A DNA stretch of 64,000 nt from Pleurostoma richardsiae. Lineage: Eukaryota > Ascomycota > Sordariomycetes > Calosphaeriales > Pleurostomataceae. The stretch spans positions 372,001-436,000 of the forward strand of contig JANBVO010000029.1 in the NCBI GenBank assembly GCA_030052745.1, read 5' to 3'. The notes under the pieces were generated by a model. The model searched no databases and was not told the origin of the DNA. It saw only the letters and a list, made by a program, of their open reading frames with translations. The position numbers and the translations under genes were made by a program. Of the stretch, positions 1-64,000 are shown piece by piece; positions within the stretch are counted from its first letter, which is position 1, and each line of letters opens with the position of its first letter.

Positions 1-188
1 TCAGTCTTCTCCTCTTCTTCCAGTGACTGCAGCATCCGCAGCTCCACAGAATCGTTGGCGTCCATTAGTGTGACATCTAATGAAGCCGGTGCTGACTGGT
101 CTTCCGTGTTGAAAATGGGGTTGGCTGCAGGAACCGGGGAAGAAGGTGGTGTCAAATTAGGAAGAATTGACCCCAACGGGGAAGACAT
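1..188 (-). CDS. N-terminal fragment of an unrecognised protein (cut by window edge)
   Basis: An open frame runs from an ATG at 188 down to the left edge with 62 codons and no stop. The start of the product is rich in Ser, Pro and Thr, and an acidic stretch (LEEEEK) follows near the edge. The composition is that of a disordered N-terminus of a nuclear or cytosolic protein. No family can be named from this fragment. The ATG is the first one in frame, and pyrimidine-rich sequence upstream on the minus strand would suit a fungal 5' leader. The rest of the gene lies outside the window. Confidence 0.55.
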   Translation of the reverse strand, partial: MSSPLGSILPNLTPPSSPVPAANPIFNTEDQSAPASLDVTLMDANDSVELRMLQSLEEEEKT

Positions 189-1843
189 CCTGATGAGATG
201 TTCTCAGGAGGTGGGTTAATGTGACTGTCTTTCCGATCGGACACTTTGAGAGTGACCAGGAATAGTATATGCCGAAGAGTGTCTGCTACTACTTAAGTGG
301 TTGAGTAGCGTGTTCAGTCTTGTGTTGACGAGCAGAGAGTGCTTGGACTTGAGGTTTCTCTGTAATTGTAATGGAAACAGCGTTGAGAGAGTGACAGAAA
401 GTTTGACAAGGGCACGATAATGACGGGAGAAGTGTGACTGGGGACGAGAGGGCCTGAGAAGCGAGCGAGGTCCGTCTTCTTATACACGACATGGCAGGCC
501 AAGCTCAGAGTTTATGAATCTGCCATTGGTATCGACCTGTAGGAACTGGGAAGCTTAATATCACTTCAGATATACATCGTGAGGTCTACCACAGTTGGGG
601 GGACCCTCGAGAGGAGACGAAGTGGGGACTGAGCGTCCGTGAATCGTCGAAGACCCTGATTTTGGCAAAGCCAGATCCTCGTGAGCTCTTGTTACGAGCG
701 AAATAGTGACTTGTACAGGTTCGCTATTTCCGCTAGAGGCTTCTTTCTGGGTGGTAATGGGTACCTCCAGTGTGTGTACCCGTCCAACTCAGCGCTCCGT
801 CGAGCGAGGCCGCCCGTCAGATACGCGAACTGGAGCGAGGGCGACTGGAATCAGAGCCTGCGACAGCTTTGTACTTGAACTGGCAGATGCATACAAGACC
901 ATTACGACGGTAATGCTAAGAAAAATCTACACTAGGATGCTGCGAGCAGGCATTACGATGAAGTGGCAGTCACGGCCCTATTCTCAACGCACCAGACAAT
1001 GTCTATTCAGCTGCATCAGAGAGATGTCAAAGCAGCATAGCAAGACACCTCCCCGCTAGTACCTTGCCATATTGAGCAATTGTATTTCCAGGCAAAAGGG
1101 CAAGCTAATCACGAACACTAATGGGGCAAGGGCGAACTAGGAGTCATGAACCGAACCCCCGATATGCGGGAGACTCAAGTCTGGCCTCTGGGCAGTGCAT
1201 ATGTTTATTGTTTCTTTGCACCATTGAGCTGCGGTATACTATGGATCATAGGGACAGGGGCCGGGGACAAGCACCCAGTGTCCTCGGCTTGGAGGGAAGC
1301 CGGCAGACTGTGTGGTCGACTTCGTATGTCGTTGCAACTGGAGGCAAAACCGTTACTTCCAGCTGCTGGGTTTAAACTCTACTCTGGTCTGGCGCGGAAA
1401 AAGGTACACACCGCTGTTGATTGGCCGGTCCTCGCTCGATTGCCATTTTCGGGCACGAGCGCCATATACGAGCTCCGGACCGTGGAGATCACAAAGTTTA
1501 AGAGGCACTTCACACATACTCAATGGTCGTCCACGGGCACCATGAGACCCCGATAGTTGGAATTATTATCAATTGATCCATGCTTACATTTGAGTCTCTG
1601 TGTGACTCAACCACCATACTGAGTTTACCAGCTTATCGAGGCCGGTTTGACTGCAATGCTCGCTTGTTATTCCATTTACGGGGGCTGATCTGAGTTCAGC
1701 TGCGCCTCCCAGGTGGACAGATCACGAGATACAGCACCTGGTAAACCTTTGAGTGATGACAGGCACAATGGTGACAAGCCATGGCTCGCCTTTGGGTGAG
1801 ACGCGGTCGAGACAGGAGCTACCTTCCTCAACGACCCAGTGTC
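189..1843. other. Intergenic, no gene recognised
   Basis: Several short frames occur (the longest has about 136 codons, 1146-1556), but none has fungal codon bias, splice structure or a recognisable motif. The part nearest 189 probably holds the leader and promoter of the gene cut by the left edge. Confidence 0.5.
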
Positions 1844-2563
1844 TCAGTGCTTCTTCTTCCCCTCCACCATCACTTTCTCGACAAGCGCGTCAAACCTCTT
1901 GAACGAGCATATCCCATCGAAAAAGTTACACCCCAGCCACAGGAGCCACACCCCCGAGCCCCTCCTCACCCCAGCCGGCTGGAGGCGCGTCCGGTCCAGG
2001 TACCACATCTCCACGACGTGGATGATCAGCACAGGCACAGCAATGGCCTTGACAAGCCAGACGAACAAGCCCGGGCCGTAGGGGAACCGCACTGCCAGCA
2101 GCGTCTCCCACGCCGGCGTCCCCGGGGCGACGGCGCCGAGCGCAACGGCGGCAAGGCAAACGAAGTAGAAGGCGACGGCGCCCAGCACGACGAGGTCGAA
2201 GCCTCGCGGCGGCACCCAGGTTGAGATGGTCACTGCGGTGGGGTCGCGCAGGCCGAGCGCCTTGTGGGCGGTGATGCTCATGTCGGCGAGGCGCACGCGG
2301 CGGTCCGCCCACGAGGTCATGGGCGGGATGATAGCGACGGCGTGGGTGCCTGAGACGCTGCGGATAGTCATGGTAGTGAGGTCGATGTCGAGCAGCTCTG
2401 GGCCTGCGGCATCGGCGTCGGACAGGCGGTTGAAGTGCCGCAGATAGAGGGAAAGGTCCTTCTGATGATCCTTGTTCATGTGCGAGAGGGTGCGGGCCTT
2501 GGTGACTGGGTCGATGGAGGCGCCATCGCCGGGGGCAGATTGCTGCCCGTTTGCGGCCGCCAT
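1844..2563 (-). CDS. DUF2470-domain integral membrane protein
   Basis: A single-exon gene of 239 residues. Residues about 18-100 resemble the DUF2470 fold found at the end of HugZ/pyridoxamine-phosphate-oxidase-like proteins; the opening HMNKDHQKDL segment is characteristic. The C-terminal half carries hydrophobic membrane segments around residues 120-145 and 160-185, then further segments and a basic KKK tail. Fungal proteins with this layout are small integral membrane proteins of unknown function, so a haem or flavin link is only inferred from the domain. The ATG at 2563 is the first in frame and is followed by an Ala-rich start. The next gene upstream is tRNA-Lys, 750 nt away. Confidence 0.8.
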   Translation of the reverse strand: MAAANGQQSAPGDGASIDPVTKARTLSHMNKDHQKDLSLYLRHFNRLSDADAAGPELLDIDLTTMTIRSVSGTHAVAIIPPMTSWADRRVRLADMSITAHKALGLRDPTAVTISTWVPPRGFDLVVLGAVAFYFVCLAAVALGAVAPGTPAWETLLAVRFPYGPGLFVWLVKAIAVPVLIIHVVEMWYLDRTRLQPAGVRRGSGVWLLWLGCNFFDGICSFKRFDALVEKVMVEGKKKH

Positions 2564-3314
2564 GATGTGAGATCTTCCCTAGTGAGAGCAAGGCAATAAT
2601 TAGTTGTTGACGGTCCGATGACCTTCTGCTCGACGGATCGGATTGTCAGCTGGCCGTTGATGTTGAAAGTCGTCAAAAGGGGTCGGCGGGAGATCGGCGC
2701 ATCTCCCGCACAGGACCCCTCTCGCGCCTCAGTCCCGATTGGGATAAGCTTCAGGTACCGTACCCCATGTACCTTCAAAGATGCTTCCCAATTCCAATTC
2801 AAGAGATATCAGGAATCCTCCGACTCGATCAGGTGCCCTGTCCTCTCCCAGCAAGAAGACTCGAGAGACTATTTATCACTCAGAGCCGTCGAAGATCTTC
2901 CAGAATCTCAGGTCATGGAGTTCAGACACTAAAATGACCGCTGCTTACTCGCTGCAGACCAGCTATCATCCTTCCGCAATCGCGGCTAAGCTAACTACAC
3001 CAGACCGGTCCGTTTCTTCAACCATGACCGGTGCCTCATTCCGTCACGGGGGTATATGGCACCCAGCAGTACGAGGCGCGAAAAAGTCCCAGCAAGGTCA
3101 TGGCAGGTGTACCCGGTCGTGGAAAAGCACCTCACGAGGTGCCTACGGATTACTTACTCCTTGCCCGGCTCAAGTCTCCACTCAACTGCCGGTGCCGTCC
3201 GGAGACGCCGGCCCAGCCGGGGACTGTCGCCACCTCTACCCCACACGATGAAATGCGAATGATTCATAACGAAAATTTTCTTCCGTTCTCTTCAACAACG
3301 ACAAGGACCAGTTC
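2564..3314. other. Intergenic between the DUF2470 gene and tRNA-Lys
   Basis: Upstream region of the DUF2470 gene. A 16-nt inverted repeat (GCACCTC-AC-GAGGTGC, 3127-3142) is the only structure noted. Frames of 100-156 codons on the plus strand lack any family signal. Confidence 0.45.
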
Positions 3315-3414
3315 GCCTTGCTAGCTCAATCGGTAGAGCGTGAGACTCTTAATCCGCCTCCCCGGCGTGACTCATGATATCTCAAGGTTGTGGGTTCGAC
3401 CCCCACGTAGGGCT
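3315..3414 (+). tRNA. tRNA-Lys(CTT) with 27-nt intron
   Basis: A full cloverleaf can be drawn. The acceptor GCCTTGC pairs with GTAGGGC (3407-3413, with G-U pairs), the D arm is GCTC/GAGC, the anticodon stem TGAGA pairs with TCTCA, and the T arm is GTGGG/CCCAC with a TTCGACC loop. The loop CTCTTAA gives anticodon CTT (Lys). The intron (3352-3378) sits at the usual place, one base 3' of the anticodon. The mature length is 73 nt before CCA addition. A copy with an identical mature sequence lies at 23724-23822. Confidence 0.95.
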
Positions 3415-3811
3415 CAATTCCCTATCATCGATCTGATTCTTCTCTTTTTTTTGCCTTTCGTGACATGGCTCCCGGATGTGGCATGCCAGCTCTTGGCCAT
3501 GGGCTGTCCCAGTGGGCTTGCTACTTGGCTGACCGTCACAGACCTCGTCACCTTTGCCAGTATGAGGGAGTCGCGTGAGAGTGCTCTTACACGGCCACAT
3601 AGCGCTACGGCGTCGATTTTGATATGCTGCTCTTACTGTTTGCTTGCCTCGAGGGAAGAGTATTACATGGCTACCTGCTTCTCGACGTTATCCAATGATC
3701 TCGGACGAAAAACTTGCCTACATCTGGCTTCAGGACAACCGAGAGGCTAAGCAGAGCTGCTTCATGAACATTACGTCTGCTGGAAGCGCAACAGGAGTTC
3801 GTCAGTGACAC
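3415..3811. other. Short intergenic stretch
   Basis: Holds the tRNA terminator and the presumed 3' trailer of the minus-strand membrane-protein gene; nothing else is seen. Confidence 0.4.
3445..3452 (+). terminator. Pol III terminator of tRNA-Lys
   Basis: A run of eight T residues about 30 nt after the tRNA 3' end, as RNA polymerase III needs. Confidence 0.75.
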
Positions 3812-5250
3812 TCACTTCCCCGTGCTGCTGCCGCCTACCACCGTCGTAGCCATCGTGCTCACAAGAATCCTTGGGTGGTTGTTGGGCTCAGGTGAGCATC
3901 TGCTATCGTTCCTTGAAGCGTCTTCAAGGATAGCAGCCGTACTTATCGCATTCCTGTTCTCTCCAGAGCTGCTGGCACCTCCCTGCGCCTGTACGTTTCT
4001 GTTTCTCCTATCATTCAGTTCCAAGATGTCCCCCTCAGGCTTCGTTTGTGATCTGGCAGCGGTAGCGAAGACCTGCCCCGTGGACGATTGTTGTCGCAGT
4101 AGCGGCGGCTGTCTACCCGCTCTATTACCACTGTTACCGGAGGAGCCATCCGGGCTCTTCACCTTGAGTGGCAGTACGGCGACTGTCCGCGGACCAAAGG
4201 TGGGGAGTGGAGAGGGGCCTCTGGCAGAGCGTCCGATCTTGGAGCCGAACACGGTGGGCATCAGGCGGGCGAAGAGCACGCGGATGGCCGGCAGGGAGTT
4301 GACGATGATGGAAACAGCGACCTCAAGCCCCGACCAGATCAGGCTGTCCGTGTAGTCCCAGCTGGGATTCGTGGAGCGGGCGATCCGTACGAGGGAGCGC
4401 AGGCGCACGCAGCTCGTGACGAGTACGAATATTCCCAGGCTGAACATGAGCAGCACGCCGCACCGCACTCTCCAGGACGCGTTAATGCCCAGGAGTAGCG
4501 GCACGGGCAGCAGCAGGATCACGATGTCCTGGGCAATGCTGAACGCGGCCGCGGTGTATGCTAGTGCGTTGATGTCGAGGCAGCGTGGGACGGCAGCGCC
4601 GGCGGCGAAGCCCTGCCAGGATTCCCAGGCACCGGCGACAGGGTTGCATTGAAATATCTGCATGGAGAGGAGGATTAGGCCGGATAAGCCAACCCAAACC
4701 ATCACGGCGTAAGTGATCTTCCTGAAGCGCCGGTTGGGAAAGATGCGGAGGTAGAAGAATAAGATGGCGATTTTGGTAAGTATCAGGATCGCGAGGTAGA
4801 AGCTTTCTGCGACGTAGAAGAGCTGGAGATGAGGGCGTTAGCGAAGTAAACATGACGAGAAGGTTGCGACCGGTGGTACCTTCAGTCCCTGCGTCAAGGT
4901 GTCGAGGTTGACTGTCCAAATATCGACTCCGAAGCAAAGCATACCAGCTGTTGGGGTGTGCTGTCAACAGCAGATCACATGGATGACTCGGTGAAGTTAG
5001 GGGTTACCCACCGTATTGACCGATGGCTAAAAAGACAAAGAACAGGGCCTGACCATTCTCGTCAGACAGATCGTCTCTGCTGTCCATGGGAGTCTTGCCT
5101 TACTGCCACAACGCTCATTATCCAGTCATCTAGGTCCCAGCTCAACGACGTGAACTGTTTTGAGGATAGGCGTAGTAGGACCGCGACGCAGGCGGGGACT
5201 TCGATAGCGAGAGGAGCTAACAGACCCGGCCGTCTTGACCTCCTGGGCAT
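3812..5250 (-). CDS. Fungal rhodopsin-domain (Pth11-like) integral membrane protein
   Basis: Proposed exons, in transcript order, are 5250-5104, 5026-5008, 4947-4880 and 4822-3812, giving 414 residues with no stop. The product matches the fungal rhodopsin-like domain of Pth11-related membrane proteins: an early helix, the DLDDWI element, FGVDIWTVNL, then LFYVAESFY and LRIFPNRRFRK. Further transmembrane helices and the closing NSLPAIRVLFARLMPTVFGS complete the domain. A long Ser/Gly-rich cytosolic tail follows. No CFEM domain is visible. Such proteins are putative surface receptors or sensors; their ligand is unknown. The last two exons are certain. The 19-nt second exon is inferred only from frame and splice sites, so the N-terminal third is tentative. 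Confidence 0.8.
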
Positions 5251-7773
5251 ATGGCAAGTTTCCGCCTGAACTCGAGCAACAGCTGATTAACTGTTCAGCG
5301 CTTGTTATCTTCTCTTGGGTCAGGCTTCTCGATCCATGTGCAGGAAGTCCACTAACCTATCGCATCTGTAACATTACAGCTGGTCGTGGTGCAGTGGCGT
5401 ATAGCATTCTGAAGCCGCACATCGGCACATAGACAGGTCGTGTTACCGAGTGTCTGGCACGGGGATTTCGGGATTTCGCTCATTAAGCAGGACATCTACG
5501 GAGCGGTCAGCACATGCCTCCAATGCTGTGACCCCCTAGAGGATATGGACTGGAACGTAAAGGGGTCTTACGCCGCACGGAGGGAGTGGCGTGCGCGGGT
5601 TGTGAGGGATCTCGCACCCTGACGGAGTCAGCAGAGAGAAGAATAGAGCAAGAAGCCCTTGAATTCTCATCATGGGTGGGAGATATGGCTTCTCAACTGG
5701 GCTATCGGCGTATTACTACAAATGGATATCATCCGCAATAAAGAGACAGACAAATGTAGAAAAAAAGAACCACTGCTTCCGGTGAGAACGGCCAACAGCT
5801 GAATAGCAGTGATATAAGAAAAAAGCAGCCGATCAGGGAGTGCTCATGGCCTCTGAAGACGTACTGCAGGTTGGATTCCTGTGACTGCTCAACGTCCCTG
5901 ACTGATCGGTGGAATCTTTCTCCAAACAACACTTTAAGTGCTAACCCGCCACGGGAGGCATCACCAGATCACATGGCCGAGCTCAGTACCGGGGAGGGTT
6001 TTGTGGAATCTGTCAACCGGTGTCGAAATGCCGATGTCGTCCCGTCACCAGAAATCATCCCGTCGCTATGGTCTCCACCCCGGCGTCAATGACCGTCTCT
6101 ATACGCCTTTAATGGAGGACCCAAGCCGCGTTGTGGAACGTCAATGACTGAGCTCGTCGGAAACGTGACTGCGCGCTGTCCCTGAAAGCCCAGTGTACTA
6201 CTTACGACAAGGGAGCGCCGTCCGGCTGCCCACCCTGCAAGTGTCTCAAATGCGAACACACAATATGAGTAGGGCTGATGGGCGCCTGACCGGGGTCCGG
6301 CAGGTGACTGGTAGTACGGCAGAGCTGCCTCTGTATATCTCACCAAGTGAGCGGTTCTAAGATAAGCGAGGCTTCGCACGGAGATTGAATGACCATCAGA
6401 AAGGACGTCTGCAACGAGAACCACAAGCTCAAGAGATTCGAGCTCTGAGTTTGCTGATAGTGCGTTCTTCGCATGCGCACCCTCCAGGAAGCCATACATC
6501 TTCGGAAAACTCACACGAGGGACGTATCAAAACACTACTGGACGGAAGCTGGAGCTTAAAATGGACTGACGTGCATATGGGGTCGCACCGTTCAAAGCAG
6601 AGGAAGCTGTGATTTCCCGGAAACCGGCCGCCGTCGATCGTCCTACTCAGCTCTGGCGTACAACACTCACCCGGGTGGAGAACGCTGGTCTCACTCGCAT
6701 TCGCCAGGCTCGACGAGTCCCCCGATCTTAGAAGAGAGCTCCGGGGCAGCTGTAACCCCTTCCCCGCACTGAGAGCGACAGGATGAAGACGGAAAGGAAC
6801 GGGAGAGGAAATGTTTGCTTTCCCCGTCGACGATCCGCCCGGGCGCAAGAGTCGGAGACGACGGCCAGTCAGAATCATATCGCATCAGAACGGCACGTCG
6901 TGGGGAGGACGTACAACTCTGTGACGTCCAGGTTCGTCAGAAATGAGAGGAAGATGGTCCCGCTGATCGATGGGCTGTCACCGCATACGACACCGCCCAC
7001 GAGTGCAAGTGACACCGATGCGTGGAGACCAGGCATGGTGTGTCTCGAGAGCAACGGTGATGATGTCGCCGCGTATTACGCCCGTCGGGAAGAGCTTGGC
7101 GCGTTGGATACCTGCTGTAGCACAGCGGTGACACTCTCTTTAGTGGGAATGAGGACGGGGGCTACTGACCCTTTGGTGCAGCTGCATGTTGATGTCGGCA
7201 GGTTGCACCGCAAGATTACGGAGGCAGCGTGACAAGTCTGATATCCCTTTTTCAGACCATACATCCCGTCATTTCACGGTGACCGCTTGACGACGCCGGC
7301 AGGGGAAAAGAGGTCTGCTTGAAGGCTACCTAGACTAGCCAAATGCTCTTGGGGGACACTCCTTATGGCCAGATTTGCATCTTGTTCGGCGAGAGCTGTC
7401 GGCTCCGGAGATATCGTGCAGCAGAGCTCCCCCGATTGGACCGCTCACGGCCAGCTGCGGATGCTTACATACCAGATAAGCGTTGCAAGCCCCGGATACG
7501 AGACGCCGAGTTGCAATTTCCTATTTCGGCTGGATCTGAAGGCGTCAGACCAATGGTGCGCGGGCGTTTATTCTCACGAGTGGCTGCGTCGCGCTCGAGA
7601 CAGGGCATTCCCACAGGACGGAGGAGCTCACGGAGGTATATCAAGAGGAGGCCAGCTGATCGCATCGTAGTACTCAGAACCAGAATCGGGATGAAACTCG
7701 TGAAATAACATTGTTTTCCCGAATGTGTCCCCCCAAAAAAAAGCAGATAGCAGCTTCAGTCTACCTCGAAACG
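5251..7773. other. 2.5-kb spacer without a recognised gene
   Basis: Frames up to about 149 codons exist on both strands but overlap each other and show no motif, codon bias or splice structure. No transposon ends or clear repeats were found by eye. Confidence 0.45.
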
Positions 7774-8991
7774 ATGTCCCTCGTTGCCATCCTCGGTGCT
7801 ACAGGGACGCAAGGCGGAGGTGTCGTGGAGACGCTCCTCAAGAGTCCCAAGTGGAGTGTCCGGGCCATTACCAGGAATCTCGACAGCGAACAGGCAAAAG
7901 CATTGAAAGCCAAGGTAGTTTCATTCGTCTGCAACAACGTCGTGTGGGTGCGCTTCCTAATGGACGGCTATTTCTTAGGGCGCTGAAGTTGTCGCGGCAG
8001 ATGCCAACGACGAGGCCAGCCTGATCAGGGCTTTCAAGGGAGCCACGGCAATCTTCGCCGTCACGGCATTCTGGTATGCTATCCATTCTCCTCGTATACC
8101 ATCCGGCATCGCCTCACGTGGCGACGCGCCACAGCAGGGTCTCCCGCGGGACACGATCGCCTACGCGATAGACTTCCTCGCGGTGAAGCCTGGAAAGGGG
8201 CGCGCTGCTCCCATTCGTCTCACCAGGGGATGCGGCAAGACTCGCTAACTCTCCAGGAAAGGCCATCCGCCTTTAAAACAGGCGTCCACGCCGCCGGTGA
8301 CGAAGAAGTCCAGCAGCTAAAGAATATCTTCACCGCGGCCAGCAAGGCCGGACCGGACCTTCAGAACCTCGTCCTAAGCAGCCTGCCCGCCGCGCAGAGG
8401 GCTTCGGGCGGGAAATTCCACGTGCCGCACTATGATTACAAGGAGGTCGCGCGCGACTGGGCCGAGCGCAATTACCCTGAGGTGCTCGCCAAGACGACAA
8501 TGTACTGGCCGGGGTGGTATGTCTCCAACATGGTGAACTACCCCATCTACCGGCCCATTCGCGTCCCCGCCGCGGGAGGCTACCTGCTCGCCGTGCCAAG
8601 TAGGTCAGACGGCGTGCTGCCGGTCACGGGCGATGCGGCGCACAACACGGGCGTCATCGTCGAGGCCGTCCTGGACGCGGGGCCGAGGGCGCATGGCAAG
8701 ACTGTCGTTGCTGTCACGGACTGGGTAAGATTCGCGGACGTGGCCGCCGAGGTGGGCCGGGTCCTCGGCAGCCCTTGCGCGTATGCGGAGCTGTCGGACG
8801 AGGGCGCCGAGGTGCTCTGGGGTCCGATCATTGGCGGCGAGAACGCGAGGCAGCTGCGCTGGAGCGAGGAGTATCCCGATTGGTACAGCCTGTCGGGGGA
8901 GAGCAGCATGAGCTTCGCGGAGCTGGGCGTCGAAGGGAGGCTGGTTGGGTTCCAGGAGGCGCTGAATGGGTTAAACGATCAGATTATGTGA
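7774..8991 (+). CDS. NmrA-like NAD(P)-binding protein
   Basis: Three exons (7774-7914, 7979-8073, 8262-8991) give 321 residues, the usual size of NmrA-like proteins. The N-terminus has the Rossmann dinucleotide motif (GATGTQGG, residues 8-15), followed by the VRAITRN segment that reads the NADP phosphate, then VVAADANDEASL and the AIFAVTAFW strand typical of the family. The family covers redox sensors and atypical short-chain reductases that bind NAD(P)H without a classical catalytic Tyr/Lys pair. The last exon could begin at 8257 or 8262, since two AG sites lie five bases apart; only 8262 keeps the frame. It lies tail to tail with the acid phosphatase, with about 80 bp between stop codons, so 3' ends may overlap. 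Confidence 0.85.
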
Positions 8992-9071
8992 GACGAGGCT
9001 GGAAACATCAGCGCGAGTTGTCTTTGAGATCATGTATCATTCGTTACATACGCTAGTATTTCAGTTGTAAA

Positions 9072-10365
9072 TCACGCCGAATTAGCCGCCTGCGCCTTGT
9101 ACACCGGTAGATTCTTGTCGCCATCATACACATCTCCGCTCCCATCATAAGGACTCAGCGCGTCGGCTGTCGACGCCCATGTCACCTTGATGCTATCCAG
9201 CACTGGAAGCCCGCCGGCGCCGACCAGTTTCAGATTCGGCGGCGGGATAGCCGCCCACTTGTCTGTCTCGTTGTGCAACGCTCCCGGGTAGGACACCGAG
9301 TTATTCACCGTCAGCACGTTGCCCGGGTCCTTGTTGCCCTTGTACCCCGTCGTGTCAGCCACCACGCCGAATACGTTCGCACCGACGTCGTACCGGCCCA
9401 GGTTCGGCAGCCCCCAATTGTACTCCACGGTGCTGAGTATGCTGTAGTGCGTGTAGAAGCCGTCGTCGGTGGTCCCCTTGAGCGCGGCGGGTACTGCGCT
9501 GCCCAGCAGCAGCGACGCGATGTGGTTGGGCCGGCTGTAATCCTCCGACTCGTCGAAGGTCAGCAGGATCAGCGTCCGCTCGTCGGCGGGGAACGCGGAA
9601 AGGAGTGGTTCGATAAAGTGGTGCGACCATGAGGTGGAGGCCCCGAGGGTCGTGTTGTGCCCGTCGTGCATCATGTTGGGCGACATGAAGACGAACTGGG
9701 GCACGGCGGAAGCGACGACATCCCGCTGGAAGGAGGCGAAGGAGCGGAGGTTGAGCAGGTGCCAGCCGTTCATGTTTATACTGTCGTAAGAGACGAAGGG
9801 GCTGGCGGAGACGAGATCATCCGTTAGAGCTGCGCCTGTAGAGAAGAAGACTTGGACGAGGCTCACTTGTGCTTCCGGACGTAGTCCCATCCTCCATTAC
9901 CTGTAGAGCCATCGCTTCCCATGGCCATGTAGCCTGGCCCAGGCATATCCTCGAAGTAGCCCGCCCATGGAATTTCTTTGAACTCTAGCAGATCTGCTAC
10001 CGTCGAAACGTTCTGGGGTATTCGCACGAATTCATCGTGGTTAAGGCCGAAGTAGTCGCCTCCTACAGCGGCAAGGTAGTTCGGCTGGCTTGGGTGGGTG
10101 TGGGCGTAGTACCGCGTGAGGGAGATGCCCTCTCTCTTCAGGTCGAGGAAGTGAGGATCTGCCACAACCTTGTCATAGTCCTAGATGATCATGGCCCGTG
10201 AGTTACAGCCGATATGGAGACCAAGAGGGCTGTACGAGGTAGACGCACCTGGTTCTCCAGCCAGATGGTGATGAACCTGTCGAAGGCTTTTCCGCCGGGG
10301 ACAATTGACGCTGCGCCTACGAGGCAGTTGAAAGCCAGCAACAAGGTTGGCACCGAGAGCATCAT
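9072..10365 (-). CDS. Secreted acid phosphatase, phosphoesterase family (PF04185)
   Basis: Three exons (10365-10249, 10180-9867, 9801-9072) give 386 residues. A signal peptide covers about residues 1-20 (MMLSVPTLLLAFNCLVGAAS). The family pattern follows: FDRFITIWLENQDYDKV near the start, HPSQPNYLA, GGDYFG, YVRKHNPFVSYDS, VFMSPNMMHDGHN and ILLTFDESEDY. The conserved Asn, His and Asp/Glu residues of this metal-dependent superfamily are present. Family members release phosphate from organic esters outside the cell. The junction at 9866/9802 was chosen because it rebuilds the conserved YVRKHNPFVSYDS. Several Asn-X-Ser/Thr sites fit a secreted glycoprotein. Phosphate regulation is plausible from the family but was not shown here. 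Confidence 0.9.
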
Positions 10366-10639
10366 GTTATTGCATTTTTCAAAGCGTCTTCAAAGGATGG
10401 CTGCGTGGATTAGTTGGTCATTCCAAGGGAGCATCTCCCAAGGTCGTGATATCGGGCCAGATTAAGCTGAGCTTGGCATGCAGTCTAGAGCCGTAGTCTC
10501 GGTTAGTCAGCCACACTAACGCGTATTACCCCTGATTCCCCAGATGCGAAGCCGGCATTTTGACTCCTTAACTAATTACTCGGTGAACAACACGCATGAA
10601 AGTGAAGAGATGTACACGAAGCTTAGAATGAAGCTTACA

Positions 10640-11603
10640 ATGTATTCGCAATGGGACAAAGCACGCTCATAAAGATGACCTCTATATTGCCGACCGGGTG
10701 CCAGTTTTGCTCTATTAGAGCGACTGCGACAGGACTATGCAACCATTCTAATGTTGGGCATGCCTCGCTCTCCTGCTTCTCCTGGTGACCCTGACCATTC
10801 TGGCCATGAACACGCCTTGCCTCATAACGAGATCGAGGGTGAAAGGCGGCGAGTTCTCCCAGTAACGGGACATCATCTTGCGCACCTGCATCGCTTGCAG
10901 TGCAAGCTTGTACAGGGGCATCACATCAATACTCTCTACCTCCTCAGGTGTCCTGCTACCCGTTCCATAGTGGCTTGGTCCAGTAATCTTCTCGATGAGC
11001 TCCTTAATAATCACGGTTGGCTTGGGATTCTCTGACCATATTGACTCAACCAGCTCGGCTAGCATTCCTCTGCGGATCAATTAGTTGGGGAACAGCTGGT
11101 CACGGTCCGCGTTCAGCTTGTCAACAAGGCCGGACTGCACATCAGTAATAGTTTTGGGCAAGGGATTATCGTTGTTCACAAGATTCTGGGAATCGATCCT
11201 CAATTTGGATAACCGGAGCGCCTCGTGGTCGATGGTTGTGTTGCACATCGTGCAGATCCAGTTCAGCTGCCCGTCGCCGTACCCTTGGCCCACAATCTCC
11301 GGTCTCCGGATCCCTTTTGTGCCTATTGATTGACCGATTGCAGTTCAAGGAATCTCATGAAAACAGGAGCATGTGTGACACTCGACCAACTTGGTCATCA
11401 GGTCTCCCTCATTCTCCCAGGCTTGGCCGGTTCGCTCGGCCCAGTTCAACTTGCAGCTGCTCGAGGCGGTATAGCTGCCGCGGTAGGGCCGTCTCGGCTG
11501 CCTGGTCAAGGGATGGGCTTTCGACGGCGCTGTAGAAGGGTGGGGCCGCGTCGAAGGCGGAGCCGCCGGGCTCGTCTGCTGCCGGGCCGGATCTAGTAGG
11601 CAT
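10640..11603 (-). pseudogene. Decayed glycine-rich-domain (GRDP/DUF1399-like) gene
   Basis: Minus-strand pieces match the order of fungal glycine-rich domain-containing proteins. There is an Ala/Pro-rich N-terminal piece, NWAERTGQAWENEGD, a Cys pair region (ECHTCSCFHEIP), WICTMCNTTIDHEAL, a helical stretch, PPFTLDLVMRQGVFM, and finally a WLHSP motif. The frame is broken: a change of frame lies between the N-terminal piece and NWAERTG, an in-frame TGA falls where Trp is expected (HEIP-stop-TAIG, near 11349), a TAA lies at 11081-11083 and a last shift precedes WLHSP. The C-terminal part with the family's WHTHQ-type region is missing. The family name rests on remembered pattern similarity; the breaks are seen directly. 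Confidence 0.6.
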
Positions 11604-12422
11604 CTTTATCTTTAGCTCACTCTTGGGACGCCTTACAGACAGGTCATGAAGAAAGAATTTGACATGACAGGGGAGAGCAAATTTCCTTCTTAGACCATCT
11701 CGTTAGGTGTAAGTTGTAGGGTAGTAGCAAGTTTCTGCTGCCTAAGTGGCGTGGCATTCGACTTCACGCAAAAGTCATGCTTCAAGAATGTTATTGTACG
11801 TTTAAAGAGTCAAGATACAGGTAAATTGACCAACTGGACAGGCCAGTATGATTCGTGTTGCACGACTGCGGAGCGCTGGGCATTTCGACGCTTGACTGCT
11901 GGCCTCATCACGGAGAACTGGCACAATTATCCGCAATCCGTGACCATCCCAGGCCGCTCAGATGGACAAGGTGCTCAACATCGTACAAGAGCATACCAAA
12001 ACCAAGCCTCTGAGGAACGCAAACAGGAGGGCTCGAGTAAGGAGCATTGGCTGTCGTCGTCGGCGGCACTCGGCTGTGGCAGTCGGTCGCATACGCGTTT
12101 CATCCTCTCATTGCGCGTCGCATACGACGTAATCTTTACTCGCATTATCGAAACGGCGTCGTCAAGAGGAGGCGTCAGAGAGACAGCAGCGAACAAAAAC
12201 CCGAACGAATGATGCTGCAGCTGACGATGGCCTCACGCAGCAAGACGTCTGCCTGATGGGCAGGCACACCCGGGGATACTACTGACTTAAGTCCGCATCA
12301 GATGCAAAAAGGGGGAGGCCAGAAGAGGCAAAGGACAGGCTGGATGTCCGTAGATCGGATCTCCCGGCCAAGATGACACGGCGCGAGGTACGTAATGCGA
12401 TCCTTCGAAGGGCGCCAGCGGC

Positions 12423-12442
12423 TTATCAGATCGATCAGATAA
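12423..12442. promoter_or_regulatory. Paired GATA-factor sites (ATCWGATAA type)
   Basis: TTATCAGAT (12423-12431, which is ATCTGATAA on the minus strand) and ATCAGATAA (12434-12442) lie in opposite orientation with two bases between them. Both match the consensus known for fungal iron-responsive GATA repressors (SreA/SRE/Urbs1 type). They lie about 413 bp before the ATG of the Zn2Cys6 regulator. Binding is inferred. Confidence 0.5.
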
Positions 12443-12541
12443 TTTTATTCTGAGTCATTGCCGGGGTCTAGTCTCGGCGGACTCGCCGCCTTCTCCGAGA
12501 AGCGAGAGCGCGAGGGCGGCATTTGTGAGCGCTTAGCTAAT

Positions 12542-12583
12542 CCGAGGGGTCTCGGAGACCTCGGAACGCCGAGAAGCTCGGCG
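12542..12583. promoter_or_regulatory. Nested palindromes with CGG/CCG triplets
   Basis: CCGAGG and CCTCGG flank the perfect GGTCTCGGAGACC. Just downstream, CGCCGAG-AAG-CTCGGCG (12567-12583) is a 7-bp inverted repeat. CGG/CCG triplets in everted and inverted pairs are the usual half-sites of Zn2Cys6 proteins, so the downstream regulator may bind its own promoter. This is inference from motif content. Confidence 0.35.
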
Positions 12584-12854
12584 AACTCGCTCGCAGAAAA
12601 CAGCGCCGTCATCGCAGTCTCGCAGGGCCGGGGGGACAGAGCGAGAAAAACATCACCAGCCTCTTCTGAGCCTCAATTGACTCTCCTGCAAGTGACTCTA
12701 GCGAGGCTGACCGCCAGATATATGTATCTGCTGAGGGGCGCGACATCTCCGCCACCACGTGGGTTCCCATTTATATGCACTGGGGAGCTTCCGCGCCAAG
12801 GGCTATTACTTTAGCTGTTAATTTCGTGTGGTGGTGCGACATCTCACCAACGTC

Positions 12855-15384
12855 ATGTCGGAGCCGACGGACGAATCGCCGAGGGCAAGTCCCAGCTCGG
12901 CGGGAGACGATAGACCCGACCAGCCGCCTCGGAAGAGGCAGCGCGTGCGCCTGTCCTGCCTCGAGTGCCGCCGGAGGAAGCTCTCCTGCGACCGAGGCTA
13001 CCCTTGTGAGCGCTGCTTGAAGTCGGGCACGCCGGAGCGCTGCAACTACGAGACCCGGCCCGGCCTCGCACCTCCGAAGCCTGGCGGCCTGGGCCTGTCG
13101 CTGTCCCTGGCCAACGGCCTCAGCGACTCGCTGCTGCGCAAGGACGCTTCCAGGGAGTATGACCGCATCCGACGCCTCGAGCTTGAGGTGAGCCAGCTCA
13201 AGAACCTCCTCACCAGGGCTGTGGGCAGTGATGGTAGTCGGACTCTCGTCGAGGACTCCCCAATGGGGGAGAGGCCCGAGGACAAAGAGCCGGAGTTGGA
13301 AACAAGCCTGCCGACCTTCCTGCAGTATCATGAGTCTACCATGGACAAGGAGGAGCTGCGCTTCTTCCGTGGTAAGGAGTTCAGGACTCGGTATTTCGGG
13401 CCACATAATGCGTGCATGGCTTTCAGTTCGGTGAGCATGCCCTCCTCCTCCTCTGCCAAGGCTGTTAACAATCTTACCCCTTACTAACCAGGCTCAGCTT
13501 GCGGGCTTGTCCCCCTTCATGAAAGAGACGGCCGAAGAATGGCTGAAGCCGCTGCACATTGCGCATAGCACCAAGGACCGTAAGAAGAGGAAGGAGGAAA
13601 GGGAGCAGCAGTATCAGGAACCAGACCGGGAGCTCGAAGCATTGCTCCCCTCGAAGGAAGAGACCGACCAGTTAGTGGCAGTGTACCTTGACCAGTTCGA
13701 GCAGCTGCATCGGATTGTCCACATCCCCAGCTTCCGGCGACAGTATGAGAATTTCTGGAAGCCAGGCGAAGTTCGCTGCGCCGCCTTCACCGCTCTGATC
13801 CTGTCCATGATGTCCATCTCGGCCTGTATGCATGGGAGTAATTCACCATCCAAGTTCGTCGGCATGGTTTCATGCTCCCATCAGACGGCAGAGAACTGGA
13901 TCAAGAAGTGCGAGGCATGGCATCAGGGGCAGAGCCATAAGCATCGGCGACTGATTCACTATCAGATTGCATGCTTGCTGTATCTCGGCAAGCGAGTCAA
14001 TACGATGAAGAAGAAGCGCTTCTGGACATCTTCCGGGATCCTGGCTCGTGATGGCATAGCTCTGGGCCTGCATAGAGATCCACGCCCGATGGCGGACAAA
14101 ATATCCGTGTTCAACTCAGAGATGAGGCGGAGGCTCTGGGCAACAATCCAGGAGTTCGACTTCCAGGCTTCCTTTGACCATGGCTTGCCGACCATCATCA
14201 GCTCCTTGCATTTCGATGTTAACCCACCTAACAATCTCAACGATGAAGACTTCGACGAGGACAGCACAGACCTGCCCGCCTCGAGACCCATAACAGAGTA
14301 CACGATGTCATCATATCAGCACCTCAGCCGGCAGAGCTTGCCGCTCCGGTTAGAGCTCGGTCGCCTACTCACGGGTCCACCCGGTAATCTCGACTATGAC
14401 CAGGTCATTCGATATACGAACGATATATCGCAGGCTATTGACTCGCTGCCGTCGTGGGACACAAGTGCGAGGCCAAGCTTAGAGGACAATGATTCGGGCA
14501 AATGTCCACAATTGACGGGGAGCCAGAAGAAACCGCTCCTAGCATACACACTTCTACACATCCAGCTGCGACAGTACATCATCCCCCTGCACGAGCCGTA
14601 CCTACGCATGCGCAAGTCCAATTCGCGATACCAGTATTCCGAGATCATGTACTACAACGCGGCGCGCGACATGGTCTTGCTGCACGACCAGCTGACCCAG
14701 CAGGGGATCCGAACGCTCAACTTCCTGCGCGAGGACATGCTCACTCTGGCTGTCAACCTGTGCAACGTGACGATGCTGCAGCCGCGGGGGTCGACCAACA
14801 TGATCATGGTCAACTCGCAGCACACCATCAAGCTCATCGAGAAGTGCCTGGCCATGAAAGAGGATCGGATCCTGCGCTGCGGCAACGACGAGCCGTGGGG
14901 GTACTCAATCATGTGCGCGGCGTACGGCCTGTTGGAGGCGCACCTGGGCATCAAGGCGCCGGAGGTGGCCAAGTCGTCCTGCGCGGAACGCTTCATCCAT
15001 CTGCACTACCGCCTGCTCGCGGGCCAGGAGCCGCCTGTGTCCAGCCAGCAGTCGGAGCAGCAGCAACAGCAGCAGCAGCAGCAGGCTAAGCCGGCACCGC
15101 CCAGCGAGATAATGGAAAGGGCCAAGGTGAGTCCTTCCTCGCCGTCACGAGTGGGGTCCGACGACATTCTAACCGAGCCCCCACAGTCCGTGACGCCGTT
15201 TCCCTTCCCGCCTGCAAGTCAAGGCTCAGTAACTGGGGCAGTCGAGGTCCCCGGGACGCCATGGTGGCTTCCTACCAGCTCGGCGGAGCCGGTACCGCAG
15301 GCTGCAAATCCGGACTTTAATATGGAGTTTCTGGGGATGAATGTCAATGAGCTGTGGGCGGAGTCTTGGGAATCGCTCTACTGA
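12855..15384 (+). CDS. Zn2Cys6 fungal transcription factor with polyQ tract
   Basis: Two exons (12855-13430, 13492-15384) give 822 residues. The binuclear zinc cluster lies at residues 35-63 with Cys at 35, 38, 45, 51, 54 and 63 (C-X2-C-X6-C-X5-C-X2-C-X8-C), preceded by a basic RKRQR stretch. A heptad-like segment about residues 100-120 (RRLELEVSQLKNLL) looks like a dimerisation coiled coil. The middle region (LVAVYLDQFEQLHRIVHIPSF onward) is the fungal-specific transcription factor domain, with the RRRLWATIQEFD element typical of it. The C-terminus has nine Gln in a row and a Pro/Ser-rich, acidic end, as in activation domains. The target genes cannot be read from sequence. The start is the first ATG that leads into the cluster. 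Confidence 0.93.
15058..15084 (+). repeat. CAG/CAA tract coding nine glutamines
   Basis: A run of CAG codons interrupted by one CAA inside the regulator gene. It codes a polyglutamine tract; such tracts change length readily. Confidence 0.9.
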
Positions 15385-15971
15385 GGTTGTTTGCTTCTAG
15401 GGGCAGCTATTTGGGCGGTATTTAGCTGCACATTTGTTATTGAAAGGTATCTTTTTGCAAGTCAGATACCAGTTTTGGTCGGATCGGCGTTCGAGGATCA
15501 GGTATAGGGAGATACCACTGGTGGCTGGAGGCCTGTCTGGCGACGCTGGGCGAAGAAGGGGCTGGCGGAGAGGTGTGTGTTATCGCCAAACAACTTTCCA
15601 TCTGTCCCTGCCTCGATGGAAATCAACTTCTCTCTTCTCTTTGCCATCTTCGATACCATATCCGAGAATCTTTACCCGGAGGTATCTCATGCGTCTCCTC
15701 GGTGTCTATCTTACTGTCATCCGTGCCTGCCTCCCTCCATTGTTTATTTAGTTTGACTGTCTCTCGATCGCACCTTCTTCCCTGAGCATCGCCGGACTCT
15801 CAAAGGGGCGCCCCTTCCTCTTCACCTCACAAACCCCACCGTCAGCTCGTCCCCGTCATCTTCTCAGCTGCCATCGCGCGTCGTATCGCACACGTGAATA
15901 TCATCGAATCGAACCATGATCGCGTCGTCTTCGGCGCCAGCGCTTCTGGTGTTGAGACACTGAGAGACCGC
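15385..15971. other. Leader region of the large disordered-protein gene
   Basis: Pyrimidine-rich, with no gene of its own recognised. It probably holds the terminator of the regulator gene and the promoter and leader of the next gene. Confidence 0.4.
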
Positions 15972-18900
15972 ATGCATACCCGGCATTTTGATCTTCCAGC
16001 AGGAATGCAGCTTCGACAGTGGTTCTGTTGCGTCACCCGGCGTTACAGGGCGGCAATCCCGCACGATGAGCCCCAGGGCCTGCGCAACCCTCAACATGCT
16101 AGACTTCCCGACCAAGACCCGACGGGGGCGGCAGCGGCACGGGTGTCTCCGTCCTCAAGCCACTCCAACCCATCTTCCTTGGCCTTGACGGCACTAAGCA
16201 ACCCTCCACCGGGCCCATCGAATGACCGCGTGGAGCTGGGACAGCTTGTCGTGGAAGAGTCCGACACAGATGACGACACGTCTCCGAGCCATAAGCGTAA
16301 GGGCTCCGGGACTTTCAAGACTGCCAAGTCACGAATCCGTCAACATCTATCCCAGGACTCCCTTTCTAAGCAGAATCACACTGAGGAGCAGATCGCCCGA
16401 CGAGCAGAACTCAAGCGACTTATGCACAGGAGAATCCAGGAGGAGCTCCAGACCGAAGGTGATGGAGAAGCACAGGCCGGCGTTCCTACTGGATCAAGAG
16501 CCAACGACCATCTCCCCGGCGGTGGTCCTAGAGATAACCTAGAATTTTCAATGGTTCTTGACATTCCCGACGCCTCCGATCCGAACAGGCAGCCTGGCGA
16601 CACACCTGCTTCGGTCACTGATGCCCTCCAGATAATATCCACATCGCCTGACGGAGGTGTTACAGAACCTCTCGAGTGCCGTAGAGCTAGCTGGCCTGAA
16701 TGCATCCGGGGAGACCAGAAAGCGTCGCAGGTCGTGACGCAGCTCATTATTCGGGAACGAAGCTCCTTGCCTCAGATGCCTCCCTCTCCCGTGTTAGCTC
16801 CCGTGCGCATATCTGGTACGTATGATGCATCTTCCCTAGCATCATGGCGTCTCTCAATCGTCCCGCATTCACTCCGTACTCGGGACAATTCTCCAAACTG
16901 CCAGAGATTCCCTCTATCGGAGTCTGGCCTTGGTCAATCTCCAATGGATCTCTGGCTCAGATGTCAGGGTCTCGGGAGGTCCAGGTCTTCATCCAGAGAA
17001 CGATTGCGTTACAACGGTGTTCCTGTCCACACAACAACTGTCAGGGCGCCACTCAAGAGATACTTCTCAAGCCAGGACATCAAATATCAAGATGCTGACG
17101 GCCTACATACTCCACTTCGGAGGAAGACACAAGGTGGGAACAACCATCAAGGGCTACATAATGGAATATGCCCAAAGCATCCAGAATCGCCTGAATGTTC
17201 TGCGAGCACAGACACAGTCGAACGTAATGGGTCAACGTCCACCAACAGACTTTTAGTGAGCCAATATCGACACGATCTGCCAAGCGCTCCCGATCCCCAG
17301 CAAGATACTCCACGACAGGAGGTGACGGCTAGTTGTCTCGCTCCCCAGATCCTTGATTCACCGTCATCCATCTACTCCTCCGCAGAAGACGATATACAAA
17401 GCATTCCAGCTACCTCAGCTATGGATCCCAAGTACGATTCATCGGCGCCAAGGGCTTTGGTTTCACCTAGATTCCCCAGTCTCAAGTGTAAGTCCTGACT
17501 CGAATCATTTGACTTCTTAACTAACCCGACGTTCAGCGACCGACGACAGCCGCGATTTTGTTCAACTTGCAGGATCTCAGAGCAGGCCTTACCAAGCTCC
17601 CCCGGCGGGTATCTCTTCCCAGAGCCTCCCACTCCCAGAACCCGGCCAAACCACGACTGAGGCGTCCTCGGAGGCGTCAAGCCTGCGACAGCGGGAAGCA
17701 GGATTAAGAACCATTGAGAAACGGTTTGGAAGCGCTCGCATGAGGGAAGAAGGGACAAGTCCCGTGGTTAGCAAATTTCGCGAGGAGTTCGACAGCCCTG
17801 AAACAGCGCCCATCTATCATAGACCCTCAGTCTTTTCTAAATTATACCGATCTATTCCTAAGACGGCCAAATTGCTCTCGCCGAGAAGTTTCGATGGCAC
17901 GAGCTCTGATCACACATCCGCAAAGCACCTCGATCCTCGCGGATGGGCTCAGAATGTGCTGACCCGAAGTCGTTCAAGACTGAGCGAGGCGTCTCATGCA
18001 CACAAGGATCAGCTACAGCACCCAAGCAACAGGACACCGATTGTGTTGAGTAGAACCGATTCCGGGCTCAGTGAAGCATCACACATCGAAGCTCCTCCGA
18101 TATCTCTTCATCCGCAGGGCACAATCAGTAGAACACAATCTAGAACACATTCTAGGTTCAGCGATAGATCCCGCCCGGGCCAGTCACCTATTCCTTTCCC
18201 CCGGCAAGTGAACACAGACACAAGCACTATGGACATGTGGCGGCAAGCCATCAGGGCAGAAGCTCGGGAGCGGGAAGAGATAACCCAGCATCGAAGGAGC
18301 TTGTCGAGATGTACGGGGTGGCTCGGTCTTCAACTGCCAGAATCGGGTCATGCTGCCCATCTCCACTCCAAGAGTACTCCACGAAGCAGCATTAGCTGCA
18401 GGCGTCATGACACCACAGAGGGAGGTGCTTACTCTCCTAAGAGCTCTCGATCTCCGCCCAAGGAGGACGAGGAAGCATTTCGCGAGTCACTTCAGAGATC
18501 AAATCGTGTTCTCGAAGACTGGTCACGAGTAATTCAAGAACAGGAAGTTAGTGTAAATTCTCGAAGCGTCCCGGCAACATCGCGAACTACGCCTTCATAT
18601 AGGCAAGCAAGAGTTCCAGAATCATGGACCAGATTCCCTTCCCATTCTCGCGACGAGCGTATTGGAGCCGCCGGCCCTGCCGACCATGTCATTCCCAAGG
18701 ATTTTGCCGCCAAAAACTATTCGATACCCTGTCAGATTGGATGGGAAACGGATAAGAGCTCTGGAACTGGCCCAAGCCCGCTTACCCAAGCTCGTCGTTC
18801 TTTCTCCCAGAAAGTGGGAAAGAAGGTGAAGGCAAGATTATCCAGTATTATCCCACGAAGGACGTCGGTGCCTGCAGACAAGACTACGATTGGTGCTCGG

Positions 18901-19677
18901 CGCAGTAGTGTTCAATTTGCTGGTAGGCTCGATTACCCCGAGCTTGAGCTACTCCCAATGGAAGGTGGATTGAGGGAACGGCGAGCTCTGGAAGACGAAA
19001 TGGAAAGCATGAAAGGTGTACCGTCGTTATCGAGGAGGGCATCCGAGCAGAAAGCTGCCGCCGCTGGGGACAGATCGAGTCTCTCTGTGAAGATGGCCGG
19101 AATACTCCGCCATGACGGCGCCTTGGACACAGAGACATCCAAGATGAGGTCGGCAACTGATGTCCATGTGCCTAAGTTTAGCACGTTTGCCCACTTGACA
19201 CCAAATATCGCACCAGATTCATATCGGCAAACTAGTGCGACGCACACGATGGCATCCACGACAACCTCTATCGACAGGTATGCCACGCCAATGAGTCGTC
19301 TGTCCTTGGCCAGTGAAGCGTCATCATGTCTGGACAAAGTAACATTGGGCGAGGGGCACATGGTATCCATTTCCGACATTGCCTCTGTGGAAATCGAGAC
19401 GGCATCACTAAGGAGGGTGAAGTCGATGGCTCCTCCCATCGTGGTGGATGCCAGTCCAAGCAGGCAAAGGAAGTTTACAACGGCACCTCACTCGGGAGAC
19501 ATCCCGTTAAATGTGATGACTCGCAGTTCCTGGTCAGCTGCAGGTGCGCAGACGACTATGGAAGCAGGGAAGGAGAACATCAGACGGTCAGTCGTCCACA
19601 AGGCAAAATCCCACGACCAGACGGGCGGACGAGTCGACCTACGCGCTTTTATGGGCCCTCCGACAGCAAGAGCATAA
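15972..19677 (+). CDS. Large disordered protein of unknown function
   Basis: Two exons (about 15972-17487 and 17537-19677) give about 1,218 residues from the first in-frame ATG. The frame stays open for 3.7 kb, which together with the clean GTAAGT...CAG intron supports a real gene. The product is rich in Ser, Pro, Arg and acidic residues and contains many basic-Ser motifs (SRSRLSEAS, RRSLSR, RRTSVP) that would suit basophilic kinases. No globular domain, signal peptide or membrane segment is seen. Repeats of the form 'RSRLSEAS / DSGLSEAS / RSRFSDRS' occur at about residues 625-700. The N-terminal limit is uncertain because the frame stays open upstream of 15972 to about 15894 without an ATG, and another exon could exist. 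I do not recognise the family. Confidence 0.65.
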
Positions 19678-20829
19678 TAGGTGATGTTTTTGTATCGTTA
19701 AGTGGAAAACAGGAGGGTTTTGGGTTTAAAACGCCTGGGACGGGACACAGTCTTGCATCAAGGGCCAAGTTGGAGCAGCCGGTTATATTAATATTCTATG
19801 AATGGGCGTTCGATTCGAGGACGGGATGGGACGCATTCATTATTACAGGCACTGTGCAATTGATACAATCGCGATAAGTGACTGCTACTCCTGCGGGATA
19901 CTTTTCCACAACTCAATCACTGCCCAGGTGTTACAAATAATTTCAGCCTACTTCTCCAGCCGGTTCGTCCGGGATAAGCTAGGCTACCAAATCTGGATGA
20001 CACGGCACGCGTATCTCTCGGTGAGAAAATGGTCACATCGGTCCTTGTGCAACCGTAAGCGGTTCTCAGCCCTACCGATCACTGCTCCATACGGCACGGA
20101 TTATGGACCCTTAAGGGATCTCCGCAGACGCGGACATCTTATTGGCTTCACACCCCCTTCAGCTACGGCGAGCCAACCGGGTGAGACTGAGGCGTCAGCT
20201 TAGGGGGAGCGGTATCCCGGCCAGCGATGTCGATATTGAGTCTCGTTTTGCGAGGGCTCGGTCTCCTTTATCTTCGAGCCTGCCCCCGTTTCGTTTTGGG
20301 AGCTGAAATGCCCCAAATGTGGCGTTCATGCTTGTCATTCCCGGAGCCGTGGGTAAGCAGCAGTGCCTATCCAGCGCCCATGTGACACTCCTGCGTAAAC
20401 TCGCTCCGGCCAACCAAGTGCACGGGATTCTCTGCGAACTGAATTGACGAGCCCCTGCTGGTGGCAGCTACGTAAGCAGCATATTAAGGGTCTTCGTATC
20501 TGGTCGTGTGCCGTTGGTTTCTCGAGTAGGGGGTGGGATCCTGCGAGGCTTTTGTGGCGGAGGCTGATGCTCGTCTTCATATCTCCTTTCTCAGCACCAG
20601 GCTGCTCTCTGACGTCCTATTGATGGCGTGCCATGGCTCCCTGTCTCACCCATGGCGTCTGTAGTGGGCAACGCTTTCGTTACACAAGGGCCAAGGATGG
20701 AGGACGTATAAGAGAGCCAAGCCTTGGCCGAATCCTATCCCGAGTGGTCTGCTCAGCATTCGGACTCCATTGTCCTCAGATCATCGCTATCGAAGACGAT
20801 TTGTGTAGCCGCCAAGGAAAGTTGTCGTC
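19678..20829. other. Intergenic, laccase promoter side
   Basis: No gene recognised. The stretch just before 20830 should hold the promoter of the multicopper oxidase gene. Confidence 0.4.
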
Positions 20830-23325
20830 ATGGGGCTGATACACATTTGTCTGGATATTCTCTACTCCGTCGCAACCTTCACCCCCTTTAACCCCTGGAC
20901 CGAGGTGGCACAGAAGCCTTTCCTCGAGGACTCTTCTCAAAGTCCTTTGTTATCCCCGCCCTCAACTCCGGTGACCTTCCACCCTGAGGGGTCTTCACCT
21001 GGTTTCACTTGCGTATACCCGGAATTGGAGAAGCAGGGATGGATCTCGTGTAACACTGAGACCACACGCGATTGCTGGCTGCGGGATCCTGCCTCGGTGT
21101 ACTCGGACTACTCGCAGATCGACATCAACACAGACTGTAAGAGAGGAAAATGAGATAATGTCCGAATATGGCTAATTCCTTCTAGACGAGAATCCCGATG
21201 ACACGCCCCAAGGGATCACACGAGAAGTAGGTTTGGACTACGCCTATCATGCGAACATGTAGGCAGGCTGATACGAAGAACAGTACTGGCTCAACGTCAC
21301 TGGGGATGTCGAGGTAAGAACTAGGCAGTGCTCAGGTCCATCAAGAAGTGCTTCTAACCTCCTCCAGGTCACAGCAGATGGCTTCCTCAAGACCAGCGGC
21401 AAGACATTCAACGATACCTATCCCGGCCCTCTGCTCGAGGCGTGCTGGGGTGATGAGCTCGTCATCCACATCACCAATTTGAACGAGGAAAACGGGACTA
21501 CGATACACTGGCATGGCATCAGGCAACTCAACACCAATCAGATGGACGGAGTGAATGGCGTTACTCAGTGTCCTATTGCGTATAACGACACTTTTACTTA
21601 CAAGTTTAAGGCCCTGCAGTATGGCCATACTTGGTATCACAGCCACTATTCCCTCCAGGTGAGTGACAGTGGCATGAAATGCAATCTCCTCGCTCCCTGC
21701 TGCTTGGGAAACACCGGCTACAACTAACAATGCATCTCAGTATTCCGATGGGATGGCTGGCCCACTGATTATCCATGGACCGTCGAGCGGGAACTGGGAC
21801 ATCGACGTGGGCCCGATCCTCATTCAGGACTATGTTCACGACTCGGCCTTCGTCCGATACGATATGGAGAAGACTGCCTTTGCTGAAGCTGACAGCATTG
21901 TAGTGAATGGCACCGGCCACGATCCGAAGACAGGCACGGGTGCATACTTTGAGACCAGTTTCACTCGAGGGAAGAAACATCTTCTACGGCTCATCAACGG
22001 GTCCGCTGGGACTCATTACATCTTCTCGATTGACAACCACAACATGACGGTGATTGCGAACGACCTTGTTCCCATTGAACCGTACAATACATCCTCCCTG
22101 AGTATCGGGATAGGTGAGCACTAAGCACTCCACCTCGGGTCCGCTTCGCTAATATCCCTCTAGGTCAACGCTACATGGTAGTGGTTGACGCGAATCAAGA
22201 GCCTGGAGAGTACTGGATCCGGACGCATCCCGCCACTGGCTGCAATGCATTTACTGGACAGTGGAAAGGCGGCAATCCGGGAATCTTCAACGACACATTC
22301 GAGCCCTTCAACGTCACGACAGGCATCATCCGGTATGCCTCCGCTGACGGCTCTGTGCCCACGGGGACGGCCGCCTTGCCTGACCCGACTACCACCCCAC
22401 ATAACTACTCGCGGGCCTGCCTCGACGAACCTTACGAGAGTCTCCGGCCCAAAGTCCCATGGTATATCGACCGGCACCCCCAGAACAACATCAGCGAGAG
22501 CCGCTTCACCGCCGCGCACCAGCTGACTCCCGACGAGCCGGGGAACTACACACATTGGATGCTGACGCCGGATTTCCTTTGGCTGGATTTTGGCAATCCG
22601 ACGCTGCTCAACCTCGACGCGCCCAATCCAAGTCCGAACTTCAGGATTGTTCAAGGTGACTATGAACAACGAAATCGAGACTACGCTGGACTACGAAGGC
22701 TGACGAGGAGAAATCCACCAGATAATTTTACCAGTGGCTACGTTTTCATGATCATCGAGGCAGCCATTAACTCCCCTACAATTCCGGACACAAGCGTACC
22801 GAAACGTACGTCGTTCTCCCCTTTTCCCTATCCCTATAGATCGCTCGTGACTCCTCTTAATAACATGATGGTCCTCCTCAGTCAGCCATCCGCTCCACTG
22901 GCACGGCAGCGACGTGGTCGTGCTCGCCCAGAACAGCACGCCCTTCGACAACAAGACGAGCTATAGCACCTTCAATTTCAACAATCCACCTCGTCGCGAC
23001 GTGGTCCTGCTGCCCGCCGGCGGGTACATTGCCGTCGCCTTTAGGCCCGACAACCCTGGGGTGTGGCTTGTCCATTGTCACATCGCATGGCATGCGAGTG
23101 CTGGTGAGTGATTCATCGCAAGATTTACAATGGGAATGAAGTCTGTGCTGTGGAGCGTGTGTACTGACCTTGAGGATAGGTCTCGGTCTACAGATCATCC
23201 AAGGGGGAGACGATATCGTCCCGAGCCTAGGGCCAGGCGCTCTGGATGAGACGGTTAGGGTGTGCGACAACTGGAATAAATATAATGGCGTCCACCCTGT
23301 CGCCCAGGATGACTCGGGCATCTAG
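20830..23325 (+). CDS. Laccase-like multicopper oxidase
   Basis: Eight exons (20830-21136, 21186-21226, 21284-21313, 21368-21658, 21741-22113, 22164-22805, 22882-23103, 23180-23325) give 683 residues. All four copper-ligand motifs of multicopper oxidases are present: HWHG (first cupredoxin domain), [16 protein letters not shown] and [11 protein letters not shown]. These bind the T1 copper and the T2/T3 trinuclear site, so the enzyme should oxidise phenols or similar substrates with reduction of O2 to water. A hydrophobic stretch near the N-terminus may be a signal or anchor. Many Asn-X-Ser/Thr sites fit a secreted glycoprotein. The position before HCH is Val rather than the usual residue. In exon 6 the region about 22655-22730 matches the family poorly, so a splice or frame irregularity there is possible. 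Substrate cannot be assigned. Confidence 0.88.
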
Positions 23326-23723
23326 TTCAGGACGGTGATGGCGGTGTTGTGGGTTAGGATGCCTGTGATAGACCGTTGGAGCAGCCGTGTTTGAGATTAG
23401 AAAGCTGGCGCGCCCAGGGACATTAAGTACAATGGGCTGTCAGGGAGATGCTTGGTATCGCGGTACGGAATGGCTGCTTCCTGTAGGCAGAAGTCGTTGC
23501 TGTAGAGAATGACACATGTAGAACTCTAGTCATATTGGGAGGCTAAAGCCTCCGAGTACGAGAAAAGACAAAGAAGCGGATTACTTCCTACGTGAAATAT
23601 CAATATTGACTGGAGTTGGGAGGTTTTGAGGTTGCGGTCATGTTATGGGTCATTCCCCACTTCTCTTGAAGGTCATATGGGAAACTTTAGTGCCATTTCC
23701 TTTCAACAAACAGGCTCGTAAGC
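23326..23723. other. Spacer between laccase and tRNA-Lys
   Basis: Laccase 3' trailer and tRNA flank; nothing else recognised. Confidence 0.4.
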
Positions 23724-23822
23724 GCCTTGCTAGCTCAATCGGTAGAGCGTGAGACTCTTAATTCTCCCGTTCTGGGGTATCAGGATATCTCAAGGTTGTG
23801 GGTTCGACCCCCACGTAGGGCT
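23724..23822 (+). tRNA. tRNA-Lys(CTT) with 26-nt intron
   Basis: The mature sequence is identical to the tRNA at 3315-3414: same acceptor, D, anticodon (CTT) and T arms. The intron (23761-23786) lies at the same position after the anticodon but differs in sequence and is one base shorter. The ten bases after the tRNA (TCAATTCCCT) are shared with the first copy. Confidence 0.95.
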
Positions 23823-23847
23823 CAATTCCCTGCGCAGAAGAGTAGAA

Positions 23848-23854
23848 TTTTTTT
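23848..23854 (+). terminator. Pol III terminator of second tRNA-Lys
   Basis: Seven T residues 26 nt after the tRNA, with a second T run at 23859-23863. Confidence 0.7.
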
Positions 23855-26800
23855 GCCCTTTTTGCGTCTCTTCCCTCATTATAGACTTGCATTTTACGCA
23901 GTCTTTTCTCTTCATTTTATTTACTTCTATGATCTTGGTTGCTTGATTCTTTATGACTAGAATATGGGTCTTCCTCTAACCTACAGCCTGTTCTGTAAGG
24001 GTGCAGCCGTGAATATGTCCTGGAGAGGAAGCGTGCAGTGACGGTCAAAATCGACAGTCATTCTTGAATCAGGCGTCTCGATGGAAGAGAGACAATGACA
24101 CATTCGCAATCAAGGTGGTCTGCTTGTTTCATAAACATCTCGCCATCAAGGGGTACTTTGATCGCACAATATGGAACCGAGCAGGCATCCCCTGATAGAT
24201 CTGTGAAAGAGGACAAGATCCAGGATTCCGTAGACAGTAGCCCGAACTTTCACACTTAAGACGTTACACAGGGTTCATATACTCTAATCAGGGAAACTCG
24301 AGAAAAGATCAGGCTGGTCTGCCATCAGTTCGATTTACCTCCTACTCTCTGTAGCATCGAAATATGGCCGCCTCGATGGGGAAGCCGGAAGTGTTCATTG
24401 TTAAAAGCGGCACAATTCAGCCTATCTAGTCCGTCATACGTAGAATAACCATCTACTTACACCCCTCCTCACCCCTATGTAGCCGCCCGTGAAGTCTGGA
24501 TCAAGGTCCCTCCGGCGCTTCTGTATCGTTCATAGAGGTATTCAGACATACCAGAAAGGGTAGAAGACAGGATCTTTGTTGCCTCTGATCTATTCAATAG
24601 TGTTGCCATACCCCGGACCGAGAGACACATTCAGATGTATGCTCAATATACCAGGGATGAACGGGAAATTCCGCTGACTAGTCCAGCTGCCCCCAGCCTC
24701 CTGTAGACGTGACCTTATTAATACTAGGGGGGTAGTGAATCCTACCGGACTCACCGATGCAGGGTTTAGATCAATGCACCCCGCTCAAGCATGCTCAACG
24801 AACACAGTCACTGGGCTATCGGCGACTGCCAGCTCATTCTCTTCTCCTCACATCGTCCTTCAGCTGCGCCGACAGACTCCCTAGACTAACACGTCATCCA
24901 CAGTACTAACGGGGGAATCTCTTACAGCTTCTTCGGGATGCTGGCCGACGTGGCCCTAAGAGGAGATGATATGATGTCTATGATGCAACAGATCCCAGTC
25001 TTGCTATGCCAGTTCGTTGGAAAGGGGGAAGACCCGGCGACAACTAGCCGAAGTCAAGCTGTGTTGCTTCCGGGTGTCTCCCATGTTCCTTAGCTGCTGG
25101 CGGCGTCCGATGTAAGCCAGAGGTGAGTTTCCCACGACGTCGCGATAGATAGCTACGACCTCGTTGAGCTTGGCAGCATAGATGGCCTCCACTGATCTTC
25201 CAGTCCTCAGAAGTCGAGGGCAGTGCAAGCCATGCAAGCCTGCTGCTGTGAAGATGAAAGCGGCACGGACTAGCAGTTGATCTTCCAGCTAGCAGCGGAT
25301 ATCCTTTTAGGACAGGTGACGACTAGCGCGCTCTTGCTAAGTTGGTAACATTCTTTTCGACTAATAACTCGTCCCCAATATCTCCTTGTTAGCTCCCCTT
25401 AGCTGGTCACGGCCCTGATGCCGGCATCGGTCCCTCACGCCACCAGGTTAGCATATCTTGGCGGCATAAGGATGAACTTGATGGGCTGCTCGGGAGGCCG
25501 CCCTTAGCCACTTGGCTACCTTAGCTCACCCGGCCGCCACAATGCAGGTTGGTCACCTTACCCTTCCAGGTAATCTGCCGTCGTCACTGTTCTTCTGACG
25601 ATCATGGGCATCTTCCGTGACGTGACGGCGCAAGTCTAGGTGTACATAGCGTGCCCAAGAAGGTGCACGCAGTGATCTGACCGATAGCGGTCGAGAGACG
25701 TCGAGGATTGACCGCAGCCCCGGATTAGCAAGGCAGAGAAGGACCAATGTGTAGAGGCACGTGGGAAGCAGAACATTCTAGTATCGAGAAAATGGGTGAG
25801 GGAACCCCCTCTATTGCTCACCTAACGTGGCGAGCAAGGTATTCGCAAGGGTGTGTGACCCACAAGATCGTTGGCATCACAGCTGCGCCGACGCCGGACA
25901 CGACAGTCGAGAGGCACCAGGGAAGGATGTCGCCAACAAGGGCCAAAATTGAGGTAAAGGGAGGGTAGCAGGGCAGCTAAGAAGCGTAGAGTTCCCACTG
26001 TTGAGCTACCATTACGAACATCATGATGGGAAAAGGGTAACTCCGGGTCCAGCGCGCAAAAGATGGTGCCGTTCTCTTCCTCGGTTATCTACACTCCTTG
26101 CCACAAGCGCCACGAGTGGTGCTCACTCATCGCTCTTCTGCGCCGACTCAAGACACGTCTTTTTCTATGTCGCATGTGGACCGTCTGTGAATTTCTAGAA
26201 AGCTGTCAAAGGCAAGACTCTGCGAGGCGAGGCGCCATCTGGACCCGAGAAGCCGGGACTGGACCTGCGCCGCTGCGGAGCGATCGGGAGCTCATGAGCA
26301 TATTCTGATTTAGGTTCTCGCATTTAGACCCACGCAAAAGCCATCCGGCGCTCCTTGGACCTCTCTGCCGGATCGCAGAGTCGGGCCTGCAATGCTTATC
26401 AAGGTTATCCGCGCGGATGGGAATGCCTGCGTCTGGGGTTGTTGTCATGATAGGCGCTGTGGAGGGGGAATCGACGTGTGTATCTGGGGCAATCTTGTCG
26501 ATCGCTGGAGGCTGGCATCTACCACGATCGAGCAAGTAAATGTGATCATCAACTCCCTGCACCTGGCATCTGGCGTTGCCGGCTGGTTACAAAACCATTA
26601 TTGTATCCTTCCACCTGAGTAGCTGCCGCTGAGCAGGAACTTCGCCCTTGAGAGAAGAGACTCGTCAAACTCTTCTAGCTCTGGGAGAACCCGCAGCCAA
26701 GACGGCGTGTTCGGCGGCTACGGCGAGCCCTCGACAAAGGCAGTGGTTTTTTCTCTCTCTTTTTTCTCTTTTCCCTTTCTTCCGTGTCTTCTTCACCCCA

Positions 26801-27310
26801 CCTCCCCAGACTAAGGCGCGGGCAGAGACGCGCGGCGGATCCTTGGCGCTGGGAAATTTGACAAGCAGACCCGCGGGTCTGGGAGGGAGGAGAGACGAGA
26901 ATGGATTAGAGTACGGAGTACAGTAGCTTGACTTGATAGCCAGGATAGCTTAGGTGCCAAGGGAGCACATGCATGTCTCTCTCACTGTGGCAGCTTCTCC
27001 GCGCTCCTGGCATGTAAGTGGTAACGTAGCCTCTGCTTCGACCCAATGAGGGTGAGGAATCTGCTCTCGCCCCCAGTTCAGATGGGGTCTACCTGCCTGA
27101 TAACCTGGTAATTCACCTTGTTCACCCACGGAATACCAGGTCATGCGCCGGTGTGCTAGTCCTGCGTACTGTGCTTGTACCGTATCGGACGGTGGAGGTG
27201 AAGTGAGCACGTTGATTACTGGCTGGGGTACGGGGCTAGTACGGAACAGTACACTGGTCTACAGTCAGCGGGCGGGCGGTGGCGTGTTGCCAGGCACGTT
27301 TGGCGCGATT

Positions 27311-27321
27311 TTATCAGATAA
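27311..27321. promoter_or_regulatory. Overlapping iron-GATA sites
   Basis: TTATCAGATAA contains the ATCWGATAA consensus on both strands (27311-27319 on minus, 27313-27321 on plus). It lies about 1.03 kb before the siderophore transporter ATG. Confidence 0.55.
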
Positions 27322-27349
27322 GATGGAAGGAATGGAAGAAGAAAAATTT

Positions 27350-27358
27350 TTATCAGAT
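27350..27358 (-). promoter_or_regulatory. Iron-GATA site
   Basis: TTATCAGAT, an exact ATCTGATAA on the minus strand, 30 bp after the previous double site. Confidence 0.55.
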
Positions 27359-27547
27359 GAAGCTAGTGACGTACTCGAATCCTTCCTCTGCTTCCTCGTC
27401 GTGGGAAAATTCTATCGGATTGGACCACCTGGGGCCGCCTGCTCACCACAACCTCGGTCATGTCTCCCTGTTTGTGTCCTGATCCCAAAGGGCAAAGGGC
27501 ACCCGGGGAGCCCCAGCTTGGACAGCTCGAACACCATGTGGTTCCGT

Positions 27548-27574
27548 TGTGGTTCGTGTGGTTCGTGTGGTTCG
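27548..27574 (+). repeat. 9-nt tandem repeat, three copies
   Basis: TGTGGTTCG is repeated three times without change, inside the long upstream region of the transporter gene. Confidence 0.85.
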
Positions 27575-27964
27575 TGTTGTCCATCGCCGTCTCCACGCAG
27601 GACGCCCGCCTCGCCCGCCTCTCCTCTCATTCTCCTCACCTCTGCATAAACCCACTTTACCAAGTCCACAATTTCATATACACACACGTCCGATCTCCAT
27701 GTACGCACACATCCAGACATCCACGCTGTACACTAGTGCGCGCACATCAGACCCGCCCAGGATGGACCGGGGCGGTGGTGATGTGCAAAATGCATGAAGC
27801 CATCGACATGCGTCCCCCGCCGCACATCCTTACGTCGCCGGCTACGTCGTGATGTGCGTCCACGGCACCCGGAAGCGGCACCGGCGAGTCAGTGGCTTGA
27901 CTGGCTTCGCGCCAGAAGAAATCCAGGATGCGCCAAGGTGGGGGATGCCGGCCTTTCTTACGGC

Positions 27965-27973
27965 TTATCAGAT
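27965..27973 (-). promoter_or_regulatory. Iron-GATA site close to siderophore transporter
   Basis: TTATCAGAT (ATCTGATAA on the minus strand), about 380 bp before the transporter ATG, a typical distance for SreA-type repressor sites in siderophore genes. Confidence 0.6.
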
Positions 27974-28180
27974 GAAGCCTTTCCAATCGTGGTCTAGCCA
28001 TGAGAGTGACGGAGATGAGCTACTGGTCAGGGCCTGATCCAGGCGATCCAGAAGCAAGTCCAGAGCGCTGGTGCCAAGCCGGTCTGCACACTCTCTTGCG
28101 CCCAGAAGCTTGTCTGACAGGTCCGTAGCAGGTCCCACACGAGCTCCAGCCGTGGGCGAACCCGAGTTTTTTGCTGCAGC

Positions 28181-28200
28181 GGCACCACGGCACCACGGCA
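28181..28200 (+). repeat. 8-nt tandem repeat, 2.5 copies
   Basis: GGCACCAC twice plus a partial third copy, in the presumed core promoter or leader of the transporter gene. Confidence 0.7.
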
Positions 28201-28348
28201 TCTCCGAACCAGCCTGCAGTTATAAAGCCTCGCCCTGCAGATGCAACCCCTCACTCTCATCCCAGTCGCTCAATCCCGAGGACACGCACCATATCTGCTC
28301 CTCTTTGTGTAGCTGTCTGAAGACCACACACCTTCTGTTCGCGCAAAG

Positions 28349-30255
28349 ATGGGTGGCGTTATCGACATGATCCGCGGTCGCAAAGACTCGCTCATTGCCG
28401 CCGCGGTCGTCTCGCCTGGTGGTGAGAACCCAGAGAACAACAACAAGGAGAAGGACGGCGCCATCACTACCGATAATGGCTCCGACACCTTGTCCCTGGA
28501 CGAGAGAAATGAGAAGGAGATCATCGAGCATCCCGACCAGGTCACCGCGGATGCCCAGCTCGGTGTCAAGAAGGCCGAGGCCGCAGCTCTGGTCTGGCCC
28601 AAATGGGCTGTCTACTGCACATACGGCTGGTAAGCTCACCCCGCAGCACAAACACGCAGAGACCACATCTGCTCGGTGAGATATTCAGCTGCTAACCTGA
28701 CCTCAGGATCTGGGTCTGCTACTTCATGCTCGCCCTAGGGCAATCTATCGGCAGCAACGTCAACTACTACGCCTACGCTGACTTCTCGGCGGCCCCCCAG
28801 ATCTCGACTGCCTACATCCTTGCCACCATCATCGGCGGTGTCCTGAAGTTGCCCATTGCTAAGACCCTCAACCTGTGGGGCCGTGCTGAGGGCTTCCTCG
28901 TCTTCGTCGCTATCTTCATCATCGGCACCATTGTCATCGCCTCCTCTACAGGCCCGAGCGGCTTTGCTGCTGGTTACACCCTGTATTGGATCGGCTACAG
29001 CGCCGTCTACTTCATCATGGACGTGTTCATCGCCGATACGTCCGGTCTGCGCAACCGAGCCTTCGCCTTCGCCTTCGCTAGCACCCCCTTCATCTGCACC
29101 GCCTTCACCGGTCCGCTGGCGGCGCAGTCTTTCCTCGACCATTCCAACTGGCGGTGGGCCTACGGCACCTTCTCCATTGTCATGGCCTGCGTCTTTGTTC
29201 CGCTTGCAATCGTCTTCAAATTCTTCCAGATGAAGGCCGAGAAGATGGGTCTGTTCGTGAGGACCCGTAGTGGCCGCACGTGGATCCAGTCCACCTGGCA
29301 TTACTTCCACGAGTTCGACATGATTGGTGCCTTCCTGCTGATGGCCGCCTTCATTCTCTTCCTCTTGCCCTTCAGCTTGCAGAACTACGGACGCGCTACC
29401 TACGGCTCGGCGGCCTTCATTGCTGAGGTCGTCATTGGCGTGCTGCTCTTCCCGGCCTTCGCCGCCTACGAGAAGTGGGTGGCCCGCACCCATTTCATCA
29501 GGTGGGAGCTCTTCAAGAAGCGCACCGTCCTCGGTGCCTGCGTCCTGGCTGCTGTCCTGTACTTCAGCTTCTACGCCTGGGATCAGTACTTCTACTACTT
29601 CGTCCAGGTCGTCTACGACCTCACGGTCTCCGACACGGGTTACATGACCCAGATCTACAATGTCGGCTCCTGCTTCTGGGGCGTCGTCTTCGGCCTCTGG
29701 GTCCGTTGGACCAAGCACTTCAAGTACACTTGCCTGTTCTTTGGTCTTCCGCTCATGATGCTCGGTGCTGGCCTGATGATTCACTTCCGTGGCGGTGAGG
29801 GCAGCATTGGCTACATCATCATGTGCGAGATCTTCATCGCCTTTGCCGGAGGCACTCTCGTCATCGGCGAGGACATGGCCGTCATGGCGGCCGCCGACCG
29901 TGACGGCGTCCCCATGATGCTCGCACTGCTCGGCCTGTGCGCGAATCTGGGCGGCGCCATCGGCTACGCCGTGGCCGCGGCGATCTACACCAACACGTTC
30001 CCCGATGCCCTGCTGCGCCAGCTGCCTGACGACCTCAAGGGCAACTACACCACCATCTACCTGGGCGGGTCTACCACGCAGCTGACGTACCCCGTGGGCA
30101 GCGCCGCGAGGGACGCAATCAACTACGCGTGGGGCTACAGCCAGAAGTACAACTGCATCTCCGCCACGGCCATTCTGGTCCTTGGCATCCCTGCCATCGC
30201 CGCGTGGAAGAACTACAACGTCGACAAGAAGCAGAACAAAGGTCTGGTCCTGTAG
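28349..30255 (+). CDS. Siderophore-iron transporter, MFS (SIT/MirB-like)
   Basis: Two exons (28349-28629, 28707-30255) give 609 residues, the normal size of fungal SIT transporters with 14 predicted membrane helices. After a soluble N-terminus of about 80 residues the first helices start at [18 protein letters not shown]. Family features include the [22 protein letters not shown] region, [10 protein letters not shown], the extracellular loop between the last helices ([14 protein letters not shown]) and the end [16 protein letters not shown]. These proteins import Fe(III)-siderophore complexes across the plasma membrane with protons. The promoter contains exact iron-GATA consensus sites, fitting repression under iron sufficiency. 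Codon use is strongly C-ending, as in well-expressed fungal genes. The particular siderophore cannot be told. Confidence 0.9.
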
Positions 30256-31271
30256 AGCGTTGGCTAGTGGATTCCCTACTGGGTAGGCGACTCTGCACAG
30301 GGCTGTCGGATTGAGACTGGATATATCTCGTCGAATGTGCCTTATAGAAGATCTTATGGCCTTCTAGCAGTATTTCTAATTGAAAGAATTTAATGTTAAT
30401 ATTGTTCAAGGATCATTGCTCCTTGTGCTTCCTAAGAGGTCGTGTCGTGGTGGTTCAGAGCGTTCAGTGCCAATTACAAATTGTCCCTGAAGTGAGGTGC
30501 TGCAATCAGTAGGTATGTCGTCCCTGTAGTCAGAGGATTATGCCCGTCAGACTCCAGGAGCTCGAGTTGTCCCGTCTCTCTTAACTAGACTTTGCACTGG
30601 CATATGAGTTGGCCAAAAGCCTGAATGAGTTGGGCCACGAGGGGCAGGCCTATATATAGCTTTGCTACTAATCGACGAATCTACCCTAATGAGTGCCTCC
30701 GGCAACCCGAGCAGGAGACTCGGTTGAACCTTCTGACCACGGCAAAGAAAGATATTCCACGGCGAAACAGACAGCCTTTGAGGAGGGAGGCCTCTCCACG
30801 GAGTATGGTATCCCCGGCACGGGCTCCTTCATTCGCCGCGGCGTTGCCGTTCTGCCGGAGCCAGTTTGCCGCGGGCGATCGGTCGCTTATCGCTCTTCCC
30901 GGTCCGGGATGGGGCGTCCGGGAGAAGGCCACGGCGGCCCGGCCCACAAGGGCTACGGTAGCGCCTGTTTCCAGGTTCGGCGCTTCGGCTATCGACGGCA
31001 AGGGAACATGCGACGAGGAGTGCAGAAGGTGTGATGATAGGGGTAGATGGGATGTTTTTGAAATGCTGGGCATTCTGCGAAGTAAGTGCTGGGACCGTGA
31101 GAGGAGACTCGGACAGGTTGGCTTGCGATGTTGGTGCAACACGGGCAAAGAGAACATATCGAATTGATGAATTCTCTATAATTACTTTACTCGGTCCCCA
31201 AAGACAAATATGATATTGTGAAATCTAAGAGGCCTGCTTGCTCAGTATGACAATACCTAAAATCCTCTGCA
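30256..31271. other. Convergent intergenic region
   Basis: Lies between the ends of two transporter genes. Overlapping frames of 158 (minus) and 180 codons (plus, 30625-31167) are present, but neither shows family signal. A TATATATA box stands at about 30652. I leave it unannotated. Confidence 0.4.
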
Positions 31272-33286
31272 TTATACAGCCTCCTCCACTTCACGCATCT
31301 CGACACCGCCCCTTTTCCGCCGCTCCTCCTCCTCCTTCCTCATCTTCAGCGCGACGCAGAACTCCGAACCCGCCCGTATCGCCTCGCCCTTCCATAGAAA
31401 TACGAACGGGATGGCGCACATGATGCAGCTCAGCCCGCCGAGCAGGCTGCACGCCCCCGCGATGCCCAGCCTGTCGAACATTGGCGACGAGGCGAAGGGC
31501 AGGGCCGCGGCGAGCAGCGAGCGGCAGCAGGAGGCGGCGGCGTTGGCGGACGCGGCGTACACCTCGTATGCGTCGGTGAGGTAGTTCAACTATTAGCTTG
31601 TCAGCCCACGAGAGTGACCCTCAAATATTGTCGGTACTTCGGGTGATATTGAAGACCTACAAGTGCAATGAAGATCAGCATGAAACCCATCCCGAAAGGC
31701 ACCCCAGCCAGCATCGGCACCGCGACGTGCACGCCCTCCCTCGCCGTCCACCCGATCCAGAACAGCGACAGCGCGAACAGCGGCCCGCCCAGGCACGCGA
31801 GCGGGACCCTGCGGCACTCCTCCTGCCGCGCCCAGCTCGCTCCCCGCCCCCTCGCCCGCTCGAGGTAGCCGTCGTACGCCCAGAACACAGGCAGGGAGAG
31901 CGTGGCCCCGGCGCCGATGACGAGGAAGGCCAGGCCGCACTGGCCCGGGGACAGCCCGTAGACGCCCTCGTAGACGAGCGGGAAGGCCTGGAAGGTCATG
32001 TAGAAGATGGCGTAGACGAGCGCCAGGTACGCGCAGCTGGCGGCCACGATCAGCTCGGTCAGGACCATGCGGATCGGCCGGGCCAGCACGCGCGTTATGA
32101 GCTGCGCGGCGGCGGGCTTGTCGAGCTCGTGGCGGGCGGCGGCGCGGCTCTCCGGGTCGGCCTTGCGCAGGCGCTGCGCCCGGCGGGAGAGGAGGATCGG
32201 GGCGTAGGTCTCGGGGATGAAGGCCATGAGGACCATGGTGGCCGCGGCGTAGATGAGCCCGACGCGGAAGGACCACCGCCAGTTGATCGGGGAGCAGTAG
32301 CCTGAGATGATGGGGGCCAGGAGCGGGCCCCAGACGGTGCCCTAGGGGAAAATCAGCTGTCGTCAGGAGAAAGGAGAGAGGTATCGAGGGACCATACCGC
32401 TATGAAGAGTGCCATTGCTCTCCCTCGGGTCCGGTGGTCGGCGTAGATGTCGGCAAAAATGCCGGTGACTATCGAGACGGCGGAGCTCGCGAATATGCCA
32501 ACGAAGAGTCGGAATATCAGGAGGGCGGGCCAACTGGGCGCGACGCTGCAGGCCATGGTGAAGATGGTGAACAAGATGAAGGTTCCCATGTTGAGAACTC
32601 TCCGCCCGTACTGTTCACTCAGGGGTGCCCATATTATGGGGCCTTGGATAGTTAGTTCATGACCCTAATGAATTGTTCACTAGATGTTATACTGATTCCT
32701 TACCGACAATGTAACCTGGATATTGTCAGCGGGAGGGCTCCTGCATGTTGGCGTGTAGGAGCTTACCAACCTAGAAGGAAGATGGATATGGGCAGGACCC
32801 TCTGTGCGTGCGACAAGGGTCCCCATTCTTGAGATATGTAGGGGACGGCATTACTCGGTAGGGAGCTCGCTATTGTGCTATTCAGAACGACTAGCATGGA
32901 TGTGACGAGAATGAAGTTCTTTTTTGCCTATTTTTGTCGTTAGACAATGTCGGACTTCGTCCTTGGAGATGCCGGCTCTCACGCTTGACCAGTTGTAGGG
33001 GTCTTCGGGGTCTTTCTCCTCCCAGGCTACGATAACCCTATCATCAAAACTTGATGAGCGCGAGCTCTGCTGGACGTCGACTCTGGTTGATTTGTCTGTC
33101 CCCTCTTGCCCGTGTCCAGGGCTCGCATCAGGGGCACCCAGTGCACTGATAATACGCTGTAGTCCGCCTGCAGTGTCTACCCTTACTGTTACTCAGAGCT
33201 CCAGCTCAGTTCATATCCAGCGATGGACACTCACGGCTGTCATGTCGTCGAAGTTCGATCGAGGATCTCATTTGCGTTTCCGTCAT
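31272..33286 (-). CDS. MFS exporter, DHA1 (drug/polyamine-H+ antiporter) type
   Basis: Seven exons (33286-33235, 33167-32983, 32927-32771, 32715-32704, 32642-32398, 32341-31661, 31589-31272) give 549 residues with all junctions in frame. The exon of only 12 nt codes the join in FLLG-YIV-GPIIWAPLSEQ. Motif A is APLSEQYGRR. The signature of the fungal polyamine/multidrug DHA1 group is visible in DPYNWS before helix 1, SSLPSNAVPYISQEWG, NWRWSFRVGLIYAA and PETYAPILL, and at the end LLNYLTDAYEVYAASANAAASCCRS. Twelve helices are expected. Members export small toxic compounds or polyamines. The start is uncertain: an ATG at 33243 also works with other splicing. The last five exons are well supported. 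Confidence 0.85.
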
Positions 33287-34124
33287 GGCTTCGTCGTCTA
33301 GGGAGGTGGGAGACCGTAGCTACTGAACCAAAAAGATACTTCGACATGAAATGGAGGTAACTTTCATCACTGGGAGTAGGTACGTAGGAGAGCGGCAGTC
33401 TATATGAGTGGTGCTGGCTCTCGCGCAGCAGCCGCAAGAGCTAGGAGAGATCGAGACGATATAAGAGGGCCCCGGTGAAGGTAACCCATCTTGATAAGGC
33501 CTACGAAGAGCAGATCCCCTGAGAACAAGGAATTCAACCGGCACCTGTGAATGGGGCCCTCTTACCTTAGCTCTGCCGCCAATGAGTACATACAGGCGCC
33601 TCTGCAGGCCCATGTGAGCAAGGTCATCTTTTGGGCTCCCCTAGCCAAGGGGAGGAAGACCTAAGCAGGCCATGGCAATTTCACCGACTAAACCCACCAC
33701 TAATGCCGTCGCAATTGCTCCGGCGGCAGTGATGCAGGGAGGCCGACTCATAGAGAAAGCCGTTGTACCGTCACCAGCCGCAGCGGGTCCTGTTCGGGGA
33801 GAGATCCAGATAGGTAGCAAGTGTTGTCCGTGGAGTGGAGCCAGCAAAAGTTCTCAACGGCTCCACCAGCCGGCCGGCCGTCTCCGCGCAGGGCCGGAAG
33901 GCCCTGATAAGCACACGTCGTCACAAATTTGATGCTGCACGGCCATCAATGTGCGGCTAGGCGCGGATGGCAGCGGCCATAGCAGACTCTTGCTGTCCGG
34001 TCCATACGTAGGTAGGTAGCAGTGCGCATAGTCGCAGAGGAGGATTGCCCACGGGAAACCGACCGCTGGGAAAAGATTGCCGGGGAAAGGCCGTCGAAGG
34101 GGAGGTGAAACGGGTGCGATGGTA
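33287..34124. other. Intergenic
   Basis: Promoter side of the DHA1 gene and end of the prefoldin gene. No further gene recognised. Confidence 0.4.
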
Positions 34125-34711
34125 TTAAGTCTCGAGATTGATGCTCCTGCCAAACCTTGCATACAGCTCGACCTTCAGCTGTGTCATCTCCTCCCGTATC
34201 GAGCCAAGTTTGTTCTCCAGCTCTTCTATGCTCTCCTCGATCACCGATGTCGAGAGTCCCAGCATCTCCTGAGCCTGGGCGGCCATAACATGGAAGAAGG
34301 CGTCGCCGATCTTGTATCTGTGAAGAAGGGGAGTCAGCACCACAGTATGCAAGGTAATAAGAGAGCCTGGGAGGTGCTAACGGTACTGTCTCGTCTTCAT
34401 CTGCAAGCTCGAGCTCGGTTGTGACATCATCCAGTTCTTCTTTCTCTTTCTGCCCAGACCGTAAGCGAAATGTAACCCTTCCGTAAAGGCGTTGCTGGGA
34501 CACCGTACATTCTTAGACTTCAGCTCCTCCTCGATGTTCAGCTCGCGCTGGTGTAGGCGGCTGAACTTGTTGATCTTGTCCTGGTCCTCGCGCCGGACCT
34601 CAACCTCGTCTCCGACGGTGTCTTCGTCCTCCTTCGAGAGCTATTGCAAGCGAATTAGTGGGAGTAGACAATGCAGTCATCATCAGTGGAGCTTACCATA
34701 CGCCGCTGCAT
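34125..34711 (-). CDS. GIM3: Prefoldin subunit 4
   Basis: Four exons in transcript order: ATG-CAG-CGG-CGT-ATG (34711-34697), the LSKEDEDTV...LKSKN exon, the KEKEELDDV...ETVP exon, and the last exon starting PYKIGDAFFHV and ending SINLET-stop. The total is about 135 residues, matching the usual 130-residue size. The signature of the beta-type prefoldin subunit 4 is clear: N-terminal coiled coil (KINKFSRLHQREL), YKIGDAFF hairpin, and C-terminal helix with REEMTQLKVELYARFGRSIN. Prefoldin is the cytosolic hexamer that passes nascent actin and tubulin to the TRiC chaperonin. No single continuous frame covers the gene. It is head to head with the CENP-W-like gene, 280 bp away. Confidence 0.92.
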
Positions 34712-34991
34712 CTTGGGCAGCGCGTGATGTCACAGGAGTGTTGGGTTTGGGGGGACAGAGTGTCAAAGGCAAGGAAGGCATGAAATATCTCCATTGGGCT
34801 CAATCCACGCGCTGCTACTTTGCTTGGTACCTGAGGGGCTGTTCACCCCGCAATCTATCCCCGGCTGCTGATTGGTCAGTCACCGAGGACCCTTGCAGCC
34901 TCCAGAAAGTCAATAAATGGCAAGCTCGGTAAGCCGCCCGTTTACCTTGACACACAAGTCCTTTATCGCTGGTGCCGCCGAAGAAGACAGG
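34712..34991. promoter_or_regulatory. Bidirectional promoter of prefoldin 4 and CENP-W-like genes
   Basis: 280 bp separate the two ATGs. It contains a CCAAT box in reverse (ATTGG at about 34870), an ACGCG element near 34808 and a CRE-like TGATGTCA near 34722. A shared promoter is inferred from spacing. Confidence 0.5.
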
Positions 34992-35431
34992 ATGGCGCCA
35001 GGCCAGAAACTCTACCCTCGGGCGACGGTGAAGAAGATCGTCAAAGCTCACTCCAATTGCAATGTCAGCAAGAATGTGGACGTGATGGTGAGCATGTCTC
35101 TTTTCGATTTATTGACGCGCTTCTAGAGGTGAGACGCGCTGACACACAGGGTACGACAGATCTTCCTCGACTACGTCCTGTTCATGCAAACGTACGCAAA
35201 ACTCACTACGGCGCCCGATTCCTTTGTTATAAAAGCTGATCTGAGGTAGACTGGTGAAAGAGGCGGCAATCGAGTCCAAGAAGCACGGCGAACGAGGCAT
35301 CACTGCCCGGAGTGTGAAAAGAGTCACGCATGTACGAATCCCACTTCTTCTGGAACAGCGAGAACGCGGACAGGAGAAGCTGACAAGTACCTCGCGGAAA
35401 ACAGGACTCTCTCGCGAAATTCAAAGGTTGA
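34992..35431 (+). CDS. CENP-W/Wip1-like histone-fold kinetochore protein
   Basis: Four small exons (34992-35087, 35160-35191, 35250-35331, 35405-35431) join to a 78-residue protein with no stop. It starts MAPGQKLYPRATVKKIVKAH, continues NVSKNVDVMIFLDYVLFMQ-TLVKEAA and ends ARSVKRVTHDSLAKFKG-stop. Size, the LYPRATVKKIVKAH first helix, the central helix and the short KFKG end fit the CENP-W/Wip1 histone-fold subunit, which pairs with CENP-T at the inner kinetochore. An in-frame ATG at 34917 would add 25 residues, but family size favours 34992. The last exon codes only eight residues and was chosen because it completes the family ending. Confusion with other histone-fold proteins (MHF, NF-Y) is possible. 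Confidence 0.8.
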
Positions 35432-36260
35432 AGCGGTAGAATTGGAGACTGAAGGAGGCCTATACAGCTCCCACCAACCGTGCCGCAAATGCAGATCGAA
35501 GCCATCATCCGACGAAGCTAGAGGCCAAGGGTGAGAGCCATGATACCCAGGAGCACGCTTTCAAGAAGCAGGAAGAGCACATAAAGGCCAATTGGAGGAA
35601 ATTCCGAGCCAGAGGTCAATACGGATGATTGTCTCGTGCTGGGAAAGGCTTTGGGTGAGTGGCGCGGGGGGAACGATGACGTTGTTCTGAGCTGCGCAAG
35701 CATGGCTAGGAGAAGACACCGTAGGGCGGCGGGCTGGACCAGGTCTTGGATGGCCATCGGTAGAACATCACCAATTGAACCTCTGAACCGTCACTGAATT
35801 GCTTGCCTAGTATTTCAGGTGCTGCATTTGTCGTTGCGGGTTTGGTTTCTTACTGCTTCCCCAGGATTCCATTTTCGGCCAGGAGAAACGCCGGCAAGCG
35901 GTTGTTGGTCCGTGTTAGGTTGCTTTGACGCAGGGACATCGCGCTTCCACCAAAAAATTCACGCCTCAACCTCGACCCGCCCAAGCTTGCATCACTTTCC
36001 GAACAAAAGCACCTCTCCACCTCGCAAACGCACTCAATCACCTAAAAGCCCTTTCCTAGACCTTCGGCTACCTACCCACTACCTGCCGTCTCTACGCGTT
36101 CCTCATCCCTCAGCTGCGCGCCCGGCAACCCGACTCCCGCTCGAGCACATCGACAGCTTGACAGCTCGCATTTTAACCCGACTCGACCACGCTTAAGCTC
36201 GGCCTCTCCCGAGCTTTCCACCCGACCTACCTAGCAACCTGAGCTCTCAGAAGCTTCAAA
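35432..36260. other. Leader/promoter of YAG7-like gene
   Basis: No gene recognised. Pyrimidine-rich sequence from about 35960 to 36260 (many CTC and TCC runs) is typical of the leader of a highly expressed fungal gene. Confidence 0.5.
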
Positions 36261-37894
36261 ATGGCCGCCCCCTCTGTCCAGAACCCTCCCACCCAGTCCG
36301 AGTCCAAGTCAGCCAAGAAGAAGAAGGCCAAGTCTGAGCGCACCGAGTCTCCTGCACCAGCCTCCACCTCCACCCCCGACAAGCCTGCTTCTGTCGCCGC
36401 TGGTGAGGGTGACCAGGGCGATGCCTCTGACATCCCCATAGTTCGGGAGATCCAGAAGTGAGACAGTTTTGACCCCGCCGCTGTCGCGTGACCCGTTACT
36501 CACCTTGTGCTGCAGGAGCATCCGTAACGTCAACAAGAAGATCGTGGGTTCATTCCTTACCCTTCGCTCTGGACTGCGCAAAGAGAACTCTTGCTAACCT
36601 CGAACCGCCCAGACCAATGCTTCGAAAACCGACTCCCTGATTGCCGAGCACAAGGACAAGTCTCTAGATGAGCTTGTCGCCGCCAAGATCATCAATGCCG
36701 ACCAGAAGGCGCAGCACCTCAAGAAGCCTGGCCTGCTGATCCAGCTTTCCCAGCTAGAGGAGCAGCTAGCCCAATTCAAGAAGGTGGACCAGGACTACAA
36801 AGCCCGTATCTCTTCAGAGAAGGCCGAGCTCGAAAAGAGCCTCACGGAGAAGTTCGAGAAGGAGAAGGCAGATGCCCTGGCTGAGGTCAAGGAGAAGGCC
36901 GACGAGGGCGCCAAGAAGGCCCTGCATGATGGTTTCTTACTGCTGTCTCAGTTCCTGCGTCTTGCCGCTACCCGCCGTGAGGAGGGTGGTGACCCCAACC
37001 TAGATGAGAACCAGGCTCTGGAGGGCATCCTGCTCAAGGCCTACTCCGGCGACGAGAACGCGGTGGACGCTATGCTCAAGCTTGTGGAGGGCTCTGACGA
37101 GACTCCCCGCAGTGTCCAGGGTGCTCCGCTCACGACTACTTGTATTGTTCTCTCCTTTCCAATTCGTAGGCTCATCTGCTGACCTTGCACAGATGCCCAA
37201 ATCAAGGCAGCTGCTCAGGCCCACGCCGTTCCTCTCTTCCAGACTGAGGCTGTGCCGGAGGAGCCCGTGCCGGCAACCGAGACTCCCGCCCCCGCTACGG
37301 ACCCCACGATCGCCCACGCAAGCATGACAGAGATTGACGCCGGTGCGGATGTTGCCCTTGTCAACGGACACACTGAGCCACAGACCAACGGATTGCCCGC
37401 CAATGCTGAGGTCGGTGACAATGCTGCAAATGCAGCTGCGGAGAATCAGTGGAATGCCAGCACGGAGCCACTTTCCATGACCACCTCACAGGAGTGGGTC
37501 GAGGTTCCTCGCGATCCGGCTGAGACGGAGACTGGCCTGAATGCTACTCCTGCTGCCCCTGCGAACACCCAGTCCTGGGCTGATGAGGCCGCCGACGCCC
37601 ACGCTGAGGTATGCACAAGCCCTCCCTTCTGTTCCTAATTGGAGCGTTTCCGTGCTTGGTGCCAGATATGTACTAACGTCCCACAAGCAGCCGGCTGCTC
37701 CGGCCGTCGCCGAAAACGACGGCTTCCAGAGTGTCCACCGCAACCGCGGCCGTGACAACCGCGAGGGTGGAGGATGGCGTGGTGGCCGTGGCAACTACCG
37801 TGGCCGCGGCAACTTCCGAGGCGAGGGACGGGGCCGTGGCCGTGGCGGCCGCGGCGGACGAGGCGGTCCCCGTCGGGACGCCCCCGAGTCATAG
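36261..37894 (+). CDS. YAG7-like RNA-binding/ribosome-associated protein with RGG tail
   Basis: Five exons (36261-36457, 36516-36543, 36613-37141, 37193-37608, 37691-37894) give 457 residues. The N-terminus is Ser/Pro/Lys-rich (KKKKAK). A helical dimerisation-type region follows (SIRNVNKKITNAS, then DELVAAKIINADQKAQHLKKPGL and a long coiled coil), and then a Pro/Ala-rich linker containing SQEWVEVPR. The end is an RGG box (GRGNYRGRGNFRGEGRGRGR) that would bind RNA. The layout matches fungal YAG7 homologues, abundant polysome-associated proteins of poorly known function. Codon bias and the pyrimidine-rich leader suggest strong expression. The 28-nt second exon is small but supported by clear GT-AG sites on both sides. 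Confidence 0.85.
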
Positions 37895-40238
37895 AGGACG
37901 ACTCGACGGCCGCGCTCTTACCGCCGGCGATCACTGGGTATCAACCGCCAGCTCTCTTCTAGCATATACTCTCACCACCGCCGTCTCCGTGTACAGTCTT
38001 GGCGTACCATGCGCGCGGTCGCTCAGGCGGCCCTGATTCGCCATGCCGCCGCCGACACGAACACCCTTTCTAGCCCTGTTAATGTCACATCTCCTCCGAC
38101 AACTCCTGCTGCGTTTGCCCGTCCACGACCGTTTCCTTGGTAATGAAGACTTATTGGTTGGATTGTAATGAGGGGAACAAAAACAGGTCAAGGAAAGGAA
38201 AAGTGATGGAGGGGGAAAATAAAAGGAACAAGCATTGTCGTCGAGCCTTGCTAATTCTCTGCCCATCATCAAGTGGAACATATCGTCCCTTGGTTGCTTC
38301 TTCTTTTTCTCTTTCGTCCACCACACATGCATGGATCGGATTGTTGCCGGGGTTGCATCACTGCATGCATGCATTAGCTTATTTCTCTGCCTCTCGCGGC
38401 GAGACACAAACCCCCCCCTCTCCGACGAGTTGATGGCGAGCTTCTCATGGAACGCATTTTGAGCACGTGTATTATCGAGACTGGCTGGCATACATAAAAG
38501 CACGAAGAGACAGAGCATGATACCCAGGAATCTCTCGTTTTATCTGGCGGATACAGTGAGATCTGAGCGGCCATATAGTCACGGTCCGTCGCGTGAAGGG
38601 GAGCAATCGGATAGTAAGGTTTTGCCCTGTACTGATCAGGCGTGAACTCGGCCCTTCCGCAACATCGCTAGTTATGAAGCAGATCGACAGGAGATAGACC
38701 CATCTGTTGTCACCGCTGAGCCGAAGCCCGATCGCGCTCACCGTCGCACTAACTAACCTACCTTAGGCACGTTGGCCGACTTGAAGCTGCCATATCAGCG
38801 GAAATGGTACCCGGGCAGACTGGTAAAGCCGGACCTAATTTCAAATATTAAGTTCGATGATCTTATTAGAGAACGGTAACGCACCTCAGAGAGTACGTAA
38901 CAGAACCCTGCGCCGAATGAGGAGCATACCGAGCAACCAAACACTGTCCCAGCGTTGGTGACAGCCCGATATTCACGGTCTGTGGATATAATGAAGAAGC
39001 CGAGGCGCCTACTGCCTCTGTCTTGAGCTTGCGTGTGTCATTAAACTGAACAGTGTCAACGCTCTCGGAACCCTCGCCTTCAGGACGAGCCACCTTGTTC
39101 GAACTTGCTACAATCTTGAGACCCCGAGGCCGTATCTTCACCACGTGTGCTTTAAGTCACTGTAGAGGTTCAGGGTCCTCCTCGCCCACTGAGTTGCTCT
39201 ACTGCCGACGCACACCGCTGGGTCATCCAGATACTCATGTGCTGTGCAAATTTGATTACCTAAGACAGCTCTGGTGAAGTCTGCGTATCAGCGGCTCGGT
39301 ACTGTGGCCGTGACTTGACCGCATCAAGTCTAGCGGGATCTGAGTTTTGGCGGATAAAATCACTGCACCCTGGAGAGAAGGCGCAGCCTCCCACTGGCCA
39401 AGCAGGGGCAGGTACATGTATTTTGTGCACGGAGTACATTGAGGTGATCGAGAGACAGAAGTCATGACGATAGCAATTGATCTCGAGGGAGGACCTTCAG
39501 ACTCCCCTCAGCACCTTCTTCGCGCTCCTCAGCCGATACGTCCTTTCTCTAGGAAGGGAAGTGAGCGAGACGAGAGTAGGCGAGGCTCGTAACCAACTGA
39601 CGTGCTGCTGAGATAAGAAATGATCCGTTTGTTGCCAACCCTGATTCTGCAACATCATCCAAAAAAGGGTACCTACATTTTCGGGGCGTTATGCTTTAGC
39701 AGACCCACACTGTCTGCACTGTGCCGAACCACTCCGGAAAAAGAGTTGAGCTTCACAGTGCACAGTGCCGGTTCCTTCCCCCTCGTTAGCGGACCTCTTG
39801 CATCAGCCCAGATTGGTGAGGAATCGACCCATTCTCCACACCCTCAACCGCAATCCCATGGTCCCAGCCCCCGCCTCCCTCCGAAACGTGAACTTTACGG
39901 AGCGCCTGGGTGTACTGTACCGTACCGTGCAGGCATTGCAGGCACTGTGCCTCAGTGCCCTTCCTCCCTTGCGCGCCGTATCTGATCTGCTAATCTCCGC
40001 ACTGCGTCTGGCACCCAGGCACGAACCTCGCACTTCCCTCACAATCGGCATCGAATCGCATTCGACGGTCTGCCTTAGCTGTAAAACCACCGCCAACCTA
40101 CACCACCCCAGCAGCTGCAGCACCCGCGAGCACCGTTCTACACCGCACAGAGATCGAAGGAATTTCCTTCGTCTCTTTTTCCCTTTCCACTGCCCGGAGC
40201 CGATCGCATGTCGGTCAAGTGATAAATCCGTTTTTATC
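37895..40238. other. 2.3-kb intergenic region and long KDM4 leader
   Basis: The first 600 bp are the presumed YAG7-like 3' region. No gene was recognised in 38500-39600. From about 39850 an open frame without stop leads in frame into the demethylase ATG. Around 39700-39960 short GGCAC/GTGCC palindromes recur. Confidence 0.4.
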
Positions 40239-43200
40239 ATGTCGACCGAAGCGACCGGCGCTGTGGCGCCGGACGAATCGACAATCGCCGTCATGCACCC
40301 AGCACCTCCCCAGCTCGGCGACCTCGAGAGCTCCAAGCCCACCGGTTTGCATTCCCCCCCCGACTCCAACAATGACATGAAACTCGACGGCAGCGACTCC
40401 GAGCTTAGCGATCTGGACGACGCCGCCATTGCCGACGACCTCAAGGATGTCAACCCCCCTGTCGAAGTCGTCGACGACATCGGCGACGTCCTGCCCGACC
40501 ACTGGTCCGGCACCGTCCCCGTCTTTAAGCCCGCCATGCACCAGTTCAAGGACTTCAAGAGATTCGTACGTGGCACCGGTTACTTCCTAGTTCAAGGCGA
40601 GCCCCTCTGAATTGGTAATGGAGCTAACTGAGGGCTGCAGATGGAGAAGGTCGACTCCTATGGCATGAAGTCTGGCATCATCAAGATTATTCCCCCTGAC
40701 GAGTGGAAGAGCTCGCTCCCACCTCTGGACGACCTCGTCAAGACGATCCGTGTCAAGGAACCGATTAAGCAAGAGATCATGGGCTCCAACGGAACGTACC
40801 GTCAAGTCAACATCCTACATCAGCGCTCCTACAACCTCCCCCAATGGAGACAGTTATGCGACCAGAGCGAACATCAACCACCCGCGAGACGGGGCGAACG
40901 TCGTGCAAATGCGGACAAGCCCAAGCCTGCCCCTCGCACGCGGGCGGCTGCGGCTGCGGCTGCACCTGCTCCATCTGCTGGAGGCAGTAGCCCAGCGAAG
41001 AAGGGACGTCGGCGCGGGAAGCCTCTGAAGGGGAAAGCCAAGCGAGAATCCACCAAGGAAGATGCCGAGGAACCTATTGATCGGCCTATGACGCCTGTTT
41101 CTCCCAAGCCCGAGCCCCAGGGAGACAATCTCCTTGCGTCCGTGGAACAGGACCCCGGAATCAAGGAGGAAGACGATGAAGGTTGTGATGACACCCCACC
41201 TGTCCGACGGATGGGCTTCAGCCGTCAGGCGAAACCCAAGATCCAGTCAACATCCGCCCGCCGCAAGTACAGCAAGCGCGAGGGCTCTGCCGTCATCGAC
41301 GAGGCTGCGTTCAAGGATTGGGACTACCGTATGGACATATCCGACTATACCCCGGAGCGATGCGAGGAACTGGAGAGGATCTACTGGAAGACTTTGACGT
41401 ACGCACCTCCACTATATGGCGCCGATCTTCTCGGAACCCTCTTCGAAGAATCTACGGACACGTGGAATCTCAACAAGCTGCCCAACCTTCTTGATGTCCT
41501 GGGTACCAAGGTACCCGGAGTCAATACAGCATACCTGTACTTGGGGATGTGGAAAGCGACCTTCGCTTGGCACCTTGAAGATGTGGATTTGTACAGCATC
41601 AACTATCTTCACTTCGGTGCACCGAAGCAGTGGTACAGTATATCCCAAGCAGATGCTCGCCGATTCGAGGCCGCGATGAAGAGCATTTGGCCAACAGAAG
41701 CCAAAGCCTGTGACCAGTTTCTGCGTCACAAAGCATTCTTGATCTCGCCAGCCCACCTCAAGCAGCACTTCAACATTACGGTCAACAAATGCGTCTCGTA
41801 TCCTGGCGAATTCGTCGTCACCTACCCTTATGGCTATCACTCTGGATTTAACCTGGGCTACAACTGCGCAGAGGCTGTCAACTTTGCCCTGGAGTCATGG
41901 CTCCCCATGGGAAAAATTGCCAAGAAGTGCGAGTGCGCGGAAGCTCAGGACAGTGTCTGGGTTGATGTCTATGAGATTGAGCGTAAGCTTCGGGGCGAAT
42001 CTACAGAGTACGAGGAAACGGAAGATGAGGACGAAGAGGATGAGGATGACGACGAAGAGATGACCGGCCTTCCCACACCTACTTCGACCCATACCGTGCG
42101 AATCAAGGCCGCGAGCAAGAAGAGGAAGCGTGCGGCGGGTGCAAAAGACGGCAAAGAGAAGAAGGCAAAGAAGATTCGCCTTCGTGTCAAGAAGTACGTT
42201 GAGCCACCTTGCTGCTTGTGCCCTAACGATATACCCGGCGCCGAGATCCTCCCTACCGATGACGGGCGGAAAGCCCACCGTCTCTGCGCCCTGTATCTTC
42301 CGGAGACATACATCGAAACATTGGATGATAAAGAGATCGTCACCAATGTCGAAAACATCACGAAGGCGCGGCTTGATCTCAAGTGCCTCTACTGTCGTTC
42401 CAAGAGAGGTGCTTGCTTCCAGTGTTCACAGAAGAAGTGTGCAAGATCGTACCACGCGACTTGCGCGGCGGCGGCGGGTGTTTGGGTGGAGGAAGGCGAT
42501 GTCCCGGTCCACGGCGAAGACGGGACGATCTACAAGGAGCAGGCTTTCGACTTCAGTTGTCGTTTCCACCGGACCAAGAGAGATAAGAAGATGGATGGAG
42601 ATGCTCTGGAAGAAGACCAACGCACTCGGCGGGCCGCTGCCTCGACCAAAAAGGGCGACATTTGTCAATTACAGTACTACAGAGGTGACATATTTGCGGG
42701 CGTCGTCGTGGAGAACCGGGTCGATGAGGAGACTTTCCTCTTGGATATCATTCCAAACGGGTATGTCAGTATCAAAGATGTACGAAAACCAACGCTGACC
42801 TTTAGCAGTGACCGTGTCGAGGTGGAGTGGAAGTGGCTGCTCGTGCCTGATCCGGCTGATTTCCGACTTCCCAAGGCCCCTCCCAATGCATTACCAATGC
42901 CTACCTCGAGAAAGGCGAAGGACAAGATCAACGCGACGAAGCGGCAGCTCGAGGGCTATCCTCGAGCAGATGACCTATTCGTGGAGGGTGGCTTTACCTG
43001 GGCAGAATTCCACACATGCAAGACCGAGGACTGCACCAACAAGGCACAGGCCAAGGTTGACATGTCCAGAGCGGATCAAGTGTGGCATTATCTCGGAAAG
43101 ACGTCGACGGAATCAAAGGCGCAATACACCGAAGACCCCCGCAGGCCGCAACATAATGCCAAGAGTAACTTCCTCGATACAATACCAAAGCCTCCACCGC

Positions 43201-44833
43201 CTCCCCGCCCACAGCCTCGCGTATCCTATGGAGCGGCTCCGCCCTCTCAGTTACTCACCGGCGCAGCTCCGAAGAACGAGAAGCCCTACGTCTACAAACC
43301 CAGAAAACCAGTTCCCCCATTGGCATACGCCAGCCCGTACACGCAGCACCAATTCATGCCCAAGATGGCTGCTACTCCTCCAGCGCAACAGCTGCCTTAT
43401 AATGGAGAGCCAAGGCTCAGCAAACCTGCCATGCCGTTTATATCAGACAAGTTTGCGCCGATGGTGGGCAACGGGGCCTTGCAACGGCAACAATCAGCAG
43501 GGCCGACCATGTTTGTGCCTAAGCAGAACGTCCAGCTGCAGGCTAGCCCATGGCCAGCATCATCTGCCTTCAGAAGCCCCTATGGTCAGGGTGTCCCTCA
43601 GCAGGGAGCTGTCATGCCGAGCCAACCACCTGTGCAGACGATATCTCCACAACAGCTCTCGCTGTTTTCTACGACGCATACTCCGCAGCCGCCCCAGCTG
43701 CAGCAGCCACCGCAACCTCCGCGGCCTCAACAACCACCTCAGCACGCCTACCAGAAGTATGCATTCTTCCAGGTCAACCACAACCGGTAAGCATCCCACG
43801 CCTTTCCATTGTAGCAAAGGCACTCCTAACTGCTGGCATCGCGTACAGAGACTCTTCAAGGTATCGGACACCCTATACGCCTTGGGGCGGTTTCACCAAC
43901 GGCTATGAAGGCAATCTCCGTGCGCATCTCATGAGGAAACCGGACGCTATATTCAAAGATCGGCGCCTGAGCTTCGGATTAGGCGGTGGATTGCAGGGCC
44001 TCACGCGGCCACCGTCGCATAAATACAGCAGCTCGACCGGCTCATTGAGATCATCGCCGTTTAGCCCGTCACATGCCCGGTCTCTATCCGGGGCGGCTTC
44101 TCCCGCCTCGTCTCAGATGTCGCCGCCGCCGCTGCCGGCGAAGGGACATCAACGCGTCCCCTCGACGCCTAAGGCGCCATTACATCCTGCCATTCGACCT
44201 CAGTTTGGGAGTGCCTGGCAGCAAAGCCAGAACCCTACCCCGTCACAACCAACGCAGCACGGCCAAGTGGGTGCCACTATTGGAGCCCAGCAGCCGTCCG
44301 CGTCAACTTCCACCGCGGTGGAGGGGGTACGTCCGAGAACGGCAGAGGCTGATAGGTCATCAATGCCGCCGCCACCCGGGCCGCAGCACACTCCTGGTAA
44401 TACGAATAATATAACGGCGTCGGGTCCATATCCTTCGCCTCTTTCATTCGAACCGGATGACGACCTGGGACTGCAAGGCTCTCCAGCTCAGCAGCTAATG
44501 CAGCAGCTGCGTCGTATATCAGACCCAAAAGATTCTCCCTTCAGGCGATCACGACCTGGGTCGCGTGCGAGCTCACGAGGCCACACTCCCAGATCGAGCC
44601 TCAACCAGCTGCCGACAATAAAGCCACATGGAACGTGGGAGCAACAGAGACCGGTCCCGGCTCCGGTGCAGCAGGCTACTGCAACGCTGCAGCAAGCAAC
44701 TGCGACGTCGCTGGCCGCAAACGGTGTCGCCGTCCGCGAATTCCCCGAGGATCCTGCTGAGTCAATGGCTCTGGTCGAGAAGATGATGATGAACCTCCGC
44801 AGAGCGAGTGAGAGGAGTTCGCTCGGTACTTGA
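40239..44833 (+). CDS. KDM4/JMJD2-type histone lysine demethylase (JmjN-JmjC-PHD)
   Basis: Three exons (40239-40565, 40641-43786, 43849-44833) give about 1,485 residues. Domains in order: an acidic start; JmjN at about residues 93-135 (VPVFKPAMHQFKDFKRF...IIPPDEWK); a Lys/Arg-rich linker; JmjC at about 380-560 with the Fe(II) ligands in WHLEDVDLYSINYLHFG (H, E) and in GYHSGFNLGYN (second H), plus NKCVSYPGEF; an acidic run; a PHD/extended PHD zinc region (CCLCPNDIPGAEILP...HRLCALYLPE, then CLYCRSKRGACFQC...HATCA); and a long Pro/Gln-rich tail. The enzyme should remove methyl groups from H3K9 or H3K36 using 2-oxoglutarate, Fe(II) and O2. A 48-nt stop-free segment (42761-42808) has perfect splice signals and may be a further intron. 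Confidence 0.93.
42761..42808 (+). other. Possible 48-nt in-frame intron in the KDM4 gene
   Basis: GTATGT at the 5' end, a CTGAC branch-like site and CAG at the 3' end; 48 nt is divisible by three and has no stop, so the protein reads on either way (PNG-DRVEVEW when removed). Confidence 0.55.
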
Positions 44834-45829
44834 GGTTCGCCTCACATGCTGATGGATGACTGTGTACGAATTAGGACGACTACTTGGACGCTTTGATGAC
44901 AGGGATGGGATTTGAAAATAGGATGGCGTGGAGTCGGGACAGGTCCTTTATTGACGCTGTCGACGGCGGTTTGAGTTGGTCTCAGGGATAACGGAAGAGC
45001 TTCATGGCCCCAGCAACCGGGCCGCATAACGCAACAGTCGTTCGGGCCTTTGCCCTCTGGCATGGCTGGTGGCAAACATTGCAGGGCTTCTTGGCGGCGA
45101 TGACTTCTTGCACGCGGTCTCCTATCCTGGTGAGACCGTATATACATACATACCTAGTTATTGCTAGATGCGACGGTCTGTCGCTTGATTGTGACCAGGT
45201 TTGCGTTCATTCACACGGCATGGTTGGTCGGATGGCGTTGACTGATGCCGTGCTGTATATCATGGGTATGAGTATCTATCTTCTGCAGCACAACAGGACC
45301 AGCCCATTCTGTGAACGGTCGCACGGCGTGGAGCTGCATCCTCAGTGACATTGTGCACCCATCGCCTCGCAAAATGAGGCGTCGCCGATGATGATGTGGC
45401 CTGCTAGTGCGTCTCCCTGTGATAGGCGGAGGGATCGCCAGGCACAGGACGGCCTCTGACGTCAGGCCTCTTGCACAAAGCCGTCGCACAAGACTGACCA
45501 TTTCAATTCCTGTTTTGCCTTGTGACGGAGACGGAAATTATAAAAACATTGCTCTGAGACCCTTTTGCCATCGCTAATGCACGTTGGTAAAGTGTCGCGA
45601 AGCATCGCATCGCATAAACCGAGATCTAGTCGCACGGAGTGACGGATAACGGGGACTCTTGTCTCATCGGTCTTTGTCTACCCGGGAGGGACGGACACAC
45701 ATACATCACCACTCGATCCACTCTTCTCACGCCTCATTCTGTACCTCAGCGCGGAGCCAACAGAGCCCAGCATCGCAAGAAAAGGCGACGGAAAAGAAAG
45801 GAGGAAACGATAAAAAAGAAAGGGAAAGA
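44834..45829. other. Intergenic
   Basis: KDM4 3' region, then a purine-rich leader (about 45775-45829) before the NTF2-like gene. Nothing else recognised. Confidence 0.4.
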
Positions 45830-46288
45830 ATGGTCGGCCACAACAACTCCATCCGCGCGCGCAACCACCGCGCCGCGCGCGACTCCGAGGCGCTGCTCTG
45901 GCGCGCGTACTGCGACTCCGGGTCGCTGGCGCGCACGTACCTCGACCCGGACTGCGTGGTCATCAACCCGCTGGTGCACCCGGCCGGCAGCGACGCGCCG
46001 CTGTCGGCCGAGTCGGAGCCCACGCTGCAGGAGGCGCTGGGCCGGATGACGCCGTGGACGACGTACCGCATGTTCAAGGGGGAGGGGCAGCCGGCGGTGG
46101 TGGAGGTGGACATGATGGCCGTGTGCATCATGTACAGGGTGGAGGTGAGGAGGGCGCCGGAGGGGGGGCAGGGGTCGGAGGAGAAGGCCGAGGAGAAGAG
46201 GGAGGGGAGGGTGACGAGTATATGGAGGCAGGGGGCGGGCGGGGACTATAGGTTGTGCGCGCAGCATGTTGCTGTGGAGGGGGGATGA
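45830..46288 (+). CDS. Small NTF2-like/SnoaL-fold protein
   Basis: A single exon of 152 residues. It reads RDSEALLWRAYCDSGSLARTYLDPDCVVINPLV, a middle part ending MTPWTTYRMF, then VVEVDMMAVCIMYRVEVRR and the closing TSIWRQGAGGDYRLCAQHVAVE. The order helix-helix-DPDCVVI-strand and the final 'SIWR...W/YRLCAQH' strands are typical of the NTF2-like fold (SnoaL/DUF4440 type). No enzyme activity can be assigned. Third positions are almost all G or C (except a purine-rich insertion around residues 108-125), unlike the genes next to it. The start is the first ATG after an A/G-rich leader. Confidence 0.7.
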   Translation: MVGHNNSIRARNHRAARDSEALLWRAYCDSGSLARTYLDPDCVVINPLVHPAGSDAPLSAESEPTLQEALGRMTPWTTYRMFKGEGQPAVVEVDMMAVCIMYRVEVRRAPEGGQGSEEKAEEKREGRVTSIWRQGAGGDYRLCAQHVAVEGG

Positions 46289-46721
46289 GGAGGGTGTGGG
46301 TAGGAGGGAAGTGGCTCAAAAAAAGGTATGGTTGGGGGAAGGGGATGGAGTTTGGGAAAGGGGCATGCATGGAAAGGCGGCGTGAGGGTGGGCATGGTCA
46401 CGATCTTGTAGGGCTGGACCGCTTCATGGTTGGTTGGTGCTTGCATTCTGGTTCTGTAATGGGTCAAGGTTGATATTAAAGCTTGAATGAGAAGGCCTCT
46501 TGGACATTCTCAAGTAAATGTGGCAGTCCTCAATCAACGAACTGACTGGGTGAGACGAGAAAAGGGGTCAAAAAGAAAACGCCTTGTCGAACCTCCATAC
46601 TGACGCAGTTCAACCATCCGCATGAACATGTGGATAGCGAAATGCCAAGTCGGAGTCTTCAACACACCCCATCTAGGAGCCCGGGACCCTGGCTCTAGTA
46701 GCAAACGCCTCACTCTATCCC
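46289..46721. other. Convergent spacer
   Basis: Lies between the ends of the NTF2-like and P450 genes; nothing recognised. Confidence 0.4.
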
Positions 46722-48703
46722 CTACTCTACCCGGACTTTGTTGACCTTCACCTTAACGTGCTTGAAGTTCCTCGCCGTTCCGTAGTCCCGCCACTTCATG
46801 GAGGCTTCATCGGTGTCATACAACTCCATGTCCAGCAGGAGGAAGAAGTTGGCAAGGCAGAGATAAAGCTCCAAGTAAGCGATGCTGGTTGCCAGAGTCA
46901 GCAATACGCAAGGGCGGATGGGATATGCTGCATGAGATACTCACACGAAACCAATGCAGGAGCGCGACCCCTTGGAGAATGGCACGAGCCACTTGTCGAT
47001 GTCGCTCGTGTCGTCCGCAAGCCATCTCTCCGGGATCCACTCCGTGGGGTTCTCGAAGATGTCGCCGTTGTAGTGGATCGGCCTGATCGCGGACTGGACG
47101 ATGGCCTACACAGAAGGGAAAGGAAGGGCCAAGTCAGTCCTCATGAAGCTTGGACGATATGGCTCCAGGGGTGGAATGTCTTACGCCAGGAGGGATGAAC
47201 TTTCCATCAACGTATGCACCGCCCTCGGGTACCACACGGGGCAAGTTGCCGGGAATTGGTGTTCCTGCTCTCAGAGACTCCTTGATCACAGCACTCTGGG
47301 GATTTAACAAGCCGTCAGTTCTAGGATTACCGGAGATTTGTCGGTCCTGGGATGGCTTCACTCACGAGGTACGGGAGGTGGCACACGTCGCGGTACTCCA
47401 GAAGCCCCTTGGCGTTCCGGGGCACCTGCCTCAACTCCTCCCGGAGCTTCTCCATCTTGTCGGGGTGCGTCAGCAAGTAGTACGTGGAGTAGCTGAGAGC
47501 GTAGCTGGTCGTGTCAGTGCCGGCGAAGCAGAAGATGAACGACTCGTCGACTAGGCTCTCGTGGCTCGGGGTCTTGTGCCCCTTTTCCTCGTTGGGGCGG
47601 AGCAGCAGGTCAAGCAGCGTCGGCCGACCGCCTTCTGCAGTATAGACGCCGCGGTTGTGACGTTCGGCGACCTCCTCGATCCACTTGGCGCATTCCTAAG
47701 GAGATGTGTGAGTGTGAGAGTTACATGGCTCCAAGTCGAGCAGTCATGAGGGCATGCTGTGCTGTCATAGACGCACCAATCGGAACTGAACGTAGCCTGG
47801 AGCGACTAGATTTGCGAAGCTGAGCGGCAGGCGCACAGCAATGCGGTTCAGGACGGGGAGGTGCTTAGCAGTCATCACTCGGTCTGAGAATGTGTCCATG
47901 GCCCGCAGAAACGGAGGGTTGGGGTCCTCAGACTCAATGAGGTTCAAACTCTTGTCGAAGAGGACCCTTGTGACAGTGTCGACCTGAGTTGAAATATGTT
48001 AATCTCGTTTCACAGTGCTTTACGTGGCTTGCGGCTCGACCATACCGTTACAGACCGGTATACTTGCTGGATGTCCCAAGGCCGTCCCTCGTCTATGGTC
48101 TGCTGAGCTCTCTTTAGACCCCGCTCGACGATGCTCAGGACCGACGGAGCGAGCTTCTCAATAGACTGCCTAGAGAAGACGGACTTGATAATATCGTACC
48201 GCTCCTTGTGCTCCGCCTGGTTGACGAACATGAGCAGGGAATGCTTAACACCAAAAGCCTCATAGAAACTGGGGTCTTTCATATATTTCGTCCCGTGGCT
48301 GTAGACCCTGGATCGGTGTGAGTGGTAGCTGATGCACTTGACGCAATTTCAACTTACTCCCGGTAAAACGAGAGATCCTGGACGTGGAGCCCGTTGGGGC
48401 TGATCCTGACAACAGGGCCTGGAGAGAAGGTTAGCCTACCGTCGAAAGCGTAAGTTGAGAGATAGATTCTTTGGTACCATATTTCTCATGCAGTTTTGGA
48501 TATTCTCTAATGTAGTTACCGTCGAGTATGACATCCTGATAGAACTCATACCACCCAGTCAGGGCAGCGAGTCGAGGGCCGGGAATCTTGCTGAGACGAT
48601 GGAAAAAGAGCCGCCAGATTACGCCACCAACCAAGTAAACTCCTACCAGCAGGGCTGCTTGTCCAAGTAGATTGGTTCCGTCATATCTCAAGAGTGTCAC
48701 CAT
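46722..48703 (-). CDS. Cytochrome P450, CYP58/trichodiene-oxygenase-like
   Basis: About eight exons joined by short GT-AG introns give a P450 of about 520 residues with no break found. An N-terminal membrane anchor ([20 protein letters not shown]) is followed by [41 protein letters not shown], the I-helix [11 protein letters not shown], the K-helix ESLR (ExxR), PERW and the haem-binding loop [10 protein letters not shown], whose Cys is the axial ligand. The N-terminal part resembles the Tri4/CYP58 group of ascomycete terpenoid oxygenases. It is divergent from the sesquiterpene synthase at 50044, 1.34 kb away, which suggests that it hydroxylates the product of that enzyme at the ER membrane. 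Substrate is inferred only. Confidence 0.88.
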
Positions 48704-50043
48704 GGTGAATAACGACTGGCTTTTTAATCATGAAAATCGTGGTTAATACTCCTCACTTGACGGTCACAGATACTGAGGGTTGGAGTGCGGAGAGGGTGGT
48801 CAGAGCCTATATGCGCCGGTGAAGGAGCCAGTGAGGAGAGAAATCGGGGAAAGGGGGAGCGTCGGATGGAGGAGCAGAGACCCGAGGAGCAGGTCCTGAT
48901 ACCGGGGCCGGTCCTGATTCCAACTCGCCCATACCTTGCAGGAGGTTACCAAATGGTTGCTGTAAGACCTGCGAGTGTTAGCGTGCGCATCGCTGCAGGT
49001 TGCAGACTGCATGTCCTAGTGTTAGTCGGGAGGATTACAGGACGGCCACGCCAAGGATGCCGCTGTAAGTGGACGCCGATAACCTCACATGTACGATGGA
49101 TCCTTTGAGTCGTCTGCAACTACGAGGTAGGCCTTACACGTGTCAGTGTGGACCCCGGACTTGCCAATAGCATTTACGTCTCCAAGCGCATATTGCGGAA
49201 CTCATATGACGAGGGTGGCTAGGCCGGGGAGCCTATAGGATTATAGTCCTGTCTTATTGCAGTAGGCCGCAGCCCGAACCCAGTAATGGTAACCGTCTGA
49301 TGTTCGGTGCGGTCCGTTGTAGACTCCCTGCTGCAGTAGCTGGGTAAGCGACTCCGCACCGATGGTCTTGCATTTGCCAATCGACCAATGCCAGATACCA
49401 CCCATGGGACATAAGACGGCCCTCCGACAGGCCGGGCCATCCGTAGACATTATCCTGTGGAGACTCCTGGGCAGAGCAAGCACTATCTTGACCAGCCAGG
49501 TGTCCCGAGAATACTCACCTGCATGTGTTCCAGAGTCTGTAAATGTGAGACGGAACCGCGGACTAACGGTGACCTCGGTTGGACGGACATGAGGGGCCAC
49601 AGTTGGGCAGTGACGATAGCATATCCTTCCCAGTTCGGTCATCCGGCCTATAGCTGTCGTAACCTGAGTGCGTGCTGGCTGCACTTGCTGTCGTGATGGT
49701 GCGGAGAGAACTGGAGCGGAGGAGTTGCTAAGCGTGGATGCCGGACTCGGAGTTAGATAAGGTATGCCGGCGTTCCTTTGGCCAGCACACCACGAAGGTG
49801 ATGTCAAGGGATCAGGGGCCAAGGAGCGGCCCCAGGACAGCTGTTCCGCCCTAGACGGGTAGGCAGTCAGCTCGCCTGCGTCTGGTGTGGGCTGGGTACG
49901 ATATAATTGGCACACCAGCAAGTTGACTCCATCTCTACTGCCAAATCCCGTATCCAGACAACCCTCCACCACCTCAGAAATACCAGTCCTCCTGCCCTCT
50001 TTCCCCCCCGCGCCTCCTTCCCAGCAGGACGGTAACCATCAAG
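48704..50043. promoter_or_regulatory. Shared upstream region of P450 and terpene synthase
   Basis: 1.34 kb between divergent start codons with no gene in it (frames up to 243 codons on the minus strand, 49241-49972, have no family signal). It should hold the promoters of both genes. A Pro/Ser-type pyrimidine tract lies just before 50044. Confidence 0.5.
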
Positions 50044-51780
50044 ATGTGTCTCTCGCCCACCTTCCTTGAGTCCCTGAAGACCCTCTGGGTGACACTGCGC
50101 CGGCGTGACGACGCTACCAAAGCGCCAAAGATGGCACCCGCATCTATCGATGATCCCGTGGTCGAGGAAACGCGCCCGTTGGCGGTGCCACTACCCGCCG
50201 GAGGCAGGACGTTGTACTTGCCTGACATGTTTGCCTCGATAATGTCCGTGGACCCTCCTCTGAACAAGCACTTTGACAAGGTCAAGGGCGAGGCAGAGGA
50301 GTGGATTATAAAGTAAGGGGCTTATGACACTTTTTTTTCGAGAAATGGGTAATTCTTGGCTAAGCACTTATATGAAGGACGTTGCGACTCGGCGAGAAAG
50401 AAGCCCGGAAGATCCCAAAGATGGGATTGACCTACCTGGGAGGCGTCTGGGTTTCGGAAGCAGACGAGGAGGCACTGCGAATGGTGGTGGATTGGCTGCA
50501 CTGGGTAAGGGAGCCCCTAACAAAATCTCAACCGTGCATACTTGCTAATCCAAAAGCAAAGGTTTTCTTCTTTGATGATCGTGAGTCTCCAGGCTTCCAG
50601 GACATGATCAGGCCCAGTGCACTATGTCCTTATTGATTTTGCACGTATAGAGTTCGACGAGGGACACCTCAAAGAAGATCCTGTGAAGGCGGCAGAGGAA
50701 GTCTCAGCGACTCTCGCTCTCATGAATGACGATCATCCCATAGTTACGGTCGAGCAAAATCCCCTGAGGCATGTTTTCCAATCGACCTGGAAACGTTTCC
50801 AGATGGTAGGTTACCCAAGGCGCCCAGGTCGACAGAGACTGACCGGTACCTTCAGAGAACGTCACGAGGTGTGCCCCTAGTCTCTCTTCTCCCTAGAAAA
50901 ATCGTTCCTCCGCAGTATCTTTTTGCTAAAATCTCTCAAGCACTACAAGCGAGGTACAAGCGTTCCGTCGCGGAATTTTGTGATGGCCTCCTCGGACAAG
51001 TCGGCGTTTGTCATGACTCTGTGCAGCTCGACACCTCTGGTTACATGGACTTTCGGCGCCTGTCCATCGGCGCTTACCCATGCCACGAATTGGTCGAGTG
51101 AGTATCTACTGCATGACGGCTGTTTCGTCCTTGACTGTCTGGCTGACCTGCTGCAGATATGCACACGGTCTGGAAATCCCCCAGAGAATGATTGACCACC
51201 CCTCGATTAAGGAAATTCGTTGCGTCTCGGTAGACCTTGTGCTACTGTGAGTAGCCAATGAACAGTACCTAATTCTACACGATTTGCTAATGAACTACCG
51301 TACTTCAGTCATAACGATGTGCTCTCTTACCGAAAAGACCTGGTACGTGGGTCGCGTATATCTCCATCACTGTCCCAACTGCTTGGCTTACTCTATTTTA
51401 CAGAAACTGGGTGTTTTCCATAACATGATCCATGTTCTGCGCAACCACGGTTTGGACGAGCAGCAGGCTGTCACTCGGATTGGAGAGATGCTCGATGAAT
51501 GCTCCAGGCGGTGGTATATCTCTCTGGCACAACTACCCATCTGGGGAGAGCAAATCGACAAGGCAATGCTGAGATACATATGGGGATGCCAGTGCATCGC
51601 TCTAGGCAACCTACACTGGAGGTGAGTAGCTGAATCCCCGAATGCATCCGGAATCATAGCTTGAGGTATTAATAGGCATTGGCTTACAACTTATCCAGTT
51701 ACATGACTGGCCGCTACCTCGGCCCCGAAGGGGACCAGGTCCGTGCGAGCCGCTTGATGTACGTTCCGAAGTATGACTAA
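50044..51780 (+). CDS. Class I sesquiterpene synthase
   Basis: Ten exons (50044-50312, 50378-50504, 50562-50580, 50651-50805, 50856-50868, 50941-51097, 51157-51246, 51309-51342, 51404-51621, 51699-51780) join without stop to 387 residues, usual for fungal sesquiterpene synthases. The aspartate-rich Mg2+ motif is FFFDDQFDEGHL, split by an intron after DD; the NSE-type motif is LLHNDVLSYRKDL (N, S and K/D positions kept). A WKRFQMRTSR element, HNMIHVLR, RRWY, GNLHWSYMTGRY and the C-terminal RY follow the family order. The enzyme should ionise farnesyl diphosphate in the cytosol and cyclise it. The product cannot be predicted. Exons of 19 and 13 nt are needed to keep the frame. The neighbouring P450 is the likely tailoring partner. 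Confidence 0.9.
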
Positions 51781-54124
51781 ATGACTATGACGCCTCATCA
51801 CGATCTAAGGGCGGCAATTCTGCTATGAGAATTATCAATTTGAGTCTCTAGGCGGCGCTACGGTAATTGTTTTTGAGTGAACATGGAAGACAGACGACAG
51901 CGAGAGCTTTTGGGGGCTGAGTATGTGTTTACGACATGGCGCTCAATTCCAACTTGTTTTAAATCACTAGAATGATAAATTGCGATTGACCTTATATCCT
52001 ATCATTTCAAAGAGAGTACATTATGGTCTCATGCTTGCTTGTGACGATAACTTACATGGTTACGTTTGTATCTCCAGGGGTTGATGAGTCCGTAAGAAGT
52101 GGACTTGTACGTTTTGTGGACAAACTTCTACTTAAGATCCCGAGTTCTGAGTTCGAGTCAACCTCTATTTCGATGAACGGTATACCGTATCCCTGCGTAC
52201 TTGATCTGCGTCCCCCAGCGGGCAGGAGGTCGGCCCGATCATGGGTGGGAGGGAGGAAGATAGGGATTGCCTATGCGTGCTGGAATGGTAGCCCGAGAAT
52301 GAGAAGCTGCCGGCCTAGCACACGAGGGCGTAGGCCTGGGACGATGAAGCGGGTCTAGGTCGAGGAAGCGCTTATTACCTTGGAGACCGAGACGCAGTGC
52401 GCGACCTTGTTGGCGAAAAGCTTTACACTAAGGAGGTGTTCGGGTTCAGTGAGATCTGGTCTACCTTACCGTCGACGTCGTCACTGTGTTCATCTCCAGG
52501 AATCCAATAACGGACATTTAAGGAATATTGAAAAAAAATTACCCTGAATTTTTTGATAAAGAAGCATCTGCGGTTGGAGGCAGACGTTCGAGTTCCTTGC
52601 CGTGATCAGTATCTCTTGGGGGTTTCATCGCTGACTTGGTCTAGAAGCCGACGCGAAACCCTCCGCCAGTGAGGACGAGGTCAATGTGCTCGTCACTAGT
52701 CACATAGACTACGGCATTCTTTGACTTGCACTGCTGGGTCTCCGAGTGGAAGCTGTGTTAGAAACCGTTGTCCGTCTCCTGCATGTGCGAGGTTCTTACT
52801 GAGGTATTTAGTCCACAATTCGCGGTTCGCAACCAACAGGAAGACATTTCTGATATTGCGACACGGTAAACGGGATGACGTTGAAATCCGAGCGTTAACT
52901 GGTAGATCCTTAAAGCTGCTTCCGATGGCGCGTTAGCAGCCTTGGTCGACTGCAAGGTATCGATAAGATTGGGTGGTATTCTCGGCCTTGTCTTGGGATT
53001 CAGAAAGAAGAAGAAATTTGGTCGTATAGAAGTAGATTGAATAAGTAGATTGAAGGGTTCGAGGCTCGATGAAGGGAAAGCCATCGTGAGTAAAAGGTGA
53101 TAATAAGAGGCATGGGGAAAAGAAGGGTTGCAGAAACAACAGCGTGAAGGAGATAGTGAGCAGACGGGAGAGACTGAACTGTGCATTCAACGACGAATGA
53201 GAGACGTGTGAGGCGCAGTTTCGACGACGTCGACGCTTCTGGAGTCGTTGGTCGACATGACATCGCTCGACTTTGCAATTACACCCACTTGAGGCCGCTT
53301 CCATCTTCAAACTAATGGTGAAAATGGCTTCCTCATATCTGCGCCCCCTGAGTCTGTTAGATCAAACTCAGTAATTGGTCTTGAGTTAAAATCAGCTCCC
53401 AGTCGCCCCGTTTACTGTTGATGTTCCCGCCCCAACCCAGAACAGATAAACCCCACACCTACCTCCAACACGTGCATTTGTCTCTTCAGTACTAGTTGAG
53501 AGCTCTTAGGAATTGAGACTCCTTTCTGACATACTCGGTTTAACTGTTGACCCGTCATAGCCTTTGGTATAATCGGCACAATAGGGAATCTCCTTACTGG
53601 ACACTAGCTATAGAGTCCTAGCTCAACCAGTTATCCGATATCCCGATTTCCCTCGAAGTATCTATGTAGAGAACTGATCGACAGCAATTGATTAGCACGT
53701 ATAATAACAGTCATTAATTAAAAGAGCGATATGGATCTGCCGTAATGACAACTAGTACGGAGTTTCGGAAGGGACCATGATATCAGTAATCACTGCTAGT
53801 ACGCTCGTGCCAGCAGCATCGGGTGACATGACTGACAAATAAACGCAACGTGCATGCTCTGCATTTCAGAGATTACTGATTGGTACAGAGGAGACACAAT
53901 ATTCCAGCGGTTTAGCTATTGCGTGTCAATTACGCCCTTGGACAGCAGCAAGACAGAGAGTTAGAATCATGTTGTCTTTACTAATACTCACGGCGCCCTG
54001 TCTGAACTACTGGTATATAATGGAGGTCCCATCCTCAAGGTATGAGAGGGTCTCCAACCTGAAAGGCGCTATCAGTAACTATCCCTTCTAGTACAACCGC
54101 AGCACGTGTAGACCTGAAGCCATC
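51781..54124. other. 2.3-kb spacer without a supported gene
   Basis: Short frames only. A minus-strand stretch about 52690-52960 stays open in one frame for about 70 codons (with several Cys) and a leader-like pyrimidine region lies upstream of it (about 53000-53250), but no complete gene could be built. Confidence 0.4.
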
Positions 54125-55259
54125 ATGCAGAGCGCCGTTTTCCTCGAAGCTATAGGAAAACCTCTCGTCCTACGAGAGAGACGTATCCCGGAACCACGCA
54201 GCGGATGGGTCCTTATCAAAATTGAGTCCGCAATGAGTATGTCGGATGCACTGCGTCTGTTTCTTCTTGACTTTGGTAAGCTAACACTGACACCCAGTCC
54301 TCCCGCACGACCAGAAGAGCTGGACGTTAGGGCTTTTCGTCGGAGACAAACTCCCCTACGTTCTGGGACACAACATCGCCGGGACCGTAGTGAGGCTCGG
54401 CGAGGATGTGACAGGATACCAGGTCGGTGACCGGGTCTTCGGCATGGGACGGGCAGATCTTTCTCTCCCCGATTCTGCCGGCCTCCAGCAGTACGCCCTC
54501 CTCGATATTACAACAACAGCCAAGATCCCAGATGGAACTTCCTTCGACCAAGCGGCGGGCTACCCCATCAACGCCTCCACAAGCGCTATCGCTCTCTTTT
54601 CTCCCAAAGGTTTTGATCTACCTCCTCCCTTCTCCATCCCATCTCCGTCGCACTTAGGAGACACCCTCACGCCGGACCTGACACCCAACCGATCTAAGAC
54701 CTTCGTCGTCGTAGGCGCCGGTGCCAACACCGGCAAGCAATTCATGCAGATGGCCCGCCTCGCCGGCGTCAGCCGAATCATCGCAATCGCCTCCGCCAAG
54801 AACGAGGCGACGCTGAGGCGTCTCGGGGCTTCCCATATTGTCGACCGGCACCTTCCCACCGACGTCATCAACGCTACGGTCCGCGCCATCCTAAACGACG
54901 GCAACGACGGCGCCCTGAATGTATACGACTGCGTGTCGGCCGACCACGTCCTGGCGCTGTCGCTGCTGTCTCGAAAGAACAAGGAGGCGCGGCTCGTCAT
55001 TCTGCTGCGCAATCCGGAGACAAGGGCGCTGGCTGAGAGAGAGGGACTGGATGTTAGACATATCCTGGCGTGGCCGGAGTGGCTGGAGCCGCTGAACGGG
55101 GTGTTTTGGGCGGCACTGCCCAAGTGGATCGCGGACGGGAAGCTAGAGGGACCAGAGTACCGCGTCATCGATGGGCTGGATGTTAGGGCTATCGAAGAAG
55201 GACTGAAGAGCTATGCTGACGGGGGTGCTGTTCCTCAAGTGGTGGTTAGGCCTCATTGA
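54125..55259 (+). CDS. Zinc-independent MDR oxidoreductase (ToxD/trans-enoyl-reductase-like)
   Basis: Two exons (54125-54236, 54298-55259) give 357 residues. The GroES-like N-terminal half has VLIKIES, then LPYVLGHNIAGTVVRLGEDV and QVGDRVFGMG; the Rossmann half has KTFVVVGAGANTGKQFMQMA and ASAKNEATLRRLGASHIVDR. The Zn-binding Cys residues of classical alcohol dehydrogenases are absent, as in the ToxD/quinone-oxidoreductase branch, which includes the trans-acting enoyl reductases of secondary metabolism. NADPH-dependent reduction of an enone or a polyketide is inferred from the family. It lies 2.3 kb from the terpene synthase in the same direction, so it may belong to the same cluster; this is not proven. 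Confidence 0.85.
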
Positions 55260-55601
55260 CCTGAGAACTTGAGTAGTTTTCGTTGCGTCCCAGCGGTCTG
55301 AGACCTATCGACGTCAAGTGGTTGAATCGAGTCCGCAGTATCCGAACACGGCGACGGAATAGACCGCATTAGCCTTATCATACTCGAGCTCTTCCATTAA
55401 TGTACTGCCCATGAGCCTTGCGCCCAACATTTCCGAGTCACAGAGATTCAGTATCCCAAGGGATTGCATATAAAGGAGCCCGGCCGATTGTCCCATCCAA
55501 CCTCGGGGTCAGCCAAATTGTCATAGCTTCCAATCATCCACAATCTGTCATTATCATTCACGTTCGCGCCCGGATCGCACACCTCGTTCCTAGTTTCTGT
55601 A
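55260..55601. other. Convergent spacer
   Basis: Ends of the MDR gene and of the small secreted-protein gene; nothing else seen. Confidence 0.4.
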
Positions 55602-55986
55602 TTAATAATTATACAGGAGAACAGGGTAATTTCTGGAATAAACCCACGGATACAATATGCAGAAGTTGTGAGGATCGGAGGCTATGGATGAGACGCCGGC
55701 TGGCTGACCGACGGGGAAGTCATTCGTCAAGACATCTTTTGGTACTATTAGTAGATTGATGTCTTTAAAACGCCAATAACCACTCACGACATGCATTCCA
55801 GGCAACCTGCGGAGGTCCATAGTGCACCTCCTTGCCCTGAAACTTGGTATCCGACCAAGCCGTCAACCCGGGCGGGCCAAGAATCGGGACATCGCGTTCA
55901 ACCATGGCGCTCGCCCTTGTCTCTGGGATGGCCACCGCCAGAACAGATACGGCAGTAGAGACCAGATTAGCAATAGAGAGTTTCAT
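55602..55986 (-). CDS. Small secreted protein, possible beta/gamma-crystallin-like
   Basis: Two exons (55986-55788, 55735-55602) give 110 residues. The signal peptide is about residues 1-19 or up to Ala-26 (MKLSIANLVSTAVSVLAVAI). The mature part has LTAWSDTKFQGKEVHYG followed by QVAWNAC, FPVGQPAGVSSIASDPHNFCILY, reminiscent of crystallin-type small secreted fungal proteins (the 'F.G....Y' pattern with Cys pairs). Two Cys residues are visible. The likeness is weak, so the family is only a suggestion. A secreted product of this size could be an effector or antimicrobial-type protein. The first ATG at 55986 gives the signal peptide, supporting the start. The gene faces the MDR gene end to end. 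Confidence 0.65.
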
Positions 55987-56894
55987 CTTCCGATCAGTGC
56001 TGAGGAGAAAATTCAGTCGTGCGGGCAGAGGACAGTATTCATCATGCCAGACAGAGACCTTCGCCTACTCTAGAACATGTTGTGGAAGCTAGCAGCTTTT
56101 ATATCAGCTCCCCGCGCTCCTAGTTCTGTTCTTCACGATGGATCTCCACCCTCAGCCAATGCAGGTGACGTTTGGAAGCCCTTCACTGTCACGATCCTTC
56201 CGCCATGCACGGGACATACCGAGCACGTATTACATTCACGCATGTAGGCTCAGTTCTCTGTTGGCAACTGCGGATTCAACAAGATGTGACGATGTGACGG
56301 ACGAGTCAGGGGCCGCTATGATGTGATTGGTTGCTCGCCCGGGAAGTGACAGGATCTGGTCGGCGGCTACGCAGGAGACCAGATCCAGTAGCTACAGCTT
56401 TGACAGCTGTCGCCCACACCACACGGTCCCCTTCAGCACTTCGTGGCGCATGAGTGCCTCACATGACAATTGTGAGATGAGCAGATACTGCCATAAAGGT
56501 TCTGGACCAGGTTCTAAGCATGTCGATCTGTGAGCTGAAGGTTGCGGCGACGGTGTGGGGATTCGTCGATCTGTTAAGTGGTGCTGATGTCAAGGTCAGG
56601 GGCAGACCATGTTGGCAACAGTCGTTCATAATACTCTCACTCTCCTCATTTCCATTATTTCGGTGTGTGAACAAGGGGATAGTAATTTGACACCACTAGC
56701 CAGGAATACGATGTGGACTATGCATGCAGTTTGTGCTAAGTATCTCTTCAGCCTCCTAGGTGCCGAACACGAAATCGATAACAGGACCGTCGAGCTCTGG
56801 CGCTCTTCCCAGAGAGAAACAATAGCATAGCTCTCAAAACAGAATACAGAAAGCTCCTGCTTCCCTCGATCAACTCGAACTTCTCCATCGATGC
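55987..56894. other. Intergenic
   Basis: Promoter side of the small secreted-protein gene and end of the FucP-like gene. No gene recognised. Confidence 0.4.
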
Positions 56895-58540
56895 TCACGC
56901 CCGGATCTCCTTCTGCTCTTCAGCAGGCTTCTCAACGTCGCGACCGGTCTCCTCATCGGCACCCTCGCGGTAGAGGCCGACCTTCGTCGTCGTGAACGCA
57001 TCCGCGGTGTCGCGATACCACGGCCAGAAGTTAACGGCGAGCGCGTACGTCCACGCCGCGACGAAGAAACACAACGGCACCACCATGGCCAGCGCCGTGC
57101 TCCTCGCATCCGCCACGGCGCCCAGGAGAGGGGGCACGCACGCGCCGCCCACGACGCCGCCGACAATGAAGCCGGACCCACGCTTGGTGTGCCGGCCCAG
57201 GCCGCGCATGCCCAGGGCCACGATGGTGGGGAAGCAGATGGACTCGAAGAAGAGGGTGATGTAGAGCATGGACATGCCGGTGTTGCCGCGCTGGGTGATG
57301 CTGGGTGCGATGAAGATGATGCAGCAGGTCAGGAAGGCGAGGAAGACCCAGCGCGGACGGACGAAGCGCATGATGCCCACGCCGACGAAGCGGCCCAGCG
57401 CGAAGGCTCCTTGCGCGCCAGCGAGGAACTGTGCCCCCAGGGATGAGTCGGTGTTGGCCCGGGTCTCGGTGACATAATTGATGAAGAAGCTGTGAATGGG
57501 TCAGAGCGAGCACAAACCCTTGGGCTGAGGATGAGCGCACGAAGGACTAACCTTGCGATAGCCACCTGCGCACCGGTGTAGCACAGCTGGGCGAAAGCAG
57601 CGTGGAAGAGGCGGTACTGCTTGTAGAAGGGCTTGATTCCTTCGTCGGCATGTGTCTCCTCGGCCTGGAAGGCCATGTCGGCGTCGGTGATCTCCGGGAT
57701 CTCAGAGATGAAGAAGACGAAGGCTAGGAGCAGGACGAAGCAGGCGATGGCAAGATAGACCCATTGGACGTTCTGCAGGGCGCGCTGGTCGTCAAACTTG
57801 AAGAAGACGTAGGAGCCGAGGACGGGAGCGATGACGGTTCCAATGCCGTTGAACGCTTGAGATATGTTGATACGAATCTCGGCGAACCGGGGCGGACCGC
57901 ACACTGCAGGGGGGAATTGTCAGCCGTCAAGTACGATCAAGTACGGCTTGTGGGGATCGCCTAGGCTACTAACCGGTGATGTACGGGTTTGCTGCGGTCT
58001 CAAGGGAGCCAAGTCCATTGCCGATGATGAAGATGCAGACGCAGAACCCGGCAAAGGAATGATGCATTATGGCAGGGATAGCGAGGAGAGCACCCAAGCC
58101 GTACAAGCAAAGTCCCCAGATGAACACAGCCCGGTAGCTGAAGTGGCGGAGGATCCAGGCGGCATGGCCTAAGGAAGCGAGGGGATATGCGCTGGAGTCA
58201 CGGTTAGCGAAATCTTCGATGAGAAAGGTCCGAATAAGGGACGCCATACCCAAAGTAAGCTGCCTGCAATCCGCTCGATCGGGCCTTATTGATTCCTGTA
58301 AGTATACGGTGTCAGCAATTATGATCCCTTCGTATCACCAGAACATCACCCACCGAGCGTGTTCTGGAAGTGCTTGTTGAGGGTGTCGAGGAGGCCGTAG
58401 CTGAAGCCCCAGAGGAAGAAGAGAACAGTGACAAGGCAGATGGGATACAGCGACTCCCTGAGAGTCAGCTCAGCCGCTGTAGTCCTCTGCCCGTCAGGTG
58501 TGCGTAGAGATCGCTTTTTCCAGAACGCCTTGGTGAACAT
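56895..58540 (-). CDS. MFS sugar transporter, FucP (L-fucose permease)-like
   Basis: Several exons (first 58540 to about 58350, then a short exon INKARSSGLQAAYFG, one ending NGLGSLETAANPYIT, then RFAEIRINISQAFNGIGTV..., and a last long exon to the stop at 56895) join to about 480 residues. Family hallmarks are LFFLWGFSYGLLDTLNKHFQ, the LGSLETAANPYIT motif and AEIRINISQAFNGIGTVIAP, all typical of FucP-type proton/sugar symporters. Later helices include FESICFPTIVALGMRGLGRHTKRGSGFIVGG. About twelve helices are expected in the plasma membrane. Sugar specificity is unknown; related fungal proteins move fucose, glucose or galactose. Exon edges of the 5' half were read approximately. Confidence 0.85.
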
Positions 58541-59676
58541 TGTTGCGTCTTGTCTAGAGTAGCCGACCCCCTATCAGTCAAAGTGGTTGATTAATCCTAA
58601 GTCAATCGGAAGCACTTTCTCAGGAGCATAGCACAGGATATCATGCGCCGGCAACGAGAGTAGCCACGAGGAGAGAGCAGGTATGCCATTGTGACGTCTG
58701 GGATGCCCCCTTTAAAGACATCCGTACCGTACAGTACTGTAGGAGGGGGGACATTCGTACACGCAGGGATCACAGTTCGGGCCTTTTACTCCTCACCAGC
58801 TTCCCCAGGCATATCAGGATTTGGTGCCCCCATGTCTGCCGCAACCATTCGCATGGCGTTGGAGCCGACGGGTGGGGGAGCAATGCGGAGGAGTGGTCCA
58901 CGAACTGCAGGCGGGGAGGCAAATGACCCCAGATGAAGCCGTTGGACCAGGCCGGGAGAGGCAACGGGCAATGCGGGGAAGCATGGGTGCTCGAAGCTCG
59001 GGAGCCGGCTCCCCTTTCTCCACACATGATTTGTATAGGGTGCGAGGACTCCTGGTCCGCGGATTAGCTACCAGCTGTTCACTCCCTTTCACCCGCCCAG
59101 GGAGAGATCACCGTCATCACCATCCGCTATTGGATAACCAGGACTGGGCACTCGTGGGCATGGTACGATCTCTCGATACAATATTCTCCCGATCCCCGAG
59201 ACCCCCCGTAGCGCTGCGTATTACTCCATGTCGATGTTTTCACCCGTCGGCTCTTTCCATAAGTATTCTCCTGGTATCCCATCTAGCTAGTTAAGCCATT
59301 CAATTCTACTGATGAGAGTAGCCTTTCCCTACCCATGACCATAGTGAGATGCGGGTCGAGGACTGATCAACCGTGCTCTTGGGAAAGGGGCAGTACACTG
59401 TACGACTCCATCAGAAACCAGCCGGGTACGAGATGTATTTCCACCAATTGCCACGCATGAACAGCTCGACGCGTCAATTCTCTTCTCTGTCTGCACTCTC
59501 GCACGTCACAACCTGCTCATCGAATGGCCGCGGGGTCGCCGTTTCTGAAGCTCTGGAGGGCATAATATCGACACTTTGAGATCTTGCCTGGGGGTTTCCC
59601 TTGCTGCTGGGTAGCAGCACAGATAGTGGGTAGATTTTAAGCCGCCACGCCTCTCTGCCTGAGTGAGCATCATTCT
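58541..59676. other. Spacer between FucP-like gene and broken MDR gene
   Basis: No gene recognised. A GTACCGTACAGTACTGTA cluster lies near 58726. Confidence 0.4.
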
Positions 59677-60870
59677 TCATTCCTTATTTGGCTGTAAAAT
59701 AACGAAGCGACCCATCTTCGCCCCGTCCCTACTCGCTGTCTTGAATGCCTGAGCCCACTGCTCCAGATCGAACCTGCCCACGCACTTCATCCCTCTCCCC
59801 TCCCCTATCCTCAGAACACCAGTCTCCACCATGCGAATCAGCTCGTCCGCCTGCTGCGGCGTGTACATAAACGTCCCCTGAATTCGCAGGCCCTTGTGTA
59901 CGACCTGCCCATAGGGGATCTCCAAGTCGCCCATCACGCCGCCCATCAGGCTCGCACGGCCCCCGTACCGCAGACACAGGATCCCCGCCCTCGCATGCGG
60001 GAACGCTCCCGCCGACCGCGGGCTGATATCGAAGAAGACGTCGATCGGCCTGCCGCCCGCCGCTGCACGGATGTTCTCTTCGTCCGCCTCGGCACTACCG
60101 CTCATCCGCACCGTCGCAACCCGCGCCGGGTCGAGCGCCTCCAGTTCCCGGAGCGCGTCCTCGTTCCGCCCCATGGCCACCACCCGAGCGCCCATAGCAA
60201 GAGCCACATGAACAGCCGCGCCGCTGAACACTCCCGTCGCCGGCGCCACCAGCACCGTCTCGCCCGCCGCGACACCCACGTCGCGTAGCCCGCCGTACGG
60301 CACTGCCAGCGTGTATAGGGCCGCCAGATCCTCCAGGGCGTAACCCAGCCCGCTTGCGCCTCCCTCTCGGGAGCCCAGCAGCCTCGCCTCATCGAGGAGG
60401 TGCACGTTCTCGGCCGGCACCCGCGCAAGCTCGGCCCAGGTGCCGTCGCGCCACTCGTCCTCCATGAGCGCCCAGCTCTCGGGCGTGCTCCCCGCGTGCG
60501 TGCCTAGCCGGATCTGGTGCTGCTGCTGCTCCGGGTAGGACCCGCGCGTGCGCACCACGAAGTCCACCCAGGCCAGCTAACCCGGGCGGAGGTGCGGCGC
60601 GTCGGAGGGGGCGGCCGCGACGCGGGCGACACAGGGCCCGCCGGGCACGAGCGGGAGTGGGTACCGGTAGCCGCGGGGGTTGCCGCCGGAGTAGATGTCG
60701 GCGGCGTAATGGACGACGTTGCAGGCGAGGGGCCGGATGATGGCGGTGCCGGCTGTGGGGAGAGGGGTGGGCTTGGTGATGATGGTGCCGGGGAGGCTGG
60801 CGGAGGTGAAGGACAGGGCGCGGTAGGTTGCGGGGAGATTGAGGGCGGCGTGGGAGGCCATGGTTGTCAT
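59677..60870 (-). pseudogene. MDR alcohol/quinone oxidoreductase with in-frame TAG
   Basis: One long frame of 398 codons from the ATG at 60870 is intact except for a TAG at 60577-60579. The N-terminal half has the GroES-like core (IIRPLACNVVHYAADIY, YPLPLVPGGPCVARV); the stop falls in LRPG-stop-LAWVDF, where the family has Gln (PGQLVFVD-type), so a CAG to TAG change is likely. The rest is a complete Rossmann half: GVAAGETVLVAPATGVFSGAAVHVALAMGARVVAMGRNED, IDVFFDISP, GGRASLMGGV and a good C-terminus. No GT-AG intron can remove the stop. Either the gene died very recently, the base is a sequencing error, or the stop is read through. The family reduces carbonyls or enones with NADPH. Confidence 0.7.
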
Positions 60871-61691
60871 GCTGTGGGAGTGACTGCTGTGGAGTGGCGG
60901 TGGTAAGATTGGCACCTACAGTCCCTTTTCAGGGGCAACTTAGCCGTCGTAATAAGAGGAGGTATGGCTCGAACCGTGCCTATTCCTTACGGATCGCGTC
61001 CAGTCTCGGCGAAGTTCGTCATGTTGAGGCTTTCTATTTATCGACCTACTTATGTAGCTGTATAGCTATACCTGAGGTCGCACTTCGCACAGCCCTACAG
61101 CCTTCATGCACTCCACATTGCCCACCTTGGTAATCTTCAGTCTCCGGAGGAGTCCGGTCCCACAGCTCCGTGTCCCGGACTTATACGGACCTAAACGCCG
61201 AACTTTCCTGAAGGGACCGAAAAGGTCTCCCGATACGTCGTACCAGCTATCAATAGTGCTTTCGAGTCTCCGACCATCTATCCTACAGCGTATTAGGGGT
61301 GATAAAAGTTTCTAACATCGAGGGTTAGCTTGATGGTAGAGCGAAGACACCGCATGTTTTGAAGAAGGTAAATCTAGGCTACACAGTCGAAAAACACCAG
61401 GTATGAAGGTGAAAGCATAGATAGCTATCCAATGCGACGACACCTGGGTCCTGGTGACGAAGGTTATTAGATATATGTATGTCAAAAACTAAAGACGTTT
61501 GGACAGGACAAATGACTGCCGAGGAGTATGTATCAAAGCCAAACGCGCATGCTATGCAAATACTGAGAAGATAACGTTCCTCACGATGCTCGCTGACACC
61601 TCATGAATGCGCCGAACCAATGCAAAAGGGGGAAAAGCAACGACGCAGTTGAGCATCACCAATAGGGAAATCCTCAGCTCAACCACCTCCT
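60871..61691. other. Intergenic
   Basis: No gene recognised; a D-arm-like string near 61325 is not a tRNA. Confidence 0.4.
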
Positions 61692-62488
61692 TTAGGGTCC
61701 GTACTGGGTCCAGTCAATGGAGGCGACGTCGTCATAGCACCGCTCCGTGGCGGCGAACTCGTGGCTAGAGAAGCTCCCCTCCGGCAGCTCGTTCAGCTGC
61801 GCGCACTCGGGCACCAACGTGACAGGCGCGCATCCCTCGGGAATGTTCGCGTTGTACTCGTAGCTGCCGTCTGGCGCCGTGAAGGTCGCGTACGCGTAGT
61901 CAAGTGTGATCAGATCCCTCTGGTAGTACGGCACGAAGGAGCTGCAGGCGACAAAAGTGCCGGTGCCCTCGCCGTTAAATAGGACAGGGCTGTGGGAATG
62001 GTTAGCAACGGCAGACAAGGAGGAGTAGCGTCATCATACTAAGGGTTGGGGAACTGCGAGATGCCGGCCCGGCTCCACTGGCCCACGTTGATGACGGCGC
62101 CGTGCAGGTCCGGGTTGGCCGGGTCGTACTCCTCTGGCCCGTCGACGTAGATGCCGTAGGGTGCGGGAGGCGTCCCCTCATCCGTCAGCACCGTCGTGTC
62201 GCCGTATCGTACCGCCTCGGCAGTGCCGTTTTCGTAGAAGATGGAGCCCGGGCTAGCATCAGTCGCAGCGGCCAGCACCGCCACGTTGGTGCCAGCACCG
62301 GTGTGGTAGGCCTGCACGGTCCAGCTTTTGATGGATGGGATGAGGTCCTTGGACGGGTCGGTCACGTTCGCAACAAGCTTGAAACCCTGCGAACTGCTCG
62401 TGGGCGGGTAGTTGGGCACCTGCCGAGCACTGTGGGGTGCCGCGGCGGCGAGGGTGGAGAGGGTGATGGCGAGGAGGCTGGAGTGCAT
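61692..62488 (-). CDS. Secreted protein, DUF7907-like
   Basis: Two exons (62488-62040, 61989-61692) give 248 residues. A signal peptide covers about residues 1-17 (MHSSLLAITLSTLAAAA) and is followed by the mature start PPTSSSQGFKLVANVTDPSKDL. The rest contains no membrane segment and has the pattern of the DUF7907 family of fungal secreted proteins (early SSQGFKLVANVTDPS, VQAYHTGAG, later CAPVTLVPECA). The junction rebuilds NPYPVLFNGEG in frame. Three or more Cys residues in the second half could form disulfides. Function is unknown; secretion is inferred from the signal peptide. The promoter is upstream of 62489. Confidence 0.75.
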
Positions 62489-64000
62489 CTTGACGGTTCA
62501 GATATTAAAATTTGTACCCTGTCAAGCAGTGTACGTGTATTATATGGTGTCTCAACCCTTAGACTGAGAGCGAGTGATGGATGCGGATTAAGTGTGAAGT
62601 TGACGATGATCTTCTGTCCCGACACTCACAATGGGCGTCCTCTCTTCACCTTTATATCCAGAAGCTGCCCCTTATTGTCTCGCCTTCCGAGACCTGGAAA
62701 CAAACGAAGATCTCACGCGGGTGTTACAAACAGAAACATCACCGGATCGCAAAGACAAAAGGCACTAGCTGGTCGCTGGGGGAGAATGTCATCAATACGA
62801 ATTTGTCAGTGCCGATCCCACCTTGATCCGCCTAAGCTTGATGGCGGAGGGCCCTGAAGCGCCCCTGGGCCGTCAGCTTTACGACGTCATTCTGCCCGTA
62901 ACTAGTGGCATCTGACATGCCGCCTTAGGGGCTCTCCCTGCCGAGAATGGGATGGCTCCGGAGCGGAGTTTTGTGTAGACATGGAGGATATTCTCCGCTG
63001 CTGGGCAAAGTAACCTTAAAATAACCGCTGTGCGGCATTCCAGGACCCATGCCAGTCTCCTCCATTCGAATCCCCATTCGGCGTCTTACTCTAGAATACG
63101 AGTGGGCACGCGGTTCATGCACGCATGCGTCCCTCCCGTCGAACCGGTCAAGCCACTCCCGCTGGAACGGCGCATGGGCGACCCGTTTCGTGGCAAACAA
63201 GACTACGAGAAAATGCTACTCTACCCCCCAGAATATCCGTAAACAGCTCCAGCAGAATGCCCATGTCCAGAAAGCCTTAGTCTGGCCCTGCCTCAGACGC
63301 CTCGCGGAGCGCTCTCATCTGGAGCATCACGGCAGCACCATTTGGGGGTAAGCAAACGCCCAAGGCCCCATATGTACGAGACATTGAATGTCAGCGGCTT
63401 TCTTCGATAAATGCCGGAGAGTCTTGGCAAGTTGATAAGTGTGGGCATCGTGGAATGTGCAGCTGCTGTCGATGAATGAGTAGGGGATCTGTGTGAGATT
63501 GTGATCATCACCCCTCTTCTCGAGCGATTTTCCAGCGAAAGTCGGAACTGCAGCAAAACACGAACACAACTTAGCGGTGAGATCCTCATCGCAAGCGCTT
63601 ACAGAGTACCTGCGATGCATGTAAGGGTGCCGTCTGCTAGGCTCAATTATTGGCAGCATAACCGAAGGGTTAGACACCCTTTGCTCCCCTTAATCAACCA
63701 TCGGCCTCCCAAGGCAGATGCAACTGCATCCATCTGTTCACCGTCTTGCCTCGCTGCCTGCGCTTTCATCCCGTCCGTCATACACAGGAAGAGGTCGATC
63801 CGGTTTGAGCTGAGCTTTTCGCCTCGTTCATAGATCCCATTATCATGCCCCCATCGCACACGACACCGGCGCTGACCGACCTGTACAGCTAAGATAATGT
63901 TGGCTCCTTATCGCGGTCTGCAGTCTTGTCCTTCTCGCATCCAAAAACTGTCATGTCCCGTCCAAGGGCGACACGCGGCTCCACAACCCGCCGCTCCATG
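62489..64000. other. Right-edge region without a recognised gene
   Basis: Contains the promoter of the DUF7907-like gene. Frames up to about 116 codons (63049-63840) on both strands have no motif, and no tRNA or repeat array was found. Confidence 0.4.

Follow-up and report, generated by a model that had tools for sequence, protein, structure and literature searches.

Divergently transcribed genes for a cytochrome P450 and a terpene synthase, with an MDR oxidoreductase gene nearby, raise the question of whether this locus of Pleurostoma richardsiae, a wood-dwelling fungus of the Calosphaeriales (Sordariomycetes), specifies a sesquiterpenoid pathway and, if so, of which kind and with which members. 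The locus was analysed within a stretch of 64,000 nucleotides (hereafter the window) on contig C59 of a 39.4 Mb genome. The preferred reading, with a probability of roughly 0.78, is a two-gene sesquiterpenoid module in which a P450 of the BOT1 group would oxidise the product of a BcBOT2-type synthase.

Gene models and organisation of the locus

All three genes were found where the initial annotation had placed them and are intact after removal of introns (Table 1). GT-AG borders were present at 7/7 introns of the P450 and 9/9 of the synthase. A public P. richardsiae contig of 456,406 bases encodes proteins identical to the P450 and the MDR enzyme. Spliced frames of such length with full domains are far beyond what chance can explain. 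The start codons of the P450 and synthase genes are 1,340 bases apart, in agreement with the 1.34 kb divergent arrangement described previously. The region between them contains one 18-nt direct repeat, and the site types tested there showed no clear excess over shuffled sequences.

Table 1. Features of the P450, synthase and MDR locus in window coordinates
Feature	Position	Strand	Details
BOT1-like cytochrome P450	46722..48703	-	506 aa, 8 exons; gene model, PF00067, motifs, 100% to public P0121
P450 exons	48478-48703, 48358-48418, 48046-48307, 47777-47983, 47366-47695, 47185-47295, 46945-47105, 46722-46884	-	
P450-synthase intergenic region	48704..50043	.	1,340 bases between divergent start codons; presumed two-way promoter
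Class I terpene synthase, BcBOT2 (presilphiperfolan-8beta-ol synthase) family	50044..51780	+	387 aa, 10 exons; gene model, PF19086, 8h6q match, tree
Synthase exons	50044-50312, 50378-50504, 50562-50580, 50651-50805, 50856-50868, 50941-51097, 51157-51246, 51309-51342, 51404-51621, 51699-51780	+	
MDR oxidoreductase	54125..55259	+	357 aa, 2 exons (54125-54236, 54298-55259); gene model, PF08240, 100% to public P0241

Family assignment of the synthase and P450

Pfam profile searches agreed with the identities proposed for all three genes. The synthase matches PF19086 at 1.3e-44 and carries DDQFDEG, NDVLSYRKD and WSYMTGRY. The motif set of the BcBOT2 family is present (i.e. a DDxxD-type motif, an NSE-type triad, RY and the aromatic F138), and the class I fold is nearest to that of BcBOT2, the closest solved relative (8h6q, 339 bits) among the best 60 of 67 solved-structure matches. 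P0002 of Cryphonectria parasitica is the closest relative among the best 119 non-self matches listed (67% identity), and identity to the silphinene synthase PeniA is 38%. The public model of the synthase, P0001, has 354 aa and lacks 33 aa (window 50806-51097) that are present in the Cryphonectria and Neofusicoccum orthologues; the deposited protein would miss part of the fold. Because of this omission the 10-exon model is, judged against the orthologues, better than the public one, and its 13-base exon 5 is backed by a matching peptide in orthologues. No second BOT2-like gene was found in the genome with the window synthase as query. One further Terpene_syn_C_2 locus was found in the genome, at C104:267694-268005 (L001), and this query did not match it.

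The P450 matches PF00067 at 9.2e-63 and contains AGTDTT, an ExxR motif (ESLR), PERW and a further motif of ten residues. Both core enzymes keep their catalytic motifs, as had been claimed, with the metal motifs of the synthase and the motifs of the P450 all present in intact frames. Among the best 120 of 802 matches, the closest relative of the P450 is Cryphonectria parasitica P0122 (71% identity) and the best specifically named matches are an 'elymoclavine monooxygenase' of C. karsti (52%) and BOT1 of C. siamense (50%); other BOT1-named relatives reach at most 50%, those named CND5p 48% and 42%, and many carry no specific name. No CYP number for BOT1 was found in the consulted passages of the fungal P450 literature. 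Hydroxylation sites on the probotryane skeleton in Botrytis are given as C-15 for BOT1, C-10 for BOT3 and C-4 for BOT4 in PMC9920419.

Phylogenetic position

For the synthase, a midpoint-rooted tree was built from 66 rows, namely the window and 65 non-self matches out of 119 listed; that for the P450 had 63, namely the window, a fragment of BOT4 and 61 non-self matches, again out of 119 listed. The window and Cryphonectria synthases group at 100/98 and then join four Botryosphaeriaceae sequences at 98/87. The botrydial-cluster synthases, including those of Botrytis and C. tofieldiae, form their own 10-row clade (100/100), with the window synthase outside it. The window and Cryphonectria P450s also group together (100/100) and are weakly placed (84/46) as sister to a 37-row clade. 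A 41-row clade (99/98) contains the window P450 together with every BOT1-named row in the tree (four) and one of the two rows named CND5p; the window P450 lies outside the clades holding the Botrytis protein P0156, which presumably stands for BcBOT1. Names alone prove little, as the other CND5p row (P0181, Trichophyton) falls outside the 41-row clade. Judged by these placements, the P450 belongs with the BOT1-named group and the window pair is a branch separate from the botrydial-cluster genes in both trees.

Linkage and correlated divergence of the pair

Linkage in other genomes was assessed by proxy only, with synthase and P450 matches on contigs of equal size being paired by eye. In addition to the window, 15 species or strains had a linked pair by this criterion, corresponding to 15 of the 119 non-self synthase matches listed (i.e. 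Cryphonectria, Xylariaceae FL0662B, three Colletotrichum, Whalleya, two Hypoxylon, Astrocystis, Stachybotrys, two Aspergillus, Nemania, Penicillium italicum and Apiospora hydei), while for the other 104 no listed P450 was on an equal-size contig. As the matches were clustered at 90%, this count is likely to be a lower bound. Both P0002 and P0122 of Cryphonectria parasitica are on a contig of 3,250,737 bases, and the synthase and P450 have consecutive locus tags in Colletotrichum salicis, C. orchidophilum and Nemania bipapillata. The Botrytis cinerea genes bot1 and bot2 are given as Bcin12g06380 and Bcin12g06390 in PMC7695001 and PMC9920419, respectively.

Protein distances of the synthase and P450 were correlated (Mantel, r 0.887, reached by 0/9,999 permutations) across 16 pairs, i.e. 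all 15 linked pairs found and the window, with some of the public synthase models being partial. With taxonomic rank removed, using ranks entered from general knowledge, the correlation for these 16 pairs was 0.85 (0/9,999 permutations). Stachybotrys groups with Xylariaceae FL0662B and Whalleya in both trees, cutting across taxonomy, and such groupings fit the proposal of PMC10482981 that BOT clusters were transferred horizontally. Equal-size contigs in 15 other fungi and correlated divergence, both measured by proxy, support the earlier proposal of a working pair and indicate, at the level of sequence, that the synthase and P450 are an old unit. Pairing in related species was found by this proxy for Cryphonectria but not for the Botryosphaeriaceae, a family with close synthase relatives, as no P450 with a Botryosphaeriaceae name was among the best 120 of 802 matches. 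The window pair is thus real and intact, and probably works as a two-gene sesquiterpenoid module of the BOT1/BOT2 kind.

Residue differences and the predicted product

By analogy with the family, the synthase would ionise farnesyl diphosphate (FPP) and close it 1,11 by the BcBOT2 route, producing a tricyclic sesquiterpene that belongs to, or is closely related to, the presilphiperfolane series, and the divergent BOT1-group P450 would then hydroxylate this tricyclic skeleton.

Relative to BcBOT2, and in BcBOT2 numbering, the synthase exhibits the differences N134L, L139F and V284H. Because these positions are near the metal motifs, they may line the pocket. At 284, 11 of 120 sequences (119 listed matches and the window) have His or Gln, among them PeniA and all six rows of the window clade. 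Leu134, Phe139 and AGTDTT are shared with Cryphonectria parasitica P0002/P0122, whereas P0002 has Gln at 284 in place of the window His.

Replacement of the I-helix Asp by His is unusual in P450s. This change (AGTHT) was found in 21 of the 120 listed P450s (P0125, P0156 and 19 others), which form one tree group, and is absent from the window P450 with its AGTDTT. On the P450 tree, the distribution of Asp, Glu and His over the 61 scored rows can be explained by as few as three changes. The I-helix His might bear on botrydial-type chemistry; none of the literature matches listed joins botrydial or presilphiperfolan with the I-helix. Synthase position 139 is Leu in seven and Asn in one (Apiospora, where the model is doubtful) of eight His-type linked pairs, and Ala in five, Phe in two and a gap in one of eight Asp-type pairs, an association that amounts to one tree split and not to repeated evidence.

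The window pair resembles BcBOT1-BcBOT2 of the Botrytis cinerea botrydial cluster, where the two genes have successive locus tags, in synthase family, P450 group and metal motifs. The synthase could make presilphiperfolan-8beta-ol itself, with the P450 hydroxylating it as BcBOT1 does to yield simple presilphiperfolane alcohols, a reading whose chances fall somewhat below even. Against it stand the position of the synthase outside the botrydial-cluster clade, the three substitutions near the metal motifs, and the I-helix residue, which is Asp here and His in the clade that holds the Botrytis P450.

Another tricycle from the same route, for example a silphinene-like hydrocarbon, could instead be made by the synthase and oxidised by the P450. 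This is possible but rather unlikely. PeniA is of the same synthase family, falls with the window synthase in a nine-row set (96/85) and has His284 in common with it, but a very long branch (2.54) leads to the PeniA group and the tree is rooted at the midpoint only. The window synthase is also not simply PeniA-like, since of 97 columns separating the BOT and PeniA clades it agrees with BOT in 38, with PeniA in 16 and with neither in 43. The penifulvin pathway of PeniA continues with the P450 PeniB and an FMO, according to PMC8902786. No FMO was recognised among 20 window frames scanned with Pfam (19 of 48 selected open frames and one further frame).

A more novel reading, somewhat less likely than not, is that the pair represents an early BOT1/BOT2 module predating the Asp-to-His change of the botrydial line. 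Its synthase, in which 134 is Leu, 139 is Phe and 284 is polar, would form a tricyclic sesquiterpene other than presilphiperfolan-8beta-ol, and a canonical P450 would convert it to an undescribed compound. That the product may be undescribed had already been suggested, and no report on the pair or on P. richardsiae sesquiterpenes was found among the open-licence papers listed.

The MDR gene and the surrounding region

The MDR protein matches PF08240 at 2.8e-13, with PF00107 below the cut-off, and the gene starts 2,344 bases beyond the stop codon of the synthase on the same strand. The earlier statement that an MDR reductase follows is thus correct as to position, but membership of the pathway was not borne out. 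A three-gene cluster, in which the MDR enzyme would act on the oxidised product, draws on an intact gene on the synthase strand 2.3 kb downstream and is nevertheless improbable. When contigs were matched by eye, 0/58 non-self MDR relatives with a listed contig shared an equal-size contig with the listed synthase or P450 relatives. The closest of the 60 MDR matches listed are from Leptodontidium, Cadophora and Colletotrichum (47-50%), and none is from Cryphonectria. The 500 bases upstream of the MDR gene share five words of 9 bases and none of >=10 bases with the two-way region. No site type tested was in clear excess; the strongest, GATA upstream of the MDR gene, was reached by 24/500 shuffles. 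The MDR gene is best regarded as a neighbour of uncertain relevance, with no sign of belonging to the conserved pair.

The idea that the synthase-MDR gap derives from a repeat or a mobile element was considered and rejected, as the gap gave one other genome match only, of 64 bases and in an apparently mitochondrial stretch. Positions 52501-52564 match contig C22 at 63/64 positions. As this C22 stretch (L018) has 25% G+C, seven tRNAs and frames resembling mitochondrial genes, 52501-52564 has the appearance of a short mitochondrial insertion. On the right side of the MDR gene, the minus strand contains an MFS-type frame at 57332-57919, which scores 26.4 bits against a cut-off of 33.4, and, at 59680-60576, a second frame of zinc-binding-dehydrogenase type. 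Near the pair lies the region 39750-44830, in which 40632-43787 is a frame of JmjC histone-demethylase type with PHD-type fingers; its 3' end is overlapped by a 428-aa open frame (43547-44830) without a Pfam match. Elsewhere in the window, tRNA genes at 3315-3414 and 23724-23822 were found by Rfam and missed by ARAGORN as run; with a length of about 100 bases apiece, both may contain an intron.

Among the other components of the botrydial pathway, a BOT5-type acetyltransferase, Zn_clus domains and BOT4 were sought in the genome. None of 13 genome matches to PF02458 (the BOT5-type acetyltransferase) and none of 150 scored Zn_clus matches, from 497 existing candidates, are on contig C59. A PF04082 transcription-factor frame is present in the window at 13435-15378, 31 kb from the pair. 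The best genome match of the BOT4 fragment has 34% identity over the full length and another has 45% over 152 residues; other P450 loci of the genome show about 28-31% identity to the window P450 over long stretches. With no PF02458 match and no scored Zn_clus match on the contig, and with low identities to the BOT4 fragment, a complete botrydial pathway adjoining the pair is unlikely. On its separate branch and with the BOT5-type acetyltransferase unmatched on the contig, the window pair is, by these comparisons, probably not a botrydial cluster.

Relation to trichothecene biosynthesis

In trichothecene biosynthesis, the TRI5 synthase is followed by the TRI4 P450. The initial annotation had stated that the pair is, by gene order, no trichothecene cluster, and nothing at the locus makes one. 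Its analogy with Tri4 is not supported, as the nearest solved synthase is BcBOT2 and the nearest named P450s are elymoclavine monooxygenase and BOT1; the relatives found here are of other kinds than TRI5/TRI4, and it is through these relatives, not through TRI4/TRI5 themselves, that the locus is set apart. A Tri4-like CYP58 P450 acting with its own synthase is barely credible. In its favour, two relatives among the best 120 of 802 matches bear the automatic name 'trichodiene oxygenase'; against it, one of them, P0174 (44%), is on an equal-size contig with the BOT2-family synthase P0092 and among the His-type BOT1 group, and the other, P0234 (32%), is outside the 41-row clade of the window P450. 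No trichodiene synthase was among the best 60 of 67 solved-structure matches, a result that excludes nothing by itself.

Implications

The window and Cryphonectria versions of the pair provide an out-group for the origin of both the synthase product and the I-helix His of BOT1-type P450s. Three positions in the synthase and one in the P450 lead to testable predictions on product differences. These findings suggest that the synthase and P450 behind botrydial, a well-known plant toxin of the grey mould, belong to a two-gene unit inherited together in Sordariomycetes, Leotiomycetes and Eurotiomycetes, of which the botrydial cluster is one elaboration.
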